64,000 nt of DNA, taken from NCBI RefSeq assembly GCF_021531915.1, contig NZ_JAFBIV010000002.1, positions 62,001 through 126,000 on the forward strand. Reading direction: 5' to 3'. Position 1 is the first letter of the stretch, and the number at the start of each line of letters is the position of its first letter. This stretch comes from Oscillibacter valericigenes. GTDB lineage: Bacteria > Bacillota > Clostridia > Oscillospirales > Oscillospiraceae. Below the pieces are notes generated by a model. That model did no database searches. It was not told where the DNA came from and saw nothing but the letters and a program-made list of their open reading frames with translations. A program made the translations under genes and the position numbers. Positions 1 to 64,000 of the stretch are shown in pieces.

Positions 1-77
1 GTCATCAGCGGGAAGATCAGGATCGCAGCGCAAACCAATACCAGAACCAAAATGGTCGTTACCTGTTTCTTGCTCAT
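1..77 (-). CDS. cbiN: CbiN cobalt ABC transporter subunit (N-terminal part only)
   Basis: Only the first 25 codons are inside the window; the gene runs off the left edge. The peptide starts [19 protein letters not shown], a short basic start followed by a hydrophobic segment, as expected for the first membrane helix of CbiN. Its ATG overlaps the TGA of cbiM in an ATGA, so the two are translationally coupled. CbiN is the small two-helix partner that assembles with CbiM, CbiQ and CbiO to import cobalt for B12 synthesis; cbiQ and cbiO would be expected beyond the edge. The call rests on position after cbiM and the hydrophobic start, since the diagnostic C-terminal part is missing. Confidence 0.75.
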
Positions 78-841
78 ACCTTGGCAGCCTCCTTATTCAA
101 AAAGCCGATCTCCCGCAGCTCGGGCTTGGCAAAGGATTCCAGCATCATGATGACGATGGCAGACAAAATGCCCTCCACGATCGCCAGAGGCACCTGGGTC
201 AGGGCAAAGACGCCCATGAACTGCGCCATGGAGGAAAGGACTCCCTCCTGTCCCGGATGGGCCAGGGCCAGCTGGACGGAGGTGACGCAATAGGTGAACA
301 GGTCGCCCAGGGCGCAGGCCACGCCCACGGACACCATGCGGTTCACTTTCAGCTTCTGGCAGAGCTGATACACGCCAAAGCTGACAAAGGGTCCGGCGAT
401 AGCCATGGAGAAGGTATTGGCGCCCAGGGTGGTCAGGCCGCCGTGGGCCAGCAGGATGGCCTGGAACAGCAAAACGATCATGCCCAGAACCGCCATGGGG
501 GCAGGTCCGAACAGCACGGCCCCCAGGCCGGTGCCGGTGGGATGGCTGGAGGAACCGGTGACGCTGGGCATCTTCAGGGCGGACAGAACGAAGGCATAGG
601 CCCCCATCATGGCCAGCAGCAGCACGGCCTTACGGTGCTGAGAAACGATTTTCTTCATAGAGAGCAGACCCCAGACTACAAAGGGAACACAGACCGCACC
701 CCAGACGATGGCATGGCCCTGGGGAAGGAAACCCTCCATAATGTGCATGGCCCCGGCGGGAATACATAGTGCCGCCGTCAGCGGCACAGTGCAGGACACA
801 GCCAATATCCTGCGCTCCAGTTGGGTAAATTCGGTTTTCAT
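74..841 (-). CDS. cbiM: CbiM cobalt transporter substrate-binding membrane subunit
   Basis: This 255-residue membrane protein is the substrate-capturing subunit of the ECF-type cobalt importer CbiMNQO. After a signal-peptide-like start it carries MHIMEGFLP at residues 32-40, the signature N-terminus of mature CbiM whose His helps bind the metal, and later the conserved [11 protein letters not shown] stretch. About six further hydrophobic segments follow. I chose the ATG at 841 because TTCAGGAGG lies six bases upstream; the frame stays open further out, but that part lies in the attenuator. It overlaps cbiN by four bases. A cobalamin riboswitch and attenuator precede it, so expression should fall when B12 is plentiful. 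Confidence 0.95.
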
Positions 842-857
842 AAAAACCTCCTGAAAT

Positions 858-885
858 AAAAAATGAGCAGCCTTCTGGCTGCCCG
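858..885 (-). terminator. Riboswitch-linked intrinsic terminator before cbiM
   Basis: On the minus strand GGCAGCC and GGCTGCT pair around a short AGAA loop and are followed by ATTTTTTA. It lies between the cobalamin riboswitch and the cbiM ribosome binding site, so it is the likely expression platform for premature termination. Confidence 0.7.
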
Positions 886-944
886 ACAATAGGACATTTC
901 TGTCCGATCATCCATGGACTGAACACCGCAGCCTTGATTCAAAA

Positions 945-1110
945 AGCGACATGAGCAGGTTTCCTGGCTCCAGATCACAGCTTGGCGCGCCTTCTCAGGA
1001 TCATCATCCCAATGGCATACCGCGCCTTACTCCCTGTTACAGTGACGGGTTCGCTTCGGACTTGCACCGAATTCCCTTTATCCCCTCGAGGGGACTCACG
1101 CCGATACAAG
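945..1110 (-). promoter_or_regulatory. Cobalamin (B12) riboswitch upstream of cbiMN
   Basis: Read on the minus strand the leader contains GGTGCAAGTCCG (1057-1068), GTCACTGTAAC (1036-1046) and AGCCAGGAAACCTGCT (954-969). These are the conserved blocks of the adenosylcobalamin riboswitch, in the correct order and spacing. It sits between a promoter and an attenuator ahead of the cobalt importer, which is a standard target of this riboswitch class. Exact 5' and 3' limits are approximate. Confidence 0.93.
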
Positions 1111-1128
1111 ATTTGATATAATATAAAT

Positions 1129-1157
1129 AAAATATGCCTTTTTTTGCGGTATGTCAA
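1129..1157 (-). promoter_or_regulatory. Promoter of the cbiMN transcript
   Basis: On the minus strand TTGACA (1152-1157) and TATTTT (1129-1134) are separated by 17 bases. The predicted start near 1122 lies just upstream of the cobalamin riboswitch. Confidence 0.65.
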
Positions 1158-1203
1158 TGACTTTCCCCTGCTTTTCCCCTCATATTGTCCCATGTGATAT
1201 GGC

Positions 1204-1232
1204 TTGTATATGGAAAGGAACCGTGGTATATT
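1204..1232 (+). promoter_or_regulatory. Promoter of the ABC-F gene
   Basis: TTGTAT (1204-1209) and TATATT (1227-1232) are spaced by 17 bases and lie 36 bases upstream of the gene start. GGTATA and TATACC flank this area (1225-1246), a weak inverted repeat of unknown meaning. Confidence 0.5.
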
Positions 1233-1267
1233 ATATTTGTTATACCGTCTGTCATCAGGAGGCTTTT

Positions 1268-3046
1268 ATGCTGTTATCCGCGGAACATCTTTCCATCAAC
1301 TTCGGCAGCCGCCAGCTGCTGGACGATGTCAATTTCTATCTGAACGAAGGGGACAAGACCGGCATCATCGGCATCAACGGCACCGGCAAATCCACCTTTC
1401 TGAAGGTCCTGGCCGGGGTCATTGAGCCGGATGCCGGAGTCATCTCCCGGAACCCCAATGTGCAGGTGAGCCTCCTGTCCCAGAACCCGGCCATGGACGA
1501 TGACGCCACGGTGCTGGAGCAGGTGTTCCTCCACTTCCCCGCAGAGTTCCGGGAATTGAATGACTACGAGGCCAAGTCCATGCTGAATAAGCTGGGCATC
1601 ACGGACCACAGCCAGAAGGTGGGCACCCTCTCCGGCGGCCAGCGAAAGCGGGTGGCCCTGGCGGCGGCCCTGATCCACCCGGCGGACGTGCTGGTGCTGG
1701 ACGAGCCCACCAACCACCTGGACGCTGAGATGACCGCCTGGCTGGAGGACTGGCTCCGCCGGTTCAAGGGCGGCCTGGTGATGGTGACCCACGACCGCTA
1801 CTTCCTGGAGCGGGTGGTGAATCACATCACGGAGCTGAGCCGTGGTAAGCTGTACCACTACGAGGCCAACTACTCCAAGTATCTGGAGCTGAAATCCCAG
1901 CGGGCGGAGATGGCGGAGGCCAGTGAGCGCAAGCGTCAGTCCATTCTGCGGGTGGAACGGGAGTGGATCATGCGGGGCTGCCGGGCCCGGACCACCAAGT
2001 CCAAAGACCGCATTGAGCGCTATGAAGCTCTGAAAAGCCAGGACGCCCCGGAGACCGACGACACGGTGCAGCTGGCGGCAGCCTCCAGCCGACTGGGCAA
2101 GAAGATCATCGAGCTGCAGGACGTATCCAAGTCCTTTGACGGCCATGCTATCATTAGTCACTTTTCCTACAACCTGCTGCGGAACGACCGCATCGGCATC
2201 GTAGGCCGCAACGGCGCGGGCAAATCCACCCTGCTGCATACCATCGCCGGGGAGCTGACTCCGGATTCCGGCACTGTGGAGATTGGCGCCACGGTGAAGA
2301 TTGGTCACTTCTCCCAGGAAGGCCGGGAGCTGGACCTGAACCAGCGGGTCTACGACTTCATCCACGACATCGCCGACGAGGTGCGGACCGACGAGGGCAC
2401 CTTCACCGCCAACCAGATGATGGAGCGGTTCCTGTTCCCCGGCGACTTGCAGTCCGTGCCCATCGGGCGGCTGTCCGGCGGAGAGCGGCGGCGGCTGTAC
2501 CTGCTGTCGGTGCTGATGGAGGCCCCCAATGTGCTGCTGCTGGACGAACCCACCAATGACCTGGATGTCATGACCCTGTCTATTCTGGAGGACTACCTCC
2601 AGAGCTTCCCCGGCCCCATCCTGACGGTGTCCCACGACCGTTTCTTCCTGGACAAGCTGGCGGAGTCCATCTTCGAGGTCCGGGGCAATGGCGAGATCCT
2701 GCGCTACACCGGCAACTGGACGGACTGGCAGCGGAAGCGGCAGGAGGAGGAAGCCCCCGCCAGGGCGGAAAAGCCCAAAACGGCGACAGAGCGGCCCCGG
2801 GAGCGGAAGCTGAAATTCTCCTACAAGGAGCAGTTGGAGTTCGAGACCATCGACAGTGAGCTGGCCGCCCTGGAAGAGCAGATCGCGGCTTGCGAGGCAG
2901 CCCAGGCCCAGTGCGGCAGTGACTACGTGAAGCTCCAGGAGCTGCAGGCCCAGCAGGCGGAGCTGGAGGCAAAGCTGGAGGAAAAAACCGAGCGCTGGAT
3001 GTATCTCACGGAACTGAAAGAGAAGATCGACGCGCAGAACGGATAA
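1268..3046 (+). CDS. ABC-F family ATPase, Uup-type
   Basis: This is a soluble 592-residue protein with two fused ABC ATPase domains and no membrane segments. Domain 1 has Walker A GINGTGKST near residue 35, signature LSGGQ near 121 and Walker B LVLDEPTNHLD near 142; domain 2 has GRNGAGKST near 312 and LSGGE near 401. The C-terminus (about 510-592) is a charged Glu/Lys/Gln coiled coil like the Uup C-terminal domain. ABC-F proteins act on ribosomes or, for Uup, in genome stability and ribosome assembly. The start at 1268 has AGGAGG six bases upstream; the frame continues upstream without a ribosome site. The subfamily is inferred from the tail, so a ribosome-protection role cannot be excluded. 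Confidence 0.88.
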   Translation: MLLSAEHLSINFGSRQLLDDVNFYLNEGDKTGIIGINGTGKSTFLKVLAGVIEPDAGVISRNPNVQVSLLSQNPAMDDDATVLEQVFLHFPAEFRELNDYEAKSMLNKLGITDHSQKVGTLSGGQRKRVALAAALIHPADVLVLDEPTNHLDAEMTAWLEDWLRRFKGGLVMVTHDRYFLERVVNHITELSRGKLYHYEANYSKYLELKSQRAEMAEASERKRQSILRVEREWIMRGCRARTTKSKDRIERYEALKSQDAPETDDTVQLAAASSRLGKKIIELQDVSKSFDGHAIISHFSYNLLRNDRIGIVGRNGAGKSTLLHTIAGELTPDSGTVEIGATVKIGHFSQEGRELDLNQRVYDFIHDIADEVRTDEGTFTANQMMERFLFPGDLQSVPIGRLSGGERRRLYLLSVLMEAPNVLLLDEPTNDLDVMTLSILEDYLQSFPGPILTVSHDRFFLDKLAESIFEVRGNGEILRYTGNWTDWQRKRQEEEAPARAEKPKTATERPRERKLKFSYKEQLEFETIDSELAALEEQIAACEAAQAQCGSDYVKLQELQAQQAELEAKLEEKTERWMYLTELKEKIDAQNG

Positions 3047-3049
3047 TCG

Positions 3050-3085
3050 AATGCCGTCCCCGCACACAGGGGACGGCATTCTTTT
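3050..3085 (+). terminator. Intrinsic terminator after the ABC-F gene
   Basis: AATGCCGTCCCC and GGGGACGGCATT pair perfectly around a 7-base loop and are followed by CTTTTA. The T-run overlaps the stop codon of the convergent methyltransferase gene. Confidence 0.85.
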
Positions 3086-3911
3086 ATCTTGCTCTCAATT
3101 CCCAGAAGGCCACCGCGCTGGCAGCCGCCACATTCAGGGAGTCCACCCCGTGGGTCATGGGGATGCGGACGGTATAGTCGCAGTCCGCGATGGTGGCGGA
3201 CGCCAGGCCGTCCCCCTCGGTGCCCAGGACGATGGCCAGCTTCTCCTCCACCCGGAGTTGGGGATCGTCAATGCTGACAGAATCATCCCGGAGGGCCATG
3301 GCAGCGGTTTTGAAGCCCAGTTCCCGCAGCCGCTCCAATCCCGGCTGGGGCCACGCCTCCGGTGTATCGCCGATGCGGGTCCAGGGTACCTGAAAAACCG
3401 TACCCATGCTGACCCGCACCGCCCGTCGGTACAGAGGATCACCACAGGTAGGCGTAACCAGCACGGCGTCAATGCCCAGGGCCGCAGCGGAACGGAAAAT
3501 GGCCCCTATGTTGGTGGAGTCCACGATGCCCTCCAGCACGGCTACCCGCCGGGCATTGGCGCACAGGTCCTCCACCGACGGCAGCCGGGGACGCCGCATG
3601 GCGCACAGCACGCCCCGGGTCAGGGTATACCCGGTGAGATCCGCCAGCAGCTCCCGGTCCGCTGTATAAACCGGGAGCCCTTCGCACCGGACGATGATGT
3701 CCCGGCCCTGGCCCTCCAGGTGCTTCCGCTCCATCAGCAGGGAAAGGGGCTCATACCCCGCATCCAGGGCCCGCTCAATGACCTTGGGGCTCTCCGCGAT
3801 GAAGATGCCCTTCTCAGTCTCCGCCCGGTTTCGCAACTGGGCCTCCGTCAGGCGGGCGAATACATCCAGTTCCGGCGCCGCCAGGTCCGTGATCTCCACA
3901 ATGTTAGCCAT
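3084..3911 (-). CDS. TrmH/SpoU family RNA 2'-O-methyltransferase
   Basis: This 275-residue protein has an N-terminal substrate-binding region and a C-terminal SPOUT methyltransferase fold that uses S-adenosylmethionine to methylate a ribose in rRNA or tRNA. Motif 1 NIGAIFRSA is near residue 134, motif 2 LGTEGDGL near 227 and motif 3 with SLNVAAASAVAF near 255, including the Asn and Arg expected for catalysis. I prefer the ATG at 3911 because GGAGGG lies five bases upstream; the adjacent GTG would be only two bases from it. It converges on the ABC-F gene and stands alone. A second family member lies at 62502-63263; the RNA target of each is unknown. Confidence 0.85.
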   Translation of the reverse strand: MANIVEITDLAAPELDVFARLTEAQLRNRAETEKGIFIAESPKVIERALDAGYEPLSLLMERKHLEGQGRDIIVRCEGLPVYTADRELLADLTGYTLTRGVLCAMRRPRLPSVEDLCANARRVAVLEGIVDSTNIGAIFRSAAALGIDAVLVTPTCGDPLYRRAVRVSMGTVFQVPWTRIGDTPEAWPQPGLERLRELGFKTAAMALRDDSVSIDDPQLRVEEKLAIVLGTEGDGLASATIADCDYTVRIPMTHGVDSLNVAAASAVAFWELRAR

Positions 3912-4009
3912 CACGCCCTCCTTGTATTTCCACGATCATAAAATCCTGGACCCAGTTTACCACGAACCGCAGTCCTGCACAAGCGTTCCGCTATTCCCAC
4001 GGTCCATCT

Positions 4010-4037
4010 ATGCAAACGCCGATTTTTGTGCTATGCT
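4010..4037 (+). promoter_or_regulatory. Extended -10 promoter of the pseudouridine synthase gene
   Basis: TGC-TATGCT (4029-4037) is an extended -10 element with a weak -35 (ATGCAA, 4010-4015). Transcription would begin near 4044, which rules out the open-frame TTG at 4026 as the translation start. Confidence 0.5.
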
Positions 4038-4061
4038 GAAAACCGAAAGGGGGCCAAGCCT

Positions 4062-4952
4062 CTGGAAACCGTTTCTTACACCGTCTCCCCCCAGGAGGAC
4101 GGCGCCACCGTCCGCCATATTCTGAAAGCCAAGCTGCATTTCTCTTCCCACGCCATCTCCCGTCTGACCCGGGCGGAAAACGGCATTCTGGTGAACGGGC
4201 AGCACACCCGGACCACCTTCGTTCTCCACACCGGGGACGTGGTAACGGCGGAAGCCGGGGACCACCGGCCGCCCAAGGTCCTGCCCACGCCCGGTGACTG
4301 GCCTCTGCCCATCGTGTGGGAGGACGGCTACCTGCTGGTGGTAAACAAGCCCGCCGGCATGACGGCCCACGCCTCCAACTTCCTGCCGGATACCCCCACC
4401 GTGGCAGGGGCCCTGGCCTGGAGCCGGGGCACGGACTTCATCTTCCATTCGGTGAACCGGCTGGACAAGGGCACCACCGGATTGATGGTGGTAGCCAAAA
4501 GCGGCTACGTCCACGACCTGCTGCGCCGCAGCCTTCATACGGACCGCTTCCGCCGGGAGTACCGGGCCGTCTGCTTGGGCTGTCCGGAGCCGGAGATCGG
4601 CACCATCGATGCCCCCATCGGCCGGGACGAGACCTCCACCGTGGCCCGGATGGTGCGGCCCGACGGCCTGCCCGCCGTGTCCCACTACGAGGTGCTGTCC
4701 AAACGAGGAGGCTTGTCCCTGGTGAAGCTGCTCCCGGAGACGGGACGCACCCACCAGCTGCGGGTCCATATGGCCTCCATCGGCCACCCCCTGGCGGGGG
4801 ACTGGCTCTACGGCACCGAGGACCCGGCCCTGATTCCCCGTCCCGCTCTTCATTCCTATGCCCTGACCCTGACCCACCCCGTCACCGGGGAGGTACTGCG
4901 CCTGACGGCCCCCCTCCCGGAGGACATGGCTCAACTGGTACCGGAACCCTAA
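4062..4952 (+). CDS. RluA family 23S rRNA/tRNA pseudouridine synthase
   Basis: The protein (296 residues from the preferred start) is an RluA-type pseudouridine synthase that isomerises uridine in structured RNA. An S4-like N-terminal part (SRLTRAENGILVNG) is followed by the catalytic domain with NKPAGM near residue 95 and NRLDKGTTG near 132, where the Asp is the nucleophile. ETGRTHQLRVHM completes the family pattern. The start is unusual: AAAGGGGG at 4046-4053 lies eight bases before CTG at 4062, and no ATG or GTG fits. The in-frame TTG at 4026 lies upstream of the -10 box. The small ABM-fold gene follows 21 bases later and may be co-transcribed. Confidence 0.85.
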   Translation: METVSYTVSPQEDGATVRHILKAKLHFSSHAISRLTRAENGILVNGQHTRTTFVLHTGDVVTAEAGDHRPPKVLPTPGDWPLPIVWEDGYLLVVNKPAGMTAHASNFLPDTPTVAGALAWSRGTDFIFHSVNRLDKGTTGLMVVAKSGYVHDLLRRSLHTDRFRREYRAVCLGCPEPEIGTIDAPIGRDETSTVARMVRPDGLPAVSHYEVLSKRGGLSLVKLLPETGRTHQLRVHMASIGHPLAGDWLYGTEDPALIPRPALHSYALTLTHPVTGEVLRLTAPLPEDMAQLVPEP

Positions 4953-4973
4953 ACTACAAAAAGGAGTTTTGTT

Positions 4974-5258
4974 ATGTTAACTTGGAATGTCACCTATCAC
5001 TGCAAGCCCGGTCAGCGGGAAGACTTCTACCACGCTCTGTGCGATCTGGGCGTCCGGGAAAACTCCATCCACGAGGAGGGCAATCTGAAATACGATTACT
5101 TCTTTGCCGCCGAGGCGCCGGATGACCTGCTGCTGGTGGAGACCTGGACGGAGCAGCGTTTACAGGACGCCCATTGCAGCACGGAGATCTTTGCCCAACT
5201 GCAGGCTTTGAAGGCCCGGTACTGCGACTCCGTCAGCATCGACAAGTTCAACTACTGA
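4974..5258 (+). CDS. ABM-domain protein (putative quinol monooxygenase-like)
   Basis: This 94-residue protein matches the ferredoxin-like antibiotic biosynthesis monooxygenase (ABM) fold: WNVTYHCKPGQREDFYHAL opens the first strand and helix, and LLLVETWTEQ near residue 56 is the typical central strand. Such proteins dimerise and act as cofactor-free oxygenases, haem-handling proteins or simple binding proteins; in an anaerobe an oxygenase role is doubtful. AAGGAG lies eight bases before the ATG. The gene sits 21 bases downstream of the pseudouridine synthase with no terminator between them. Its substrate cannot be read from the sequence. Confidence 0.7.
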   Translation: MLTWNVTYHCKPGQREDFYHALCDLGVRENSIHEEGNLKYDYFFAAEAPDDLLLVETWTEQRLQDAHCSTEIFAQLQALKARYCDSVSIDKFNY

Positions 5259-5299
5259 ATCAGAGCTGTCGGCGCCGTCTCCCCTGTTCCCGTCGGCGA

Positions 5300-5328
5300 T
5301 TGACCCCATCCCCAAACTCTGCTATGAT
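5300..5328 (+). promoter_or_regulatory. Promoter of the TSUP-isomerase pair
   Basis: TTGACC (5300-5305) and TATGAT (5323-5328) are 17 bases apart, 49 bases upstream of the exporter gene. Confidence 0.65.
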
Positions 5329-5376
5329 AATGCAAGCGTTATGAACTGTCATTCTATCTGAAAAGAGGTCCTTCCC

Positions 5377-6159
5377 ATGGGCGTTCTCATTTTTATCATC
5401 TGTCTGGCCGCCTCCGTCATCGGCGGCATCTGCGGCATCGGCGGCGGCGTCATCATCAAGCCGGTGCTGGACGCCATGAACATCATGAGCGTCAGCGCCA
5501 TCAGCTTCCTGTCCGGCCTGACAGTGCTGTCCATGTCCGTCATCTCCGTCTTCCGTCAGCGGAAGGCCCATCTGGTGGAGCTGCGGACCGGCAGCCTGCT
5601 GGCCATAGGCGCCGTGGTGGGCGGCATCGTGGGCAACGCCCTGTTCCAGGCGGTGAAGGCCGCCGCGGGCCAGGACGATCTGGTGGGCATGGTGCAGGCC
5701 ATCGTGCTGGCCATTGTGACCCTGCTGACTCTGGTATACAGCGCCTTCCTCCGCCAGCGCATCCCCTCCTATCAGGTGAAGAATCCCGTGGCCTGCGCCG
5801 CCATCGGCGGCGTCATGGGCATCCTCTCCTCCTTCCTGGGAATCGGCGGCGGGCCCATCAACCTGGCAGTGCTGTACTTCGCATTTTCCATGGACACCAA
5901 GAAGGCCGCTGCCAACTCCCTGTACATCATTATGTTCTCCCAGCTCGCCAGCTTCCTGACCTCCTGCGTCAAGGGCACCATCCCGGAGTTCCCCTGGGCC
6001 TACTTGCTGCTGATGGTCCCGGCGGGGGTGCTGGGCGGCATCATCGGCTCCAAGGTCAACAGAAAGATCTCCGCCGCCACCACGGACAAGCTGTTTGCCG
6101 GCCTGCTGTGCCTTATCATCGCCATCTGCATCTACAACGCCTGCCGCTTCGCGGGCTGA
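5377..6159 (+). CDS. TauE/SafE (TSUP) family anion exporter
   Basis: This 260-residue integral membrane protein has about eight hydrophobic segments and the internally repeated glycine-rich signature of the TSUP family: GGICGIGGGVIIKPVL near residue 17 and GILSSFLGIGGGPINLAVLY near 148. Family members export sulfite, sulfoacetate or other small organic anions, or facilitate their passage. AAAAGAGG precedes the ATG. The isomerase-like gene starts 16 bases after the stop, so the two are almost surely one operon, and the exporter may handle a metabolite of that enzyme. The substrate is not identifiable from sequence. Confidence 0.87.
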   Translation: MGVLIFIICLAASVIGGICGIGGGVIIKPVLDAMNIMSVSAISFLSGLTVLSMSVISVFRQRKAHLVELRTGSLLAIGAVVGGIVGNALFQAVKAAAGQDDLVGMVQAIVLAIVTLLTLVYSAFLRQRIPSYQVKNPVACAAIGGVMGILSSFLGIGGGPINLAVLYFAFSMDTKKAAANSLYIIMFSQLASFLTSCVKGTIPEFPWAYLLLMVPAGVLGGIIGSKVNRKISAATTDKLFAGLLCLIIAICIYNACRFAG

Positions 6160-6175
6160 TTCGGGAGGAACTATC

Positions 6176-6961
6176 ATGTCTTTGCAAAAATGTGCCTGCA
6201 TTGAAACCCTGTATACCGAGCTGCCCTTCCTGGAGCGCTTCGGAGCCGCCAAGGCGGACGGCTTTGCCTTTGTGGAATTCTGGAGCTGGGAGGACAAGGA
6301 CCTGGACGCCCTCCGGGCCGCCGCCCGGCAGGCGGGCATCGGCATTGCCGGCTTCAACGGCGACGCCGCACTCTCCCTGGTGGACCCCGCTCAGAAAAAG
6401 GACTATCTGGCCTTTCTGCGCCGTTCCGTGGATGCCGCCAAGCGGGTGGGCGCCCGGTCCCTCACCATCCACTCCAACGGTCTGGGTGAGGGCGGCGTGG
6501 TGCTGAACGCCTATTCGGAGCTGAGTCACACGGTCAAGCTCTGCGCCATGTTCGATACCCTGCGGAACTGCGCCAGGCTGGCGGAGGAAAGCGGCATCCG
6601 CATGAACCTGGAGGCTCTGAACATCGTCACGGACCACCCGGGCAATTTCCTCCAAACCACTCAAATGGCCGCCGAACTGACCCGCCTTATCGGCTCCCCC
6701 ATGCTGAAAATTCTGTACGACGCCTATCACATGCAGCTGAACGAAGGTGATCTCTGCGGCAATATCCAGGCCTACGGCGACCAGATCGGCCATGTCCACA
6801 TCGCCGATGCCCCGGGCCGCCACGAGCCGGGCACCGGCGAGATCAACTACCGGACCGTGTACACCTGCCTGGAGGAGACCGGCTACACCGGCCTGCTGGG
6901 CTACGAGCTGTTCCCCAAGACGGACACCGCCTCCGCAGTCCGGGCCATCATGGCAGACTGA
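6176..6961 (+). CDS. Hydroxypyruvate isomerase-like TIM-barrel protein
   Basis: The 261-residue protein is an AP-endonuclease-2-fold TIM barrel of the sugar isomerase/epimerase superfamily and most resembles hydroxypyruvate isomerase (Hyi). The stretches NLEALN near residue 145, KILYDAYHMQ near 180 and PGRHEPGTGEINY near 213 place the metal-binding Glu, Asp, His and Glu residues. Hyi interconverts hydroxypyruvate and tartronate semialdehyde; other members act on related keto sugars. The start at 6176 has GGGAGGA seven bases upstream; upstream reading frame overlaps the exporter. It is the second gene of a two-gene operon with the TSUP exporter and ends at a terminator. No other glyoxylate-pathway gene is nearby, so the substrate is uncertain. 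Confidence 0.78.
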   Translation: MSLQKCACIETLYTELPFLERFGAAKADGFAFVEFWSWEDKDLDALRAAARQAGIGIAGFNGDAALSLVDPAQKKDYLAFLRRSVDAAKRVGARSLTIHSNGLGEGGVVLNAYSELSHTVKLCAMFDTLRNCARLAEESGIRMNLEALNIVTDHPGNFLQTTQMAAELTRLIGSPMLKILYDAYHMQLNEGDLCGNIQAYGDQIGHVHIADAPGRHEPGTGEINYRTVYTCLEETGYTGLLGYELFPKTDTASAVRAIMAD

Positions 6962-6983
6962 CGGTTACCGCATTTCCATAAGG

Positions 6984-7016
6984 CCGCTCCGGCATTTGCC
7001 GGAGCGCCCTTTTCTT
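6984..7016 (+). terminator. Intrinsic terminator after the isomerase gene
   Basis: GCTCCGGCA and TGCCGGAGC pair with a tight loop (6986-7005), followed by GCCCTTTTCTT. Confidence 0.85.
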
Positions 7017-7021
7017 GGATA

Positions 7022-7050
7022 TCGACATTTTTCGCGTCATCTGTTATACT
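7022..7050 (+). promoter_or_regulatory. Promoter of the ygiQ-like gene
   Basis: TCGACA (7022-7027) and TATACT (7045-7050) are 17 bases apart, 28 bases before the start codon. Confidence 0.6.
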
Positions 7051-7078
7051 GTTTCCATCAACCCGAAGAGGTAGTGCT

Positions 7079-9121
7079 ATGGAACGAGATTTTCTTCCCA
7101 TTTCCCGGTCGGACATGAAGCGCCGGGGCTGGGACCAATGTGATTTTGTATATGTGATCGGAGACGCCTATGTGGACCACCCCACCTTCGGCCACGCCAT
7201 CATCTCCCGGGTGCTGGAGGACGCGGGCTATAAGGTGGGCATCATCTCCCAGCCAGACTGGAAGAACCCCGCCAGCATCCAGGCCCTGGGGGAGCCCCGT
7301 CTTGCCTTTTTGGTGATGGGCGGCAACATGGACTCCATGGTGAACCACTACTCTGTGTCCAAGAAGCGCCGCAAAACCGACGCCTTTACCCCCGGCGGCG
7401 TCACTGGCAAGCGGCCGGACCACGCCGCCACTGTCTACTGCAACCTGATCCGCCAGCGGTATCCCCACAAGCCCATTGTGGTGGGCGGCATTGAGGCCAG
7501 CCTCCGCCGCCTGGCCCACTACGACTACTGGTCCGACGCCATGAAGCGCTCCCTGCTGCTGGACGCCCAGGCGGACCTGCTGCTCTACGGTATGGGCGAG
7601 CGCAGTATTCTGGAGGTGGCGGAGGCCCTGGACAGCGGTCTGGCGGTGTCTGACATCACCTACATCCGGGGTTCTGTCTACAAGACCGACAGCCTGGAAA
7701 GCGTGTACGACGCCCTGACCCTCCCCTCCTGGGAGGCCCTGAACGCCAGCCGCCGCACCTATGCCGAGAGCTTCTACAAGCAATACTGCAACACGGACCC
7801 CTTCGTAGCCAAGCGACTGGTGGAACCCTACGAACAGGCGCACTGCTATGTGGTGCAGAACCCACCCCAGGAGCCCCTCTCCACCGGAGAGATGGACCAT
7901 GTCTACGCCCTGCCCTACATGCGGACCTACCACCCCTCCTATGAAAAGGCCGGGGGCGTCCCCGCCATTGAGGAGGTCAAGTTCAGTCTGACCTCCAACC
8001 GGGGCTGCTTCGGCGGCTGCTCCTTCTGCGCCCTGACCTTCCACCAGGGCCGCATCATCCAGGTCCGCAGCCACGAGGCCATCATGGACGAGGCCAAGCA
8101 GGTCATCGCGGAGCCGGACTTCAAGGGCTACATCCACGACGTGGGTGGTCCCACCGCCAACTTCCGCCATCCCAGCTGCCAGAAGCAGCTGACGAAAGGC
8201 GTTTGTCCCAACCGCCAGTGCCTGTTCCCCACCCCCTGCAAAAACCTCCAGGTGGATCACATGGACTATCTGGAGCTGCTTCGGAAGCTCCGGGCGCTGC
8301 CGGGGGTGAAAAAAGTGTTCATCCGCAGCGGCATCCGTTTCGACTATCTGCTGTGCGACAAAAACGAGACCTTCCTGCGTGAGATGGTGGAGCACCACAT
8401 CTCCGGTCAGCTGAAGGTGGCCCCGGAGCACATCGCGGACCCGGTGCTGAAGATGATGGGCAAACCCCCCAACGCCGTCTACGAAAAATTTCTCACCAAG
8501 TACCAGCGGCTCAATGAGCGGCTGGGCAAAAAGCAGTTCGTGGTGCCCTACCTCATGAGCAGCCACCCCGGCTCCACGCTGAAGGAAGCCGTGGCCCTGG
8601 CGGAGTACCTGCGGGACCTGGGCTACATGCCGGAGCAGGTGCAGGACTTCTATCCCACCCCCTCCACCATCTCCACCGTCATGTACTACACCGGTCTGGA
8701 CCCCCGGACCATGAAGCCCGTGTATGTGGCCACAGACCCCCACGAGAAGGCCATGCAGCGGGCCCTGATTCAATACCGAAACCCCAAGAACTACTATCTG
8801 GTGCGGGAGGCCCTGGAAAAGGCCGGACGGGAGGACCTGATCGGCTTCGGAAAAGAGTGCCTGATCCGGCCCCCGGGTGGGAACCGTCCCTACGCCGGAC
8901 AGAAGTCCGTTTCCGGCGGCGGAAAGCCAGGCAAAAAGGTCTCCTCAGGGCAGAAGAATGTCCGGGGAAAGGACCGCAAGCCCGCAGGCGGTAAAACCGG
9001 GAAAACCCCTGTCTCCAAAGAACGCCGCCCCACCTCCGGTCAAAAGGGACGTGGGTCCGCCTCCGGAGGGCATTCCTCTCCCCGGAAACCCTCCACCCCC
9101 TCCCGCCGGGGCAAACGCTGA
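7079..9121 (+). CDS. YgiQ family (UPF0313) radical SAM protein
   Basis: This 680-residue protein has the YgiQ-type N-terminal domain (GDAYVDHPTFGHAIISRVLE near residue 28) followed by a radical SAM core. The iron-sulfur cysteines are in NRGCFGGCSFC near residue 305, a CxxxCxxC motif, and several later Cys residues (PNRQCLFPTPC) could bind another cluster. The last 70 residues are a low-complexity Lys/Gly/Ser/Pro tail, probably disordered and basic enough to touch RNA. YgiQ proteins are widespread but their reaction is not established. The ATG at 7079 has GAAGAGGT upstream and the gene has its own promoter and terminator. Confidence 0.9.
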   Translation: MERDFLPISRSDMKRRGWDQCDFVYVIGDAYVDHPTFGHAIISRVLEDAGYKVGIISQPDWKNPASIQALGEPRLAFLVMGGNMDSMVNHYSVSKKRRKTDAFTPGGVTGKRPDHAATVYCNLIRQRYPHKPIVVGGIEASLRRLAHYDYWSDAMKRSLLLDAQADLLLYGMGERSILEVAEALDSGLAVSDITYIRGSVYKTDSLESVYDALTLPSWEALNASRRTYAESFYKQYCNTDPFVAKRLVEPYEQAHCYVVQNPPQEPLSTGEMDHVYALPYMRTYHPSYEKAGGVPAIEEVKFSLTSNRGCFGGCSFCALTFHQGRIIQVRSHEAIMDEAKQVIAEPDFKGYIHDVGGPTANFRHPSCQKQLTKGVCPNRQCLFPTPCKNLQVDHMDYLELLRKLRALPGVKKVFIRSGIRFDYLLCDKNETFLREMVEHHISGQLKVAPEHIADPVLKMMGKPPNAVYEKFLTKYQRLNERLGKKQFVVPYLMSSHPGSTLKEAVALAEYLRDLGYMPEQVQDFYPTPSTISTVMYYTGLDPRTMKPVYVATDPHEKAMQRALIQYRNPKNYYLVREALEKAGREDLIGFGKECLIRPPGGNRPYAGQKSVSGGGKPGKKVSSGQKNVRGKDRKPAGGKTGKTPVSKERRPTSGQKGRGSASGGHSSPRKPSTPSRRGKR

Positions 9122-9128
9122 CAGAAAA

Positions 9129-9158
9129 AGGAACGTTCCTTGCGGACGTTCCTTTTTT
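9129..9158 (+). terminator. Intrinsic terminator after ygiQ
   Basis: AGGAACG and CGTTCCT pair around an 11-base loop, followed by seven T residues. Confidence 0.8.
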
Positions 9159-9213
9159 TCGCAAATAACACAAAAACACCCGGGAAAATATCTGAAAATC
9201 ATGTCGTTTTTCC

Positions 9214-9242
9214 TTGACTTCGGTGTGCTTTTCCCGTATAAT
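9214..9242 (+). promoter_or_regulatory. Strong promoter of the OPT transporter gene
   Basis: TTGACT (9214-9219) and a perfect TATAAT (9237-9242) are separated by 17 bases. The predicted leader of about 84 bases contains a GCGGCAG/CTGCCGC hairpin (9274-9302) just before the ribosome site. Confidence 0.75.
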
Positions 9243-9332
9243 GCCCTTTGTGTGCGTCTATGGTGGACACATATGCGGCAGTATCACGGTAAAGCGCTGC
9301 CGCAGGAAAGAAAAAGAAAGAGGAGAAAAAAC

Positions 9333-11228
9333 GTGGAAGAGAAGAAATTCCAACCCTACATTCCGGCGGACAAGGTCGTGCCTGAATTCACCGTGTTCTC
9401 TGTGATCCTCGGTGCATTGCTGGCTGTCCTGTTCGGCGGCGCCAACGCCTATCTGGGTCTGCGCGTTGGCATGACCGTTTCCGCATCCATCCCCGCGGCG
9501 GTCATCTCCATGGGCGTCATCCGTTTCATTTTCAAGCGGGACTCCATTCTGGAGAACAACATGGTCCAGACCATCGGCTCCGCCGGTGAGTCCCTGGCAG
9601 CCGGTGCCATTTTCACCATGCCCGCCCTGTTCATGTGGGCTGCCGAGGGCCTGTGCGACGTGCCCTCCATGGTGGAGATCGGCCTGATCGCCCTGTGCGG
9701 CGGCGTGCTGGGCATCATGATGATGATCCCCCTGCGCTCTGCTCTGATCGTCAAGGAGCACGGCACCCTGGGCTATCCCGAGGGCAAGGCCTGCGCCGAG
9801 GTCCTGATGGCCGGCGAAGAGGGCGGCGCCAAGGCCTCCACCGTGTTCTGGGGCCTGGGCATTGCCGCCATCTACAAGTTCGTGGCCGACGGCCTGAAGC
9901 TGTTCCCCAGCGAGGTGGACTACACCATCGACGCCTATAAGGGCTCCGGCTTTGGCGTGGATGTACTGCCCGCCCTGGCCGGCGTGGGCTACATCTGCGG
10001 CCCCCGCATTTCCTCCTACATGTTCGCGGGCAGCACCATTGCCTGGTTCGTGCTGATGCCCATGATCGCCCTGTTCGGCAGTGACCTGGTCATCTATCCC
10101 GCCACCATGAGCGTGGCCGAGCTGTGGGCCGACGGCGGCACCTGGAACCTGTGGAGCAAGTTCATCCGCTACATCGGCGCCGGCGCTCTGGCGGCCGGCG
10201 GCATCATCAGCCTGATCAAGTCCCTGCCTATGATCGTCCGTACCTTCGTGGCGGCCTTCAAAGATTACGGCAAGGGCAGCGCCGGTGTGCTGCGCACGGA
10301 GCAGGACATCTCCATGAAGGTGGTCCTGGTGGTGTGCCTGGCCATCGCCGTGTTCATGTGGCTGTTCCCCAGCATCCCCGTCAGCTTCATCGGTGCCCTG
10401 ATCGTCCTGATCTTCGGCTTCTTCTTCGCAACCGTTTCCTCCCGCATGGTGGGCCTGATCGGCTCCTCCAACAACCCCGTCTCCGGCATGGCCATCGCCA
10501 CCCTGCTGATCGCCACCATCATCCTGAAGGCCACCGGCTCCACCGGTGCTTCCGGCATGGTGGGCGCCATCGCCATCGGCTCCGTGATCTGCATCATCGC
10601 CGCTATTGCGGGCGATACCTCTCAGGACCTGAAGACCGGCTTCCTGCTGGGCGCCACCCCCAAGAAGCAGCAGTACGGTGAGCTGATCGGTGTCTGCGTC
10701 TCCGCCGTCGCCATCGGTGCCATCCTGTACCTGCTGAACGCCGCCTGGGGCTTTGGCTCCGAGGAACTGGGCGCTCCCCAGGCCATGATGATGAAGATGG
10801 TCATCGAGGGCGTCATGGGCGGCGAGATGCCCTGGGCTCTGGTGTTCACCGGCGTATTCATCGCTGTGGCCATCGAGATCCTGGGCCTGCCTGTTCTGCC
10901 CGTGGCCATCGGCATCTACCTGCCCATCCACCTGAACGCCGGCATCATGCTGGGCGGCCTGGTGCGGCTGTTTGTGGAGAAGCGAAAGTACGCCTCTGAG
11001 AAGGAGAAGAACGACAGCATCCAGTCCGGCATCCTGTACACCTCCGGCATGATCGCCGGTGAGGGCGTGGTGGGCATCCTGCTGGCTGTCTTCGCCGTGC
11101 TGAACATCAACACCGATATCTCCGGCATCATCAGCCTGGGCAACATCGGTGGTCTGGCGTTCTTCGCCGTGCTGCTGGCATCCATCATCTTCTTCTGCAA
11201 CAAGGGCAAGAAAGCCGCCAAAAATTGA
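9333..11228 (+). CDS. OPT family oligopeptide transporter
   Basis: This 631-residue polytopic membrane protein belongs to the prokaryotic branch of the OPT family, secondary transporters that take up small peptides or metal chelates with protons. Diagnostic stretches are LFGGANAYLGLRVGMTVSAS near residue 30 and GSSNNPVSGMAIATLL near 380, with some 14-16 hydrophobic segments. The preferred start is GTG at 9333, seven bases after GAGGAG; the frame extends upstream but begins before the promoter. Codons are strongly biased to GCC, CTG and GGC, as in the liv genes, suggesting high expression. A PqqD-like gene, a small membrane protein and a dipeptidase follow. Confidence 0.92.
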   Translation: MEEKKFQPYIPADKVVPEFTVFSVILGALLAVLFGGANAYLGLRVGMTVSASIPAAVISMGVIRFIFKRDSILENNMVQTIGSAGESLAAGAIFTMPALFMWAAEGLCDVPSMVEIGLIALCGGVLGIMMMIPLRSALIVKEHGTLGYPEGKACAEVLMAGEEGGAKASTVFWGLGIAAIYKFVADGLKLFPSEVDYTIDAYKGSGFGVDVLPALAGVGYICGPRISSYMFAGSTIAWFVLMPMIALFGSDLVIYPATMSVAELWADGGTWNLWSKFIRYIGAGALAAGGIISLIKSLPMIVRTFVAAFKDYGKGSAGVLRTEQDISMKVVLVVCLAIAVFMWLFPSIPVSFIGALIVLIFGFFFATVSSRMVGLIGSSNNPVSGMAIATLLIATIILKATGSTGASGMVGAIAIGSVICIIAAIAGDTSQDLKTGFLLGATPKKQQYGELIGVCVSAVAIGAILYLLNAAWGFGSEELGAPQAMMMKMVIEGVMGGEMPWALVFTGVFIAVAIEILGLPVLPVAIGIYLPIHLNAGIMLGGLVRLFVEKRKYASEKEKNDSIQSGILYTSGMIAGEGVVGILLAVFAVLNINTDISGIISLGNIGGLAFFAVLLASIIFFCNKGKKAAKN

Positions 11229-11252
11229 TGGAATATTCATTGTAAAATGAAG

Positions 11253-11291
11253 AACTGGGCTATATACTATGGTATATAGCCCAGTTTTTAC
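11253..11291 (+). terminator. Intrinsic terminator after the OPT gene
   Basis: A 15-base perfect stem (AACTGGGCTATATAC with GTATATAGCCCAGTT) closes a TATG loop and runs into TTTTTA. It lies immediately before the PqqD-like ribosome site, so read-through would be needed for co-transcription. Confidence 0.85.
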
Positions 11292-11303
11292 AGGAGGGCC
11301 GTT

Positions 11304-11663
11304 ATGGCGAAAAAACAGGAAAACTATTTGGACTTCATCCCGGCCATCTCTGAGAAAAACAGCTGGGACAGGGATGAAACCGGCAAAGTCACCATCCACA
11401 TGGTCCACCGGGGCTTTTACGCCTGGATCGCCCAGAAGTTCTTCCACCGCCCCCGGGTCAGCCACATCGACCTGGACACCATGGGCAGCTTCATCTTCCC
11501 CCTGATCGACGGCAGGCGGACGGTGGGCGACATCGCGGAGCTGGTGAAGGCGGAGTTCGGCAAGGACGCCGAGCCCCTGTACGAACGGCTGGCGAAGTAT
11601 ATGCAGATCCTGCGGAACAACGGGTTCATCTATTATGCCGGAAAGGACAGGATGCCGAAATGA
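11304..11663 (+). CDS. PqqD family protein
   Basis: The 119-residue protein has the PqqD winged-helix fold pattern: DLDTMGSFIFPLIDGRRTVG near residue 57 matches the core where a conserved Asp-Gly turn precedes the recognition helices. PqqD proteins and related RRE domains bind ribosomally made precursor peptides and hand them to modifying enzymes; orphan members of unknown role are common in Firmicutes. AGGAGG lies seven bases upstream of the ATG. The next gene overlaps by four bases, so they are coupled. No radical SAM maturase or precursor peptide is adjacent, while an OPT peptide transporter is upstream and PepD downstream. Confidence 0.8.
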   Translation: MAKKQENYLDFIPAISEKNSWDRDETGKVTIHMVHRGFYAWIAQKFFHRPRVSHIDLDTMGSFIFPLIDGRRTVGDIAELVKAEFGKDAEPLYERLAKYMQILRNNGFIYYAGKDRMPK

Positions 11664-12004
11664 CCACGGGACAAATCATTCTTGGCATCCTCCTGTTTGC
11701 CGTGGCCGCTGCCATCCTCTACGCCTGGGGCCTGAAAAAATCCATGGACCAGCGGGAAGACCTGCAGCGGAGCCTCATGAGTGCCTGCGGCAGCCGGGTG
11801 GTAAAGCATCTGAAAAAGCACGGCACCGTCACGAAAGCCGAGATCGCGGCGCTGGTGGATGGCATAACGGTGGGCCCCTTTTGGTCCCGCCACAAGGTCC
11901 GGGTGCAGGACGGCAACAAAGTGGCCGGTCAGGTCATCGACTTTCTGCTGGATCAGCAGTATATGGAGCCTATTAACGGCGGAAGCTACCGCCTGAAGAA
12001 ATAA
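11660..12004 (+). CDS. Small membrane-anchored winged-helix-like protein, unknown function
   Basis: I do not recognise a named family. The 114-residue product starts with a single hydrophobic segment (about residues 5-23) followed by a basic linker and a soluble region rich in helix-forming residues. KKHGTVTKAEIAALVDGITV (near 53) and a C-terminal strand-like GGSYRLKK resemble a small winged-helix domain. The membrane anchor argues against a normal DNA-binding repressor and favours protein or peptide contact. The start overlaps the stop of the PqqD-like gene as ATGA, so the two proteins are probably made in equal amounts and may work together. pepD starts 28 bases downstream. Confidence 0.75.
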   Translation: MTTGQIILGILLFAVAAAILYAWGLKKSMDQREDLQRSLMSACGSRVVKHLKKHGTVTKAEIAALVDGITVGPFWSRHKVRVQDGNKVAGQVIDFLLDQQYMEPINGGSYRLKK

Positions 12005-12032
12005 ATCATCAACCTGTAAAGGAGCAATTACC

Positions 12033-13472
12033 ATGTCGATTTTGGAAAACCTGGAGCCCAAGGGCGTATTCCGCTTCTTCGAAGAGATGTGTGCTATCCC
12101 CCACGGCTCCGGCAATACCAAGGCCGCTAGCGACTGGCTGATGGCCTTCGCCCGGGAACGGAAGCTGGAGGCCTATCAGGACCAGCTGAATAACGTCATC
12201 ATCATCAAGAAAGCCACGCCCGGCTACGAGGACGCGGAGCCGGTCATCCTCCAGGGCCACATGGACATGGTCTGCGAAAAGGCCCCCGACTGTGCCAAGG
12301 ATATGGATATGGAAGGGCTGGACCTGGCCGTAGAGGGCGACACCGTCTATGCCAGGGGCACCACTCTGGGCGGCGATGACGGCATTGCGGTCGCCATGGC
12401 CCTGGCGATCCTGGACGCGAACGATATCCCCCATCCCCGGCTGGAGGCGGTCTTTACCGTGGACGAGGAGATCGGCATGCTGGGTGCCGTGGGTATGGAG
12501 GACGTTTCCATGCTCCATGGCCGGCGGATGCTGAATCTGGACTCCGAGGTGGAGGGGGTCTTTACCGTCAGCTGTGCCGGCGGCAATGTGACCCGCTGCA
12601 CCCTTCCCGTCCGCCGGGAAGATTTCGGCGGCGAAAACCTCACCATTACCGTAGGTGGCCTGCGGGGCGGCCATTCCGGTGTGGAGATCGACAAGGGGCT
12701 GGGCAACGCCTGCATGCTGCTGGGCCGTGTGCTGAATGCCTGCGGTCTGGAGAGCGAGCTGCGCCTGATCTCCGCTGACGGCGGCCTGAAGGACAACGCC
12801 ATCCCCCGGGAGGCCTCTGCCGTGGTGTCCGCCGCGGACGCCCAGGAGGCAAAGGCCGTCTGCGCCCGGTTGGACGCCGAGCTGAAAAACGAGTACCGGA
12901 CCACGGACCCGGCGGTGTTCGTCTCCGTTACTGACGGCGGTGCCGGTTTGCCCATGGACGAAGATTCCTCCCGCCGTATGCTGGCCTTCCTCACCTGCGC
13001 CCCCAACGGCATCCAGGCCATGAGCGCCGACATTTCCGGTCTTGTGCAGACCTCTCTGAATCTGGGCATCCTGACCACGGAGGAGAGCACTGTGTACGCC
13101 TCCTTCTGTGTCCGCAGCAGCGTGGACAGTCAGAAGCAGATGCTGGTGGAACGACTGGTTTGTCTGACAGAGACCCTGGGCGGCACCGTGGAGGTCTTCG
13201 GTGATTACTCCGGCTGGGAGTACCGCCCCGACTCTCCCCTGCGTGAACTGCTGGTGGAGGTCTTCACCCAGCAGTACGGCCACGAGCCCAAGATCGAGGC
13301 CATCCACGCCGGTGTGGAGTGCGGCATCTTCGCCGGGAAACTCCCCGGCCTGGACTGCGTCTCCATGGGCCCAGACCTGACGGAGATCCACACCTGCCGG
13401 GAACGGCTGCACATCGCCTCCGTGCAGCGCCTGTGGACCATGGTGCTGGAGACCCTGAAGCGCATGAAATAA
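12033..13472 (+). CDS. pepD: Aminoacyl-histidine dipeptidase PepD (M20 metallopeptidase)
   Basis: This 479-residue cytosolic zinc peptidase of the M20 family cleaves dipeptides, classically Xaa-His such as carnosine. Metal-site motifs are in order: GHMDMVC near residue 75, GTTLGGDDGI near 108 with the bridging Asp, DEEIGM near 144 with catalytic Glu and metal-binding Glu, and LNLDSE near 168. The length is as expected for PepD. AAAGGAG precedes the ATG. Its position 28 bases after the PqqD/membrane pair and downstream of an OPT transporter suggests use of imported peptides. A bidirectional terminator ends the run. Confidence 0.93.
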   Translation: MSILENLEPKGVFRFFEEMCAIPHGSGNTKAASDWLMAFARERKLEAYQDQLNNVIIIKKATPGYEDAEPVILQGHMDMVCEKAPDCAKDMDMEGLDLAVEGDTVYARGTTLGGDDGIAVAMALAILDANDIPHPRLEAVFTVDEEIGMLGAVGMEDVSMLHGRRMLNLDSEVEGVFTVSCAGGNVTRCTLPVRREDFGGENLTITVGGLRGGHSGVEIDKGLGNACMLLGRVLNACGLESELRLISADGGLKDNAIPREASAVVSAADAQEAKAVCARLDAELKNEYRTTDPAVFVSVTDGGAGLPMDEDSSRRMLAFLTCAPNGIQAMSADISGLVQTSLNLGILTTEESTVYASFCVRSSVDSQKQMLVERLVCLTETLGGTVEVFGDYSGWEYRPDSPLRELLVEVFTQQYGHEPKIEAIHAGVECGIFAGKLPGLDCVSMGPDLTEIHTCRERLHIASVQRLWTMVLETLKRMK

Positions 13473-13475
13473 GCC

Positions 13476-13512
13476 AAAACTCCCCACAGCCAAAGGGCTG
13501 TGGGGAGTTTGT
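13476..13512. terminator. Bidirectional terminator between pepD and znuA
   Basis: AAACTCCCCACAGCC pairs with GGCTGTGGGGAGTTT around an AAAG loop. The genes converge here, and both flanks carry short T-runs in the relevant direction. Confidence 0.8.
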
Positions 13513-13515
13513 ATA

Positions 13516-14511
13516 TCAGGTAAAGTATTGTTGAAGCGTCTCCAGATTTCCCTCCATCAGGGAGAGATAGGTGGCGCCGCTTTCGATCTCCGCCTTGGAT
13601 ACGTTGTGGCAGGTGTGGAACATGGCGGTCCGGGTTTCGGTGGCCTCCGCGATGCAGTCCGCCACCAGATGGTTGGAAAACTCGATATACCAGACGGTAG
13701 GGAGCTGTTCCGTCCGCACCTTCTCCGTCAGGTAGGCAATGGTGGCCGCAGAAGGCTCCGTCTGGGTCCCACAGCCGGGGAAAGCCGCGTAATAGTCCAG
13801 GTCATACCGCTCCGCGAAGTACCGCAGGGGGAAACGGTCGCCGAAGACGATGGTCCGGCTGGGCTGAGCATCGAAAAACACCTCAAACTGCCGGTCCAGG
13901 TCCATCAGCTCCGCCGCATATCCTTCGGCATTCTTCCGGTATGTCTCCCCGTGGGTGCCGTCCAGTTCCGCTAATTTTTCGCCGATGGACAAAGTGATTG
14001 CCGCCGCATTGGCAGGGGAGGTCCAGACATGTTCGTCCATACCCGTCACCTCTCCCAGACCGTGGCCGTCCTCCAGTTCCTCATGGGGTTCGTGTTCGTC
14101 CTCGTGGTGGTCATGATCGTGTCCCCGCTCCTCCTGCATGCCCTCCACATGCTCCTCCTCCAGCAGGTCCACGCAGTCCACCATCCGCAGGGTCTCTCCC
14201 CTGGGCTGGACCGCCGTCAGGATGGTGTCCACCCAGGCGTCGCTCTCGCCGCCGAGGTAAATGAACAGGTCGCAGTTCTGCACCGCCAGGATATCCGCCG
14301 GAGTGGGCTCGTAGGAGTGGCTCTCCACGCCCGGGGGCAGCAGCAGCGTCACATCCGCCCGGTCTCCGGCGGCGGCACGGGCAAAATCATAGGCCGGAAA
14401 TACCGTGGCCACAATCCGGAGCCGCCCGTCGTCCCTCTCCGGGGCGGGCTCCGTCGGGGCGCAGCCCGCCAGCAACAACATACAGCAAATACACAGCAAA
14501 AGCTTTTTCAC
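13516..14511 (-). CDS. Zinc/metal ABC transporter substrate-binding lipoprotein (ZnuA-like)
   Basis: The 331-residue protein starts with a lipoprotein signal (KKLLLCICCMLLLAGC; modified Cys17) and has the cluster A-I metal-binding fold. Candidate zinc ligands are His65 in ESHSYEP and His161 in MDEHVWTSP. Between them, residues 130-150 form a His/Asp/Glu-rich loop (GHDHDHHEDEHEPHEE) typical of high-affinity zinc binders. GTG at 14511 is preferred because AGAGGA lies seven bases upstream and the signal peptide then begins as usual. No permease or ATPase gene is next to it, so it must share transporter parts encoded elsewhere. A Fur-family box follows its promoter, implying repression when zinc or iron is plentiful. 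Confidence 0.9.
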   Translation of the reverse strand: MKKLLLCICCMLLLAGCAPTEPAPERDDGRLRIVATVFPAYDFARAAAGDRADVTLLLPPGVESHSYEPTPADILAVQNCDLFIYLGGESDAWVDTILTAVQPRGETLRMVDCVDLLEEEHVEGMQEERGHDHDHHEDEHEPHEELEDGHGLGEVTGMDEHVWTSPANAAAITLSIGEKLAELDGTHGETYRKNAEGYAAELMDLDRQFEVFFDAQPSRTIVFGDRFPLRYFAERYDLDYYAAFPGCGTQTEPSAATIAYLTEKVRTEQLPTVWYIEFSNHLVADCIAEATETRTAMFHTCHNVSKAEIESGATYLSLMEGNLETLQQYFT

Positions 14512-14531
14512 AGAATGGTCCTCTTTCAATT

Positions 14532-14546
14532 TGAGAATGATTTTCA
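14532..14546 (-). promoter_or_regulatory. Fur/Zur-family operator before znuA
   Basis: The minus strand reads TGAAAATCATTCTCA, matching the 7-1-7 Fur-family consensus TGATAATNATTATCA at 12 of 14 defined positions. It lies between the predicted transcription start and the ribosome site of a zinc-binding lipoprotein, so Zur is the likely protein. The discrimination between Fur, Zur and PerR cannot be made from this site alone. Confidence 0.7.
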
Positions 14547-14553
14547 GATGTAC

Positions 14554-14582
14554 ATGATACCACGGGGCGGTGCAAAATGCAA
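14554..14582 (-). promoter_or_regulatory. Promoter of znuA
   Basis: On the minus strand TTGCAT (14577-14582) and TATCAT (14554-14559) are 17 bases apart. The start near 14547 places the Fur-family box at the beginning of the transcript. Confidence 0.6.
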
Positions 14583-14678
14583 CCTTTGAAAATTCCGCAG
14601 TTTTTGGCGGGAAACCCTTTCAAAACCACAAAAACAGGCGTATACTAATGATACTTATAACAGTTAGGAGCGGTGACC

Positions 14679-15287
14679 ATGACAAATCTGCTGAAACGCA
14701 TCAAGGCAAACGCTCTCTTCTCCGCCATCCTGTATATCCTGCTGGGCCTGGTACTGCTGCTGTGGCCGGAGCGCTCCACCAGCGCCCTGTGTCTGCTGCT
14801 TGGGGCAGTGCTGGTGCTGTGCGGTCTGTCGGATATCTTCAAGTTCCTCCGCAACCGGGACGGCACCCTCTACTCCGCTGCCCATCTTCTGACCGGCGTC
14901 ATTCTGGCCGCTGTTGGCGTCTGGCTCATGGCCCGCCCCACTTTGATCGCCGTCATCATTCCCCGGATCATCGGCGTGCTGATCTGCTTCCACGGCATCA
15001 GCAATCTGGGCGGTGCCCTGACCCTGCGGAAAAACCAGTCCGCCCGTTGGGGAGCCGCTGCCATCCTGGGCGCCGTCACCCTGGCGTTGGGCCTGCTGCT
15101 GGTGCTGGCACCCTTCCAGGCCTTCACCACCGTGGTCCGCATCATCGGCGCCGTGCTGATCTACGACGGCGTCAGCGACATCTGGATCTCCACCCAGGTC
15201 ACCCAGGCCATCAGGCAGGCTGAAAAGGCCGCCGATGTCCAGCAGGACGCTGTGGATGTGGACTTCCGGGACGCTTCGGAGCAGTAA
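14679..15287 (+). CDS. DUF308 / HdeD-like membrane protein
   Basis: This 202-residue protein has about six hydrophobic segments arranged as three helical hairpins with the internal repeat seen in DUF308 (HdeD family): ILYILLGLVLLLWPERST near residue 18, and related segments around 70 and 128. HdeD is linked to acid resistance in enterobacteria; most family members have no known role. The charged C-terminal tail (last 25 residues) is soluble. The ATG at 14679 is preferred because AGGAG lies eight bases upstream; a GTG two codons earlier is too close. A TTTCAA/TATACT promoter with 17-base spacing lies upstream. It is transcribed away from znuA and ends at a terminator. Confidence 0.8.
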   Translation: MTNLLKRIKANALFSAILYILLGLVLLLWPERSTSALCLLLGAVLVLCGLSDIFKFLRNRDGTLYSAAHLLTGVILAAVGVWLMARPTLIAVIIPRIIGVLICFHGISNLGGALTLRKNQSARWGAAAILGAVTLALGLLLVLAPFQAFTTVVRIIGAVLIYDGVSDIWISTQVTQAIRQAEKAADVQQDAVDVDFRDASEQ

Positions 15288-15301
15288 ATATTCTAAAAGA
15301 A

Positions 15302-15346
15302 AACGACTCTCGTTACTCTACGGTAATGGGAGTCGTTCTTTTTTCA
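15302..15346. terminator. Bidirectional terminator between DUF308 and xpaC-like genes
   Basis: AACGACTC and GAGTCGTT form the base of an interrupted stem with a second TTAC/GGTAA segment, followed by CTTTTTT on the plus strand and TTTTCTTTT on the minus strand. The two genes converge here. Confidence 0.75.
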
Positions 15347-16474
15347 CTTTTCCGGCATTTTTTCGTTCAGATGGAAGTCCTCCGCAGTGCTGGCGGTGTC
15401 CCATCGCAGCATGGTCTCCAGCACCCGGATGTCACTGTCCACGTCCAGGGCGTCGGGCTTGTACAGTTCGTCCAGCTGATGCTCAAAGCCCTTGACGATG
15501 GTGTCCATGGTGGTCTCGATCCGCTGCTTGGCCTGCCGCAGGTTCTCTCCCTCCACCCCGGCCTGCTCAAACTGGGCGTAGGAGTCTAGCAGCTTCTGGG
15601 TGGTGGGCAGATAATAATTCAGGAAGGTATCGATGCGGGTTCGCTTTTTGGGGTCCGCCTCCACCACCTGAAAAATTCTGGCGGTGATCTCCTCGATGCG
15701 GTCAATCTTGGCGGACAGCACCGGGTCCGCAATGCGGTCATTGGCCCGCCGGATATTCCGCAAGATGCCGGAATAGCCCTCCTCCGTCTCCTTGGGCGGC
15801 TCTATTGGAGTCTGTGCCGCCTGCCGCTGCCGCAGCAGGGCCTCGGCGCCATCCTTGCCCCGCAGCAGATATCCCAGTTCCGCGTGAAGGTACGCCTTCC
15901 CGCCGAAATATCCCTTGTCGATCATCTTCTGCAGGTCCTTCTCCACCCGGCGTCTGGGATAGCCCAGAGTCCGGGCCAGTTCCTCCACCGGAACGGCGTC
16001 CCGGTCGCCCATCACCGTCAGATATTTGCCGTAGCGCTTCACAGCCTTATCCATGGAGGTACCGGCACCAAACAGCGCCCCGCCGGCAGCAGCGACGCAC
16101 AGAGCCTGCACCAGGTCCCCGATCCAGCCGGCCACGTAGCCCGACAGGATCATGTCCAGCGGGGACATGGCGCTCATAAGACCCAGGGCGAAGATCACGG
16201 CACCGGCGATCTCCAGCTTTCTGGCGTTGGATTTCTTCACCGCCGGGGAGCGGGTCACCTTGCTGACCGCCTGTCGTGCCCGACTGGCCTGTCCCGAGTC
16301 CACCCGCTCCGGCTCACGGGACTTTTTCTCCGGCAGTTCCTTCTTTTTATCGTCGCCCTTGAAGAGCTTCAAAAACAGCAGCAACAGCGCCAGCGGGGAA
16401 AGCCCCACCGCAAACAGGAAGACGATGAGCGCCCAGGCGACCCAGTCGTTGTCCTTTTTGGGTCTTTCCGCCAT
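15344..16474 (-). CDS. XpaC-like (5-bromo-4-chloroindolyl phosphate hydrolysis family) protein
   Basis: The 376-residue protein has one hydrophobic segment at residues 14-36, a basic linker, two more hydrophobic segments around 88-130, and then a soluble region. It includes a short helix-turn-helix-like stretch (VPVEELARTLGYPRRRVEKD) and the XpaC signature FLNYYLPTTQKLLDSY near 285. The family name comes from a B. subtilis phenotype on a chromogenic substrate, not from a proven phosphatase; members often accompany TelA-like toxic anion resistance proteins, absent here. Three bases separate it from the DUF896 gene upstream, so it is the last gene of the ABC-ylmH-DUF896 run. Confidence 0.82.
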   Translation of the reverse strand: MAERPKKDNDWVAWALIVFLFAVGLSPLALLLLFLKLFKGDDKKKELPEKKSREPERVDSGQASRARQAVSKVTRSPAVKKSNARKLEIAGAVIFALGLMSAMSPLDMILSGYVAGWIGDLVQALCVAAAGGALFGAGTSMDKAVKRYGKYLTVMGDRDAVPVEELARTLGYPRRRVEKDLQKMIDKGYFGGKAYLHAELGYLLRGKDGAEALLRQRQAAQTPIEPPKETEEGYSGILRNIRRANDRIADPVLSAKIDRIEEITARIFQVVEADPKKRTRIDTFLNYYLPTTQKLLDSYAQFEQAGVEGENLRQAKQRIETTMDTIVKGFEHQLDELYKPDALDVDSDIRVLETMLRWDTASTAEDFHLNEKMPEK

Positions 16475-16477
16475 GGC

Positions 16478-16687
16478 TCACTCCCCCTTTTTGCCCAGCT
16501 TCCGCTTGTTGCCCTTTTCGTCCACAAGATAGGTGTTGTCCAGCTGTCCCCGCAGGCTGCCCAGTACGGAATCCACATATTCCCGGCGCAGGGCGGCCCG
16601 TTCGGCCTCCTCCCACTCTGTCAGGCCCTCCGGGCTCTTGGCCTTCCGGGCCAGCTCGTTGATGCGGTCGATCTGCTTCTGATCCAT
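16478..16687 (-). CDS. DUF896 (YnzC-like) small protein
   Basis: This 69-residue protein matches the YnzC family: QIDRINELARKAKSPEGLT at the N-terminus and the EEAERAALRREYVDSV helix are characteristic of the three-helix fold. It is cytosolic and its molecular role is unknown, though the B. subtilis relative belongs to the SOS regulon. The ATG at 16687 has GAGGAG eight bases upstream; an earlier in-frame start lies within that ribosome site. It lies 12 bases downstream of ylmH and three bases upstream of the XpaC-like gene. Confidence 0.9.
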   Translation of the reverse strand: MDQKQIDRINELARKAKSPEGLTEWEEAERAALRREYVDSVLGSLRGQLDNTYLVDEKGNKRKLGKKGE

Positions 16688-16699
16688 TGGTATCACTCC

Positions 16700-17497
16700 T
16701 CAAACGTATCGTTTCAGCACAATGGCGGTACGGCCCTTTTTGGTGACGCCGCCCACCTCGGTCAGTTCAAATTTGCCAAAGCCCCGGGCGGAGACCGCGT
16801 CCCCCGCCGAGAGCAGCTTGTCCGGCTTGGTACACTCCCGCCAATTCACCTGGACCCGGCCGGAGGTGATCAGGTCCGCCGCCTTGCCCCGGGCCATTTT
16901 GAAGCCCGAAGACACCACCGCGTCCAGCCGCAGGGAGGAGACGGTGTCCCGCACCTCCTGACATTGGACCTGGGGGATGTGGATGTGGGCAGGGTCGATC
17001 TCCTTGACGGTCAGCTTCGCCCGTCCGGCGGAGGTCCAGCTCTGTAACAGGAAATCAGCCACGCTGTCCAGCACCACCAGGTCCGCGCTGTCAGGGCCCA
17101 CCAGGATATCTCCCAGCTTCTCCCGGACGATTCCCATGCCCATGAGGCTGCCCAGGAAGTCCCGGTGCGTCAGCTTTTCCTCCGCCCGGAAGGCTGCCCG
17201 CAGGCAGCGGATGGGGCTCTGGGAGGCGGCATCCTCCGGCTCCAGCCAGTCCGGGAGAAACAGAAACAGGTTTCGTTCCGCTCCCTCATAGCCCCCCAGG
17301 CGAACATATCCCGTCTCCGGGATGCCCGCCAGCCGCAGCAGATCAAAGGTCTGCATCTGCTGCTGAGGGCTCAGGAAATCCGTGGCCGCCGGGATATTGC
17401 GGTCACTGGCCTGCCGGGCCCGATCCAGGACCTTGGCCAGCAGCAGCCGGTCCTCTCCCACGGCCCCTAGCCGGTCCAGCAGCGTTGTTTTATCCAT
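16700..17497 (-). CDS. ylmH: YlmH family S4-domain RNA-binding protein
   Basis: The 265-residue protein has the YlmH layout: an N-terminal alpha/beta region with RNLFLFLPDWL near residue 75, a linker, and a C-terminal S4 domain (about 180-255) including GFKMARGKAADLITSGRV and VNWRECTKPDKLLSAGDAVS. YlmH is encoded in the Gram-positive division cluster and has been linked to stalled-ribosome rescue through peptidyl-tRNA binding. Here it lies outside the division cluster, overlapping the upstream ABC exporter gene by eight bases. Confidence 0.9.
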   Translation of the reverse strand: MDKTTLLDRLGAVGEDRLLLAKVLDRARQASDRNIPAATDFLSPQQQMQTFDLLRLAGIPETGYVRLGGYEGAERNLFLFLPDWLEPEDAASQSPIRCLRAAFRAEEKLTHRDFLGSLMGMGIVREKLGDILVGPDSADLVVLDSVADFLLQSWTSAGRAKLTVKEIDPAHIHIPQVQCQEVRDTVSSLRLDAVVSSGFKMARGKAADLITSGRVQVNWRECTKPDKLLSAGDAVSARGFGKFELTEVGGVTKKGRTAIVLKRYV

Positions 17498-19241
17498 GGC
17501 GCAGCTCCTGTGTCCGGACCAGTGCGGCGTAGGCGCCGTCCTTTGCCATCAGCTCCTCGTGGCTGCCCAGCTCCGCAATGCGGCCATCCTCCACCACAGC
17601 GATGCGATCAGCATTGCGGACGGTGGAAAGCCGGTGGGCGATGATGATGGTGGTACGCCCCTGGGACAGCTTTTCAAAGGTCTCCTGGAGCTTGGCCTCC
17701 GTCACGCTGTCCAGGGCAGAGGTAGCCTCGTCCAGGATCAGCACCGGGGGATTTTTCAGGAAGATACGGGCGATGGAGATGCGCTGCTTCTGGCCGCCGG
17801 AGAGCAGGGTGCCCCGCTCACCCACATAGGTGTTGAAACCGTCGGGCATGGCGACGATATCATCATAAATTTCAGCCAGCTTCGCGGCCTCCGCCACCTC
17901 TTCCTCAGTGGCCCCGGGACGGCCGTAGCGGATATTCTCCAGAATGCTGGCGGCAAACAGGAACACATCCTGCTGCACCACACCCACATTCTGCCGCAGG
18001 GACTCCTGCGTCACGTCCCGCACATCGTTCCCATCAATGCGAATAGCGCCCTTCGACACATCGTAAAAACGGGGGATCAGCTGACAGAGGGTGGACTTGC
18101 CGCCGCCGGAAGGGCCCACCACCGCCACGGTCTCACCGGGCTGAATATGCAGGTCCACGTCGTGGAGCACCGCCAGGTCATCCTGGTAGGCAAAGCTGAC
18201 GTGGTCCACGTCGATGCGGCCCTCCACCTTGGAGAGCATTCTGGCGTCAGGGGCGTCCTGCATGGCAGGCTCCGTCCGCATCAGTTCAATGAACCGGCCC
18301 AGGCCTGCCGTGCCGTTGGCGAACATCTCCGCAAAGTTGGACAGCTTGCGGACCGGGTTGACGAAAGCGGTGATATACAGGCTGAAGGTGATCAGGTCCA
18401 CGGTGGTCATCCTGTTCTTCATGATCAGGAATCCGCCCACCGCGATCACCACCGCGGACAGGGCGCACAAAAAGAACTCCATGGTGGCATTGAAGCGGCC
18501 CATGGCCTTGTGAAACTGGCGCTTGGAGGTTTTGAAGCTGTCATTGGAGGACTCGAACTTCTTCAGTTCCGCCCGCTCGTTGGCGAAAGCCTTGGCAGTC
18601 CGGATGCCGGAGAGGCCGGACTCGATGTCGGCATTGATGGTGGCGGTTTTCTGTTTCACCCGCCGGGAGGCCTCCTGCATGGAGGCGCGGCACTTCCACA
18701 CCACCAGGAAGAAGATGGGCAGGATGCAGGCGATCACCAGTGCCAGCCGCCACTGGATGGTGAACATCACAACCAGCGCACCTACAATGGTAACGCCGGA
18801 GATGAAGATGTCCTCCGGGCCGTGGTGGGCCAGCTCTGTAATGTCAAAGAGGTCCGCTGTCAGGCGGCTCATGAGCTGGCCGGTGCGGTTGCGGTCAAAG
18901 TAGTCAAAGGACAACTCCTGCATGTGGCGGAACAGGTCCCGGCGGATATCCGCCTCCACCAGGATACCGAAGGTATGGCCCCAGTAGCAGATGATATAGG
19001 TCAGCAGCGCCCGCAGCGCAAAGGCTGCCAGCACCACCGCCATGACGGCGAAGAAGGTCTTGTAGGCGCTTTGGGGAAGCAGCTCATACATGCACCAGCG
19101 GGATACCGCCGGGAACGCCAGATCGATGACCGAGATCATCAGGGCGCAGCACAGGTCCATGAGAAAGAGTTTTTTGTGGGGCCTGAAATAGGACAGGAAA
19201 ATCTGCAGAGCCGATTTTTCCTGAAATTCTCTGGTGGTCAT
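17490..19241 (-). CDS. ABC exporter, fused permease and ATPase (MsbA-like half transporter)
   Basis: This 583-residue half-transporter has six transmembrane helices in residues 1-320 and an ATPase with all canonical motifs: Walker A GPSGGGKST near 369, Q-loop VVQQDVF, signature LLSGGQKQR near 470, Walker B VLILDEATSALD near 491 and switch IAHRLSTV near 527. It probably works as a homodimer to export lipids, peptides or drugs. AAAGGAG precedes the ATG, and a TTGCGC/TATCAT promoter (19279-19307) lies upstream. The substrate is not evident; co-transcription with ylmH gives no direct clue. Confidence 0.9.
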   Translation of the reverse strand: MTTREFQEKSALQIFLSYFRPHKKLFLMDLCCALMISVIDLAFPAVSRWCMYELLPQSAYKTFFAVMAVVLAAFALRALLTYIICYWGHTFGILVEADIRRDLFRHMQELSFDYFDRNRTGQLMSRLTADLFDITELAHHGPEDIFISGVTIVGALVVMFTIQWRLALVIACILPIFFLVVWKCRASMQEASRRVKQKTATINADIESGLSGIRTAKAFANERAELKKFESSNDSFKTSKRQFHKAMGRFNATMEFFLCALSAVVIAVGGFLIMKNRMTTVDLITFSLYITAFVNPVRKLSNFAEMFANGTAGLGRFIELMRTEPAMQDAPDARMLSKVEGRIDVDHVSFAYQDDLAVLHDVDLHIQPGETVAVVGPSGGGKSTLCQLIPRFYDVSKGAIRIDGNDVRDVTQESLRQNVGVVQQDVFLFAASILENIRYGRPGATEEEVAEAAKLAEIYDDIVAMPDGFNTYVGERGTLLSGGQKQRISIARIFLKNPPVLILDEATSALDSVTEAKLQETFEKLSQGRTTIIIAHRLSTVRNADRIAVVEDGRIAELGSHEELMAKDGAYAALVRTQELRHG

Positions 19242-19278
19242 AAGGGCTCTCCTTTATCTTCATAACGATCCAGGGTAT

Positions 19279-19307
19279 ATGATACCACGTTTTCCGCCGC
19301 CGCGCAA
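19279..19307 (-). promoter_or_regulatory. Promoter of the ABC-ylmH-DUF896-xpaC operon
   Basis: On the minus strand TTGCGC (19302-19307) and TATCAT (19279-19284) are 17 bases apart. Confidence 0.5.
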
Positions 19308-19310
19308 CGA

Positions 19311-19344
19311 AATATCCCCGGATGCCGTGCATCCGGGGATATGG
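19311..19344 (-). terminator. Terminator after the SH3/Ig-like gene
   Basis: ATATCCCCGGATGC and GCATCCGGGGATAT pair perfectly across a 3-base loop. The U-run on the minus side is short (ATTTCGTT), so efficiency may be modest. Confidence 0.65.
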
Positions 19345-19352
19345 GATCATCG

Positions 19353-20294
19353 TCAGCTGTTTTTCAGGAAGTCGCCCTTCATGTAACCGGTGGTCGCTTT
19401 ACCGCCCACGCCGGAGAAGGTGATCTTGTACCAGCCGTTTCCGGCGCTTTCCACAATTTGGATATCCGCGCCGTTGGGCACCGTAGCCAGGATCTCATGG
19501 TCCGTGCTGGGACCGGAGCGCACGCGGACACCGTTGCCGCCGTTGACGACCACCGCGGGTCCCGCTTTCAGGGAGCCGCTCTCCGCAGGAGCAGTCGGCG
19601 TGGTGGCCGTGGTACCGCCGGGAGCATTCACCCGGACGATGCAGACGGCCTTCTTGCTGCCGTCCGTCACCAGCACGTTGACGGTGCCGTTGGAGACAGC
19701 CACCACCTTGCCGCTCTGGTCCACGGAGGCGATGCCATCGTCCTGGCTGATCCATTGATAGGTGCTGCTGCCGCCGGAGACCCGGATGGTGTGGCTCTCG
19801 CCCAGGGATTTCAGCGTAAAGTCCTTGGTGCTCAGGCTCAGGCCGTCAGGCAGCTTGGCCGCCGTCTCATAGTCGCTGGACTCCTGCTCCGCCGGCTGTT
19901 CCGGCTCCTGGACCGGGGCATCCGGTTCGTCCGGAGTCTCGGGCATGACGCCGCTCTGGCTGTCATCCGGCTCCTGGGTGTCCGGTTCCTCGGGCATGGT
20001 CCCGGGTGTCACGTCCTCCACAGGGGTTTCCGGGGTCTTTTCCCCGCCGAATTTCTCCGACAGCTTGTCTCCATACAGCAGGTAGATCAAAAGGCCCGCC
20101 ATCAGAAGGATCAGGACGATCAGGGTGGGGGTGATCAGATTGAATTGCCGGCTGTGGGCCGCCCGTCTGCCCCGTCTGGGGCTGCGGCGGATCTCCTCTC
20201 CGTCCAGCAGGGCCTCCTCCTCTTCACAGAAGGGACATTCTCTATATGTATCGGAGTATTTCTCCCCGCACTTGGGGCAGTGGATCATGGCCAT
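19353..20294 (-). CDS. Membrane protein with zinc ribbon, Ig-like and SH3 domains
   Basis: The 313-residue protein starts with a cytoplasmic zinc ribbon (HCPKCGEKYSDTYRECPFC; two CxxC pairs), then a basic stretch and one membrane helix near residues 54-74. A long Pro/Glu/Asp-rich spacer follows (about 85-145), then an Ig-like domain of the BIG2 type (WISQDDGIASVDQSGKVVAV) and a C-terminal bacterial SH3 domain (GNGVRVRSGPSTDHEIL). SH3 and BIG2 domains usually bind cell wall, so it may link a cytoplasmic signal to the envelope. ATG 20294 has GGGAGG seven bases upstream. TTGACG/TATTAT (20328-20356) with 17-base spacing is its promoter. Function unknown. Confidence 0.85.
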   Translation of the reverse strand: MAMIHCPKCGEKYSDTYRECPFCEEEEALLDGEEIRRSPRRGRRAAHSRQFNLITPTLIVLILLMAGLLIYLLYGDKLSEKFGGEKTPETPVEDVTPGTMPEEPDTQEPDDSQSGVMPETPDEPDAPVQEPEQPAEQESSDYETAAKLPDGLSLSTKDFTLKSLGESHTIRVSGGSSTYQWISQDDGIASVDQSGKVVAVSNGTVNVLVTDGSKKAVCIVRVNAPGGTTATTPTAPAESGSLKAGPAVVVNGGNGVRVRSGPSTDHEILATVPNGADIQIVESAGNGWYKITFSGVGGKATTGYMKGDFLKNS

Positions 20295-20327
20295 GACATA
20301 TCCTCCCGTGTTTATTCTATACTTTAC

Positions 20328-20356
20328 ATAATATCGGTTTTTTCCCATGCCGTCAA
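20328..20356 (-). promoter_or_regulatory. Promoter of the zinc ribbon/SH3 gene
   Basis: On the minus strand TTGACG (20351-20356) and TATTAT (20328-20333) are 17 bases apart. Confidence 0.6.
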
Positions 20357-20406
20357 GACCGCACCGTCGAATTTTCGGGAAATTCACACTTTGCCTACCC
20401 TGTCTC

Positions 20407-20435
20407 TTGCTTTTGCTCTTTTCCGCTTTTATAAT
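20407..20435 (+). promoter_or_regulatory. Promoter of udk
   Basis: TTGCTT (20407-20412) and a perfect TATAAT (20430-20435) are 17 bases apart, about 60 bases before the gene. Confidence 0.6.
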
Positions 20436-20495
20436 GAGGTCAAAAAGAGGCCCGTATCTTCACATCCGGGCAGAAGCATGGGAGGAAAGCGACCT

Positions 20496-21113
20496 ATGGG
20501 CACGATTCTGATCGGCATCGCCGGCGGCACCGGTTCCGGCAAAACCACTCTGACCCGGCACTTGAAAGAACACTTCGGGGACAGCGTCACCGTCATCGGC
20601 CATGACAGCTATTACAAGCGCCAGGAGGGCAAGACCTACGAAGAGCGGGCCAAGGTGAATTACGACCACCCCAATGCTTTCGATACGGAGCTGCTGATCC
20701 ATCATCTGCAGGAGCTGAAGGAAGGCCGCTCCATCCAGTGCCCGGTATACTCCTACTCCGATCATAACCGCACCGACGAAACCATGACGGTCTGGCCCAA
20801 CAAGGTCATCATCGTGGAGGGCATCCTGATCTTCCAGAATCCCACCTTACGGGATATGTTCGACATCAAGATCTTCGTGGAGACTGACGCGGACGTTCGC
20901 ATCCTCCGCCGGGCACTGCGGGACGTGGAAGAGCGGGGCCGGACTCTGCAGTCCGTGGTGACTCAGTATCTCACCACGGTCAAGCCCATGCATGAGCAGT
21001 ATGTGGAGCCCTCCCGGAAATACGCGGATATCGTGGTGCTGGAGGGCGGTCACAATCTGGTGGCCCTGGAGATGATCATGCAGCGCATCCAGAACCATAT
21101 TGACCTCGATTGA
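20496..21113 (+). CDS. udk: Uridine kinase
   Basis: The 205-residue protein phosphorylates uridine and cytidine to UMP and CMP in pyrimidine salvage. The P-loop GIAGGTGSGKTTLT is at residues 7-20, DSYYKRQ near 43 holds the nucleoside-binding Asp, and VNYDHPNAFD near 57 and YVEPSRKYAD near 170 are family hallmarks. Length is normal. The start at 20496 has GGAGGAAA seven to nine bases upstream; the longer open frame would overlap the divergent gene's control region. It is a single-gene unit with its own promoter and terminator. Confidence 0.95.
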   Translation: MGTILIGIAGGTGSGKTTLTRHLKEHFGDSVTVIGHDSYYKRQEGKTYEERAKVNYDHPNAFDTELLIHHLQELKEGRSIQCPVYSYSDHNRTDETMTVWPNKVIIVEGILIFQNPTLRDMFDIKIFVETDADVRILRRALRDVEERGRTLQSVVTQYLTTVKPMHEQYVEPSRKYADIVVLEGGHNLVALEMIMQRIQNHIDLD

Positions 21114-21142
21114 GCCCTGCGGCGTCCCCCAATTTCAAAAAT

Positions 21143-21182
21143 GCAAAAATGCCAGGCACGACTGTGCCTGGCATTTTTGCTG
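21143..21182. terminator. Bidirectional terminator after udk and the ABC exporter pair
   Basis: GCAAAAATGCCAGGCAC pairs perfectly with GTGCCTGGCATTTTTGC over a GACT loop, giving T-runs on both strands between two convergent genes. Confidence 0.88.
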
Positions 21183-21249
21183 CACTTTCCGTGATCCATT
21201 TCAGAGAGATGATATTACAGATACATCTCCTCGTTTTTTCTGCGCTCCA

Positions 21250-22896
21250 TTATGTCAGGCTGAACTGGCGGCCGCCGGTCTCCCGGTACAGCCGATGGGA
21301 AATAGAGAGCACCGTCCGGTGGGCAGCGGCCCGCCGCAGAGCCTCCAGCACCCGGGCCTCCGTGGCCGTATCCAGGCTGGCGGTGATCTCGTCCAGCAGC
21401 AAAATGGCGGGGTCGGCAGCCACCGCCCGGGCGATAGCCAGCAGCTGAAGCTGCCCTTGAGAGAACAGTCCCTCGGCGCAGGGGGTGTCGTATCCCCGGT
21501 CCAGGGCCAAAATGGTGTCGTGCAGGCCCACCATTCTGGCGGCGTTCTCCATCTGCTCCCGGCTGATGGCCGCATCCCAAAGGGTGATCTGGTCCGCCAC
21601 CGTGCCGGGCACCAGACGGAAGGACTGCTCCACATAGCCGAACAGCCGTCGCCGGACAGCAGGTGGTAGATCTGCCGCCTTTGTGCCGAAGATCCGGACG
21701 CTGCCGTCTCCCGGCGGGTACAGTCCCAGCACCAGCCGGAACAGGGTTGTCTTGCCCGCACCGGTACGGCCGGTAACGGTCACGGTCTCCCCCGGTTCCA
21801 CCGTCAGGTCACAGCCGGACACCACCGGATGCTGGCCGTCATAGCTGAAGGACACATCCTTCAGCTCCACTGCCGGCTGGCCGCTGGACAACAGCGCCTC
21901 CAGCGTCACCCGCTCGTCAGCGGGCGGCTGCTCCGGCTCCGCCAGGAAGGCCTGGATGCGGCGCACACCGGCCACGGCGGACTGGATACTCTGGATCTCC
22001 ATGCCGATGCTCTCCAGCGGCTCGAAGACCTTGGATATGTACGCAATGATAGCCACAGCAGTGCCCACAGACATGCCGAAGAACTCCCGCAGGCCGCCGC
22101 CCATGGCGGACAGGGTCATCACCAGCGCCACCATGACGGCGCTGACCGTCACGATGATGGGAGAATACAGGGCCTGATAAAAGTTGGTGCGCTCCATGGC
22201 CCAGTAGCCTGCCTGGATGGCATCATCATAGCGCCGGGCCATGTACCGCTCCTTTCGCAGAGTATGGACCGTGCGGATGCTGCGGATGGTCTCCGGCACC
22301 TGCTGGCTGGCCTTGGCCACTGCCGCCCGGTGCTCCAGCTGAGCCCGCAGCATCCGCTTCTGGAACACCCGGGTCATGATGAACAGCAAGGGTGTTACCA
22401 GCAGCATCAGGATCCCCAGGCCCCGGCTCTTTACCCAGATCACCGCCAGGATGCCCACGATCTTGCAGATATCCGCCGCCATGCTGACCACGCCGGAGGC
22501 AAACAGAGCCTCCACCGTGTCCACATCGCCCACGAAGCGGGAGGCGATGGCACCGGGGTCCTGTCTGGAGAACCAGGCCGCCGGCATCCGGGACAGCTTG
22601 GCGCACATGGCATGGCGCAGTCCACGGGTCAGCTTCTGGCCCAGAACCGTGATGAGAGTCTCCTTTCCCGCGTCCACAATGCCGGACAAGGCCAGAGTCA
22701 GGAAATAGAGCAGGGCCAATGCAAAGGACACCATCTCCCCGTTGGTGAGCCGGTCCACCACCCGCTCCAGCACCAGAGGCGGCACCAGAGCCAGGACCAC
22801 GGAACCGGCCACCGCCAGCAGCAGGCCGGCGGTCAGCAGCCGCTGATGCCACAGTACCCGGCCCAGAATACCCAGCAAGGTCTCATTCCGCTTCAT
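21250..22896 (-). CDS. ABC exporter half (B subunit) of MarR-linked pair
   Basis: A 548-residue fused permease-ATPase: six membrane helices up to about residue 300, then an ATPase with Walker A TGRTGAGKTT near 375, Q-loop YVEQSFR, a non-canonical signature LFSQGQ near 462, and Walker B ILLLDEITASLD near 484 with the catalytic Glu present. The signature departs from LSGGQ, as in heterodimeric exporters with one degenerate site. The ATG at 22896 has GGGAGG five bases upstream and lies 14 bases inside the partner gene, so the two are coupled. Likely a drug or toxic-metabolite exporter, from the MarR gene upstream. Confidence 0.9.
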   Translation of the reverse strand: MKRNETLLGILGRVLWHQRLLTAGLLLAVAGSVVLALVPPLVLERVVDRLTNGEMVSFALALLYFLTLALSGIVDAGKETLITVLGQKLTRGLRHAMCAKLSRMPAAWFSRQDPGAIASRFVGDVDTVEALFASGVVSMAADICKIVGILAVIWVKSRGLGILMLLVTPLLFIMTRVFQKRMLRAQLEHRAAVAKASQQVPETIRSIRTVHTLRKERYMARRYDDAIQAGYWAMERTNFYQALYSPIIVTVSAVMVALVMTLSAMGGGLREFFGMSVGTAVAIIAYISKVFEPLESIGMEIQSIQSAVAGVRRIQAFLAEPEQPPADERVTLEALLSSGQPAVELKDVSFSYDGQHPVVSGCDLTVEPGETVTVTGRTGAGKTTLFRLVLGLYPPGDGSVRIFGTKAADLPPAVRRRLFGYVEQSFRLVPGTVADQITLWDAAISREQMENAARMVGLHDTILALDRGYDTPCAEGLFSQGQLQLLAIARAVAADPAILLLDEITASLDTATEARVLEALRRAAAHRTVLSISHRLYRETGGRQFSLT

Positions 22897-24619
22897 GGCT
22901 GCCTCCCTTCTGCGCCCGGAACGCCTGGGCGTATGCATCACAGGTCTTCAGCAGTTCCCTGTGGGTGCCCACCCGGCACCGCCCCTCCTCCATCCAGATC
23001 ACCTGGTCGCACCGGTCAAACAGGTCCAGCCGGTGGGACAGCAGAAGGATGATACCGTCCCCCGCCAGAGTTTCCAGATGGTCCATGATCTGTGCTTCTG
23101 TGGCCTTGTCCACGGCGGAGAAGGGATCGTCCAGGATCAGCACCGGCCGCCGGTGGCACAGGGTCCGGGCCAGAGCCAGTCGGGCCTGCTGTCCGCCGGA
23201 GAGTCGGATGCCGCCGCTGCCCACCTGGGTGTCCGCCCCATCGGGCATCGCAGCCACTTCCTCCTCCAGGCAAACTGCCCTGAGCCAGGGGTCCGGACTG
23301 CCGGAGCTGCCCAGCAGCACATTTTCCCGGACACTGTCTCCCAACAGCTCCGGCTGGTGGCCCAGATAGCCCACCACTCCGGTGCGCTCCGCCGCCGTCA
23401 TGTCCCGCAGTTCTTTTCCGCCGAAGCGAATGCTGCCCTGGTAGGGATATTCACAGAGAAATGCCTTGCCCAGAGTGGACTTCCCGCAGGCCACCGGCCC
23501 CGTGACGCCCACGATCTGGCCGGGAGCGGCAGTAAAATTCACATCCCGCAGCACCGTCTCCCCCTGGGGATAGGCGAAGGTCAGTCCCTCCACCTCCAAT
23601 GCAGCCGGGGCGGCGGGGGCCGTCTCCTCCGGCAGGCTGCCGCTCTTCAGCAGGGGTTTGACCCGCACCCAGGAGACCTGGGCCTTCTGAACGGCGTTGA
23701 ACAGCTTTGCCGCCTTGGACACCTTCACCGACAATTTTGTAAAGCAGGCCAGGAAGGTGGTGAACGCCGCGATATCCCAGGACACCCAGCCGGTGCCCAT
23801 GACGTTGCGGCTGCCCAGCCAGACGATCATCAGCGCACCGGCCATGCTCAAGGCGCGGTACAGCGGCTGCATGATGCCCTCCCACAGGTGGGCCGCCACG
23901 GCCCGGTGCTCATAGTCTGCCAGCCGCTCCTCGTAGGCCTCGTTCCGCTTCTCCTCCAAACCGAAGACCCGGTAGGTCACGGCGCCGGAGACCCGGTCCA
24001 GCGTGGCCTCGTTCAGCCGCCCCGCACTCTCCTTCCAGGCTGCCGCGCACCGGGCAACAGGCTTTTTCATCCGGCTTGCCAGGAAAAAGGCCGCAGGCGG
24101 AAACAGGCAGGCCAGAATGGTCAGCCGCCAGTCATAGGACGCCAGCAGCCCCACATATGCCACCATGGCCACACCGGTATCAAAGATCTCAGTGGTGAAT
24201 TTCCGCATACCCTCGGCACAGGCGTCCACATCGGAGATGGCCCGGGTCAGCAGGCTGCCCACGCTTTCTTCCTGAAGCTCCGGCCGCTGCCGCCGCAGCA
24301 GGCCGGCGTAAAGCACCGCCTTCATCCGGCGGTTCACGTTGTTGGCGAAGCGGCGAATGAAAAATCGTTTTCCATACCGGAGCGCCTGGACCACTGCCGT
24401 CACCACCGCGTACAGCGCCGCCAGCTTCGCCATGACGGGCCAGACAGTCTCTCCCCGCAGGACCTCCAGCAGGCACTGGGCCAATCTGCCCTCGAATAGC
24501 GGTCCGGTCACCAGGCCCACATTAAATAAGACACCTGTCACCGTTACCAGGACCAGCGGCCTCCACTCCCGGCGGAAGTAGAAGGTCACCTGGTCCGGCC
24601 GGTCTCCGCCGGGCCTCAC
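22883..24619 (-). CDS. ABC exporter half (A subunit) of MarR-linked pair
   Basis: The 578-residue fused permease-ATPase starts with GTG at 24619: GGAGGG lies six bases upstream and the GTG overlaps the marR stop as GTGA. The longer open frame reads through marR out of phase and is spurious. Six membrane helices occupy residues 20-300. ATPase motifs: Walker A GPVACGKST near 372, Q-loop LGHQPEL, canonical signature RLSGGQQARLALARTL near 453, but Walker B is LILDDPFSAVD near 475, with Asp where the catalytic Glu usually is. Signature intact here and Glu intact in the partner fits an asymmetric heterodimer. The substrate is unknown. Confidence 0.9.
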   Translation of the reverse strand: MRPGGDRPDQVTFYFRREWRPLVLVTVTGVLFNVGLVTGPLFEGRLAQCLLEVLRGETVWPVMAKLAALYAVVTAVVQALRYGKRFFIRRFANNVNRRMKAVLYAGLLRRQRPELQEESVGSLLTRAISDVDACAEGMRKFTTEIFDTGVAMVAYVGLLASYDWRLTILACLFPPAAFFLASRMKKPVARCAAAWKESAGRLNEATLDRVSGAVTYRVFGLEEKRNEAYEERLADYEHRAVAAHLWEGIMQPLYRALSMAGALMIVWLGSRNVMGTGWVSWDIAAFTTFLACFTKLSVKVSKAAKLFNAVQKAQVSWVRVKPLLKSGSLPEETAPAAPAALEVEGLTFAYPQGETVLRDVNFTAAPGQIVGVTGPVACGKSTLGKAFLCEYPYQGSIRFGGKELRDMTAAERTGVVGYLGHQPELLGDSVRENVLLGSSGSPDPWLRAVCLEEEVAAMPDGADTQVGSGGIRLSGGQQARLALARTLCHRRPVLILDDPFSAVDKATEAQIMDHLETLAGDGIILLLSHRLDLFDRCDQVIWMEEGRCRVGTHRELLKTCDAYAQAFRAQKGGSHEAE

Positions 24620-25080
24620 AGAAGTCCCTCCAGCCGGGAAGACATGCTGGGAAAGCCGCTGCGGCTCTCCGTCTTGGTCCGGCGGTACAGCCGGTCCAGC
24701 AAATCGGCGCAAGTCTCCCGCTCTTCCTCCGTCAGTTCCTCCAGCAGCCACTCGTAAAAAGCGGTCTCCACGGCGGCCTTGGAGCACTTCAGGCTCTCTG
24801 CCTTCTCCGTGGCATACAGCATCTGGACCCGGCCATCCTCGGGGCTGGAACGGCGAATCAGATACCCCTTGCTCTCCAGGCTGGCCACCCGGCGGGCCAC
24901 CGCCCCCTTGTCCATGTTCAGCTGCTCCCCGATCTCCCGCTGGGACGCCCCGGGACTGTGTCGGACTGCGTGAAGCAGATCCAGTTCCCCGGAGCCGATG
25001 CCGGTCTCCTTCATGGTCCGGATGACCAGCTTGTTTACCTCCCGGGCGATCTTGGTAATCCGCCGATTCGTCACATCCAT
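24616..25080 (-). CDS. MarR family transcriptional regulator
   Basis: The 154-residue protein has the MarR winged-helix core: SPGASQREIGEQLNMDKGAV near residue 41 is the helix-turn-helix and SSPEDGRVQMLYATEKA near 78 the wing with the usual Asp-Arg. Terminal helices give the dimer interface. It is the first gene of an operon with the ABC exporter pair. A palindrome between its promoter and start suggests autoregulation, released when a ligand binds. GGAGGTGCAAC precedes the ATG. The inducer is unknown but by family habit is a small aromatic or antimicrobial. Confidence 0.93.
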   Translation of the reverse strand: MDVTNRRITKIAREVNKLVIRTMKETGIGSGELDLLHAVRHSPGASQREIGEQLNMDKGAVARRVASLESKGYLIRRSSPEDGRVQMLYATEKAESLKCSKAAVETAFYEWLLEELTEEERETCADLLDRLYRRTKTESRSGFPSMSSRLEGLL

Positions 25081-25094
25081 GTTGCACCTCCAAA

Positions 25095-25112
25095 TAGTTG
25101 TATCATCAACTA
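25095..25112 (-). promoter_or_regulatory. Palindromic operator of the MarR-ABC operon
   Basis: TAGTTG and CAACTA form a 6-6-6 inverted repeat (TAGTTG-TATCAT-CAACTA). It lies just downstream of the predicted transcription start and upstream of the marR ribosome site, a standard place for MarR autorepression. Confidence 0.65.
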
Positions 25113-25117
25113 ATTAG

Positions 25118-25146
25118 AGAATAATCTCCTGTCCTGCTCCTGTCAA
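25118..25146 (-). promoter_or_regulatory. Promoter of the MarR-ABC operon
   Basis: On the minus strand a perfect TTGACA (25141-25146) and TATTCT (25118-25123) are 17 bases apart. Confidence 0.7.
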
Positions 25147-25159
25147 GACCAAAAACAGG

Positions 25160-25190
25160 AAAAACCTCCCGGACAAACTCCGGGAGGTTT
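25160..25190 (-). terminator. Terminator after the VOC gene
   Basis: AAACCTCCCGGA and TCCGGGAGGTTT pair over a 5-base loop; on the minus strand the stem ends in TTTTTCCTGTTTTT. Confidence 0.82.
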
Positions 25191-25196
25191 CCAGAT

Positions 25197-25562
25197 TTAC
25201 CGGGTGGGGATGACCTCGATCCAGTAGCCGTCGGGGTCACTGATGAAGTAGATGCCCATTTTGGGATTTTCGAAGCAGATGCAGCCCATCTCCTCATGCT
25301 TTTTGTGAGCGGCCTCATAATCCTCCGCCTGCATGGCCAGGTGGAACTCACATTCGCCCAGGTCGTACTTCTGGGGATGGTCCCGCAGCCAGGTCAGCTC
25401 CAGACGGAAATCCGTCTTACCGTCCCCCAGGAACATGATGATGAAGCTGTCGTCCTCGGCGTCCTTCCGGCGCACCGGCTCCAAGCCCAGGGCCTCCTTA
25501 TAAAAGGCCAGGGATTTGTCCAGATCGGATACATTAAAATTGAAATGGTTGAATGTCAGCAT
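25197..25562 (-). CDS. VOC superfamily (glyoxalase I-like) protein
   Basis: This 121-residue protein is a vicinal oxygen chelate fold enzyme of the lactoylglutathione lyase type. Two beta-alpha-beta-beta-beta modules are visible: FNHFNFNVSDLDKSLAFY at the N-terminus with metal-ligand His6, RLELTW near 53 with Glu, CEFHLAMQAEDY near 71 with His, and DPDGYWIEVIPT at the end with the last Glu. All four metal ligands of glyoxalase I are therefore present. It probably detoxifies methylglyoxal or a related thiol adduct. It is a single-gene unit with a terminator. Confidence 0.85.
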   Translation of the reverse strand: MLTFNHFNFNVSDLDKSLAFYKEALGLEPVRRKDAEDDSFIIMFLGDGKTDFRLELTWLRDHPQKYDLGECEFHLAMQAEDYEAAHKKHEEMGCICFENPKMGIYFISDPDGYWIEVIPTR

Positions 25563-25692
25563 AAAAAATCACCTCGGACTCAGTATACCATGTCCGGCTT
25601 GCCGGAGCAAGCCGAGAAGTCTGCCCGCTGCTCTCTGCGACTTATACAATCCGCACCCTGTTTTTTTCTGCAGATTTTTGTCAGTTTTGCAT

Positions 25693-25721
25693 TTGACGCC
25701 AGGAGTTAGTTGTGTTAAACT
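25693..25721 (+). promoter_or_regulatory. Promoter of the feo operon
   Basis: TTGACG (25693-25698) and TAAACT (25716-25721) are 17 bases apart. Confidence 0.6.
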
Positions 25722-25727
25722 CTCGAT

Positions 25728-25745
25728 AGTTAGAAGAGGCTAACT
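25728..25745 (+). promoter_or_regulatory. Inverted repeat at the feo transcription start
   Basis: AGTTAG-AAGAGG-CTAACT is a 6-6-6 inverted repeat beginning at the predicted transcription start. An overlapping looser repeat, AGTTAG..TAAACT (25704-25721), covers the -10. A metal-sensing DtxR- or Fur-type repressor is plausible but neither consensus matches well. Confidence 0.5.
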
Positions 25746-25761
25746 CTTGGAGGTAACTGAT

Positions 25762-25992
25762 ATGACACTAGACACTTTACCCATCGGCCAGCAGGCCGTT
25801 ATCACCGCCGTGGGGGGCGAGGGTGCCCTCCGCTGCCGTCTTCTGGATATGGGGCTGATCCCCAAGACCACCGTCCGGGTGGAGAAGATCGCGCCACTGG
25901 GGGACCCCATTGAGCTGCGGGTACGGGGCTACGCCCTGTCCCTGCGAAAAGAGGACGCCCGCAATATCTCTGTGGAGGTGAAGGACCTATGA
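25762..25992 (+). CDS. feoA: FeoA ferrous iron transport protein
   Basis: The 76-residue SH3-like protein is the cytosolic partner of FeoB. LPIGQQAVITAVGGEGALRC and LLDMGLIPKTTVRVEKIAPL follow the FeoA pattern, ending in ELRVRGYALSLRKEDA. The ATG at 25762 has TTGGAGGT eight bases upstream; upstream in-frame codons overlap this ribosome site. Its stop overlaps the feoB start by four bases (ATGA), giving coupled synthesis. FeoA is thought to regulate or stabilise FeoB. Confidence 0.93.
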   Translation: MTLDTLPIGQQAVITAVGGEGALRCRLLDMGLIPKTTVRVEKIAPLGDPIELRVRGYALSLRKEDARNISVEVKDL

Positions 25993-27995
25993 TCTTTGCA
26001 CTGGTCGGCAATCAGAACTGCGGCAAGACCACGCTGTTCAACCAGCTCACCGGCTCCAACCAGCATGTGGGCAACTTTCCCGGCGTGACCGTGGATCAGA
26101 AGTCCGGTGCCGTCCGGGGCCAGAAGGACTGTACAGTGGTGGACCTGCCGGGCATCTACTCCATCCGGCCCTACACGCCGGAGGAGATCGTCACGCGGGA
26201 CTTCATCATCAATCAGAAGCCCGACGGCATCATCAACATCGTGGACGCCACCAACATCGAGCGGAACCTGTACCTGACCCTGCAGCTCCTGGAAATGCGC
26301 GTCCCCATGGTGCTGGCCCTGAACATGATGGATGAGGTGAGCGCCAACGGCGGAACCATCGACATCAAGGGCATGAGCAAAGCGCTGGGCATCCCGGTGG
26401 TGCCCATCTCCGCTGTGAAGAACCAGGGTGTGGACGAGCTGATCCGCATTGCCGTGACCACCGCCAGAAGCCGGACCTATCCCACGGTCTACGACTTCTG
26501 CTCCCCCGGTCCCGTTCACCGCTGCATCCACGCGGTAGTCCACCAGATTGAAGACCACGCAGAGGCCGCCGGTCTGCCGGTACGCTTCGCCGCCACCAAG
26601 CTCATTGAGGACGACCAGGATATCCGGGAGCGGTTGGAGCTGGACCAGAACGAGCTGGAGCTGATCGAGCACAGCGTTCAGGAGATGGAGACCGAGCACG
26701 GCATGGACCGCAACGCTGCCCTGGCGGACATGCGGTACGACTTTATCGAGGGTGTCTGCCGGGACACGGTGGTGAAATGCCGGGAATCCAAAGAACGTGC
26801 CCGCAGCGAGGCCATTGACCGGGTGGTCACCAACAAGTATCTGGCTCTCCCTCTGTTCTTCGGCATCATGCTAGGCATCTTCTATCTGACCTTCAACGTG
26901 ATCGGCGCCTTTCTGTCCGACCTCCTGGCGGCGGGCATCGACGCCCTCACTGCCACTGTGGACGCGGGCCTGACAGCCTACGGCCTGAACCCGGTGGTCC
27001 ACAGTCTGGTCATCGACGGTATCTTCGCCGGTGTGGGCAGCGTGTTGAGCTTCCTGCCCATCATCGTGGTGCTGTTCTTCTTCCTGTCCATTCTGGAGGA
27101 TACCGGATACATGGCCCGGGTGGCCTTCTTCATGGACCAGCTGCTGCGGAAAATGGGCCTGTCCGGCCGCAGTATCGTGCCCCTGCTGATCGGTTTCGGC
27201 TGTTCCGTGCCCGCCATCATGGCCACCCGGACCCTGGCCTCGGAGCGGGACCGCCGCATGACCATTCTGCTGACGCCCTTTATGAGCTGCTCCGCCAAGA
27301 TCCCCATTTACGGCGTGTTCACCGCCGCCTTCTTCCCGGAGCATGCGGCCCTGGTGATGATCACCCTGTATCTGGGCGGTATCCTGGTGGGCATCATCGC
27401 CGCCAAGGTCCTGGGCGCCACGGCTTATAAGGGCAACCCGGTCCCCTTCGTCATGGAGCTGCCCAACTATCGCTTCCCCTCCGCCCGCAGCGTGGGGCAG
27501 CTGTGCTGGGACAAGGCCAAGGACTTCCTGACCCGGGCCTTTACCGTCATTTTCGTGGCTACCATCATCGTCTGGTTCCTCCAGACCTTTGATACCCGGC
27601 TGAATCTGGTGACGGACAGTGCCAACAGCCTGCTGGCCACCGTGGGTGCCTGGATCGCGCCCCTGTTTGCCCCTCTGGGCTTCGGAGACTGGCGGGTATC
27701 CACCGCCCTCATCACCGGCTTCATTGCCAAGGAATCCGTCATTTCCACCCTGGGTATCCTCACCGGCGCCGGGGCCGATGTATCCGCAGCAGCTCTGGGC
27801 ACCCTGTTCACTCCTGTCACCGCCGCCAGCTTTCTGGTATTCACGCTGCTGTACACCCCCTGTGTGGCTGCCATCTCCGCCGTCAAGCGGGAATTGGGCT
27901 CCGGCTGGAAGGCCGCCGGTGTGGCACTCAGCCAGTGCGCCATTGCCTGGGTGGCAGCTCTATTGGTCCACCAGATCGCCCTGCTGCTGGCGTAA
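25989..27995 (+). CDS. feoB: FeoB ferrous iron transporter
   Basis: This 668-residue inner-membrane protein imports ferrous iron under anaerobic conditions. The N-terminal G domain has G1 GNQNCGKTT at residues 7-15 (Cys replaces the common Ser), G3 DLPG near 53 and G4 NMMD near 110. A helical GDI-like domain follows, then about ten membrane segments with two Gate motifs (GFGCSVPAI near 403 and the C-terminal region), including the conserved Cys. Length is typical. It is the middle gene of feoA-feoB-Cys-rich peptide. Confidence 0.95.
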   Translation: MIFALVGNQNCGKTTLFNQLTGSNQHVGNFPGVTVDQKSGAVRGQKDCTVVDLPGIYSIRPYTPEEIVTRDFIINQKPDGIINIVDATNIERNLYLTLQLLEMRVPMVLALNMMDEVSANGGTIDIKGMSKALGIPVVPISAVKNQGVDELIRIAVTTARSRTYPTVYDFCSPGPVHRCIHAVVHQIEDHAEAAGLPVRFAATKLIEDDQDIRERLELDQNELELIEHSVQEMETEHGMDRNAALADMRYDFIEGVCRDTVVKCRESKERARSEAIDRVVTNKYLALPLFFGIMLGIFYLTFNVIGAFLSDLLAAGIDALTATVDAGLTAYGLNPVVHSLVIDGIFAGVGSVLSFLPIIVVLFFFLSILEDTGYMARVAFFMDQLLRKMGLSGRSIVPLLIGFGCSVPAIMATRTLASERDRRMTILLTPFMSCSAKIPIYGVFTAAFFPEHAALVMITLYLGGILVGIIAAKVLGATAYKGNPVPFVMELPNYRFPSARSVGQLCWDKAKDFLTRAFTVIFVATIIVWFLQTFDTRLNLVTDSANSLLATVGAWIAPLFAPLGFGDWRVSTALITGFIAKESVISTLGILTGAGADVSAAALGTLFTPVTAASFLVFTLLYTPCVAAISAVKRELGSGWKAAGVALSQCAIAWVAALLVHQIALLLA

Positions 27996-28007
27996 GGAGG
28001 TGCCGCC

Positions 28008-28130
28008 ATGCTGGAACTGCTGATTCTGCTGCTGGTGGGCAGCTGGCTGGTATTGGCTCTGCGCTTCTGCCGCCGTCGCAAGAGTGGCTGCTGCGGCGAC
28101 TGCGCCAACTGCTCAAAACACTGCTCCTGA
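28008..28130 (+). CDS. FeoB-associated Cys-rich membrane peptide
   Basis: A 40-residue peptide: one hydrophobic segment (residues 2-20, Leu-rich), an arginine patch FCRRRKS, then SGCCGDCANCSKHCS with five closely spaced cysteines after the membrane. This layout matches the FeoB-associated Cys-rich membrane protein family, sometimes compared with FeoC. The cysteines could bind iron or an iron-sulfur cluster at the cytosolic mouth of FeoB. GGAGG lies seven bases before the ATG and the gene starts 12 bases after feoB. It ends the feo operon at a terminator. Confidence 0.85.
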   Translation: MLELLILLLVGSWLVLALRFCRRRKSGCCGDCANCSKHCS

Positions 28131-28136
28131 ACCGCT

Positions 28137-28166
28137 GCTCCCCGGCTTGCTGCCGGGGAGCCTTTA
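28137..28166 (+). terminator. Terminator of the feo operon
   Basis: GCTCCCCGGC and GCCGGGGAGC pair over a TTGCT loop, followed by CTTTAC; the T-run is short but a longer one (28188-28195) lies just beyond. Confidence 0.7.
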
Positions 28167-28280
28167 CGTGGTCTGGTCTTTTTTTCAGACAACGCAGGCC
28201 CATTATTCTCCCGTATTTTGGGCACTTTTGTATGTATCCGACAGTTGCTTACGTTTTAACAAGTCATTTCTGTTGATTTT

Positions 28281-28297
28281 ACCGTCAATGTGACGGT
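28281..28297 (+). promoter_or_regulatory. Perfect inverted repeat abutting the -35 box of the small membrane gene
   Basis: ACCGTCA-ATG-TGACGGT is a perfect 7-3-7 palindrome. Its right arm shares one base with TTGACT, so a bound protein would contact or block RNA polymerase. No regulator gene is adjacent. Confidence 0.6.
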
Positions 28298-28325
28298 TGA
28301 CTTTTCGACACTAAACCGCTAGAAT
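28297..28325 (+). promoter_or_regulatory. Promoter of the small membrane protein gene
   Basis: TTGACT (28297-28302) and TAGAAT (28320-28325) are 17 bases apart, 46 bases before the start codon. Confidence 0.65.
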
Positions 28326-28371
28326 TAAAAACAATCAAAGGCGGGCAACCCGCGGAAAGGAGCTGAACACC

Positions 28372-28638
28372 ATGATGAAGTCCATGTATACCACTCAGAT
28401 GTCTCACGGTGCGTCCGCTCCCTGCGCGAACGCCGCTTCTTCCTGCGCCCAGGCCGCTTCCATGCGGTCTGCCAATATTGCTCTGATTCTGGACGCCATT
28501 ATCATGGCGTCCATTATTATTTGCGGCCTGAACGTGCGCCTGTCCATTCTGGCCGGCTCCCTGCTGGTACTGGTACTGCTGGTAGTCCTGCTGGTATGCG
28601 AAAACATGAACGCGCCAAGGATGCGAAAGTCCGCCTGA
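28372..28638 (+). CDS. Small membrane protein, unknown function
   Basis: I do not recognise this 88-residue protein. It has a short N-terminal region rich in Met, Ser, Ala and with two Cys (CANAASSCAQ near residue 18), then two hydrophobic segments at about 37-50 and 56-76 that form a hairpin, and a short basic tail PRMRKSA. Support for it being real: AAAGGAG nine bases before the ATG, a good promoter with a palindrome at the -35, and a strong terminator directly after it. It sits alone between the feo and liv operons. Confidence 0.75.
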   Translation: MMKSMYTTQMSHGASAPCANAASSCAQAASMRSANIALILDAIIMASIIICGLNVRLSILAGSLLVLVLLVVLLVCENMNAPRMRKSA

Positions 28639-28653
28639 CTGTTTGATACAGCA

Positions 28654-28688
28654 AAGCGGCTCCGCTTCATGGCGGAGCCGCTTTTTTG
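28654..28688 (+). terminator. Terminator after the small membrane protein gene
   Basis: AAGCGGCTCCGC and GCGGAGCCGCTT pair over a 6-base loop and are followed by TTTTTTG. Confidence 0.88.
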
Positions 28689-28723
28689 TATGATATACCC
28701 TATTTCAAAAAGGAGAAATCAAG

Positions 28724-29920
28724 ATGAAAAAGAAGTTTTTCGCACTCATGATGGCCATGGTCATGGTCCTCAGCCTGGCTGCCTGCGGCGGCAAGTCCGA
28801 AACCTCTGCCCCCGCCAACAACGACGCCCCCGCCCAGAGCGGTGAGACCGCCGAAGGCGGCAGCACCTTCAAGCTGGGTACCATCGGCCCCCTGACCGGT
28901 GACGCCGCCATCTACGGCCAGGCCGTGGCCAACGGCGCCAAGATCGCCGTGGACGAGATCAACGCCAGCGACAGCGCCATCAAGTTCGAGTTCCAGTCCG
29001 AGGACGACGTGGCTGACGGCGAGACCTCCGTCAACGCCTACAACACCCTGATGGACTGGGGCATGCAGGTCATGGTCGGCCCCACCACCACCGGCGCCTC
29101 CATCGCCGTTGCCGCCAAGGCCGCTGAGGAGCGCACCTTCATGCTGACTCCCTCCGCCTCCTCCACCGACGTCATCGCCCCCGGCGACAACGTCTTCCAG
29201 GTCTGCTTCACCGACCCCAACCAGGGCATCGCCTCCGCCGACTACATGGCTGCCAACATGGCCGGTGCCAAGATCGCTGTGATCTACCGCAACGACGACG
29301 CCTATTCCCAGGGTATCCGCGACACCTTCGTCTCTCAGGCCAAGGCCAACAGCCTGGAGCTCGTCTATGAGGGCACCTTCACCGCTGACACCGCCACCGA
29401 CTTCTCCGTGCAGCTGACCGCTGCCCAGGCCGCCGGCGCCGACACCGTGTTCCTGCCCATCTACTATCAGCCCGCCTCCGTCATCCTGACCCAGGCCGCC
29501 GCCATGAACTATGCTCCCACCTTCTTCGGCGTGGACGGCATGGACGGCATCCTGACCATGGAGGGCTTCGACACCGCTCTGGCTGAGGGCGTTATGCTGC
29601 TGACCCCCTTCTCCGCCGACGCCACTGACGAGCGCACCCAGAACTTCGTGAAGGCCTATCAGGCCGCTTACGGCGAGATCCCCAACCAGTTTGCCGCCGA
29701 CGCCTATGACGGCGTGTACATCGTCAAGGCCGCTCTGGAAGCCGCCGGCTGCACCGGCGACATGTCCTCCGCCGACATCTGCGAGGCTCTGGTGGGCGTC
29801 ATGTCCTCCATCTCCGTGGATGGCCTGACCGGCCAGGGCATGACCTGGTCCGCCAATGGCGAGGTCTCCAAGGCCCCCATGGCCGTTGTCATCGAGAACG
29901 GCACCTACGTTCTGCCCTGA
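28724..29920 (+). CDS. livK: Branched-chain amino acid ABC transporter substrate-binding lipoprotein
   Basis: This 398-residue periplasmic-binding-type protein begins with a lipoprotein signal ending LSLAAC (Cys at 21) and an Ala/Asn/Gly-rich spacer. The type I fold starts at KLGTIGPLTGDAAIYGQAV near residue 50, the Leu/Ile/Val-binding protein hallmark, and FFGVDGMDG near 266 is in the hinge region. It captures branched-chain or other amino acids for LivHMGF. Codons are highly biased, consistent with abundance. AAAGGAG precedes the ATG. Two large hairpins separate it from livH, which may give it a higher level than the membrane parts. Confidence 0.92.
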   Translation: MKKKFFALMMAMVMVLSLAACGGKSETSAPANNDAPAQSGETAEGGSTFKLGTIGPLTGDAAIYGQAVANGAKIAVDEINASDSAIKFEFQSEDDVADGETSVNAYNTLMDWGMQVMVGPTTTGASIAVAAKAAEERTFMLTPSASSTDVIAPGDNVFQVCFTDPNQGIASADYMAANMAGAKIAVIYRNDDAYSQGIRDTFVSQAKANSLELVYEGTFTADTATDFSVQLTAAQAAGADTVFLPIYYQPASVILTQAAAMNYAPTFFGVDGMDGILTMEGFDTALAEGVMLLTPFSADATDERTQNFVKAYQAAYGEIPNQFAADAYDGVYIVKAALEAAGCTGDMSSADICEALVGVMSSISVDGLTGQGMTWSANGEVSKAPMAVVIENGTYVLP

Positions 29921-29945
29921 GTTTTCTGTTCCAGACAACAGCGAT

Positions 29946-29976
29946 CCGCCGGAGGGGGGCAGCCCCCTTCCGGCGG
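29946..29976 (+). other. GC-rich hairpin in the livK-livH gap
   Basis: CCGCCGGA and TCCGGCGG flank a run of five G-C pairs (14 bp in all) with a tiny loop and no following T-run. It is not a normal terminator and may protect the livK 3' end. Confidence 0.7.
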
Positions 29977-29992
29977 TCCCCCGCGTTCCGCG

Positions 29993-30049
29993 TTCTATGG
30001 CGGAAACAGGGGCAGAAGGACGCTTTCTGTCCGTTTTTCTGCCATAGAA
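29993..30049 (+). other. Long imperfect hairpin in the livK-livH gap
   Basis: TTCTATGGC (29993-30001) pairs with GCCATAGAA (30041-30049), and inner segments GGAAAC/GTTTTTC and GGCAGAA/TTTCTGTCC extend the stem to about 25 pairs with small bulges. It ends 40 bases before livH. Confidence 0.65.
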
Positions 30050-30088
30050 ATTCAGAAGATCGAATGAAAGAAAAAGAGGTGTGTCCCT

Positions 30089-30991
30089 ATGGAATTTCTC
30101 TCCTATCTGATCAGCGGCATCAGCCTGGGGAGCGTATACGCCATCATCGCCCTGGGCTACACCATGGTGTACGGCATTGCCAAAATGCTGAACTTCGCCC
30201 ACGGCGATGTCATCATGGTGGGTGGCTATATCTCCTTCTGCGCCATCAGCTATCTGGGCCTGCCCGGCTGGCTGGCTCTCATTCTGGCCATGGTGGTCTG
30301 CACGGTGCTGGGCATCGTCATTGAGGGCCTTGCCTACAAGCCCCTCCGCAGCGCCCCCTCCCTGGCCGTGCTGATCACCGCCATCGGCGTCAGCTATTTC
30401 CTGCAGAACACTGCCCTGCTGATCTGGAAGGCGGCCCCCAAGGTCTATCCCTCCCTGATCCCCACCACCAACGCCCAGGGCGAGTCCAACGCCCTGCAGC
30501 TGTTTGGCGGTCAGCTCTCCATCTCCTACATCTCTCTGCTGACCATGGCCTCCTGCATCGTCATCATGATCGCCCTGACCCTCTTCACCAGCAAGACCAA
30601 GATGGGCAAGGCCATGCGGGCCTGCTCCGAGGATAAGGGCGCTGCCCAGCTCATGGGCATCAACGTCAACGCCACCATCTCCACCACCTTCGCCATCGGC
30701 TCCGCTCTGGCGGCCATCGCCGGCGTGCTGCTGTGCTCCTCCTATCCCACGCTGCAGCCCACCACCGGCTCCATGCCCGGCATCAAGGCCTTCACTGCCG
30801 CCGTGTTCGGCGGCATCGGCTCCATCCCCGGCGCTTTCCTGGGCGGTTTGCTGCTGGGCGTCATCGAGGCCATGGCCAAGGCCTACATCTCCACCAACCT
30901 GGCCAACACCATCGTGTTCGCCGTGTTGATCATCGTCCTGCTGGTGAAACCCGCAGGCCTGCTGGGCAAGTATGTCCCGGAGAAAGTGTAA
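30089..30991 (+). CDS. livH: Branched-chain amino acid ABC transporter permease LivH
   Basis: The 300-residue membrane protein has eight hydrophobic segments and the LivH hallmarks: LISGISLGSVYAIIALGYTM near residue 7 with the following MVYGIAKMLNFAHGD, and KAMRACSEDKGAAQLMGIN near 172, the cytoplasmic coupling loop that contacts the ATPase. AAAGAGGTGTG lies before the ATG. It forms the translocation pore with LivM. Confidence 0.94.
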   Translation: MEFLSYLISGISLGSVYAIIALGYTMVYGIAKMLNFAHGDVIMVGGYISFCAISYLGLPGWLALILAMVVCTVLGIVIEGLAYKPLRSAPSLAVLITAIGVSYFLQNTALLIWKAAPKVYPSLIPTTNAQGESNALQLFGGQLSISYISLLTMASCIVIMIALTLFTSKTKMGKAMRACSEDKGAAQLMGINVNATISTTFAIGSALAAIAGVLLCSSYPTLQPTTGSMPGIKAFTAAVFGGIGSIPGAFLGGLLLGVIEAMAKAYISTNLANTIVFAVLIIVLLVKPAGLLGKYVPEKV

Positions 30992-31001
30992 GGTGAGGGA
31001 C

Positions 31002-32072
31002 ATGAAAAAACTGCGTATCAAACAGCACACCCGCACGGATTTCCTGACATATCTGGGGGTCATCATCCTCTTTGTGGTGATGAACGTCCTCAAGTCCAAC
31101 GGCAGCCTGAGCCGCTCTCTCACCGGCCAGCTGGTCCCCATCTGCTGCTATATGTCCATGGCCGTGTCCCTGAACCTGACGGTGGGCATCCTGGGCGAGC
31201 TGAGCCTGGGCCACGCGGGCTTTATGAGCGTGGGCGCCTTCTCCGGCATCGTGGCCGCCATGAGCCTGCAGAACATCATTCCCGCCGCGCCGCTGCGTCT
31301 GGCGGTAGCCATGGTCATCGGTGCCGCCGCCGCTGCCATCGCCGGTGCCATCGTGGGCACCCCTGTGCTGCGTCTGCGGGGCGACTATCTGGCCATCGTG
31401 ACCCTGGCCTTCGGCGAGATCATCAAGGACCTGGTGAACTGCCTGCTGGTGGGCTATGATGCCAAGGGCCTCCACATGGCCTTCAACCTCACCGGCAGCA
31501 AGACCATCGACGACCTGGGCATGAAGGAAGGCGGCATCGCCATCATCAAGGGCGCCCAGGGCGCTACCGGCACCACCACCATCGCCAGCTTCACCGCCGG
31601 CTTCATCCTGGTGATGGTGACCCTGTTCGTGGTGCTGAACCTGAAGCACAGCCGTGCCGGCCGGGCCATCATGGCCCTTCGGGACAACGCCATCGCCGCC
31701 GAGAGCGTGGGCATCAACATCACCAAGTACAAGATGATGGCCTTCGTCACCTCCGCCGCCCTGGCCGGTGCCGCCGGTGCCCTGTACGGCCTGAACTTCT
31801 CCTCCCTGCAGGCCACCAAGTTCAACTTCAACACCTCCATCCTGATCCTGGTGTTCGTGGTGCTGGGCGGCCTGGGCAACCTGTGGGGCTCCCTGATCGC
31901 GGCCGCCGCCCTGACGGTCCTGCCGGAGCTGCTGCGTGCCTTCTCCGACTACCGGATGCTGGTGTACGCCATCGTGCTGATCCTGGTGATGCTGGCCACC
32001 AACAACCCCACCCTCAAGACATTCTTCAGCCGCTTCAAGCTGCACAAGCCCACCGGAAAGGAGGCCGTCTGA
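31002..32072 (+). CDS. livM: Branched-chain amino acid ABC transporter permease LivM
   Basis: This 356-residue permease has about ten hydrophobic segments and the LivM pattern SLNLTVGILGELSLGHAGFM near residue 56, RLRGDYLAIVTLAFGEI near 122 and the coupling loop RAIMALRDNAIAAESVGIN near 220. The ATG at 31002 follows AAGGTGAGGG by two to four bases less than optimal, so a slightly different start is possible; upstream in-frame codons overlap livH. It partners LivH. Confidence 0.93.
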   Translation: MKKLRIKQHTRTDFLTYLGVIILFVVMNVLKSNGSLSRSLTGQLVPICCYMSMAVSLNLTVGILGELSLGHAGFMSVGAFSGIVAAMSLQNIIPAAPLRLAVAMVIGAAAAAIAGAIVGTPVLRLRGDYLAIVTLAFGEIIKDLVNCLLVGYDAKGLHMAFNLTGSKTIDDLGMKEGGIAIIKGAQGATGTTTIASFTAGFILVMVTLFVVLNLKHSRAGRAIMALRDNAIAAESVGINITKYKMMAFVTSAALAGAAGALYGLNFSSLQATKFNFNTSILILVFVVLGGLGNLWGSLIAAAALTVLPELLRAFSDYRMLVYAIVLILVMLATNNPTLKTFFSRFKLHKPTGKEAV

Positions 32073-32073
32073 C

Positions 32074-32907
<834 letters not shown>

Positions 32908-32910
32908 TCC

Positions 32911-33621
32911 ATGGCATCTATTCTGAAAGTTGACGACATCAACGTCTATTACGGCAGCATCCATGCCATCAAGGGCATCTCCTTCGAGGTGAACGAGGGT
33001 GAGATCGTCACTCTGATCGGCGCCAACGGCGCCGGCAAGTCCACCACCCTGAACACCATCTCCGGCCTGCTGCACAGCCGCACTGGCTCCGTCACCTTCA
33101 TGGACGAGAACCTGGGTAAGATCCCCTGCCACAAAATCGTCTCCAAGGGTCTGGCCCTGGTCCCCGAGGGACGCCGGGTGTTCTTGCAGATGACCGTCCA
33201 GGAGAATCTGGAAATGGGTGCCTACACCCAGAGCGGCAAGGCCATCGACCAGGACCTGGCGCATGTCTATGAGCTGTTCCCCCGGCTGAAGGAGCGTATG
33301 AAGCAGGTGGCCGGTACCCTCTCCGGCGGTGAGCAGCAGATGCTGGCCATGGGCCGCGCCCTCATGAGCCACCCCAAGCTGCTGATGCTGGACGAGCCCT
33401 CCATGGGCCTGGCCCCTATCCTGGTGGAGCAGATCTTCGAGATCATCCAGAACCTCCACAAGGAGGGCACCACCATCCTGCTGGTGGAGCAGAATGCTGC
33501 CGCGGCCCTGAGCGTAGCTGACCGTGGCTACGTGCTGGAGACCGGCAAAATCGTCACCTCTGGCTCCGGCAAGGAGCTTCTGGCCTCCCCTGCCATCAAA
33601 AAAGCATATCTGGGCGGCTAA
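32911..33621 (+). CDS. livF: Branched-chain amino acid ABC transporter ATPase LivF
   Basis: The 236-residue ATPase shows Walker A GANGAGKST near residue 37, the LivF hallmark ALVPEGRRVFLQMTVQENLE near 83, signature TLSGGEQQMLAMGRAL near 138, Walker B LLMLDEPSMGLA and switch VEQNAAAAL. Length and all motifs are normal. AAAGGAGG overlaps the livG stop region, so the two ATPases are coupled. A terminator closes the operon. Confidence 0.94.
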   Translation: MASILKVDDINVYYGSIHAIKGISFEVNEGEIVTLIGANGAGKSTTLNTISGLLHSRTGSVTFMDENLGKIPCHKIVSKGLALVPEGRRVFLQMTVQENLEMGAYTQSGKAIDQDLAHVYELFPRLKERMKQVAGTLSGGEQQMLAMGRALMSHPKLLMLDEPSMGLAPILVEQIFEIIQNLHKEGTTILLVEQNAAAALSVADRGYVLETGKIVTSGSGKELLASPAIKKAYLGG

Positions 33622-33630
33622 AGCCCTGCG

Positions 33631-33660
33631 AAAAGGAGAGCGCAGTACGCTCTCCTTTTT
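33631..33660 (+). terminator. Terminator of the liv operon
   Basis: AAAAGGAGAGCG and CGCTCTCCTTTT pair over a CAGTA loop, ending in a T-run. Confidence 0.88.
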
Positions 33661-33662
33661 GT

Positions 33663-33690
33663 TTGCAATTTCCCCGCAATGTGGTATACT
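33663..33690 (+). promoter_or_regulatory. Promoter of niaR
   Basis: TTGCAA (33663-33668) and TATACT (33685-33690) are 16 bases apart. The open-frame ATG at 33697 lies at the transcription start and cannot be used. Confidence 0.55.
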
Positions 33691-33720
33691 GCTGACATGA
33701 CACAAAGGAGGGATCTGCCC

Positions 33721-34236
33721 ATGCGCGCCGAGGAACGCCGCCAAGCCATTCTGGACATTCTGAATCAATCCGGCCTTCCGGTCAGCGCCGCATCCCTGGC
33801 CCGGCAGTTCTCCGTCAGCCGGCAGATCATTGTGGGGGACATTGCCCTCCTGCGGGCCGCAGGAGCGGACATCTCTGCCACGCCCAGGGGCTATGTGGCG
33901 CACCAGCCCTCCCCGGCAGGTCTGGTGCGGCAGGTGGCCTGCCGCCACGACGCCCTTGGCATGGAGACGGAGCTGAACGCCATGGTGGACCAGGGCTGCA
34001 CCGTGTTGGACGTGATCGTAGAGCATCCCATCTACGGCCAGCTTACCGGCCCTCTCCAGCTTTCCAGCCGGTACGATGTGACCCAGTTCATCGTCCGCTG
34101 CACCCAGGCAGATGCCCGGCCCCTGTCGGACTTGACGGAGGGCATCCACCTCCACACCCTATCCTGCCCCAGTGAAGACGCTTTCCAGCGGGTCCGGACG
34201 GCCCTCCGGGATATGGGGGTTCTGGTAGAAGGCTGA
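33721..34236 (+). CDS. niaR: NiaR-like (YrxA/3H domain) transcriptional repressor
   Basis: This 171-residue protein has an N-terminal helix-turn-helix (ILNQSGLPVSAASLARQFSV, then SRQIIVGDIALLRAAG) of the HTH_11 type and a C-terminal 3H domain. The 3H histidines are visible in CRHDALGMETEL near residue 77, DVIVEHPIYGQL near 100 and GIHLHTL near 142. This is the architecture of NiaR, the nicotinate-responsive repressor of NAD synthesis and niacin uptake genes in Firmicutes, in which the His residues bind a divalent metal. ATG at 33721 has AAAGGAGGG nine bases upstream. The adjacent downstream gene begins with a 34-base palindrome, a plausible operator. Confidence 0.88.
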   Translation: MRAEERRQAILDILNQSGLPVSAASLARQFSVSRQIIVGDIALLRAAGADISATPRGYVAHQPSPAGLVRQVACRHDALGMETELNAMVDQGCTVLDVIVEHPIYGQLTGPLQLSSRYDVTQFIVRCTQADARPLSDLTEGIHLHTLSCPSEDAFQRVRTALRDMGVLVEG

Positions 34237-34245
34237 AAATCCCTG

Positions 34246-34274
34246 TTGACAATCCCAATATTTCCATGTATAGT
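34246..34274 (+). promoter_or_regulatory. Promoter of the PfoR-like gene
   Basis: A perfect TTGACA (34246-34251) and TATAGT (34269-34274) are 17 bases apart. The operator-like palindrome starts at the very next base. Confidence 0.75.
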
Positions 34275-34308
34275 GTGGTAGACAGGTGTCAAGACACCTG
34301 TCTACCAC
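34275..34308 (+). promoter_or_regulatory. 34-base palindrome, putative NiaR operator
   Basis: GTGGTAGACAGGTGTC (34275-34290) and its exact reverse complement GACACCTGTCTACCAC (34293-34308) flank AA. It begins right after the -10 box, so a bound repressor would sit on the transcription start. TTTTATTT follows, so it could also act as a terminator for niaR; the promoter placement favours an operator. Confidence 0.65.
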
Positions 34309-34330
34309 TTTTATTTAACAAAGGAAACAG

Positions 34331-35440
34331 GTGCTCTCCATGGAAAATGTCAAAACTTTTCTGAAACGCAAAAACATCATTTTCTCTGCCAAGCGGTACG
34401 GCATCGACGCTCTGGGCGCCATGGCCCAGGGCCTGTTCTGCTCTCTGCTGATCGGCACGATCCTGAACACCATCGGCGCTCAGTTCCACATTGGCTTCCT
34501 CACTGCCCAGATTGCTGAAAAGGTCCCCTACACCGTAGGCGGTCTGGCTTCCTTCATGAGCGGTCCCGCCATGGCTATCGCCATCGGCTACGCCCTCCAG
34601 GCTCCGCCGCTGGTGCTGTTCTCCCTGGCCGCCGTGGGCTATGCCTGCAACCTGCTGGGCGGTGCGGGCGGTCCCCTGGCAGTGCTGTTCGTAGCCATTA
34701 TCGCCTCCGAGTGCGGCAAGGCCATCAGCAAAGAGACCAAAATTGACATTCTGGTGACACCCATCGTCACCACCCTCATCGGCGTTGGCGCCGCCTATAT
34801 CATCGCACCTCCCATCGGCAAGGTGGCCAGCGCCTTCGGCCAGCTCATCATGCACGCCACGGAGCTGCAGCCCTTCCTGATGGGGATTCTGGTATCCGTA
34901 CTGGTAGGCGTGGCTCTGACGCTGCCCATCTCCTCCGCCGCCATCTGCTCCGTGCTGGGCTTGACGGGTCTGGCGGGCGGTGCCGCTGTGGCGGGCTGCT
35001 GTGCCCAGATGGTGGGCTTCGCCGTCATGAGCTTCAAGGAGAACGGCTGGGGCGGCCTGGTGAGCCAGGGCCTGGGCACCTCCATGCTGCAGATGCCCAA
35101 CATCGTGAAAAATCCCCGGATCTGGATCGCTCCCACGCTGGTCTCTGCCATCACCGGCCCCATCGCCACCTGCTTGTTCAAGCTGGAAATGAACGGAGCC
35201 GCCATCAACTCCGGCATGGGCACCTGCGGTCTGTGCGGCCAGTTGGGCGTGTGGACCGGCTGGGTGGCCCCCAGCGAACAGGCCATTTCCAACGGCGCTG
35301 CTGCTCTGTCCCCCACAGCCTTTGACTGGGTGGGCCTGATTCTGATCTCCTTCATTCTCCCTGCCATCCTGGCCCCTGCCATCAACCAGGTGTGCCGCAA
35401 GCTGGGCTGGGTGAAAGACGGAGACCTGACTCTGTCTTGA
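34331..35440 (+). CDS. PfoR-like (PTS EIIC_2 family) membrane transporter
   Basis: The 369-residue protein has about nine hydrophobic segments and belongs to the PfoR / PTS_EIIC_2 family: GIDALGAMAQGLFCSLLIGT near residue 23, GGAGGPLAVLFVAIIASECG near 110 and GMGTCGLCGQLGVWTGW near 295. Despite the PTS name no phosphorylation cysteine module or partner EIIA/EIIB is present, so the substrate path is unknown. GTG at 34331 lies five bases after AAAGGA and is preferred to the ATG at 34340, which would be 14 away. The gene follows a NiaR-like repressor and a palindrome at its transcription start, suggesting niacin or a related molecule as cargo. Confidence 0.85.
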   Translation: MLSMENVKTFLKRKNIIFSAKRYGIDALGAMAQGLFCSLLIGTILNTIGAQFHIGFLTAQIAEKVPYTVGGLASFMSGPAMAIAIGYALQAPPLVLFSLAAVGYACNLLGGAGGPLAVLFVAIIASECGKAISKETKIDILVTPIVTTLIGVGAAYIIAPPIGKVASAFGQLIMHATELQPFLMGILVSVLVGVALTLPISSAAICSVLGLTGLAGGAAVAGCCAQMVGFAVMSFKENGWGGLVSQGLGTSMLQMPNIVKNPRIWIAPTLVSAITGPIATCLFKLEMNGAAINSGMGTCGLCGQLGVWTGWVAPSEQAISNGAAALSPTAFDWVGLILISFILPAILAPAINQVCRKLGWVKDGDLTLS

Positions 35441-35498
35441 GTTTTCTCTGGAGTTGTGGTATCTTAATGGAAAATCTGCCCTCAAAAAGGAGAAGACT

Positions 35499-35918
35499 AT
35501 GGAATACCGCAAGTTTGACAATACCTACATCGTCCGGCTGGACCCGGGCGAAGAAATATTGGAGCAGGTGAAGGTCCTGTCCCTCAAGGAGGGCATCCAG
35601 CTGGCTACCGTGCAAGGGCTGGGTGCGGTCAACGACCTGACCCTGGGCATCTTTAAGCCCGACGAGAAGAAATACTACGCCAATAGCTTCCAAGGCTATT
35701 ATGAGATCGTCTCCCTCACCGGCACCGTCAGCACCATGGACGGCGAATTCTACTGCCACCTGCACCTGAGCGCCGGGGACGCGACCGGCCATGTGGTGGG
35801 CGGTCATCTGAACAAGGCCGTCATCAGCGCCACCGCCGAGCTGGTAGTAACGGTCATCCCCAGCACCGTGGACCGGGCATACAGCCCGGAGATCGGCCTG
35901 AATCTACTGAAGTTCTAA
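35499..35918 (+). CDS. PPC domain (DUF296) protein
   Basis: The 139-residue protein is a stand-alone PPC (plant and prokaryote conserved) domain. LDPGEEILEQVKVLSLKEGI near residue 14, the metal-binding type YCHLHLSAGD near 84 and GGHLNKAVISATAELVV near 99 are hallmark stretches; the histidines CHLHL and GGHL form the putative zinc site of the trimer. Bacterial members are of unknown role; plant homologues carry AT-hooks. Start 35499 has AAAGGAG seven bases upstream. It follows the PfoR-like gene by 58 bases with no terminator, so it may be in the same transcript. Confidence 0.85.
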   Translation: MEYRKFDNTYIVRLDPGEEILEQVKVLSLKEGIQLATVQGLGAVNDLTLGIFKPDEKKYYANSFQGYYEIVSLTGTVSTMDGEFYCHLHLSAGDATGHVVGGHLNKAVISATAELVVTVIPSTVDRAYSPEIGLNLLKF

Positions 35919-35920
35919 AG

Positions 35921-35956
35921 AAAAGACATCCACCGACCCGGTGGATGTCTTTTTTC
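35921..35956. terminator. Bidirectional terminator between PPC and DUF2089-linked genes
   Basis: AAAGACATCCACCG and CGGTGGATGTCTTT pair over ACC and run into six T residues on the plus strand and TTTCTTTAG on the minus strand. Confidence 0.85.
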
Positions 35957-36278
35957 ACAGGTCTTTGATCTGCATTTTATCCAGTTCGCCCCGCTTGCGG
36001 CGCTTTTCCCGGCATGCTGCATAGATAGCCAGCAGGATCACCGTGGGGATATTGCCAAGAATCAGGGACGCCAGAATAGGCCCCCAGATGGTTTTCTCGC
36101 TGTAGGCTACCGCGCTGCACGCCATCAGCAGGGAGTACAAAAAGGGCAACAGCGGCAGAATGAGCCCCGGCCACTTGCTCTCCCGTTTGGAGAGGAAAAT
36201 CTGCAAAAGAATGCCGCCTGCTACAAAAACGATTAAAAAGATAAATAACATGATGGTGATATTAGCTGTAATTTCCAT
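35955..36278 (-). CDS. Three-helix membrane protein paired with the DUF2089-like regulator
   Basis: I recognise no named family in this 107-residue protein. Three hydrophobic segments (about residues 6-28, 38-58, 65-88) are separated by short loops, and the tail KRRKRGELDKMQIKDL is basic and cytosolic by the positive-inside rule. The gene starts one base after the stop of the DUF2089-like regulator, so the two are translated together. Regulator-plus-small-membrane-protein pairs of this kind in Firmicutes often form envelope-stress or self-control units, but that is only inferred from arrangement. Confidence 0.8.
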   Translation of the reverse strand: MEITANITIMLFIFLIVFVAGGILLQIFLSKRESKWPGLILPLLPFLYSLLMACSAVAYSEKTIWGPILASLILGNIPTVILLAIYAACREKRRKRGELDKMQIKDL

Positions 36279-36279
36279 C

Positions 36280-36573
36280 TCACTCCGCCTCCTTCGTTTT
36301 CCGGTATTCCGTGATCAAACGCTTGGCCGTGTCAAAGTCCAGCTTGTCATCCACCGCCAGCCGCTTCACCAGAGACACATAGGGGTCCGCTTCCACCGTC
36401 GCACTGAGGTGTATCTTCTGGATGAGCCGATCCAGCCGCAGCCGCACCGTGGGGTAGCTGACGCCGTATACCGACGCCATTTCTTTCAGGGATCCGGAGG
36501 CCAGGATAAACTTTTTCACGAAAGCCAGGTCCTCGTCCTCCAGCTCCGCCACCCAGGGAGGGATATTGGTCAT
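36280..36573 (-). CDS. DUF2089-like helix-turn-helix protein
   Basis: The 97-residue protein resembles the C-terminal part of DUF2089 proteins. WVAELEDEDLAFVKKFILAS opens the domain and LKEMASVYGVSYPTVRLRLD near residue 29 is a clear helix-turn-helix of the sigma-70 region 4 type. The zinc-ribbon half of full-length DUF2089 is missing. It probably binds DNA as a dimer. AAAGGAGG lies ten bases upstream of the ATG. The upstream region is very AT-rich and holds four ATTTTAT half-sites in two inverted repeats, which may be its own operators. The membrane protein gene follows at one base. Confidence 0.75.
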   Translation of the reverse strand: MTNIPPWVAELEDEDLAFVKKFILASGSLKEMASVYGVSYPTVRLRLDRLIQKIHLSATVEADPYVSLVKRLAVDDKLDFDTAKRLITEYRKTKEAE

Positions 36574-36587
36574 AGCGTCGCGCCTCC

Positions 36588-36623
36588 TTTCATAAAATAA
36601 ATATAAATTTTAATTTTATGAAA
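36588..36623 (-). promoter_or_regulatory. Inverted repeat in front of the DUF2089-like gene
   Basis: TTTCATAAAAT (36588-36598) and ATTTTATGAAA (36613-36623) are perfect 11-base arms with a 14-base AT-only centre. On the minus strand TTAACT and TATATT 17 bases apart lie within it and could be the promoter. Confidence 0.6.
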
Positions 36624-36632
36624 GTTAAGTTG

Positions 36633-36653
36633 AATTTTATTTTAAATAAAATT
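36633..36653 (-). promoter_or_regulatory. 21-base AT palindrome upstream of the DUF2089-like promoter
   Basis: AATTTTATTT and AAATAAAATT flank a single T. It shares the ATTTTAT half-site with the neighbouring repeat; its end overlaps the dus terminator. Confidence 0.55.
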
Positions 36654-36680
36654 ACCCATGTCCATTGGACATGGGTAATT
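36651..36680 (-). terminator. Terminator of the dus-arsC-like operon
   Basis: On the minus strand ATTACCCATGTCC and GGACATGGGTAAT pair over a 3-base loop, followed by TTTATTT. Confidence 0.85.
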
Positions 36681-36684
36681 TCTC

Positions 36685-37650
36685 TCATATCAAATCTCCC
36701 TCGGAATGGTCCCGCAGGGGCAGCTCCGCGAAGATGGCGGCCTCAATGGCCTCGTACTCGCCAGGATTTTTGAAGCGCCGCAGCTTTTTATTTAGCCGCT
36801 CCGCGTCGTCAAAGAGATGGATCAGATAGAACCAGACCTCCCGCATCCGCTGGGCGGCGGTGCCCACCTGACCGTAAAAGGCCTGGTACTCCCGGTACAG
36901 GTCCTGCATAAAAGCCTGCAGCTCCTCCCGGGTGGCGGCGGGACCGCCCCGGAGCTTCCGCAGCAGCGCCGGGTCCGCCACGGCGCCCCGGCCAATCATC
37001 ACGGACTCCACACCGGGAAACCGCTCCTCAAGAGTCCGCACCTCCGCCACGGTCCGTAGGTCGCCGTTATAGCAGACCGGGTTACGGCTGTTCTCCAGCG
37101 CCCGGCCGAACTCCTCCAGATGGACCGGCCCCCGGTACTTCTCCTTCTGCACCCTGGCGTGGATGGTGAGGCAGGCAATGGGATAGCGGTTATAAATTTC
37201 CAGCAGCCGCTCAAATTCCGCCGGGTCCGAGATGCCCAGCCGGGTCTTGACGGACACCGGCAGCTTCACCTGGGAGAACACCTCGTCAAAAAAGCGGTCC
37301 AGTTCTTCGGGCTTTGCCAGGAATCCGGCCCCCTTTCCCTTGGCGGTAACGGTGCCGGAAGGGCAGCCCAGGTTCAGATTCACCTCAGTGTAGCCCAGGT
37401 CCCCCAGCACCTCCGTTGCCCATACAAAATCCGGCGCCTTGCAGCTCATGACCTGGGGCACCGAGGGCAGGTCCCGGTTCTGGGCAGGGTCCAACTCCCG
37501 GAAGTCCCGGGCCGTCATCACATGGTGGTCCGTAGGTGAGAAAAAGGGGATGAAGCAACGGTCCGCGCCGCCGAAGTGCCGGTTCCACACCCGGCGGAAC
37601 ACCACCTTGGTGATGCCGTCCAAAGGCGCAAGGTCGTATCGTTGGATCAT
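36685..37650 (-). CDS. tRNA-dihydrouridine synthase family protein
   Basis: This 321-residue flavoprotein reduces uridine to dihydrouridine in the tRNA D-loop using NADPH and FMN. The TIM-barrel start YDLAPLDGITKVVFRRVW, the catalytic-cysteine stretch NLNLGCPSGTVTAKGKGAGF near residue 92, KTRLG near 137, and the FMN phosphate site SVMIGRGAVADPAL near 213 are all present. The Cys in GCPS is the general acid. The gene overlaps the upstream ArsC/Spx-like gene by four bases (ATGA). Which uridine it modifies (DusA, B or C type) is not clear. Confidence 0.9.
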   Translation of the reverse strand: MIQRYDLAPLDGITKVVFRRVWNRHFGGADRCFIPFFSPTDHHVMTARDFRELDPAQNRDLPSVPQVMSCKAPDFVWATEVLGDLGYTEVNLNLGCPSGTVTAKGKGAGFLAKPEELDRFFDEVFSQVKLPVSVKTRLGISDPAEFERLLEIYNRYPIACLTIHARVQKEKYRGPVHLEEFGRALENSRNPVCYNGDLRTVAEVRTLEERFPGVESVMIGRGAVADPALLRKLRGGPAATREELQAFMQDLYREYQAFYGQVGTAAQRMREVWFYLIHLFDDAERLNKKLRRFKNPGEYEAIEAAIFAELPLRDHSEGDLI

Positions 37651-37997
37651 TTCAGCTTCTCATCCCACTCCGCCTGACGGAAGCCGGTCAGCACGAAGCC
37701 GTCCCCCACCAGGATGGGCCGCTTCACCAACATTCCGTCGGTGGCCAGCAGCGCCAGCTGCTCCTCCTCACTCATGGCGGGCAGCTTGTCCTTCAGATTC
37801 AGCGCTTTATACTGCAATCCGCTGGTGTTGAAAAATTTCTTCAGGGGCAGGCCGCTGGCCTTCCACCAGGTCGTCAGCTCCTCCAGCGTGGGGTTCTCCA
37901 ATTTGATGTCCCGGAATTCATAGGCAATGCTGTTGGCGTCCAGATAGGCCTTGGCCTTCTGGCAGGTGGTGCACTTGGGATAACAGAGAAATAACAT
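37647..37997 (-). CDS. ArsC/Spx/YffB family thioredoxin-fold protein
   Basis: The 116-residue protein has the ArsC-like fold with YPKCTTCQKAKAYLDAN at the N-terminus, a CxxC pair at residues 9 and 12, and MLVKRPILV near 90 with the Arg characteristic of the family. The CxxC is shared with Spx (redox-sensing regulators of RNA polymerase) and some arsenate reductase-like proteins. It lacks any arsenic-resistance neighbours, so a regulatory or thiol-transfer role is at least as likely as arsenate reduction. It is the first gene of a pair with dus, with AGGAGG before the ATG. Confidence 0.82.
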   Translation of the reverse strand: MLFLCYPKCTTCQKAKAYLDANSIAYEFRDIKLENPTLEELTTWWKASGLPLKKFFNTSGLQYKALNLKDKLPAMSEEEQLALLATDGMLVKRPILVGDGFVLTGFRQAEWDEKLK

Positions 37998-38018
37998 ATC
38001 CGTTCCTCCTTAATCATT

Positions 38019-38891
38019 TTATGTAAACAAGTTCAGCTGTTGTCCGGCCTGTCGGTCCTCAAATTTCATCAGCCAGGCCATGGCCTTCTCTGGCTCCCAG
38101 ATCACACCCCTGTCTTCACACTCTGCCCGGAAAATCTTCCATAGAGCCGCATGGTTGGGACTGGAGCACTGATAGCTGTCCCCAAATTGTCGTATATATT
38201 GGTCTTTTAGGCCGAGAAAGTGTTTATCCAGCTGCTGATAAAAGTACTGCCGGTCCCCGTCCCGCAGGGTGACGCCAAAGCCGAAGTTCACAATGACCTC
38301 CACCCCTGCTGCGAAGCAATAGTCCAATAGCCCCCGAAGGTTTTCCTCCGTGTCGTTGATGAATGGCAAGATGGGACACAGCCACATGCCGGTGTGGATG
38401 CCGTTTTCCCGCATGGTCCGCAGCATCTCAAAGCGCTTTCGGGTGGTGCAGACGTTAGGCTCCAGAATGCGGCACAGGTCCTCGTCAAAGGTGGTCAGGG
38501 TGGTGCAAATCACCGTCTTTGTTTTCTCATTGATGCGTTTCAGCACATCCAGGTCCCGTAGGATCAGGTCCGACTTGGTGAGAATGGACACGCCAAAGTC
38601 ATACCGGTCGATGATCTCCAGACACTGCCGTGTCAGCCGCAGGTCCTTTTCCAGCGGCAGATAGGGGTCGCACATGGAGCCGGTGCCGATCATACACCGC
38701 CGCCGCTTTCGCCGCAGGGCTTCCTCCAGCAGCTCCGGGGCGTTGTTCTTCACCGCCACATCCTCAAAGGGGTGGTCCATCTGGTAGCAGGTGCTGCGGG
38801 AGTCGCAGTAGATGCAGCCGTGGGTACAGCCCCGGTAGAGATTCATGCCGTTCTGGGCAGAGAGAATACTCTTGGCCTGGATGAAATGCAT
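38019..38891 (-). CDS. SPL-family radical SAM protein (spore photoproduct lyase-like)
   Basis: The 290-residue protein has radical SAM cysteines in LYRGCTHGCIYCDSR near residue 18 (CxxxCxxC), the GTGSMCDPYLPLEKDLRLTR stretch and SILTKSDLILRDLDVLKRI, which identify the small SPL-like family rather than true spore photoproduct lyase. Its substrate is unknown. ATG 38891 is preferred, eight bases after GAGGGGG; the open frame continues upstream through the yjdF region out of context. The end (QAGQQLNLFT) is short and polar. It is transcribed in the same direction as yjdF, after a terminator. Confidence 0.83.
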   Translation of the reverse strand: MHFIQAKSILSAQNGMNLYRGCTHGCIYCDSRSTCYQMDHPFEDVAVKNNAPELLEEALRRKRRRCMIGTGSMCDPYLPLEKDLRLTRQCLEIIDRYDFGVSILTKSDLILRDLDVLKRINEKTKTVICTTLTTFDEDLCRILEPNVCTTRKRFEMLRTMRENGIHTGMWLCPILPFINDTEENLRGLLDYCFAAGVEVIVNFGFGVTLRDGDRQYFYQQLDKHFLGLKDQYIRQFGDSYQCSSPNHAALWKIFRAECEDRGVIWEPEKAMAWLMKFEDRQAGQQLNLFT

Positions 38892-38962
38892 GCGCACCGC
38901 CCCCTCTCCCAACGTACCGCCAGTATAACAAAAATCAGGGCATCGGACAAGCCTGGAAACAG

Positions 38963-38991
38963 GAAAATCCCCGGAGCGTGACGCTCCGGGG
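38963..38991 (-). terminator. Terminator after yjdF
   Basis: On the minus strand CCCCGGAGCG and CGCTCCGGGG pair over TCA and are followed by ATTTTCC. Confidence 0.8.
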
Positions 38992-38997
38992 CTCGGC

Positions 38998-39417
38998 TCA
39001 ATGGCCCTTATGCTTCTCCCGCCGTTTTTCCCGGCGCAGGGCAAACTGGCGATCCGCTTCCGCCTCCCGTTCCTCCCGGGAGGTCTTTTTGCGGGCCTCC
39101 TTCCCCTGCTCCCGCTGAAGCTGCAGCGCCTGCTGGGCCTTGGTTCCGATCCCAGTGTTCTGCAGCGACTTTTGGATCTGCCGCTGCATCCGCTTGGGAT
39201 TGATCCGCCGCTCCTCCGGCGCTGCCGCCTCCATGGATGGGCTGAATGGCAAATGCCGCCAATGTTCCAGTAGAAGGGCATAGACCTCATAGTCCTTCGG
39301 CTCAGCGCCGAAGGTGATCTTGCAGACCTGGTAGGTCCGACCCTCCCTCCGTTCGTAGATCCCCACCCAAAAGGGGTCCTCAAACAAGACGGTCAACTCT
39401 GCGTATCCCTGTTCCAT
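38998..39417 (-). CDS. yjdF: YjdF family protein
   Basis: The 139-residue protein matches YjdF: the N-terminal half has LTVLFEDPFWVGIYERREGR and KITFGAEPKDYEVYALLL, and the C-terminal half is a highly basic Lys/Arg/Glu/Gln helix (EEREAEADRQFALRREKRR) typical of the family. YjdF genes are the common target of the yjdF riboswitch, which senses azaaromatic compounds, and YjdF is thought to help against them. GGAGG lies six bases before the ATG. Its leader of about 115 bases contains the candidate riboswitch. It has its own promoter and terminator. Confidence 0.85.
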   Translation of the reverse strand: MEQGYAELTVLFEDPFWVGIYERREGRTYQVCKITFGAEPKDYEVYALLLEHWRHLPFSPSMEAAAPEERRINPKRMQRQIQKSLQNTGIGTKAQQALQLQREQGKEARKKTSREEREAEADRQFALRREKRREKHKGH

Positions 39418-39434
39418 GTGCGTGTCCTCCTTAA

Positions 39435-39530
39435 AAAAGCATCCGGAGAACGGACAACCAAGGAGGCAGGTTACTGATCCCCTTCCGGGGACGCCCGGAC
39501 TACCAACCGGGCCGTGTTTTTATCTCCGCT
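39435..39530 (-). promoter_or_regulatory. Candidate yjdF riboswitch
   Basis: Between promoter and yjdF the minus-strand leader contains AAACACGGCCCGG, GTAGTCCGGGC and GATCAGTAACCTGCC. GCCCGG/CCGGGC and CCCCGG/AGGGG hairpins are visible. This order and the downstream gene fit the yjdF motif as I recall it; I cannot compare with the family model here. Confidence 0.7.
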
Positions 39531-39535
39531 CTTTC

Positions 39536-39564
39536 ATCATAGCGGGCCTTTATCGCAACGTCAA
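39536..39564 (-). promoter_or_regulatory. Promoter of yjdF
   Basis: On the minus strand TTGACG (39559-39564) and TATGAT (39536-39541) are 17 bases apart. Confidence 0.7.
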
Positions 39565-39565
39565 G

Positions 39566-39592
39566 AAAAACCGCCGGACTTCGGTCCGGCGG
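39566..39592 (-). terminator. Terminator of greA
   Basis: On the minus strand CCGCCGGAC and GTCCGGCGG pair over CGAA and are followed by TTTTTC. It abuts the yjdF -35 box. Confidence 0.88.
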
Positions 39593-39598
39593 TGGTAC

Positions 39599-40102
39599 TT
39601 AATATGCGCTGATCTCCAGGGATTCGTCGTCCTGGCCCTTCTCGATGGCCCGGATCTCCACAAAATACTTCAGAGCGGGGTTCACCTCCACCTGGACCCG
39701 GTCACCCACCTGATGACCTATCAGTGCCTTGCCCACCGGGGATTCCTTGCTGATCAGGCCCTTCAAAGCGTCCTGCCGCAGAGTGGTGACGATCTGGATG
39801 GTCATCTCCTTCTTCACCATCTCATTGAAAATAGTCACCTTGTCAAACAGGCCCACCGTATCTTCCTGTTCCTTCACCTCGATGACCTTGGCGGTGCGGA
39901 TCATCCGCTCCAGGTAGCGGATACGGCTCTCGTTGCGGTTCTTGGCCTGCTTGGCACACTTATATTCAAAGTTCTCGCTGAGATCGCCAAAGGCCCGGGC
40001 GGTCTGCACCTCCTCGATCAGCTGAGGCCGCAGGACCCGTATCCGGTGGTCGATCTCCTCCTGCATTTTCCTGATATCAACTTCCGTCAGTTCGTCGTAC
40101 AT
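39599..40102 (-). CDS. greA: Transcription elongation factor GreA
   Basis: This 167-residue protein rescues backtracked RNA polymerase by promoting cleavage of the RNA 3' end. The N-terminal coiled coil has GDLSENFEYKCAKQAKNRNE near residue 40, where the acidic tip residues Asp and Glu act in the polymerase active site, and the C-terminal FKBP-like domain has SPVGKALIGHQVGDRVQVEV near 121. The ATG at 40102 follows GAGAGG by eight bases; a GTG three codons earlier overlaps that site. A TATGAT -10 box is at 40135-40140. It is a single-gene unit downstream of the tRNA trailer. Confidence 0.94.
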   Translation of the reverse strand: MYDELTEVDIRKMQEEIDHRIRVLRPQLIEEVQTARAFGDLSENFEYKCAKQAKNRNESRIRYLERMIRTAKVIEVKEQEDTVGLFDKVTIFNEMVKKEMTIQIVTTLRQDALKGLISKESPVGKALIGHQVGDRVQVEVNPALKYFVEIRAIEKGQDDESLEISAY

Positions 40103-40282
40103 GAACAGCACCTCTCGCGTTTGAATTCTTCCTTATCATACCACAATTCCGCCGCCTGGTACAGTTTTTTGATTCTGCCGCAGTTCTTCACCTCTAAAAC
40201 AGCCGCAGAAATCAGGAGAAGTGAATCCTGTTCGGAAGCGAGGAGCAGCAGGATGTGCGCTGAATGTGTTTTTAACGCGGAG

Positions 40283-40321
40283 CATAAAAAATGCGTCGCA
40301 AGCGATATGGCGCTTGCGACG
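40283..40321 (-). terminator. Third hairpin with T-run in the tRNA trailer
   Basis: CGTCGCAAGCG and CGCTTGCGACG pair around ATATGG (40294-40321); on the minus strand CATTTTTTATG follows. Confidence 0.7.
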
Positions 40322-40367
40322 AGCTGGAAAGCGTGAACGCTTTCCAGGCAGAGGCTTCCAAATCTGC

Positions 40368-40410
40368 ACAAAAAACCGAATCGAAGCCTAGCGCAGCGGG
40401 TTCGATTCGG
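40368..40410 (-). terminator. Second hairpin with T-run in the tRNA trailer
   Basis: CCGAATCGAA and TTCGATTCGG pair around a 15-base loop; on the minus strand GTTTTTTG follows. Confidence 0.7.
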
Positions 40411-40447
40411 AAAGGAGGAGCAGCGGAATGTGCGCGCTCTGACTTTT

Positions 40448-40487
40448 GTAAAAAAGTCGGAGCAAGCGATATGCAGCTTGCTCCGAC
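40448..40487 (-). terminator. Terminator of the five-tRNA operon
   Basis: GTCGGAGCAAGC and GCTTGCTCCGAC pair (12 bp, 40456-40487) and on the minus strand run into TTTTTTAC. It starts one base after the CCA end of tRNA-Lys. Confidence 0.85.
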
Positions 40488-40488
40488 G

Positions 40489-40564
40489 TGGTGACCCGGC
40501 GGGGATTCGAACCCCGGACCCACTGCTTAAAAGGCAGTTGCTCTGCCGACTGAGCTACCGGATC
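40489..40564 (-). tRNA. tRNA-Lys (anticodon TTT)
   Basis: A complete 76-base cloverleaf with encoded CCA. The acceptor GATCCGG pairs with CCGGGTC, the anticodon arm reads ACTGC-CTTTTAA-GCAGT, and the T-arm is CGGGG-TTCGAAT-CCCCG. It is the last tRNA of the five-gene operon and is directly followed by a terminator. Confidence 0.96.
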
Positions 40565-40601
40565 GGGTATTTTATGGTAACGTCCGTGACGAAAAAGGGC
40601 G

Positions 40602-40676
40602 TGGCTGGGACGGCTGGACTCGAACCAGCGGATGAGGGAGTCAAAGTCCCTTGCCTTACCACTTGGCGACGCCCCA
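40602..40676 (-). tRNA. tRNA-Gln (anticodon TTG)
   Basis: A 75-base cloverleaf with encoded CCA. The acceptor TGGGGCG pairs with CGTCCCA, with discriminator G as in tRNA-Gln; the anticodon arm is GGGA-CTTTGAC-TCCC and the T-arm has GGTTCGAGTCC. Fourth gene of the operon. Confidence 0.95.
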
Positions 40677-40690
40677 ATGTGGAAAGAAGC

Positions 40691-40717
40691 AGGGGACCGG
40701 GGCAACCCCGATCCCCT
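40691..40717 (-). other. Spacer hairpin between tRNA-His and tRNA-Gln
   Basis: On the minus strand AGGGGATCGGGG and CCCCGGTCCCCT pair over TTG with one G-T pair. There is no T-run, so it is more likely a processing or spacing element than a terminator. Confidence 0.55.
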
Positions 40718-40726
40718 ACCATTGTC

Positions 40727-40803
40727 TGGGGTGGGTGATGGGACTCGAACCCACAACGCCCGGAACCACAATCCGGTGCTCTGCCAATTGAACTACACCC
40801 ACC
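40727..40803 (-). tRNA. tRNA-His (anticodon GTG)
   Basis: A 77-base gene including the extra 5' G characteristic of tRNA-His, which pairs with C73, and an encoded CCA. The acceptor GGTGGGTG pairs with CACCCACC, and the anticodon arm is CCGGA-TTGTGGT-TCCGG. Third gene of the operon. Confidence 0.95.
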
Positions 40804-40848
40804 ACATATGACGCGGATTACAGGCTGACTATCGCTCCAAAAGAGAGC

Positions 40849-40925
40849 TGGTACGCCAGAAGGGACTCGAACCCCTGGCCTACTGCTTAGAAGGCAGTTG
40901 CTCTATCCAGCTGAGCTACTGGCGC
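40849..40925 (-). tRNA. tRNA-Arg (anticodon TCT)
   Basis: A 77-base cloverleaf with encoded CCA. The acceptor GCGCCAG pairs with CTGGCGT (one G-T pair at the end), the anticodon arm is ACTGC-CTTCTAA-GCAGT and the T-arm has GGGGTTCGAGTCCC. Second gene of the operon. Confidence 0.95.
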
Positions 40926-40934
40926 GAATAAAAA

Positions 40935-41009
40935 TGGAGCAGGTGACGGGAATCGAACCCGCATCCCCAGCTTGGAAGGCTGGTGCCCTGACCATTGTGC
41001 TACACCTGC
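40935..41009 (-). tRNA. tRNA-Gly (anticodon TCC)
   Basis: A 75-base cloverleaf with encoded CCA. The acceptor GCAGGTG pairs with CACCTGC, the anticodon arm is CCAGC-CTTCCAA-GCTGG and the T-arm has CGGGTTCGATTCCCG. First gene of the operon, about 25 bases after the predicted transcription start. Confidence 0.96.
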
Positions 41010-41041
41010 GTATGCCCTCCGTGGAAATCGTCAGCTTTGTT

Positions 41042-41070
41042 ATGATAGCATGAAACCGCATATCTGTCAA
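41042..41070 (-). promoter_or_regulatory. Promoter of the five-tRNA operon
   Basis: On the minus strand a perfect TTGACA (41065-41070) and TATCAT (41042-41047) are 17 bases apart. Confidence 0.75.
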
Positions 41071-41102
41071 GGCGTTTTATTTCAATTTTTCACAATTTTC
41101 TC

Positions 41103-41699
41103 CTATTGAGATAAAAACGCCCGCAGTAGCGTCTCGCCAACGGTGCTATCCAGTCTCTCCGGATGCCACTGAACCCCCCAGACCGGCAGTGTTTCATGGC
41201 AAACCGCCTCCGGGACCCCATCCGGTGCCCACTGGATGACCCGCAGGCCCACCCCGATGCGGTCCAGAATCTGGTGGTGGGCGCTGTTCACTATGCACCG
41301 GTCTCCGCAGATATCCCGCAGTGGAGAGGCGGTGGTGCAAACGCTGTGACAGCGGTCCGCCCTGGAAACTGCGCTGTGCCCCGGCCAATCCTGGACCAAC
41401 GTGCCGCCGAAATAAACGTTGATGGTCTGGATTCCCCGACAGATACCCAGAACCGGCCTTTTCCAGGCCAGGAAACGGTCCAGCAGTTCCAGTTCCGCTG
41501 CGTCCCGGTCAGGCTCCAGGCCCCGGGAGGCGATGTTCGCCTGCCCGTACCTCCAGGGTTCCACATCTCCGCCGCCCGGAAGCAGCAGCGCACCGCACTC
41601 CGCGGGGTCACCATGAAACTGTACGGTTCCTCCGGCAGCCTCCACCGCCCGCCGATAGTTTCCGTATCGCTCCGGCTCTCCCCAAATGTATACCCGCAT
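41103..41699 (-). CDS. Class I glutamine amidotransferase-like peptidase (PuuD/gamma-glutamyl hydrolase family)
   Basis: The 198-residue protein belongs to the C26 family that includes PuuD, which hydrolyses gamma-glutamyl-GABA. The nucleophile is Cys87 in VLGICRGIQTINV, LLPGGGDVEPWRYGQ near residue 39 is the family oxyanion-side loop, and GVQWHPE near 178 supplies catalytic His and Glu. It is about 50 residues shorter than typical PuuD. ATG 41699 has GGGAG close upstream; the longer open frame crosses the divergent tRNA-Ser and is spurious. It is divergent from tRNA-Ser and has no polyamine-pathway neighbours, so the substrate is uncertain. Confidence 0.82.
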   Translation of the reverse strand: MRVYIWGEPERYGNYRRAVEAAGGTVQFHGDPAECGALLLPGGGDVEPWRYGQANIASRGLEPDRDAAELELLDRFLAWKRPVLGICRGIQTINVYFGGTLVQDWPGHSAVSRADRCHSVCTTASPLRDICGDRCIVNSAHHQILDRIGVGLRVIQWAPDGVPEAVCHETLPVWGVQWHPERLDSTVGETLLRAFLSQ

Positions 41700-41747
41700 A
41701 TCTCTCCCGCCTCCCTGCATTTTCTGCACCGCAAACGCGGATTGCGC

Positions 41748-41776
41748 TTGCAACCAAGGAAAAACTATGGCATAAT
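41748..41776 (+). promoter_or_regulatory. Promoter of tRNA-Ser
   Basis: TTGCAA (41748-41753) and CATAAT (41771-41776) are 17 bases apart, placing the start about 17 bases before the tRNA. Confidence 0.6.
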
Positions 41777-41799
41777 AGCTGTCGTAACCGTTGCTGTAT

Positions 41800-41890
41800 G
41801 GAGATGTACCCAAGTGGCTGAAGGGTCCGGATTCGAAATCCGGTAGGCGCCGCAAGGCGTGCGGGGGTTCAAATCCCTCCATCTCCGCCA
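41800..41890 (+). tRNA. tRNA-Ser (anticodon CGA)
   Basis: A 91-base class II tRNA with long variable arm (GGCGCC-GCAA-GGCGTGC) and encoded CCA. The acceptor GGAGATG pairs with CATCTCC, and the anticodon arm is CCGGA-TTCGAAA-TCCGG. It reads TCG codons. It stands alone and is followed directly by a terminator. Confidence 0.96.
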
Positions 41891-41891
41891 A

Positions 41892-41933
41892 ATCGCCGCA
41901 AGCGTCCTATCGCTTGCGGCGATCTTTTATTTT
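41892..41933 (+). terminator. Terminator after tRNA-Ser
   Basis: ATCGCCGCAAGCG and CGCTTGCGGCGAT pair over TCCTAT and are followed by CTTTTATTTT. The CAAGCG..ATCGCTTG core is the same as in the trailer repeats behind the tRNA-Lys gene. Confidence 0.88.
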
Positions 41934-41965
41934 GCAGAAGCATACGCTCTGCGCCCGCTCTTTTT

Positions 41966-42859
41966 CTAAGCACGCAGCAGGCGGATATAGTGGTTGGCCT
42001 CCCGCAGAACGTGGTCTGCCAACAGGGGAAGGATGACAGACCGAATCTCGCAGTCTGCGATTCCCTGGACCCCGGCGGTCTTGAACTCCCGGAAACGCAG
42101 AGTCTCCTTCAGCGCCTCCTGCCGCATCAGCGCCGCGTTGTTCACCTCTCTGGTCCTGGCCAACAGCGTAGCATACTCCTGGGCAAAAGTATCCGAAGTC
42201 CTGATGAGAGTATCCTCCACCGGATCCAGCAGTCCCCGGATGAACTGGGCATGCTCCATCATGATCCGGTTCCAGAAGATCTCCGTCTCCCGCATGGACT
42301 GGCCGTCTAGGTCGCCCTTTTCCAGGTCCCGTACAAAGCTCCGGTAGAGCTTTGCCTCCCGGATGATATGCTCGATCAGCAGGGGATAGTTCATAGTGAA
42401 CATCCGGCAGCTGAGTACGCCTTTCAAAATGCGCTCCTTGAAGCCGATCAGGCCATCCAGCAGCCGGATAGCCGCCCGGTTCAGCTGCCGGACCTGCCGC
42501 CACAGCGCCGGCGGGACGCAGCAGGGTGTCCCGCAGCGCAGGCCTGCTTCCATTATGGTAATGGCCTGGTCGATCTGGATGCCGGTGAAGCATTGGGTCT
42601 GCCGCTCCGCATTGGCGGTGAATTCCGTGAAAAGTTCGCCGGAATCCAGCACGCACCGGTCCAGCAAACCGTTGCTCAGGCAGATAGCCCGGCGCAGAAT
42701 CGCCTCAAATTCCCGTTTATAAAGCTCCGCTTCCCTGGCAAAGTCCCCATTCACAGGCGTAAAGCCCGCCTCCAGGAACAGTGCATGCTCCTTCATGATG
42801 CGGGCAAAAAACAGGTGCAGCTCCAGGGACAGGGAGACATATTTTGTCTCTTCAGCCAA
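41966..42859 (-). CDS. DUF2935 domain protein
   Basis: This helical 297-residue protein consists of two similar halves, each with an EHA-type motif: ELHLFFARIMKEHALFLEAG near residue 13 and IFWNRIMMEHAQFIRGLL near 184. Repeated His and Glu residues (IIREAKLY, VLREANHY) suggest a ferritin-like four-helix metal site, as expected for DUF2935; no function is established. TTG at 42859 lies eight bases after AGGAG and is preferred; an ATG six codons upstream overlaps that site. It ends near the bidirectional hairpin shared with tRNA-Ser. Confidence 0.8.
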   Translation of the reverse strand: MAEETKYVSLSLELHLFFARIMKEHALFLEAGFTPVNGDFAREAELYKREFEAILRRAICLSNGLLDRCVLDSGELFTEFTANAERQTQCFTGIQIDQAITIMEAGLRCGTPCCVPPALWRQVRQLNRAAIRLLDGLIGFKERILKGVLSCRMFTMNYPLLIEHIIREAKLYRSFVRDLEKGDLDGQSMRETEIFWNRIMMEHAQFIRGLLDPVEDTLIRTSDTFAQEYATLLARTREVNNAALMRQEALKETLRFREFKTAGVQGIADCEIRSVILPLLADHVLREANHYIRLLRA

Positions 42860-42957
42860 AATGATCTCTCCTCTCATGGTACTGCACCAGTATATGCTTC
42901 CGGACTTTTCCCGGTGCGGACTTTTGCTTTCCAAATAAGGGTGTACACACGCAAACA

Positions 42958-42996
42958 GGCCCCTCTTTTCGAACATCCTGCCGAAAAGAGGGGCCC
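42958..42996 (-). terminator. Hairpin after the hexapeptide-repeat gene
   Basis: CCCCTCTTTTCG and CGAAAAGAGGGG pair perfectly around a 10-base loop; the T-run after it on the minus strand is poor (CCTGTTTGC), so strength is uncertain. Confidence 0.6.
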
Positions 42997-43011
42997 GCTG
43001 TGGTCCGTTTC

Positions 43012-43674
43012 TTATGTCCGGATCACGATATCTCCCGTCTTTTTGAAAATGCTGCCCGCCGGAATGGCGCCCCGGACGCAGGAGGTGGGATAGACGCTGG
43101 TGCCCCGGCCCAGGATGGTGCCCGGATTCAGCACGCTGTTACAGCCGACTTCCACATGGTCTCCCAGAATGGCGCCGAATTTCTTCCGGCCGGTCTCGAT
43201 GCGCTCGTCGCCATTCTTTACCACCACCAGGGTCTTGTCGGACTTTACATTGGAGGTGATGGAACCGGCGCCCATGTGGCTCTTGTAGCCCAGGATGGAA
43301 TCGCCCACATAATTGTAGTGGGGCGTCTGGACATTGTCGAAGAGAATGACGTTCTTCAGCTCCACGGAGTTGCCCACCACGCAGTTGGCCCCCACCAGGG
43401 CGCTGCCCCGGATAAAGGCGCAGTGACGGACCTCCGTCTCCGGTCCGATGATGCAGGGGGCACCCAGGTAGGCGGATGGGAACACCTTGGCCGTCTTGTG
43501 GACCCAGACATTGGGGGACGGCTGGTCATACTCCTCCGGGGAAAGGCCGGCGCCCAGCTCCAGGATCAGGTCCTTAATGCCGTCCAGGGCCTGCCAGGGA
43601 TATTCAAATCGTGCCAGATACTCTCCCGCCAGGGTGTGGGACAGGTCCAGCAGCTCAGTTACCTTCAATTCCAT
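43012..43674 (-). CDS. Left-handed beta-helix (hexapeptide repeat) transferase-like protein
   Basis: The 220-residue protein is mostly a left-handed parallel beta helix with hexapeptide repeats, for example APCIIGPETEVRHCAFIRGS near residue 83 and CVVGNSVELKNVILFDNV near 111, and resembles the acetyltransferase half of GlmU. YVGDSILGYKSHMGAGSITS near 133 contains the usual active-site-like His and Gly. There is no nucleotidyltransferase domain. It may be an acyltransferase for a sugar nucleotide. ATG 43674 has GAGGAG nine bases upstream; more distal starts have no ribosome site. Confidence 0.8.
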   Translation of the reverse strand: MELKVTELLDLSHTLAGEYLARFEYPWQALDGIKDLILELGAGLSPEEYDQPSPNVWVHKTAKVFPSAYLGAPCIIGPETEVRHCAFIRGSALVGANCVVGNSVELKNVILFDNVQTPHYNYVGDSILGYKSHMGAGSITSNVKSDKTLVVVKNGDERIETGRKKFGAILGDHVEVGCNSVLNPGTILGRGTSVYPTSCVRGAIPAGSIFKKTGDIVIRT

Positions 43675-43804
43675 TGCTGTCAGCTCCTCAATAAAATGAT
43701 CGTACCGCATTATATACCAGAATGTACGCCGTTGCAAGATTCCTCGTTGCTTTTGCGGCCCCGGCGCGGTACAATGGGGATACTTCAACAAAGGAGACCC
43801 TGCC

Positions 43805-44347
43805 ATGAAACTGCTGATCGCGTCGGACCTCCACGGGTCCGCCTATAACTGCCGCTTGCTGCTGGAGGCCTTTGCCCGGGAACAGGCGGACCGCCTGGTG
43901 CTGCTGGGGGACCTGCTGTACCACGGTCCCCGGAATCCCCTGCCTCAGGAATATGACACCAAAGCTGTCACTGCCCTGCTGAACGGCATGGCGGACAAGC
44001 TGCTGTGCGTCCGGGGCAACTGCGACTCCGAGGTGGACCAGATGGTGCTGACCTTCCCTATGCTGGCGGACTATGCCTTTTTGTCGACGGACGGCGTCAA
44101 CCTCTGTGCCACCCACGGCCACACTTACGGTCCGGACAACCCGCCGCCCCTGCGGCCCGGGGATTACCTGCTTTGCGGGCATATTCACCTGCCTGTCCGC
44201 CGCCCCATCGGGCAAATCACTTATGTAAACCCCGGTTCCCTGGCACTTCCCAAGGAGAATACGCCCCGGAGCTACATGACTCTGGAGCAAGGCGTGTTCA
44301 CCTGGCATGAATTAGAGACCGGCGCAGAGTTCCAGCCACTCCCCTGA
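43805..44347 (+). CDS. yfcE: YfcE-type metallophosphoesterase
   Basis: The 180-residue enzyme has the calcineurin-like phosphoesterase motifs in order: SDLHGS near residue 7, GDLLYHGPRN near 36, GNCDSEVDQ near 71, THGHTYG near 103 and GHIHLPV near 124. The extended loop between motifs and PQEYDTKAVTALLN match YfcE, a manganese-dependent phosphodiesterase on artificial substrates. CAAAGGAG precedes the ATG. A shorter paralogue lies at 47170-47637. The physiological substrate is unknown. Confidence 0.9.
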   Translation: MKLLIASDLHGSAYNCRLLLEAFAREQADRLVLLGDLLYHGPRNPLPQEYDTKAVTALLNGMADKLLCVRGNCDSEVDQMVLTFPMLADYAFLSTDGVNLCATHGHTYGPDNPPPLRPGDYLLCGHIHLPVRRPIGQITYVNPGSLALPKENTPRSYMTLEQGVFTWHELETGAEFQPLP

Positions 44348-44350
44348 AAT

Positions 44351-44386
44351 AAAACCGTGATGCCGCATGGCATCACGGTTTTTTCG
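44351..44386 (+). terminator. Terminator after yfcE
   Basis: AAACCGTGATGCC and GGCATCACGGTTT pair over GCAT and run into six T residues. The stem includes the stop codon of the convergent radical SAM gene. Confidence 0.88.
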
Positions 44387-45281
44387 ATTCCAGAGCGCTG
44401 CCCTGCTCCACGTCATCCCGGAGGAAAGCATGGTGGATGGCGTTCAGCACCCGTTTTTTATCGCCGCTCCACAGGGGCGCCAGCAGGTCCCGCTTGGCGC
44501 CGTCCCCGGTGAGGCGATGGATCACCAACTCCCGGGGGATGTGGCGAACACACTCCTCCAGCACCCGGATATAAGCCTCCAGGGTCATGGTCTCCACCCG
44601 GCCCGCCTCCCACTCCCGGGCCAGCTCCGTGTTCCGCAGGACGTGCAGCAGGTGAAATTTGACACCATTTGCGCCGGAATTGCCAATATATTGTGCGGTT
44701 TTCGTCATCATCTCCGGAGTCTCCCCCGGCAGGCCCAAAATCTGATGGACCACCACGGTCAATCCACGGGCCCGCAGGTCCTTCACCGCCCGGTCGAATA
44801 CCGGCAGGTCATAGCCCCGGCGGATGCGCGCTACCGTAGCGGGATGGATGGTCTGGAGCCCCAGCTCCACCCACACCGGCTTCACGGCGTTCAGCTCCGT
44901 CAACAGATTCAGCACCTCCGGGCCCAGGCAGTCCGGACGGGTGGCGATGGAGAGAGCCACCACCTCCTCCGGCTCCAGGGCCGCCAGGTACAGCGACCGC
45001 AAGCGGTCAATGGGGCCGTATGTGTTGGTGAAGGACTGGAAATAGGCAATATACCGGGCGTCCGGACCGGTCTTGGACACCACCCGGGCTTTGGCCGCCG
45101 CCAACTGCTCTGGGATATCCCCCGATGCCGCGAAAGCCCCTGCCCCATCGCAGAACAGGCACCCCCGCTCTCCCAGGGTGCCGTCCCGGTTGGGGCAGGA
45201 GCAGCCGGAGGACAGGGCCAGCTTGTATACCTTGGTGCCGTACTGCTCCCGCAGCCGGTCATTCAGGCTGTTCCAGTACAT
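44373..45281 (-). CDS. YhcC-like (TIGR01212) radical SAM protein
   Basis: The 302-residue protein has the unusual cluster site of this family, SGCSCPNRDGTLGERGCLFC near residue 23, in which the first Cys pair is far from the final CxxC. YFQSFTNTYGP near 85 and GLQTIHPATVARIRRGYDLP near 145 are family signatures. These proteins resemble Elp3-type tRNA modifiers; their reaction is not known. ATG 45281 lies inside the end of the upstream gene (23 bases overlap) and has no clear ribosome site, so translation is probably coupled. Confidence 0.85.
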   Translation of the reverse strand: MYWNSLNDRLREQYGTKVYKLALSSGCSCPNRDGTLGERGCLFCDGAGAFAASGDIPEQLAAAKARVVSKTGPDARYIAYFQSFTNTYGPIDRLRSLYLAALEPEEVVALSIATRPDCLGPEVLNLLTELNAVKPVWVELGLQTIHPATVARIRRGYDLPVFDRAVKDLRARGLTVVVHQILGLPGETPEMMTKTAQYIGNSGANGVKFHLLHVLRNTELAREWEAGRVETMTLEAYIRVLEECVRHIPRELVIHRLTGDGAKRDLLAPLWSGDKKRVLNAIHHAFLRDDVEQGSALESKKP

Positions 45282-45576
45282 GCTGTTTGGGGGTGTAGGG
45301 GATGCGGTAGGGTTCGGTCCCCCGCTCCGCCAGTTTCTGCTCCAGCCAGGCCTTAATGGCCTCCACGCCCTCCTCCGTCCAGGGGAAAGTCTCCGTCTCC
45401 ACGTCCTGCGCCAGCTCGAAGCTGGTGTTCTCATAGACCCAGACCTGGATGGTGGAGCCCTCCTTGTTCAGCCAGCCGTTCCGCTGAAAGCGGTACCGGA
45501 AGGTGCCCAGGCTGCCGGGATATACAGATGCCTTGGTGAAAAAGCTCATATTCAGAAAATCAAAATGCTGCTCCAT
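45259..45576 (-). CDS. Conserved-looking small protein, unknown function
   Basis: I do not recognise this 105-residue protein. It starts MEQHFDFLNMSFFTKASVYP and contains several aromatic residues and a beta-rich middle (RYRFQRNGWLNKEGSTIQVW), then a C-terminal helix (EEGVEAIKAWLEQKLAER). It has no signal or membrane segment. GAGGAACG precedes the ATG. It overlaps the radical SAM gene by 23 bases, so the two are co-translated and may act on the same target. Confidence 0.72.
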   Translation of the reverse strand: MEQHFDFLNMSFFTKASVYPGSLGTFRYRFQRNGWLNKEGSTIQVWVYENTSFELAQDVETETFPWTEEGVEAIKAWLEQKLAERGTEPYRIPYTPKQHVLEQPE

Positions 45577-45675
45577 GCTCGTTCCTCACTTTCTGTTCGG
45601 GTACAGGATATCAAATCCGCCGCCTGCTGTCAAATGGCGGAAACGGGGCATACTACCGGAAAAGGAGGCGCTTCC

Positions 45676-47106
45676 ATGGAATCGATCTGGACCAAAACCG
45701 TTACCCTTCCTTCTTATCCAAGGCTGGAGGGGCATATCCAGGCCGACGCCGCCGTCATCGGCGGCGGCATCACCGGGCTTCTCACCGCCCATCTGCTGCG
45801 CCGGGAGGGCGTCAGCGTGGTCCTGCTGGAGGCGGACCGCTTGGGCGGCGGCCAGACCTTTGGAACCACCGCCAAGCTGACCGCCCAGCATGGCCTGAAA
45901 TACCACTCCCTGATTCAAAACATCGGCATCAAGGCCGCCGGACAATACGCCCGAGCCAATCTGGAAGCCGTGGAGCGGCTGCGGCGGCTGGTGCGGGAGT
46001 GGGAGATCGACTGTGACTTTCAGGACTGTACGTCCTATCTGTACACCCAAGGTCCCCCGGCGGCTCTGGTGGCAGAATACAACGCCTGCCGTCGCCTTGG
46101 CATGGATGTCTTTCTCACCAAGGATACCCCGCTTCCCTTTCCGGTCCAGGCTCTGGGTCTGCGGGACCAGGCCATGTTCCATCCCATGAAGCTGCTGGCA
46201 AGTCTGGCTGACGGGCTGACCATCTTTGAGCACAGCCGGGTCCTGGAGGTAAACGGCCATACCCTGCGGACCAGTCAGGGGTCCGTCACCGCCGGGACAA
46301 TCCTCTTCGCCTGCCACTACCCCTTCGTCAACTTCCCCGGCTGGTACTTTCTCCGGCAGCATCAGGAGCGGAGCTATGTGCTGGCACTGGAAGGCACGGG
46401 GACCATGGGTGACTGCTATCTGGGCGTGGATGGAGCGGGCCTGTCCTTCCGTCCCTGGGGAGACCTGCTCCTGCTGGGAGGCAGCGGCCACCGCACCGGC
46501 GAAAACCGGCAGGGCGGAAAATACGAGGAGCTGGCCCGGTCAGCCGAAGCGTTCTGGCCCGGGTGCCGGGTGGTCTCCCGTTGGTCCGCTCAAGACTGTA
46601 TACCCATGGACGGTATTCCCTATATCGGTCCCTTTTCCAAAAGCCGCCCAGACTGGCTGGTGGCCACCGGCTTCCAGAAATGGGGCATGACCTCCTCTGT
46701 GATCGCCGCGGAAATTCTCAGCAGTCTGGTGCTGGGGCGAAAGTTCTCTCCGGACTACGCGGTGTTCTCTCCCCAGCGTTTTCACGGAAAAGCCTCTGTC
46801 AAACAGTTGGCCGGAGATACCATCCAGGCCGTCCGGGGGCTCAGCCGCCGCGTCCTGGCGCCGGGCCGCATCCCTGTGGAGACTCTTCCGGCCGGCCATG
46901 GCGGCATCGTCAAGCTGAATGGGGAAAAAGTGGGTGTCTATCGGACCGAAGATGGAACTTTGCTGGCGGTATCGGTGAAGTGCCCCCACCTGGGCTGTCA
47001 GTTGGAGTGGAATCCCGATGAAAAAAGCTGGGATTGCCCCTGCCACGGCTCCCGCTTTGATGTGTACGGCCATCTTTTGGACGGCCCTGCCCAGAAAGAT
47101 TTGTAA
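45676..47106 (+). CDS. FAD-dependent oxidoreductase with C-terminal Rieske domain
   Basis: This 476-residue protein combines a DAO-type FAD domain and a Rieske iron-sulfur domain. AVIGGGITGLLTAHLLRREG near residue 28 is the dinucleotide-binding site; GFQKWGMTSSVIAAEIL near 333 is the C-terminal FAD contact. The Rieske motif is CPHLGCQ near 435 and CPCHGSRF near 453, giving Cys2His2. Fusions of this kind are known in Firmicutes and are thought to oxidise amino or imino compounds with electron flow through the Rieske cluster. AAAGGAGG lies eight bases before ATG 45676; the longer open frame is antisense to the preceding genes. Confidence 0.88.
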   Translation: MESIWTKTVTLPSYPRLEGHIQADAAVIGGGITGLLTAHLLRREGVSVVLLEADRLGGGQTFGTTAKLTAQHGLKYHSLIQNIGIKAAGQYARANLEAVERLRRLVREWEIDCDFQDCTSYLYTQGPPAALVAEYNACRRLGMDVFLTKDTPLPFPVQALGLRDQAMFHPMKLLASLADGLTIFEHSRVLEVNGHTLRTSQGSVTAGTILFACHYPFVNFPGWYFLRQHQERSYVLALEGTGTMGDCYLGVDGAGLSFRPWGDLLLLGGSGHRTGENRQGGKYEELARSAEAFWPGCRVVSRWSAQDCIPMDGIPYIGPFSKSRPDWLVATGFQKWGMTSSVIAAEILSSLVLGRKFSPDYAVFSPQRFHGKASVKQLAGDTIQAVRGLSRRVLAPGRIPVETLPAGHGGIVKLNGEKVGVYRTEDGTLLAVSVKCPHLGCQLEWNPDEKSWDCPCHGSRFDVYGHLLDGPAQKDL

Positions 47107-47169
47107 AGAGTTGCCAACCGGCGGAAAACGCGCTATACTGTTGCATATTTCCGCAGAGAGGTGCGTTTT

Positions 47170-47637
47170 ATGAAGATCCTGGTCCTTTCGGACTCCCACG
47201 GCAAGGTGGGCAATATGGAACAGGCGGTGGAAGCGGAGTCCCCCCGCATGATCCTGCACCTGGGGGACTGCTGGCGGGACGGCGAGAAGCTCCATGAGCT
47301 GTTTCCCCAGATTCCTTTCCATCAGGTGCCCGGCAACTGCGACTTCCGCCCCGCGGAACCGGCAGAGCAGCTGCTGTTCCTGAAGGACAAGCGGATACTG
47401 ATGTGTCACGGCCACACCTACGGCGTGAAGCAGTCCCTGCTGACGGCAGGTTATACCGCCGAGGAGCAGAACCTGGACCTGTTCCTGTTCGGCCACACCC
47501 ACAAGCCCCTGGTGGACATGCGGGGCAAAACGTTGTTCCTGAACCCCGGCAGCATCGGGGACTCCCGCCGCCCCACCTATGGCGTGGTGACACTGGAAAA
47601 TGGCCGTCTGGACGGCCGTATCGTCCCGTTGGAGTAA
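47170..47637 (+). CDS. YfcE/MJ0936-like metallophosphoesterase (short form)
   Basis: The 155-residue enzyme has SDSHGKVGN near residue 7, LHLGDC near 33, VPGNCD near 57, CHGHTYGVK near 81, GHTHKPL near 110 and LNPGSIG near 124, the complete metal-binding set of the small calcineurin-like phosphoesterases. Compared with the paralogue at 43805 it lacks the loop before GNCD. Start 47170 is eight bases after AGAGG; the GTG at 47161 would overlap it. Substrate unknown. Confidence 0.88.
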   Translation: MKILVLSDSHGKVGNMEQAVEAESPRMILHLGDCWRDGEKLHELFPQIPFHQVPGNCDFRPAEPAEQLLFLKDKRILMCHGHTYGVKQSLLTAGYTAEEQNLDLFLFGHTHKPLVDMRGKTLFLNPGSIGDSRRPTYGVVTLENGRLDGRIVPLE

Positions 47638-47640
47638 ACG

Positions 47641-47672
47641 AAACACCCGGAACCAACAGGTTCCGGGTGTTT
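47641..47672. terminator. Bidirectional terminator between the phosphoesterase and nifU
   Basis: AAACACCCGGAACC and GGTTCCGGGTGTTT pair over AACA; the genes converge and short T-runs occur on both sides. Confidence 0.8.
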
Positions 47673-47676
47673 GATT

Positions 47677-48123
47677 TCATTCGTGGGGATGTCCGCAGCT
47701 CTCACAGTGGCCGTCACAGGCCTTCAACTCGTCGCCGTAGGGAATGTCATTGCGGTCGAAGTAGTCCTTCACCGCCGCCCGCACGGCTTCCTCCGCCAGC
47801 ACGGAACAGTGGATCTTCTGGGCGGGCAGACCGTCCAGAGCCTCCACCACCGCCTTGTTGGAAAGCTGCAGGGCCTCGGAGACGGGCTTGCCCTTGATCA
47901 TTTCCGTAGCCATGGAGCTGGTGGCGATGGCGCTGCCGCAGCCGAAGGTGTTGAACTTCACGTCGGTGATGACCTGGGTCTCCGGGTCCACCTTGATATA
48001 CATGCGCATGATGTCACCGCACTTGGCGTTGCCCACCTCACCGATGCCGTCGGCGTCCTCCATCTTCCCCACGTTCCGGGGATTCTGGAAATGGTCCATG
48101 ACCTTATCACTATATAATGCCAT
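47677..48123 (-). CDS. NifU/IscU-type iron-sulfur cluster scaffold protein
   Basis: The 148-residue protein assembles iron-sulfur clusters on three conserved cysteines: Cys35 in NAKCGDIM, Cys62 in FGCGSAIATSS and Cys106 in KIHCSVLA. It has a short Cys/His-rich tail CDGHCESCGHPHE that IscU lacks and could hold a metal. The ATG at 48123 has AAAGGAG upstream; longer frames enter the nifS end. It lies 17 bases after nifS and forms with it a minimal Nif/Isc-type operon. SufB/C/D genes are not in this window. Confidence 0.9.
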   Translation of the reverse strand: MALYSDKVMDHFQNPRNVGKMEDADGIGEVGNAKCGDIMRMYIKVDPETQVITDVKFNTFGCGSAIATSSMATEMIKGKPVSEALQLSNKAVVEALDGLPAQKIHCSVLAEEAVRAAVKDYFDRNDIPYGDELKACDGHCESCGHPHE

Positions 48124-48140
48124 ATCAAAATGCTCCTTTC

Positions 48141-49328
48141 TTAAATGAGATGAGGCCGCTGGCCCTTCTCCAGTTCGTCCCATACAGGGGACATATCCCG
48201 CAGGTAGTGGATGATGCCCGGCAGCTCCGCCAGGATATAGTCCATCTCCTCGGGGGTGTTGTACTCGCAGATGCTGAGCCGCAGGGAGCCGTGGGCCACC
48301 TCATGGGGCCGCCCCAGAGCCAGCAGCACGTGGCTGGGGTCCAGAGACCCGGAGGTACAGGCGCTGCCGGAGGAGGCCGCAATGCCCTTGGCGTCCAGCA
48401 GCAGGAGGAGGGATTCGCCCTCGATGCCCTCAAAGCACAGGTTCACGTTGCCCGGCAGGCGGCGCTTGGCGTCACCGTTGAGGATGGAGTGAGGAATCTT
48501 GGTCAGGCCCTCGATCAGCTTGTCCCGCATGGCCGCCACATAGGCCGCGTTCTTCTCCATGTTGGCGCAGGCCTCCTCAAAGGCCGCCGCGGCACCGCAG
48601 ATACCGGGGATATTTTCCGTACCGGCTCGCTTGCCCCGCTCCTGGGCGCCGCCGTAGATGACGTTGGTCAGAGCAATGCCCCGGCGGGCGTACAGGACAC
48701 CCACGCCCTTGGGGCCGTGGAACTTGTGGGCGGAGAGGGACATCAGGTCAATGTGCATGGCCTGCACGTCGATGGGCAGATGGCCCGCCGCCTGGACCGC
48801 GTCCGTGTGGAACAGGACCCCCGCCTCATGGCACACCGCGCCGATCTCCGGGATGGGCTGGATGGTGCCGATCTCGTTGTTGGCGAACATAACGCTCACC
48901 AGGCAGGTATCCGGCCGCAGGGCCGCCTTCACCTGCTCCGCCGTCACGATGCCATCCGGGGGGATGTCCAGCAGCGTGACCTCATAGCCCTCCTTCTCCA
49001 GGGCCTCCAGGGTGTGCAGAATGGCGTGGTGCTCAAACTTGGTGGAGATGATGTGCTTCTTCCCCTTCCGGGCGCCCAGAGCCGCCGCGGAGCGGAGGGC
49101 CTGGTTGTCGGCCTCGCTGCCGCCGGAGGTAAAGGTGATCTCCCGGGGATCGGCGTTCAGGTACCTGGCAAAGGTCTCCCGGGCCGCAGCCAGTTTTTCC
49201 GCCGCCCGCTGTCCGGGACTGTGGAGGCTGGAGGGGTTTCCGTAGACCTCCTGGAAACAGGGCAGCATGGCCGCCAGAGCGGTGTCGCTGACAGCGGTGG
49301 TGGCTGCGTTGTCGGCATATATTTTCAT
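48141..49328 (-). CDS. NifS/IscS-type cysteine desulfurase
   Basis: This 395-residue pyridoxal phosphate enzyme takes sulfur from cysteine for cluster assembly. YADNAATTAV starts the fold, TSGGSEADNQAL near residue 71 and LSAHKFHGPKGVG near 199 (Lys204, Schiff base) are clear, and GSACTSGSLDPSHVL near 325 contains the catalytic Cys on the mobile loop. The short loop is typical of NifS/IscS (class I) enzymes. GGAGG precedes the ATG. Its promoter overlaps a 25-base IscR-like palindrome. Confidence 0.93.
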   Translation of the reverse strand: MKIYADNAATTAVSDTALAAMLPCFQEVYGNPSSLHSPGQRAAEKLAAARETFARYLNADPREITFTSGGSEADNQALRSAAALGARKGKKHIISTKFEHHAILHTLEALEKEGYEVTLLDIPPDGIVTAEQVKAALRPDTCLVSVMFANNEIGTIQPIPEIGAVCHEAGVLFHTDAVQAAGHLPIDVQAMHIDLMSLSAHKFHGPKGVGVLYARRGIALTNVIYGGAQERGKRAGTENIPGICGAAAAFEEACANMEKNAAYVAAMRDKLIEGLTKIPHSILNGDAKRRLPGNVNLCFEGIEGESLLLLLDAKGIAASSGSACTSGSLDPSHVLLALGRPHEVAHGSLRLSICEYNTPEEMDYILAELPGIIHYLRDMSPVWDELEKGQRPHLI

Positions 49329-49366
49329 GGGATTTCCTCCTATTCCTATCTATTTACTATGATATG

Positions 49367-49395
49367 ATACTAACATATAATATCCCAGTTGTCAA
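49367..49395 (-). promoter_or_regulatory. Promoter of nifS-nifU
   Basis: On the minus strand a perfect TTGACA (49390-49395) and TAGTAT (49367-49372) are 17 bases apart, 39 bases before the ATG. Confidence 0.7.
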
Positions 49396-49404
49396 GTAGG
49401 ATAT
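49380..49404 (-). promoter_or_regulatory. IscR-like 25-base palindrome over the nifS -35 box
   Basis: The plus strand ATATCCCAGT-TGTCA-AGTAGGATAT is an imperfect palindrome (8 of 10 arm positions) of the same length as type 1 IscR sites. It covers the -35 element, so binding would repress. No Rrf2 family gene is in the window. Confidence 0.5.
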
Positions 49405-49411
49405 GCAAAAG

Positions 49412-49447
49412 AAAAAATCGGACTGCTGTGCAGTCCGGTTTTTTAAA
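49412..49447. terminator. Terminator behind the Dabb gene
   Basis: CGGACTGC and GCAGTCCG pair over TGT; on the minus strand ATTTTTTC follows, and on the plus strand GTTTTTTAA. It insulates the nifS promoter from the Dabb-aminotransferase transcript. Confidence 0.82.
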
Positions 49448-49724
49448 ATTCGTAATCCACAGCCACCCGGTCTTCCCGGATGGACTTGCACAGGGCGGAG
49501 ACAGCCTTGTGACGGGGATCGTTCTTGTAGGTCTCCAGCGCCTCCATGCTCTCAAACTCGCTGACCAGGACGGCGTCGTAGTTGCCCTCCCCCACGTTGA
49601 CAGCCACCTCGGACTTCAGCAGCTGGGGAATGACGCCCTGCAGACCCCGCAGACCCTCCAGAAACTGTGCCTGTTCCGCCTCCGTACCGGGGCGGAATTT
49701 CCACATAACGATATGGCGGATCAT
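49443..49724 (-). CDS. Dabb family (stress-responsive alpha/beta barrel) protein
   Basis: The 93-residue protein has the Dabb pattern: MIRHIVMWKFRPGTEAEQAQ at the start, then EVAVNVGEGNYDAVLVSEFE and SMEALETYKNDPRHKAV, with His-to-Lys-rich turns. It is a dimeric ferredoxin-like fold of unknown substrate. ATG 49724 has GGGAGGG before it. One base separates it from the aminotransferase stop, so it belongs to the T-box controlled transcript. Confidence 0.83.
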   Translation of the reverse strand: MIRHIVMWKFRPGTEAEQAQFLEGLRGLQGVIPQLLKSEVAVNVGEGNYDAVLVSEFESMEALETYKNDPRHKAVSALCKSIREDRVAVDYEF

Positions 49725-49725
49725 A

Positions 49726-50928
49726 TCAACCCTCCCGCTTGGCGTTGTAGGCCGCGATGCCCAGACCCAGCAGCTCCACGGAACGGCGCAGCTCGTCGGG
49801 GTTGGTGACGTAGGCAATGCGGATCTCATTGCGGCCCTTGCCGGGGGTGGCGTAGAAGCCCTCGCCGGGGGCGTACATGACGGTCTGGCCCTGGTCCTCG
49901 AACTCCTCCAGCAGGAAGTACTGCAGTTTTTCTGCGTCATCCACCGGCAGGGTCGCCATCAGGTAGAAGGCGCCCTCGGGGACACGGAACTGCACGCCGG
50001 GGATCTTGCCCAGCCCCTCCACCACCGCGTCCCGGCGGCGGCGGTACTCCGCCCGAATGGCAGCGTAATAGTCATCGGACAGGCTGTTGTACATGGCGGC
50101 GGCGCCGATCTGGTCCAGGGTAGCGGCACACAGGCGGCCCTGGCAGATCTTCATGGCGTGGCCCATCAGTTCCCGATTGCGGGAGACGATGACGCCCACC
50201 CGGGAGCCGGTGGCGGAGAACCGCTTGGACACGGAGTCCACCACCACCACATTTTCAGCGGCATCCTCAAATTCCAGCATGGAGCTGAGCCGCTGGCCGT
50301 CATAGACCAGTTCCCGGTAGACCTCGTCGCTGATGAGGAACAGGTCGTGCTCCCTGGCGATATCCGCCATGGTCCGCATCTCCTCCCGGCTCAGCACCAC
50401 GCCGGTGGGATTGCCGGGGTTGGTCATCAGGATGGCACGGGTGCGGTCGGTGATGTAGGGCTCGATCTGCTCCCGGGTGGCAAAGCGGTAGCCGTGCTCC
50501 GGGTCCGTGGGCACGGGCCTGATGACCGCGCCGGTGACCTTCACAAAGGTGTCGTAGTTGGGATAGTAGGGCTCCGGCACCAGGACCTCGTCCCCCTCCT
50601 CCAGGATGCAGGAGAAAATGATCTGCAAAGCCTCGCTGCCGCCGTAGGTGGCCAGGATGTCCTCTTCAGCCAGGGAGATGCCCAACTTCCCGTAATACTT
50701 GCGGACGGCCTCCACAAAGACCTCCACGCCGGGAGAGGGGGCGTACTCCAGGACCTTTTCCCGGAAATCATGGATGGCGTCAAAAAAAGCGGTGGGGGTC
50801 TCCACATCCGGCTGGCCGATGTTCAGGTGGAGGACCTTCCGGCCCTTGGCCTCCGCCGCTACCATGTAGGGACGGAACTTGCGGATGGGAGATAAGGAAC
50901 AGGACTCGATTCTGCTGGAAAACTTCAT
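49726..50928 (-). CDS. Pyridoxal phosphate aminotransferase (class I, aspartate/alanine type)
   Basis: The 400-residue enzyme transfers an amino group between an amino acid and a 2-oxo acid. Hallmarks are HLNIGQPDVETP near residue 35, NPGNPTGVVLS near 165, the Schiff-base Lys in VDSVSKRFSATGSRVG near 235, and a C-terminal Arg in KGRNEIRIAY. These fit aspartate, alanine and related enzymes. The preferred start has AAGGAGG eight bases upstream. It is controlled by a T-box leader whose specifier I read as GCC (Ala), which argues for a role in making alanine. Confidence 0.88.
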   Translation of the reverse strand: MKFSSRIESCSLSPIRKFRPYMVAAEAKGRKVLHLNIGQPDVETPTAFFDAIHDFREKVLEYAPSPGVEVFVEAVRKYYGKLGISLAEEDILATYGGSEALQIIFSCILEEGDEVLVPEPYYPNYDTFVKVTGAVIRPVPTDPEHGYRFATREQIEPYITDRTRAILMTNPGNPTGVVLSREEMRTMADIAREHDLFLISDEVYRELVYDGQRLSSMLEFEDAAENVVVVDSVSKRFSATGSRVGVIVSRNRELMGHAMKICQGRLCAATLDQIGAAAMYNSLSDDYYAAIRAEYRRRRDAVVEGLGKIPGVQFRVPEGAFYLMATLPVDDAEKLQYFLLEEFEDQGQTVMYAPGEGFYATPGKGRNEIRIAYVTNPDELRRSVELLGLGIAAYNAKREG

Positions 50929-50979
50929 GGCAAATGCCTCCTTGGCACAATTCATACAAATTCAATGGCGCTCCGGCAC

Positions 50980-51206
50980 ATAAAAAAACGCCCCTGACTG
51001 CTGTCAGGGGCGAAAAAACTCCGCGGTACCACCCTGATCTGTCCCCTTGCAGGGACATCTCATGTCATCCGGTAACAGGGATGAATCGTTCCGCTCCTCG
51101 CGGACTGCTCCAAAGTGGCTGCTTCCCGGCGTGGGCTGAGGGTTTGCACTGGTTCCCTCTCACTGAGAGCCGGTTTCAGGAAGCTGGCTTTTTCACCGCA
51201 TTTCTC
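50980..51206 (-). promoter_or_regulatory. T-box leader of the aminotransferase-Dabb operon
   Basis: On the minus strand the signature AGGGTGGTACCGCGG lies at 51021-51035, followed by the terminator CGCCCCTGAC/GTCAGGGGCG (50989-51012) with seven T residues. The upstream part folds as a stem I in which GAAGCA-GCC-ACTTTGGAGC carries the predicted specifier GCC (51117-51119), an Ala codon. The variable base before ACC is T, pairing with discriminator A, as in tRNA-Ala. Uncharged tRNA would stabilise the antiterminator and switch on the genes. Confidence 0.9.
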
Positions 51207-51211
51207 TGTAC

Positions 51212-51239
51212 ATTATACGCATTTCAAAGTTTTTGTCAA
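51212..51239 (-). promoter_or_regulatory. Promoter of the T-box operon
   Basis: On the minus strand a perfect TTGACA (51234-51239) and a perfect TATAAT (51212-51217) are 16 bases apart. Confidence 0.8.
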
Positions 51240-51257
51240 CCTGGGTATTAAAAAGTT

Positions 51258-53882
51258 TCATACCTCTTCTTCCGGAAACGGACATTCTTCATTGGTCCCT
51301 TCCGTCGCAGGCGCACTGCCCATCTGCATCTCCTGCCACTGGGCACGGGTGATCAGCAGCTGACGGGGCTTGGAGCCCTCGAAGGGACCCACGATGCCCC
51401 GCTCCTCCATCTGATCCACCAGACGGGCGGCCCGGGAGTACCCCAGCTTCAGCCGGCGCTGCAGCATGGAAACGGAGGCCTGTCCGGTCTCCAGCACCAC
51501 ATCCACGGCGGCGGGCAGCAGCTCGTCGCCCTCCTCGTCGGCGGGCTCGGCGGAGGCGGCAGCGCCCTTGGCGCCGCCTTTTTCCTTCTCCTGCATGGTC
51601 TCCTCGATCTTGGCGATGACCTCGTCGGAATACTGGGCCTCGCCGGACTGCTTAACAAAGGTCACCACTTCCTCGATCTCCTCCGGAGAGATGAAGCAGC
51701 CCTGGACCCGCTGGGGCTTGCCGCCGCCCAAGGGAGCGTACAGCATGTCGCCCTTGCCCACCAGCTTTTCCGCGCCGGTATTGTCCAGAATGATGCGGGA
51801 CTCCAGAGAGGAAGCCACGGCGAAGGCGATGCGGCTGGGGATATTGGCCTTCATCAGGCCGGTGATGACGTCGGCAGAGGGCCGCTGGGTGGCGATGACC
51901 AGGTGGACACCCGCGGCACGGCCCATCTGGGCCACACGGCAGATGGATTCCTCCACTTCCTTCGCCGCCACCAGCATCAGGTCGGCCAGCTCGTCGATGA
52001 CCACCACCACACTGGGCAGGGGTTCCAGGTCCTCGCTGGCCCGGGCCAGGCGGTTGAACTCCTCCAGCTTCTTGACGCCGTGCTCGGAGAAGGTCTTGTA
52101 CCGCTTCATCATCTCAAACACCGCCCACTGGAGGGCACCGGCGGCCTTCTTGGGGTCCGTCACCACCGGGATCAGCAGGTGGGGAATGCCGTTGTAGGGC
52201 GCCAGCTCCACCATCTTGGGGTCCACCATGATGAAGCGTACCTCGTCGGGGGTGGACTTGTACAGCAGGGAGATAATGAGGGAGTTGGTGCACACGGACT
52301 TACCGGAGCCGGTGGTACCGGCGATCAGCACATGGGGCAGCTTTTCGATGTCCCCGATGACGTTCCGGCCGCCGATGTCCCGTCCCAGAGCGAAAGCCGT
52401 CTTGGACTTGTGCTGGGTGAAATCCCGGGACTCGATGACATCCCGGATCAGGACAGGCGTCACCCGCTTGTTAGGCACCTCAATGCCCACCACGGAGCTC
52501 TTGTCCGGAATGGGTGCAATGCGGACGCCGGTGGCACCCAATGCCAGGGCAATATCGTCCGCCAGGTTGGTGATCTTGCTGAGCTTCACACCCTGGTCCA
52601 GCACGAACTCATACCGGGTGACGGAGGGGCCGTGGACCACGTCGGCAGGGGTGGCGTCCACGCCGAAGCTGGTGAGGGTGTCCGCCAGACGGCGGGAATT
52701 GTTCCGCAGCTCCGCGCCGGCCTCCACGTGGTTTTCGCCCTGGCTGGCCTTCAGCAGGGTGATGGGCGGGAACTGATAGGCTTCCTCCTCTGTGGCCAGC
52801 TTCTGCTCGATCTCCGCCGTCACAGCGGCGGTCTGGGCCGCCACCTCCTTGGCGGTGGTGGCCTTCTCCTTCCGGGCAGAGGCAGGCTCCTCCTGAATGG
52901 GCACGGGTGCGGGAGCCTGGACCTGCTTCGGGGTCTCCGCCGTCATCACAGGGGCCGCCGGGGCCACAGGCTGGACGGGCTTTACCGGCTCCGCCGCAGA
53001 AGCGGGCGCGGCGGGAATGGCGGGAGTAAACGCAGGCTTCTTCTCCGCTTTTTCACGCAGGACCTGGTCGGGGGTCTGCTGCTGATCGGACTTATGGCGG
53101 AAGAAGCTGGTAAAACGGCCCTCCTTCTGGGCCGTGGCCTGGAGAGCCGTCTTGTTTACCGGCTCGTCGTCCAGAGGAATGTCGATCTGGGGCTTGGGCT
53201 CCTCTGTACGGCGGCGGGGCGTCTCCAGCGGCACCACGCGGACATGGGGCTGCTCCGGCTCCTCCTCATAGCGGGGCCGCTCCCGGTGCTTTTCGATAAG
53301 GGCGCCTACCGTCAGCCGCAGAGCCACCATCAACAGCACCACGAACAGCACCGTGAAGATAATGATGGAAGCCAGGCGCGAGAACACCGCCGCGGAGCCT
53401 ACCGCCAAGGCACCGGAAACAGCGCCGCCGGAAGAAACGGAGAGGCCGGACTTCCAGAGGTTTTTCAAAATGCCAAAGCCGGACTCAAACTTCTCTTTGC
53501 ACAGCACCATATGCGTCAGGGAACCCAGCAGCACCGGCAACAGCAGGGCGCAGGTCACCCGCAGCTGGACGGGGCGGCCATGGTGGAACAGCAGGATCAG
53601 GCTGGCCAGCAGCATGGCGGGAGCTGCCAGCCAGTAGCCATAGCCGAACAGGCCCTTCAGCAGGGCCGCGAACCAGTCGATAAAGATGGCGCTGACGCCG
53701 AAATAGCTGACGGCGGCAAACAGCGCCAGCACCAGCAGCACCACGCCGCCCACCTCACGGCGGATGGGCCGCTTTTGGGGCTGGGCGGGCTTTTTGGAGC
53801 GATTAGCGCCGCTTTTGGAAGCGCTGCTTTTGGAAGCGCCGCTCTTTTGTGTCGTTGTTTTCTTCTGTGTCGTGGAAGCCAC
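51258..53882 (-). CDS. ftsK: FtsK/SpoIIIE family DNA translocase
   Basis: This 874-residue protein pumps chromosomal DNA across the septum in division or sporulation. A Lys/Ser/Thr-rich start is followed by four membrane helices (about 45-190), a Pro/Ala/Glu-rich linker (about 200-350), and the motor domain with Walker A AGTTGSGKSVCTNSLI near 520 and Walker B VVVIDELADLM. A C-terminal gamma winged-helix domain (LKLGYSRAARLVDQMEERGI) recognises KOPS-type sequences. GTG 53882 has TTGGAGGT seven bases upstream and is preferred over the earlier TTG. It starts 18 bases after the uppP stop, so the two are an operon. FtsK and SpoIIIE cannot be told apart here. Confidence 0.93.
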   Translation of the reverse strand: MASTTQKKTTTQKSGASKSSASKSGANRSKKPAQPQKRPIRREVGGVVLLVLALFAAVSYFGVSAIFIDWFAALLKGLFGYGYWLAAPAMLLASLILLFHHGRPVQLRVTCALLLPVLLGSLTHMVLCKEKFESGFGILKNLWKSGLSVSSGGAVSGALAVGSAAVFSRLASIIIFTVLFVVLLMVALRLTVGALIEKHRERPRYEEEPEQPHVRVVPLETPRRRTEEPKPQIDIPLDDEPVNKTALQATAQKEGRFTSFFRHKSDQQQTPDQVLREKAEKKPAFTPAIPAAPASAAEPVKPVQPVAPAAPVMTAETPKQVQAPAPVPIQEEPASARKEKATTAKEVAAQTAAVTAEIEQKLATEEEAYQFPPITLLKASQGENHVEAGAELRNNSRRLADTLTSFGVDATPADVVHGPSVTRYEFVLDQGVKLSKITNLADDIALALGATGVRIAPIPDKSSVVGIEVPNKRVTPVLIRDVIESRDFTQHKSKTAFALGRDIGGRNVIGDIEKLPHVLIAGTTGSGKSVCTNSLIISLLYKSTPDEVRFIMVDPKMVELAPYNGIPHLLIPVVTDPKKAAGALQWAVFEMMKRYKTFSEHGVKKLEEFNRLARASEDLEPLPSVVVVIDELADLMLVAAKEVEESICRVAQMGRAAGVHLVIATQRPSADVITGLMKANIPSRIAFAVASSLESRIILDNTGAEKLVGKGDMLYAPLGGGKPQRVQGCFISPEEIEEVVTFVKQSGEAQYSDEVIAKIEETMQEKEKGGAKGAAASAEPADEEGDELLPAAVDVVLETGQASVSMLQRRLKLGYSRAARLVDQMEERGIVGPFEGSKPRQLLITRAQWQEMQMGSAPATEGTNEECPFPEEEV

Positions 53883-53900
53883 GGTATGTACCTCCAATGG

Positions 53901-54731
53901 TTAATTCTGAATGACTGTCAGGACCAGGGTGATGGCGCCGACGATCCAGCAGTAATAGGCAAAGAAACCGAACTTGCCCTTGTCGGCGATCATCTTCAGC
54001 AGGCGGATGCAGGCGTAACCCACTGCAGCGGCCACCGCCACGCCTACTAGATACACCGGCACCTCGCTCCACACCACGGTAGCCAATGCGTCCTTGATGC
54101 TGAGGACGTTGGCGCCCAGGATGGCGGGGATGGACAGCAGGAAGGAAAAGCGGACGGCGAACTTCCGGTCAAAGCCCACAAAGCATCCGGCGGTGATAGT
54201 GGTACCGGAGCGGGAGATACCGGGGCAGGTGGCGATAGCCTGGGCCGCGCCCACCAGTAACACATCCACCAAGGCGGCATTCTTCTCCGTTTTGCGGCCC
54301 TTCTTCACCCGGTCGCTGGCAAACAGCAAAAATCCGGTGACGATCAAGGCCCCGCCCACGAAGTACATGTTGTCGGCCAGGCCCTCCACCAAATCTTTAA
54401 TGGGCAGCACCACAAGCAGCGGCAGGGTGCCCACAATGATCAGCAGGATCAGCCGCCGGGCAGGGGGCACCGGCGTGGGAGTGGTGCGGTGGGCCAGGTC
54501 CCGGACGCCGCAGAAAAACTCCACCACCATGTCCCGGATATCCTCCCAGTAGGCGGCGAACACCGCCACCAGGGTGCCCAGGTGCAGCAGCACGTCAAAA
54601 AACTCGGGAATCTCCAGGCCGGTCATGCCCAGCAGATGCTCGGCGATGGCCAGATGGCCGGAGCTGGAAATGGGCAGAAACTCCGCCACGCCCTGGATCA
54701 GGCCCAGAATGATGGATGACAGCAGTGACAA
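53901..54731 (-). CDS. uppP: Undecaprenyl-diphosphatase UppP (BacA)
   Basis: The 276-residue membrane enzyme dephosphorylates undecaprenyl pyrophosphate, recycling the cell-wall lipid carrier and giving bacitracin resistance. Family hallmarks are LGLIQGVAEFLPISSSGHLA near residue 9, with catalytic Glu and Ser, and ATCPGISRSGTTITAGCFVG near 168 with the essential Arg. Eight hydrophobic segments follow the usual pattern. The start is ambiguous: TTG at 54731 gives the standard N-terminus and is ten bases from AAGGAG; GTG at 54740 is only one base from it. An extended -10 TGC-TATACT lies at 54772-54780. Confidence 0.93.
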   Translation of the reverse strand: MSLLSSIILGLIQGVAEFLPISSSGHLAIAEHLLGMTGLEIPEFFDVLLHLGTLVAVFAAYWEDIRDMVVEFFCGVRDLAHRTTPTPVPPARRLILLIIVGTLPLLVVLPIKDLVEGLADNMYFVGGALIVTGFLLFASDRVKKGRKTEKNAALVDVLLVGAAQAIATCPGISRSGTTITAGCFVGFDRKFAVRFSFLLSIPAILGANVLSIKDALATVVWSEVPVYLVGVAVAAAVGYACIRLLKMIADKGKFGFFAYYCWIVGAITLVLTVIQN

Positions 54732-54806
54732 CAGGCTCACGCTCCTTGCTCTTGAAATCTCATACAAAGACAGTATAGCACGGACAAGCCGTAAATTCCA
54801 GTCATA

Positions 54807-54835
54807 TTTACAGACCGCCCTCTCTGTGCTATCAT
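54807..54835 (+). promoter_or_regulatory. Promoter of the kinase-like gene
   Basis: TTTACA (54807-54812) and TATCAT (54830-54835) are 17 bases apart; TGTGC before the -10 adds an extended element. Confidence 0.6.
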
Positions 54836-54862
54836 CAAAATAAAACGCAGAGGAGGCAGGCC

Positions 54863-55399
54863 ATGGATACCCGGTATGTCAACGACAGGCCCTTTGCGCT
54901 GCAGCGGCTGCTGGGTAAGGGAAAGGGCGGCTATTCCTATCTGGTGACCGGCGGAGGACGACAGTATGTGCTGAAACAGATTCACCACGAGCCCTGCGCC
55001 TACTATCAATTCGGTGATAAAATCCAATCAGAGCTCCGGGACTATCAGCGACTCCGGTCCATCGGCATCCGGATGCCGGAGCTGCTGGATGTGGACGTGG
55101 CCCGGGAACGGGTCCTGAAGGAGTATATTGCGGGCGACACCATTTATGACCTGGTGCTGCGGGACGAAATGCGCCCGGAATATCTGGAGCAGGTGTCGGC
55201 CATGTGCGCCCTGCTGTACCCCGCCCATACCAACATCGACTACTTCCCCACCAATTTTGTGGTGCGGGACGGTCTGCTGTACTACATTGACTTCGAGTGC
55301 AACGACTACATGGCGGAGTGGGATTTTGAACACTGGGGCATACAGTACTGGTCCAAAACCCCTGCGTTTCTGAAATACGCAGAGGAACACAGCAAATAG
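54863..55399 (+). CDS. Small protein-kinase-like (APH/RIO-type) protein
   Basis: The 178-residue protein keeps a reduced kinase fold. LLGKGKGGYSYLVTGGGRQY near residue 16 is the glycine loop, VLKQIHHEP near 36 has the ATP-binding Lys, YPAHTNIDYFPTNFVVRDGL near 118 is a catalytic loop in which His and Asp/Asn are rearranged, and YYIDFECNDY near 140 is the metal-binding Asp region (DFE instead of DFG). Short relatives of the B. subtilis YrzF/YbdM kind share this size. AGAGGAGG lies eight bases before the ATG. Its substrate, and whether it is an active kinase, are unknown. Confidence 0.75.
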   Translation: MDTRYVNDRPFALQRLLGKGKGGYSYLVTGGGRQYVLKQIHHEPCAYYQFGDKIQSELRDYQRLRSIGIRMPELLDVDVARERVLKEYIAGDTIYDLVLRDEMRPEYLEQVSAMCALLYPAHTNIDYFPTNFVVRDGLLYYIDFECNDYMAEWDFEHWGIQYWSKTPAFLKYAEEHSK

Positions 55400-55407
55400 C
55401 CAACAAA

Positions 55408-55443
55408 ACGTCCGGGGACAACTGTCCCCGGACACCTTTTTCT
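55408..55443 (+). terminator. Terminator after the kinase-like gene
   Basis: GTCCGGGGACA and TGTCCCCGGAC pair over AC and are followed by ACCTTTTTC. It meets the stop of rnc on the other strand. Confidence 0.85.
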
Positions 55444-56126
55444 TATTCTCCGCCCAGCAGCTTCAGGGCTGCTTTGGCTGCGGCCTGCTCGGCCTCCTTT
55501 TTGCTGCGGCCCTCGCCGCGGCCGGACACCTGTCCGTCCACAGAGACCTCCATGACGAACACGCGGCAGTGGTCCGGACCGGTCTCCTCCACCAGCTGGT
55601 AGGTGATGGTACGGCCCGGCGTCCGCTGGACCAGCTCCTGCAGAGCAGTCTTGTAGTCCCGGCGGCGCTCTTCCACCGCCTCCTCTTTTTCCGCATCCAG
55701 CAGGACACGGTGGATCAGCTGGGAGGCGGCGCCGATGCCGCCATCCAGGTAGACCGCCGCGAACACGGCCTCCGTGGCATCCGCCAGAATGGAGGTGCGC
55801 TCCCGGCCGCCGCCGGCCTCTTCGCCCCGGCCCAGCTTCAGGTACTTGCCCAGCTCCAACTTCCGGGCCACCTCATAGAGACTCTGCTCGCAGACCAGGG
55901 CCGCCCGGATACGGGTCAGATCTCCCTCCGGAAGGTCCGGGTGCTGGACAAACAGAAACTCCGCCGTCACAAAGCCCAGCACGGAGTCCCCCAGGAACTC
56001 CAGCCGCTCGTTGCTGTTGAGATGAGCCGCCCGGTGCTCATTGGCATAGGAGCTGTGGCTCAGAGCCTCGCTCAGCAGGGCGGGATCACGGAAGGTGTAA
56101 TTCAGTTTTTTCTCCAGTTCCTTCAT
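55443..56126 (-). CDS. rnc: Ribonuclease III
   Basis: The 227-residue double-strand-specific endonuclease processes rRNA and mRNA. The catalytic domain has the signature [20 protein letters not shown] near residue 38 with the metal-binding Glu and Asp and a second Glu near 115 ([12 protein letters not shown]). The C-terminal double-stranded RNA-binding domain (about 155-225) ends [17 protein letters not shown]. It follows acpP, as in the plsX-acpP-rnc order of Firmicutes; smc is not next here, since a convergent gene follows. A hairpin separates it from acpP. Confidence 0.95.
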
Positions 56127-56134
56127 GTCGACCT

Positions 56135-56172
56135 CTCCAAAAGGAAGCCCCGCGCTGTCGGCGGGGCGGTTC
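56135..56172 (-). terminator. Hairpin between acpP and rnc
   Basis: On the minus strand GCCCCGC and GCGGGGC pair over CGACA and are followed by TTCCTTTTGG. A weak T-run suggests partial termination and lower rnc expression. Confidence 0.6.
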
Positions 56173-56177
56173 CTGCA

Positions 56178-56423
56178 TTATTTCAGCTTTCCGGCGATGT
56201 AATTCACGGCGTCGCCCACGGTCTTCAGGGAACTCAGATCCTCTTCCTGGGTCTCGCCCACCTCGAATTCCTCTTCCATGGCCATGACCAGCTCCACCAG
56301 ATCCACGGAGTCAGCGCCCAGGTCCTCCTCAAAGGAGGTCTCCATAGTCACTTCCGCGGGCTCCATAGCAAACTGCTCAGCCACCAGTTCCTTCATCGTC
56401 TGAAAAATTTCCTCAATAGACAT
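56178..56423 (-). CDS. acpP: Acyl carrier protein
   Basis: The 81-residue acidic protein carries growing fatty acyl chains on a phosphopantetheine attached to Ser39 in LGADSVDLVELVMAMEEEF. The motif is DSV in place of the more usual DSL, which is within family variation. It has three long helices and a high Glu/Asp content. AAGGGGTG lies eight bases before the ATG. It has its own promoter with the -35 box at the end of plsX, so it can be made in excess of the upstream genes. Confidence 0.95.
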   Translation of the reverse strand: MSIEEIFQTMKELVAEQFAMEPAEVTMETSFEEDLGADSVDLVELVMAMEEEFEVGETQEEDLSSLKTVGDAVNYIAGKLK

Positions 56424-56481
56424 GCCTTTTCACCCCTTACGGTATGATGGAAGTCCCATCATTTGGTTATTGCTTGAGGCA

Positions 56482-56511
56482 ATCATACGGCAAGTGCCGC
56501 TATGCTGTCAA
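56482..56511 (-). promoter_or_regulatory. Promoter of acpP
   Basis: On the minus strand TTGACA (56506-56511) and TATGAT (56482-56487) are 18 bases apart; the -35 overlaps the plsX stop codon. Confidence 0.65.
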
Positions 56512-57554
56512 GAGGGAGAACCTACTTTTTCCGCGGTGCGCTCGACTTTCATCAGCTCGATGTCCCGCTGGATGTCCTCAATAAAGCCGCTCTCGGCGTA
56601 TTCCTTGGCCCGCAGGATGGCGTTGCAGATGGCCCGGGCGTCGGAGGAGCCATGGGCCTTGATGACGGGCTTGGAGATGCCCAGGAAGGCCGTGCCGCCC
56701 ACCTCGCTGGGGTCCAGCAGCTTCTTCATGTCTGCCAGGTTTCCCTTCACCATGGCCGCCGCCAGCTTGGTCTTGGTGCTGGTGTAGAACATCTTCTTCA
56801 ATTCCTTCAACAGGAATTTGGCGGTGCCCTCCACGCCCTTCAGCAGGATGTTTCCGGAGAAGCCGTCCGCCACGATGACGTCGGCGGCGCCCAGAATGGC
56901 GTCGTTGGCCTCCACGTTGCCGATAAAGTTGATGCGGCCCGCGTCCCCGGCGGCCTTCAGCAGCGGATAGGCCTCATGGCGCAGGCTGTCGCCCTTGGCT
57001 TCCTCGGCGCCGATGTTCAGCAGACCCACCCTGGGGTTTTCCACACCGCAGACCCGCTTGGCGTAATAGCTGCCCAGATACGCGAACTGCAGCAAGTACT
57101 CCGGCGTGCAGTCGGCGTTGGCACCGCAGTCGCACAGGATGGCGCGGCCGACGGCAGTGGGGATCACAGGCCCCATGGCGGCCCGGCGGATGCCCCGGAT
57201 GCGCTTCACCAGCAGGGTGGCTCCCGCCAAAAGGGCACCGGTGGAACCGGCGGAGACAAAAGCGTCGCCCTCGCCGTTTTTCAGCAGGGTCATGCCCACC
57301 GTCAGGGAGGAGTCCTTTTTCACCTTAAAAGCGGTGGCGGGGTCGTCCTCGATCTCCACCACCTCGCTGGCATCCCGGATCTCCACGCCCGCAGGCAGGG
57401 TCTTTTGGCCGCAGGTCTCCAGGGCCTTCAGAATCTCCGCCATGCGGCCTACCAGGAGGATGTCCACGCCGTGCTGCTGATGGGCATCCAAAGCGCCTTG
57501 CACGATGGCCTGAGGGGCGTTGTCGCCGCCCATGGCGTCTACGATGATCTTCAT
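56508..57554 (-). CDS. plsX: Phosphate acyltransferase PlsX
   Basis: The 348-residue soluble enzyme converts acyl-ACP and phosphate to acyl-phosphate for phosphatidic acid synthesis. IIVDAMGGDNAPQAIVQGAL at the N-terminus, SAGSTGALLAGATLLVKRI near residue 103 and VADGFSGNILLKGVEGTA near 228 are diagnostic. Length is normal. The ATG overlaps the trmFO stop by four bases (ATGA). It lies directly upstream of acpP, fitting its substrate. Confidence 0.95.
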   Translation of the reverse strand: MKIIVDAMGGDNAPQAIVQGALDAHQQHGVDILLVGRMAEILKALETCGQKTLPAGVEIRDASEVVEIEDDPATAFKVKKDSSLTVGMTLLKNGEGDAFVSAGSTGALLAGATLLVKRIRGIRRAAMGPVIPTAVGRAILCDCGANADCTPEYLLQFAYLGSYYAKRVCGVENPRVGLLNIGAEEAKGDSLRHEAYPLLKAAGDAGRINFIGNVEANDAILGAADVIVADGFSGNILLKGVEGTAKFLLKELKKMFYTSTKTKLAAAMVKGNLADMKKLLDPSEVGGTAFLGISKPVIKAHGSSDARAICNAILRAKEYAESGFIEDIQRDIELMKVERTAEKVGSPS

Positions 57555-58858
57555 TTCAGGACCTCCTCCTTGATTTGCTCAATGATGGCCAGAGACCGCT
57601 GGGACAGCTCGGCGTTCTTGTTCCGCTTACCCTTCACCCGGTGGTCCAGGGGCGGGATAATGCCGAAGTTGATGTTCATGGGCTGGAACTGGGTGATGGA
57701 CTGATTGCTGACATACAGCCCCAGGGCGCCGATAGCGGTCTCCCGTGGGAAGTCCACCGGATTCATGCCCCGCAGCCGCCGGGCAATCTCCACGCCCACC
57801 AGGAAGCCGCTGGCGGCGGATTCCACGTAGCCCTCCACGCCGGTCATCTGTCCGGCGAAGGAGATGCGGGGCTCCGCTTTCAGCCGGTAATAGCGGTCCA
57901 GCAGTCTGGGAGAGTTCAGGAAGGTATTGCGGTGCATGACGCCGTAGCGCAAAAACTCCGCATCATGGAGGGCAGGGATCATGGAGAACACCCGCTTCTG
58001 CTCCGGGAACCGCAGGTGGGTCTGGAAGCCCACTAGGTTATAGACCGTGCCGTCGGCATTGTCCCGCCGCAGCTGCACCACGGCATAGGGCCACCGACCC
58101 GTGCGGGGGTCGTCCAGTCCCCGGGATTTCAGGGGGCCGTACAGCAGGGTATCGTGTCCCCGGCGGGCCATGACCTCCACGGGCATACAGCCCTCGAAGA
58201 CCTGGCTGTCCTCAAATCCGTGGACCTCCGCCTCCTGGGCGGTGGTCAGGGCCTGCCAGAAGGCGTCATATTCTTCTTCATTCATTGGACAGTTGACATA
58301 ATCCAGTCCGCCCTTGTCATACCGGGAGCCGAACCAGGCCTTGTCCATATCCACGCTCTCGGCGGACACCAGGGGCGCCGCCGCGTCGTAGAAATGGAGG
58401 TCGCTGTCCTCTCCCAGCAATTTCTGCAGGCGCTCCGCCAGGGCGTCGGAGGTCAGGGGGCCGGAGGCGATCACCACTTCCCCGTTGGGGATGTCAGTGA
58501 CCTCCCCGGGGACCACGGTGATGTTGGGGTGGCTTTTGACCTTCTCCGTCACCATGGCGGCAAAGCCGTGGCGGTCCACCGCCAGGGCGCCGCCGGCCTC
58601 CACACGGGTGGCGTCGGCGCAGGAGAGGATCAGGCTGTCCAGGCGGCGCATCTCCTCCTTCAGGAGGCCCACCGCGTTTTCCAGCTGATCGCTGCGCAGA
58701 GAGTTGGAGCAGCACAGCTCCGCAAAATTGTCCGTCAGGTGGGCAGGGGTCTTTTTCTCCGGCTTCATCTCCCGGAGAGTCACATGGACGCCCCGCTGGG
58801 CCAACTGCCAGGCGCATTCACTGCCCGCCAGGCCCGCACCGATGACTGTTACTTCCAT
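57551..58858 (-). CDS. trmFO: TrmFO, folate/FAD-dependent tRNA m5U54 methyltransferase
   Basis: The 435-residue flavoprotein makes 5-methyluridine at position 54 of tRNA with methylenetetrahydrofolate as carbon donor. VTVIGAGLAGSECAWQLAQR is the FAD site at residue 3; FAELCCSNSLRSDQLENAVG near 44 and EGYVESAASGFLVGVEIARR near 355 are TrmFO hallmarks and contain a catalytic Cys. It is the usual Firmicute alternative to TrmA. It follows topA and precedes plsX. Confidence 0.95.
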   Translation of the reverse strand: MEVTVIGAGLAGSECAWQLAQRGVHVTLREMKPEKKTPAHLTDNFAELCCSNSLRSDQLENAVGLLKEEMRRLDSLILSCADATRVEAGGALAVDRHGFAAMVTEKVKSHPNITVVPGEVTDIPNGEVVIASGPLTSDALAERLQKLLGEDSDLHFYDAAAPLVSAESVDMDKAWFGSRYDKGGLDYVNCPMNEEEYDAFWQALTTAQEAEVHGFEDSQVFEGCMPVEVMARRGHDTLLYGPLKSRGLDDPRTGRWPYAVVQLRRDNADGTVYNLVGFQTHLRFPEQKRVFSMIPALHDAEFLRYGVMHRNTFLNSPRLLDRYYRLKAEPRISFAGQMTGVEGYVESAASGFLVGVEIARRLRGMNPVDFPRETAIGALGLYVSNQSITQFQPMNINFGIIPPLDHRVKGKRNKNAELSQRSLAIIEQIKEEVLK

Positions 58859-58908
58859 AGGGGATTCTCCTTTGTTAGGATGTCCCCGGCAAGGGGACAG
58901 GTGCTGTT

Positions 58909-61257
58909 TTAAGCCTTTTCCGCCGCCTTCTTGGCGGTGGGCTTCTTCGCCGCAGTCTTTTTGCCCGTGGTAGTTTTCTTGGCGGCGGTGGTCTTTTTGG
59001 CTGCGGTAGTCTTCTTGGCCGCAGTGGTTTTCTTGGCCGCTGTCTTTTTGGTGGGTTTCTTCTCTGCCTGGGTCTCAGGGACCGGCTCTTCCCCCTCCTT
59101 CTTTTCCGCGGGCTTCCTGGGATAGCCCCGCTTCTCCTCGGGCAGGAAGTTGGAGCAGGCCTCGTTGATGCAGAAGGGCTTCTTGAAGCCCTTGCCGGCC
59201 TTCTTGAACATGGTGTGGCCGCAGACCGGGCAGTCGTCCTTCACCGGCACATCCCAGGTCATGAAGTCGCACTTCTCGGCCTCGTCCTTGCTGTTGGTAT
59301 GCTCACAGCAGTAATAGGTGTACTGCTTGTTGGTCTTTTTGCTGGTGCCGGTGCGCTTCATGATGCGCCCGCCGCACTTGGGGCAGCGGCCCGGCATCTC
59401 CACCACCAGAGGCATGGTGAAGCTGCACTCGGGGTAGCCGGGGCATGCCAGGAAGCGGCCAAACCGACCAGACTTCACCACCAGGTTCCGTCCGCACTCG
59501 GGGCAGACCTCCTCGCTGACCTCGTCGGGCACCTTGATGCGGACGCCCTCCAGGTCCTGCTCGGCCTGCTTCAGATGCTCCTCAAAATCGCCGTAGAAGT
59601 CCCGCAGGACGCCCTTCCAGGGGGTAGTCCCCTCCTCCACGGAGTCCAGGCGCTGCTCCATGTGGGCGGTGAATTTCGTGTCGGCGATGTCGGTGAATTT
59701 GTCCTTCATCAGCTCCGTCACCACCCGGCCCAGGTTGGTGATGCGCAGGTACTTGCCCTCCTTGATGACGTACTCCCGGTCCAGGATGGTGGACACAGTG
59801 GGGGCATAGGTGGAGGGACGGCCGATGCCCTGCTCCTCCATGGCCCGGATGAGGGTGGCGTCGGTATAGTGGGCAGGGGGCTGGGTGAAGTGCTGGTCCC
59901 TGGAGAAGTCCTTCAGGGTCAGGGTCTCTCCCTCCTGCAGGGCGGGCAGGGGAGATTCCTTCTCCTCCTTTTCCTCGTCCTTGCCCTCCTCGTACACAGC
60001 GGTGTAGCCGGAGAATTTCAGACTGGAGGAGCTGGCCCGGAAGCTGTGGCTGTTGGCCTCGATCTCCACGGCCACGCTGTCATAGACGGCGTTGGCCATC
60101 TGACAGGCCACATAGCGGCTCCAGATCAGGCGGTACAGCCGGTACTGCTCGCCGGTCAGGTCTTTTTTGAGCATCTCCGGCGTCCAGTTCACGTTGCTGG
60201 GGCGAATGGCCTCATGGGCGTCCTGGGCATTGGCCTTGGCCTTGTAGCGGTGGGTCTGGGCGGGGTAATACGCCGCGCCGTAGCGGCCCAGAATGAAAGT
60301 CTTGGCGTCCGCCAGGGCCTCCTCGCTGATGCGGAGGGAGTCGGTACGCATATAGGTGATCAGGCCCACGGTGCCCTCGCCCTCAATGTCCACGCCCTCG
60401 TACAGTTGCTGGGCGATGGCCATGGTGCGGCGGGGAGTCATGCTGAGCTTGCGGGAGGCCTCCTGCTGCATGGTGGAGGTGGTGAAAGGCGGAGAGGGGC
60501 TGCGCTGCTTGTCGGTGCGCTTGACGCTCTTGACGGTGAAGACGGCGTTTTTCGTCTCCTCCACCACAGCCTCCACCTCTTCGGCGGACTTCAGCTCCGC
60601 CTTTTTGCCGTTCTTGCCGTGATACCGGGCGGCGAAGGGCACTTTCTTCACGTCGCTGCCCAGAAGATTGGCGTCCAGGGTCCAGTATTCCTCGGGCTGG
60701 AAGGCCTCGATCTCCCGCTCCCGGTCGTCCACCATGCGGGTGGCCACGGACTGGACCCGGCCTGCGGACAGGCCCCGGCGGATCTTCTTCCACAGCAGGG
60801 GGCTCAACTCATAACCCACCAGGCGGTCCAGGATGCGGCGGGCCTGCTGGGCGTCCACCAGGTTCTGGTCGATCTCCCGGGGCTCCCGGATGCTCTCCTG
60901 CACCACCTTCTTGGTGATCTCGTTGAAGGTGACCCGCTTCGCCTTGTCGTCCGGCAGGTTCAGAAGCTGCTTCAAATGCCAGGAAATGGCCTCGCCCTCG
61001 CGGTCCGGGTCGGTTGCCAGATACACGGTGTCCGCCGCCTTGGCGGATTTTTTCAAATCGCTGATAATATCCTCTTTGCCCTTGATGGGCTTGTAGACCG
61101 GCTCAAAGTCCTTCTCCACATCCACACCGATGGTGCTTTTGGGCAGGTCCCGCAGGTGGCCCATGCAGGCCTTCACCTCGAAGTCCTTGCCCAGGTATTT
61201 GCCGATGGTCTTTGCCTTCGCGGGAGACTCCACGATGACCAGGCTGTGATTTGCCAT
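58909..61257 (-). CDS. topA: DNA topoisomerase I
   Basis: This 782-residue type IA topoisomerase relaxes negative supercoils. The Toprim domain begins SLVIVESPAKAKTIGKYLG, with DPDREGEAI near residue 110, and the active Tyr is in LITYMRTDSLRI near 300. CxxC zinc ribbons follow at about 575-700 (CPECGRNLVVKSGRFGRFLAC). The last 46 residues are a Lys/Ala/Thr tail made of repeated AAKKTT units, probably a DNA-binding appendage. TACCTCC (GGAGGTA) precedes the ATG. It lies between dprA and trmFO. Confidence 0.95.
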   Translation of the reverse strand: MANHSLVIVESPAKAKTIGKYLGKDFEVKACMGHLRDLPKSTIGVDVEKDFEPVYKPIKGKEDIISDLKKSAKAADTVYLATDPDREGEAISWHLKQLLNLPDDKAKRVTFNEITKKVVQESIREPREIDQNLVDAQQARRILDRLVGYELSPLLWKKIRRGLSAGRVQSVATRMVDDREREIEAFQPEEYWTLDANLLGSDVKKVPFAARYHGKNGKKAELKSAEEVEAVVEETKNAVFTVKSVKRTDKQRSPSPPFTTSTMQQEASRKLSMTPRRTMAIAQQLYEGVDIEGEGTVGLITYMRTDSLRISEEALADAKTFILGRYGAAYYPAQTHRYKAKANAQDAHEAIRPSNVNWTPEMLKKDLTGEQYRLYRLIWSRYVACQMANAVYDSVAVEIEANSHSFRASSSSLKFSGYTAVYEEGKDEEKEEKESPLPALQEGETLTLKDFSRDQHFTQPPAHYTDATLIRAMEEQGIGRPSTYAPTVSTILDREYVIKEGKYLRITNLGRVVTELMKDKFTDIADTKFTAHMEQRLDSVEEGTTPWKGVLRDFYGDFEEHLKQAEQDLEGVRIKVPDEVSEEVCPECGRNLVVKSGRFGRFLACPGYPECSFTMPLVVEMPGRCPKCGGRIMKRTGTSKKTNKQYTYYCCEHTNSKDEAEKCDFMTWDVPVKDDCPVCGHTMFKKAGKGFKKPFCINEACSNFLPEEKRGYPRKPAEKKEGEEPVPETQAEKKPTKKTAAKKTTAAKKTTAAKKTTAAKKTTTGKKTAAKKPTAKKAAEKA
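58925..59050 (-). repeat. Tandem 18-base repeats coding the TopA tail
   Basis: Several near-perfect copies of an 18-base unit encode AAKKTT steps (Lys-Lys-Thr-Thr-Ala-Ala) in the last part of topA. The copies differ mainly at wobble bases, so they are kept at protein level. Copy number could vary by slippage. Confidence 0.75.
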
Positions 61258-61297
61258 AGTTACCTCCAGGCGCTTCTCTCAGAAGAAGCGCGCAAAT

Positions 61298-62485
61298 TTA
61301 TTCTGTCAGCGTCACGGCACGGGTGTAATGCTTTCCACTGTGCTGTTGGACGTATTGTTCGATCTCAAGTAAAGTCAGGGCGGACAGCACCCGCCGGGTG
61401 GGGATGCCGGTCTGCTCGATCAGGTCGTCGACCTGGATGGGTTCTTCGTCGGAGAGGGCCCGCAGCAGGGCGATCTGGTCGTCCGTCAGGCTGACCGCCG
61501 GGTCCGACAGCCGCAGGGACGGCGGCACCGGCCTGGGCTCCTCCTTCTGCCGGGCCTCATAGCCCAGCTTCTCCGGCTCCTTCCGGGCTTCCTCACGGCG
61601 CAGCTTGTCCGGAAACCGGGCCTCGTATTCCTGCAGCAGGTCCCAGGCGTCCGCCGTCAGGACCGCGCCTTCACGGATCAGGCGGTTGCAGCCCACACTG
61701 TTGGGGGCGTCGATGGGGCCGGGAACGGCAAACACGTCCCGTCCCTGCTCCACGGCGGTGTCTGCTGTGATGAGGGCGCCGCTGCGCTCCGGGGCCTCCA
61801 CCACCAGCGTGGCAAGCGAAAGACCGGAGATGATGCGGTTGCGCACAGGGAAATTGGTCTTGAAGGGCTCCGTGCCCGGTGGATATTCGGACAGCAGCAC
61901 GCCCGCGGCGGCCACGTCCTCGTAGAGATAGCGGTTTTCCCAGGGATAGCGGACATCCAGTCCGTTGGCTGCCACGCCCACAGTGACACCGCCGGCCCGG
62001 AGAGCTCCCCGGGTGGCTGCGGCATCGATGCCCTTGGCAAGGCCGCTGACCACCACAGCGCCGCCCCTGGCAAGGCCATAGCCCAGCTTCTCGGCGCTGG
62101 AAATGCCGTAAGGCGTGGCGTCCCGGGTTCCCACCACCGCCACGGCTACCTCCTCGTCAAAGGCGGGCAGGCGGCCCTTCACATACAGCAGGCAGGGCGG
62201 GTCATAAATGTTTTTCAGTCGCCCCGGATACTCCGCGTCCTGGATGGTCAGGAGCCGCAGGTCCAGCCGCTGGCAGTCTGCCAGAATGCGGTCCGCCGCG
62301 TCCAGGCGGTGGTCCTCCAGGATGGCGGCCTGCTCCCGGGTCATGCCCTCAGTCAGCAAAATTTCCCCGGCGTCGGCGTAAAACACGTCCTCCGGGGTTC
62401 CAAAATGGCGCAGCAGCGCCAGCCGGGTCTGATTTTTCAGGCCCCGCAGCTCTGTCAGCCACAGCCAGTATTTCAATGCCGACAT
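61298..62485 (-). CDS. dprA: DNA-processing protein DprA
   Basis: The 395-residue protein protects incoming single-stranded DNA and loads RecA in transformation. After an N-terminal helix-hairpin part, the Rossmann-like core has AVVGTRDATPYGISSAEKLG near residue 115, SGLAKGIDAAATRGAL near 147 and PVRNRIISGLSLATLVVEA near 213. The C-terminus (about 325-390) is a winged-helix-like domain seen in many Firmicutes. Its presence suggests a latent competence path, though dprA also occurs in species never seen to take up DNA. Confidence 0.93.
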   Translation of the reverse strand: MSALKYWLWLTELRGLKNQTRLALLRHFGTPEDVFYADAGEILLTEGMTREQAAILEDHRLDAADRILADCQRLDLRLLTIQDAEYPGRLKNIYDPPCLLYVKGRLPAFDEEVAVAVVGTRDATPYGISSAEKLGYGLARGGAVVVSGLAKGIDAAATRGALRAGGVTVGVAANGLDVRYPWENRYLYEDVAAAGVLLSEYPPGTEPFKTNFPVRNRIISGLSLATLVVEAPERSGALITADTAVEQGRDVFAVPGPIDAPNSVGCNRLIREGAVLTADAWDLLQEYEARFPDKLRREEARKEPEKLGYEARQKEEPRPVPPSLRLSDPAVSLTDDQIALLRALSDEEPIQVDDLIEQTGIPTRRVLSALTLLEIEQYVQQHSGKHYTRAVTLTE

Positions 62486-62501
62486 GGCGCCGCCTCCTCA
62501 C

Positions 62502-63263
62502 TCAGTCGTTCCGGGCCATCTCCCACAGCAGCACCGTGGCGGCAGCCGCCGCATTCAGGGATTCGCAGTGGGCCCGCATGGGGATCAGGACCGTCCGGTC
62601 GCAGCACTCCAGCAGTTCCCTGGAAAGGCCTTTTCCCTCGCTGCCGATGGCCACGGCGCAGCGCGTGTAATCCACCTTCCGGGCGTCCACGGTGTCGGTC
62701 CGCAGGGCGGCGCCGTACAGGGGCAGTCCGGAGGCCGTCAGCAGTGCCCGCAGGACGGGCACATCGCAGGTCCACACCGGGCAGCGGAACACCGCGCCCA
62801 TGGTGGCCCGTACCGTCTTGGGATTGTAGAGGTCCGCGCAGGCGTTCACCAGCAGCAGACCGTCGGCGGAAAAGGCGTCAGCGGTGCGGAGGATGGTCCC
62901 CACATTGCCGGGGTCCTGGACGCCGTCCAGCACCACATAGCGTTTGCCCTCCAGCTTCTCCGGCAGCGCCGGGGGCCGCATGCCGCAGACAGACAGGACG
63001 CCCTGGGGCGTCTGGGCCGGGGACAGGGTCTTCATCACGTCAGCGGGCACCTGGACCAGCCGCACCCCCGCCGGAATGGGCGGCAGGGCTGCGTCGGCGG
63101 TGCACACCACCGTGTGCAGGTCCGCCTGGCGGAGCAGGGCCTCCTCCAGCAGCTTGGGGCTGTCGCAGAGGAACTCGCCCTTCTGACGGCGGTAGGAGGC
63201 GGAGGACGCCAGCTTACGGATATGGGTGCAGAGGGGATTGGTACGGCTGGTGATGATCTCCAT
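62502..63263 (-). CDS. RlmB/TrmH family 23S rRNA 2'-O-methyltransferase
   Basis: The 253-residue SPOUT methyltransferase has an N-terminal substrate-binding domain (ITSRTNPLCTHIRKLASSAS, EFLCDSPKLLEEAL) and the methyltransferase core with DPGNVGTILRTADAF near residue 117, IGSEGKGLSREL near 202 and IPMRAHCESLNAAAAATVLL near 227. It most resembles RlmB-type enzymes acting on G2251 region but the target is not certain. The start has AAAGGAG upstream. It sits between lysS and dprA and is a second SpoU gene besides 3084-3911. Confidence 0.88.
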   Translation of the reverse strand: MEIITSRTNPLCTHIRKLASSASYRRQKGEFLCDSPKLLEEALLRQADLHTVVCTADAALPPIPAGVRLVQVPADVMKTLSPAQTPQGVLSVCGMRPPALPEKLEGKRYVVLDGVQDPGNVGTILRTADAFSADGLLLVNACADLYNPKTVRATMGAVFRCPVWTCDVPVLRALLTASGLPLYGAALRTDTVDARKVDYTRCAVAIGSEGKGLSRELLECCDRTVLIPMRAHCESLNAAAAATVLLWEMARND

Positions 63264-63293
63264 AGGCTGGCTCCTTTCCGTGAGTAGTCATCG

Positions 63294-63315
63294 GCGGGCG
63301 GCTTCCGCCGCCCGC
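63294..63315 (-). other. GC hairpin between lysS and the rlmB-like gene
   Basis: GCGGGCGGC and GCCGCCCGC pair over TTCC. There is no T-run, so it is not a confident terminator. Confidence 0.55.
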
Positions 63316-63327
63316 TTGATGGGTGTA

Positions 63328-64000
63328 TCAGTCCAGAGGCTTCATGGTGGGGAAGAGGATGACTTCCCGAATGGTGTCGGCGCCGGTCAGGAGCATGACG
63401 CAGCGATCGATGCCCATGCCCATGCCGCCCGTGGGAGGCATGCCGTATTCCAGGGCGTTCAGGAAATCCTCGTCCAGCATCTCGGTCTCGTCATCGCCAC
63501 GCTCCCGCTGCTCCACCTGCTTCTCGAAGCGCTGGCGCTGGTCGATGGGGTCGTTCAGCTCGGAATAGGCGTTGGCCAGCTCACTGTGGCACACGAACAG
63601 CTCGAACCGCTCGGTGAGCCGGGGATCGGCAGGGCTGCGCTTAGTCAGGGGGCTGACCTCCACGGGATACATGGTGATGAAGGTGGGCTGGATCAGCTTC
63701 TCCTCCACCCGCTGGTCAAAGCATGCGTACAGGGCGTTGCCCCAGGTCTTCTCGGCGGCGTCCGCCAGCTCCACGCCCTTGGCCTTCGCGGCGGCCACAG
63801 CCTCGGCGTCGTCGGTGATGGCGCCGAAGTCGATGCCCAGGTACTCCTTCACGGCGTCCACCATGGTCAGGCGGCGCCAGCCGGGGGTCAGGTCGATCTT
63901 CTCGCCCATCCACTCCACCTCATAGGTGCCCAGGATCTTCTGGGCGGCACCGGAGATGATGCCCTCGGCAATGTCCATCATACCGTGGAAATCGGTGTAG
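63328..64000 (-). CDS. lysS: Lysyl-tRNA synthetase, C-terminal part
   Basis: The visible 224 residues are the class II core of Lys[15 protein letters not shown] leads the fragment, [17 protein letters not shown] is motif-2 region, [20 protein letters not shown] near the middle and [20 protein letters not shown] at the end is motif 3 with the ATP-binding Arg. The 5' end is cut by the window edge. It charges tRNA-Lys. No start codon is visible. Confidence 0.95.

Follow-up and report, generated by a model that had tools for sequence, protein, structure and literature searches.

A perfect palindrome at the promoter of a PF13303 membrane-protein gene of Oscillibacter valericigenes as a probable NiaR operator of a candidate niacin importer

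Layout of the locus

A perfect inverted repeat was found between a repressor gene and a membrane-protein gene in a window of 64,000 nucleotides (the whole stretch of DNA that was analysed) from the Oscillibacter valericigenes genome (2.49 Mb, 97.7% complete). The features considered here are the following.

33685-33702, + strand: -10 element of niaR, TATACT (33685-33690), with a degenerate NiaR half-box TGACATGACA (33693-33702) just downstream
33721-34236, + strand: niaR, niacin-responsive repressor with HTH_11 and 3H domains (start at 33721 preferred, AGGAGG before the start)
34246-34274, + strand: sigma-A-type promoter of the PF13303 gene, TTGACA-17-TATAGT (both elements retained by almost every relative)
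34275-34308, + strand: whole 34-base palindrome, stem of a predicted RNA hairpin in niaR read-through transcripts
34281-34302, + strand: predicted NiaR operator core GACAGGTGTCAAGACACCTGTC, covering about +1 to +22 (motif match, conservation)
34309-34316, + strand: T-rich tract TTTTATTT directly after the full stem, predicted terminator tail for niaR read-through
34340-35440, + strand: PF13303 (PTS_EIIC_2, PfoR-like) membrane protein of 366 aa, candidate niacin transporter and probable NiaY orthologue
35499-35918, + strand: PCC/DUF296-domain gene, possibly co-transcribed with the PF13303 gene

The -35 hexamer TTGACA (34246-34251) and the -10 hexamer TATAGT (34269-34274) are 17 bases apart and match the consensus at 11 of 12 positions. 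The inverted repeat starts on the base directly after the -10 element and consists of two 16-nt arms (34275-34290 and 34293-34308) that are 100% complementary with 2 nt between them, reading GTGGTAGACAGGTGTC-AA-GACACCTGTCTACCAC. This 34-base pattern has a single occurrence in the window and none in 100 shuffles, and by our own arithmetic about 1e-4 inverted repeats with exact 16-base arms and a spacer of 0-8 would be expected by chance in 64 kb. No RNA family was found at the palindrome site in Rfam. Counted as +7 from the -10 element, transcription of the PF13303 gene would start near 34281, where the 22-base core begins. An earlier note on this DNA had described a TTGACA/TATAGT promoter with 17-base spacing followed by two exact 16-base arms, which is what lies at 34246-34308; the NiaR-type 3H gene that it placed before the palindrome was recovered as an HTH_11 and 3H protein ending at 34236, and the PfoR/PTS EIIC_2 membrane-protein gene behind it as a PF13303 match (E 2.8e-89, 299.9 bits) at 34340-35440.

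The repressor carries an N-terminal HTH_11 domain (PF08279, E 1.2e-14) and a C-terminal 3H domain (PF02829, E 1.2e-32), both above the cut-off, and matches the solved NiaR structures 1j5y/9ebr and 7cv0/7cv2 with E values of 1e-37 to 2e-34. The zinc and niacin ligands of BhNiaR, named in PMC7713382 as His83, Glu91, His150 and His152, fall in invariant alignment columns. Judged from its sequence, the repressor is intact and has kept its effector residues. The niaR promoter at 33685-33702 reads TATACTGCTGACATGACA, and at the place of the half-box about 18 relatives carry TATACTGCTGTCAWGACA (TGTCAWGACA), from which the copy in the window differs by one change. Nearly all relatives with this shortened box have the PF13303 gene directly after niaR, and no such box was seen at niaR genes that lack a PF13303 neighbour. 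The half-box is a probable weak autoregulatory site.

Two neighbouring regions were also noted. Directly upstream, at 28724-33621, lies a branched-chain amino-acid type ABC transporter operon with its own terminator-like hairpin at about 33634-33664; from the appearance of the sequences we take its genes to encode a binding protein, two permeases and two ATPases. In about 8 species a co-directional PCC/DUF296 gene comes 48-88 nt after the PF13303 gene; most species have none at this place.

The palindrome core and its distribution

The central 22 bases of the palindrome, GACAGGTGTCAAGACACCTGTC, fit both the type I NiaR operator motif of the Bacillus/Clostridium group, TGT-N4-ACA (PMC7713382), and the core of the pneumococcal NiaR operator TACWRGTGTMTWKACASYTRWAW, which is backed by promoter mutations (PMC5343564). 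This comparison of the arms with the published motif had been proposed in the earlier note, and it gave a match. When NiaR boxes were scored, the core in the window reached 18/20 and that of many relatives 20/20. As a yardstick, the gel-shift oligo for H. halodurans nifS-nadB (PMC7713382) includes TACATATGTCTTGACATCTATA, which obtains 16/20 and is the best site in its 12.5 kb locus. Best scores of at least 14 were rare in shuffled upstream regions (6/1740). The genome search covered sites with up to 3 mismatches, and GACAGGTGTCAAGACACCTGTC was the sole match. The core is almost certainly the binding site of NiaR, a type I operator standing before a presumably NAD-related gene. With the NiaR (YrxA) regulons of Firmicutes the locus shares the 3H/HTH_11 repressor, a TGT-N4-ACA palindrome at the promoter and, if the proposed function holds, a niacin-uptake target; it differs in having one strong site in the genome and no nadABC to control, and in the location of the site at about +1 inside a longer palindrome.

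Among 119 genomes searched, many of them incomplete assemblies, the 3H gene was present in 61, the box in 45 and a PF13303 gene in 89. Wherever niaR is followed by a PF13303 orthologue, the box lies at the promoter of the orthologue, decayed in one genome (G011, 13/20). Where other genes intervene and the orthologue lies 1-1.8 kb from niaR (genomes G049, G013, G036 and G016; loci L012, L034, L056 and L061), the box is kept with the orthologue and not with niaR, and orthologues on a contig other than that of niaR (for example in G005, G015, G022, G033, G037, G048 and G056) have it as well. As the box follows the PF13303 orthologue away from niaR, it belongs to the PF13303 promoter and not to the end of niaR.

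Co-occurrence with the repressor was counted in the 87 genomes that have a PF13303 gene with readable upstream DNA. A box of at least 14/20 was present in 50 of the 55 genomes with a 3H gene and in 4 of the 32 without one (p 1e-13, kinship ignored); these counts are not independent, because most box-bearing genomes come from one genus. Three of the four genomes with a box and no 3H gene are 56-82% complete, and the fourth shows a chance match with unpaired arms. Ahead of the G006 gene (L131), a box whose arms do not pair was discarded as a chance match. Five 3H-positive genomes fell below the threshold: G091, G105 and G108 are limited to a distant PF13303 protein (41-45%) and their NiaR is distant too (36-38%), a 15/20 site lies farther upstream in G068, and the fifth is G011 with its decayed box. 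In G003, which is 96% complete and has no NiaR, the orthologue is 75% identical and the box is degenerate. The search of related genomes suggested in the earlier note found the same palindrome before PF13303 orthologues, and mostly did not find it in genomes without NiaR.

On a tree built from 84 PF13303 proteins, those of this order that have the box form one group with few exceptions, and the box changes state 8 times, compared with 28 when shuffled. In one family (f13) the box is weaker (14/20). A search at 1 mismatch in 391 genomes drawn from the class turned up no further genome with the box. The box is missing from a second PF13303 clade of the genus (L127-L135, 55-60% identical), whose genomes lack NiaR. 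In G105 and G108, NadA-positive relatives of the same order, a distant 3H protein (38% identical to this NiaR) is encoded near nadA (L013 and L044), and the PF13303 genes are unlinked and box-less.

The PF13303 protein and NAD supply

A PDB sequence search with the membrane protein gave no match, NCBIfam returned no name for it, and a single-sequence AlphaFold model was unusable (pLDDT 40.5). A search of its immediate neighbours revealed no PTS EIIA or EIIB genes. It has its Pfam family name in common with PfoR of Clostridium perfringens, which we take to belong to the PTS_EIIC_2 family; here, however, no PTS EIIA/EIIB gene adjoins and there is no toxin gene context. PfoR was suspected of regulating pfoA, and this regulatory role is contradicted by the unchanged pfoA expression in a pfoR mutant (review PMC4448169).

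PncB is present in the genome (TIGR01513 at G000:C60:38174-39553, E 1.3e-171) and was found with the same model in most genus members; a preliminary indication from PF04095 that the genus lacks PncB was wrong. NadA was absent from every genus genome searched, and NadC and PnuC were not found in the analysed genome. The roles of NadA, NadC, PncB and PnuC in NAD supply are established, and a genome with PncB but without the other three must obtain its NAD from imported niacin or nicotinamide. In such a genome, the one strong target of a niacin-sensing repressor points to an importer, and the same gaps strengthen niacin as the substrate. The best reading of these sequence data is that NiaR represses PF13303 as a niacin importer, with niacin or nicotinamide as the probable cargo. 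A second niacin importer, such as NiaX or NiaP, is possible, the transporter search having covered PnuC. NiaX (an ECF S component) and NiaP (MFS) are niacin importers under NiaR in other Firmicutes and belong to unrelated protein families.

Known niacin transporter families are found in only 25% of B3 auxotrophs (PMC6593275), so that the niacin importers of most niacin-requiring gut bacteria are unidentified. The locus offers a specific candidate importer gene and its switch to a large genus seemingly unable to make niacin, and lends support to a function for a family that carries no annotation beyond sugar-PTS component or toxin regulator.

Three niacin transporter families have been reported, NiaP, NiaX and NiaY (PMC5343564, PMC7713382, PMC6593275). 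As relayed from Rodionov 2008 by PMC5343564 and PMC7713382, NiaY is the third predicted NiaR-regulated family and was given for five genomes of Bacilli and Clostridia. In Halalkalibacterium halodurans the PF13303 family has a single gene, whose -35 element is overlain by the NiaR-like box AGGATGTGTCTTGTCATGTGTA; the protein in the window is about 44% identical to its product. We take the two genes between which it lies to be ytpP- and ytoQ-like. The probable equation of PF13303 with NiaY draws on this gene order and on BH3254 of H. halodurans, taken as its NiaY and carrying the SEED role "predicted nicotinate-regulated transporter BH3254"; the cited papers name NiaY without an accession, and a literature search that did not reach the 2008 NiaR regulon paper gave no match for "BH3254" or "nicotinate-regulated transporter". 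Amphibacillus sediminis and Alkalicoccobacillus gibsonii have the same arrangement as H. halodurans, and at the niaR loci of Halalkalibacter and Shouchella the best NiaR-type sites likewise carry the TGTCTTGTCA variant. Among 20 PF13303 genes in Bacilli only three have a clear promoter box. Like NiaY, the protein studied here would be a NiaR-regulated membrane protein, its regulation being indicated by operator sequence and conservation, and it co-occurs with niacin salvage through the PncB of the genome. It is likely, with considerable confidence, that PF13303 is NiaY. The niacin link of this family, of which the earlier note did not know, is probably not new, since NiaY had been predicted and the H. 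halodurans PF13303 gene is boxed; if the two are the same, the importer proposal would be a rediscovery extended to a new genus. The lp2514 protein of L. plantarum proved to be an MFS-type NiaP of another family. The RTGTCTTGTCA-type boxes of three Bacilli PF13303 genes (L254, L255 and L267) overlap the -35 element, compared with the +1 position in the genus of the window.

The outer arms and the end of niaR

While the 22-base core is fixed, the flanking arms vary across species and stay complementary. The observed outer-arm pairs include GTGGTA/TACCAC, ATACGGTT/AACCGTAT, TAAGCCT/AGGCTTA, TATGGTC/GACCATA and GCGGCGTG/CACGCCGC, among others. On average 6.98 of 9 outer positions pair, compared with 4.23 (sd 0.24) in shuffles, and 0 of 5000 shuffles reach 6.98. 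At the 28 loci where niaR is adjacent, the outer arms are complementary at 88% of pairs and at 18-35% when slid out of register. All 28 have at least 4 outer pairs (mean 9.1), with a tail averaging 4.8 T in 8; the means at 21 non-adjacent loci are 5.2 pairs and 2.6 T in 8. A stem followed by at least 4 T in 8 was present at 24/28 niaR-adjacent and 7/21 non-adjacent loci (p 3e-4 with kinship ignored, which inflates p values of such locus comparisons). No other terminator was detected between niaR and the palindrome in the niaR-adjacent loci examined, and three loci without outer pairing (L117, L125 and L126) have a separate terminator upstream. Among non-adjacent loci, a co-directional ORF ends within about 120 nt at 11/12 sites with an extended stem and at 2/8 without one, as counted by hand from mechanical ORFs. 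The predicted folding energy of the read-through RNA in the window is -31.2 kcal/mol (z -6.7), and an RNA from 34281 folds at -14.5 kcal/mol with the U tract no longer adjoining the stem.

Outer arms that vary yet stay complementary, together with a T-rich tract when niaR is directly upstream, make a terminator role probable; the palindrome probably also ends niaR transcription. The earlier note had offered a terminator of niaR as an alternative to the operator. The stem and T tract bear out the terminator, but not its standing as an alternative, an operator and terminator in one element being favoured. The whole reading, a NiaR operator at the start of a NiaR-repressed niacin or nicotinamide importer with outer arms serving as the niaR terminator, is one we hold with fairly high confidence. 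With niacin plentiful, niacin-bound NiaR from the gene just upstream would sit on +1 to +22 and block the promoter; with niacin scarce, NiaR would be released, the PF13303 protein made and niacin taken in, and PncB would convert it to a NAD precursor. The outer arms would lengthen the operator stem and, with the U-rich tract, form the intrinsic terminator of niaR in read-through transcripts. Importer transcripts would start inside the palindrome without the left outer arm and for this reason escape termination. We lean slightly towards the strict form of this design, in which one palindrome would combine NiaR operator, overlap with the importer promoter and niaR terminator, its arms kept complementary while their sequence drifts and only read-through RNA carrying the full stem, so that importer mRNA is spared. 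A compact operator-terminator of this kind lends itself to testing as an element of regulatory design.

Other explanations share parts of this evidence. A palindrome that is solely the intrinsic terminator of niaR would account for the strong stem preceding TTTTATTT and for the lack of another terminator in the niaR-adjacent loci examined, but is very improbable: its core is a NiaR box of fixed sequence, whereas the outer arms vary, and this core accompanies the PF13303 promoter at loci away from niaR and is degenerate or missing in genomes that lack NiaR. A more serious competitor, though still unlikely, is an operator that terminates nothing and whose arm complementarity is neutral. Template-switch mutation can make palindrome arms covary without selection, quasi-palindrome correction of this kind can yield perfect palindromes, and long arms with few T persist at some non-adjacent loci (L108, L112 and L115). 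Template switching would, however, account neither for the T tract nor for the dependence on niaR. Every niaR-adjacent locus keeps the extended stem, T-rich tails are more frequent at these loci than at non-adjacent ones, and the three loci without outer pairing have separate terminators upstream.

The cargo of the protein is a further point of divergence, and it seems improbable that NiaR controls a PF13303 protein with a cargo different from niacin and nicotinamide, or one that is no transporter at all. Pfam names the family after PTS sugar permeases, we know of no measured substrate for it, and PfoR was once proposed as a regulator, despite the result of the pfoR mutation (PMC4448169). Against this, the gene is the one strong NiaR target of a genome in which PncB salvage was the only NAD route found, and a NiaR-like box precedes the single PF13303 gene of H. 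halodurans. Compared with these alternatives, the combined operator and terminator of a niacin or nicotinamide importer is preferred. In many relatives the left arm of the palindrome runs into the -10 region.
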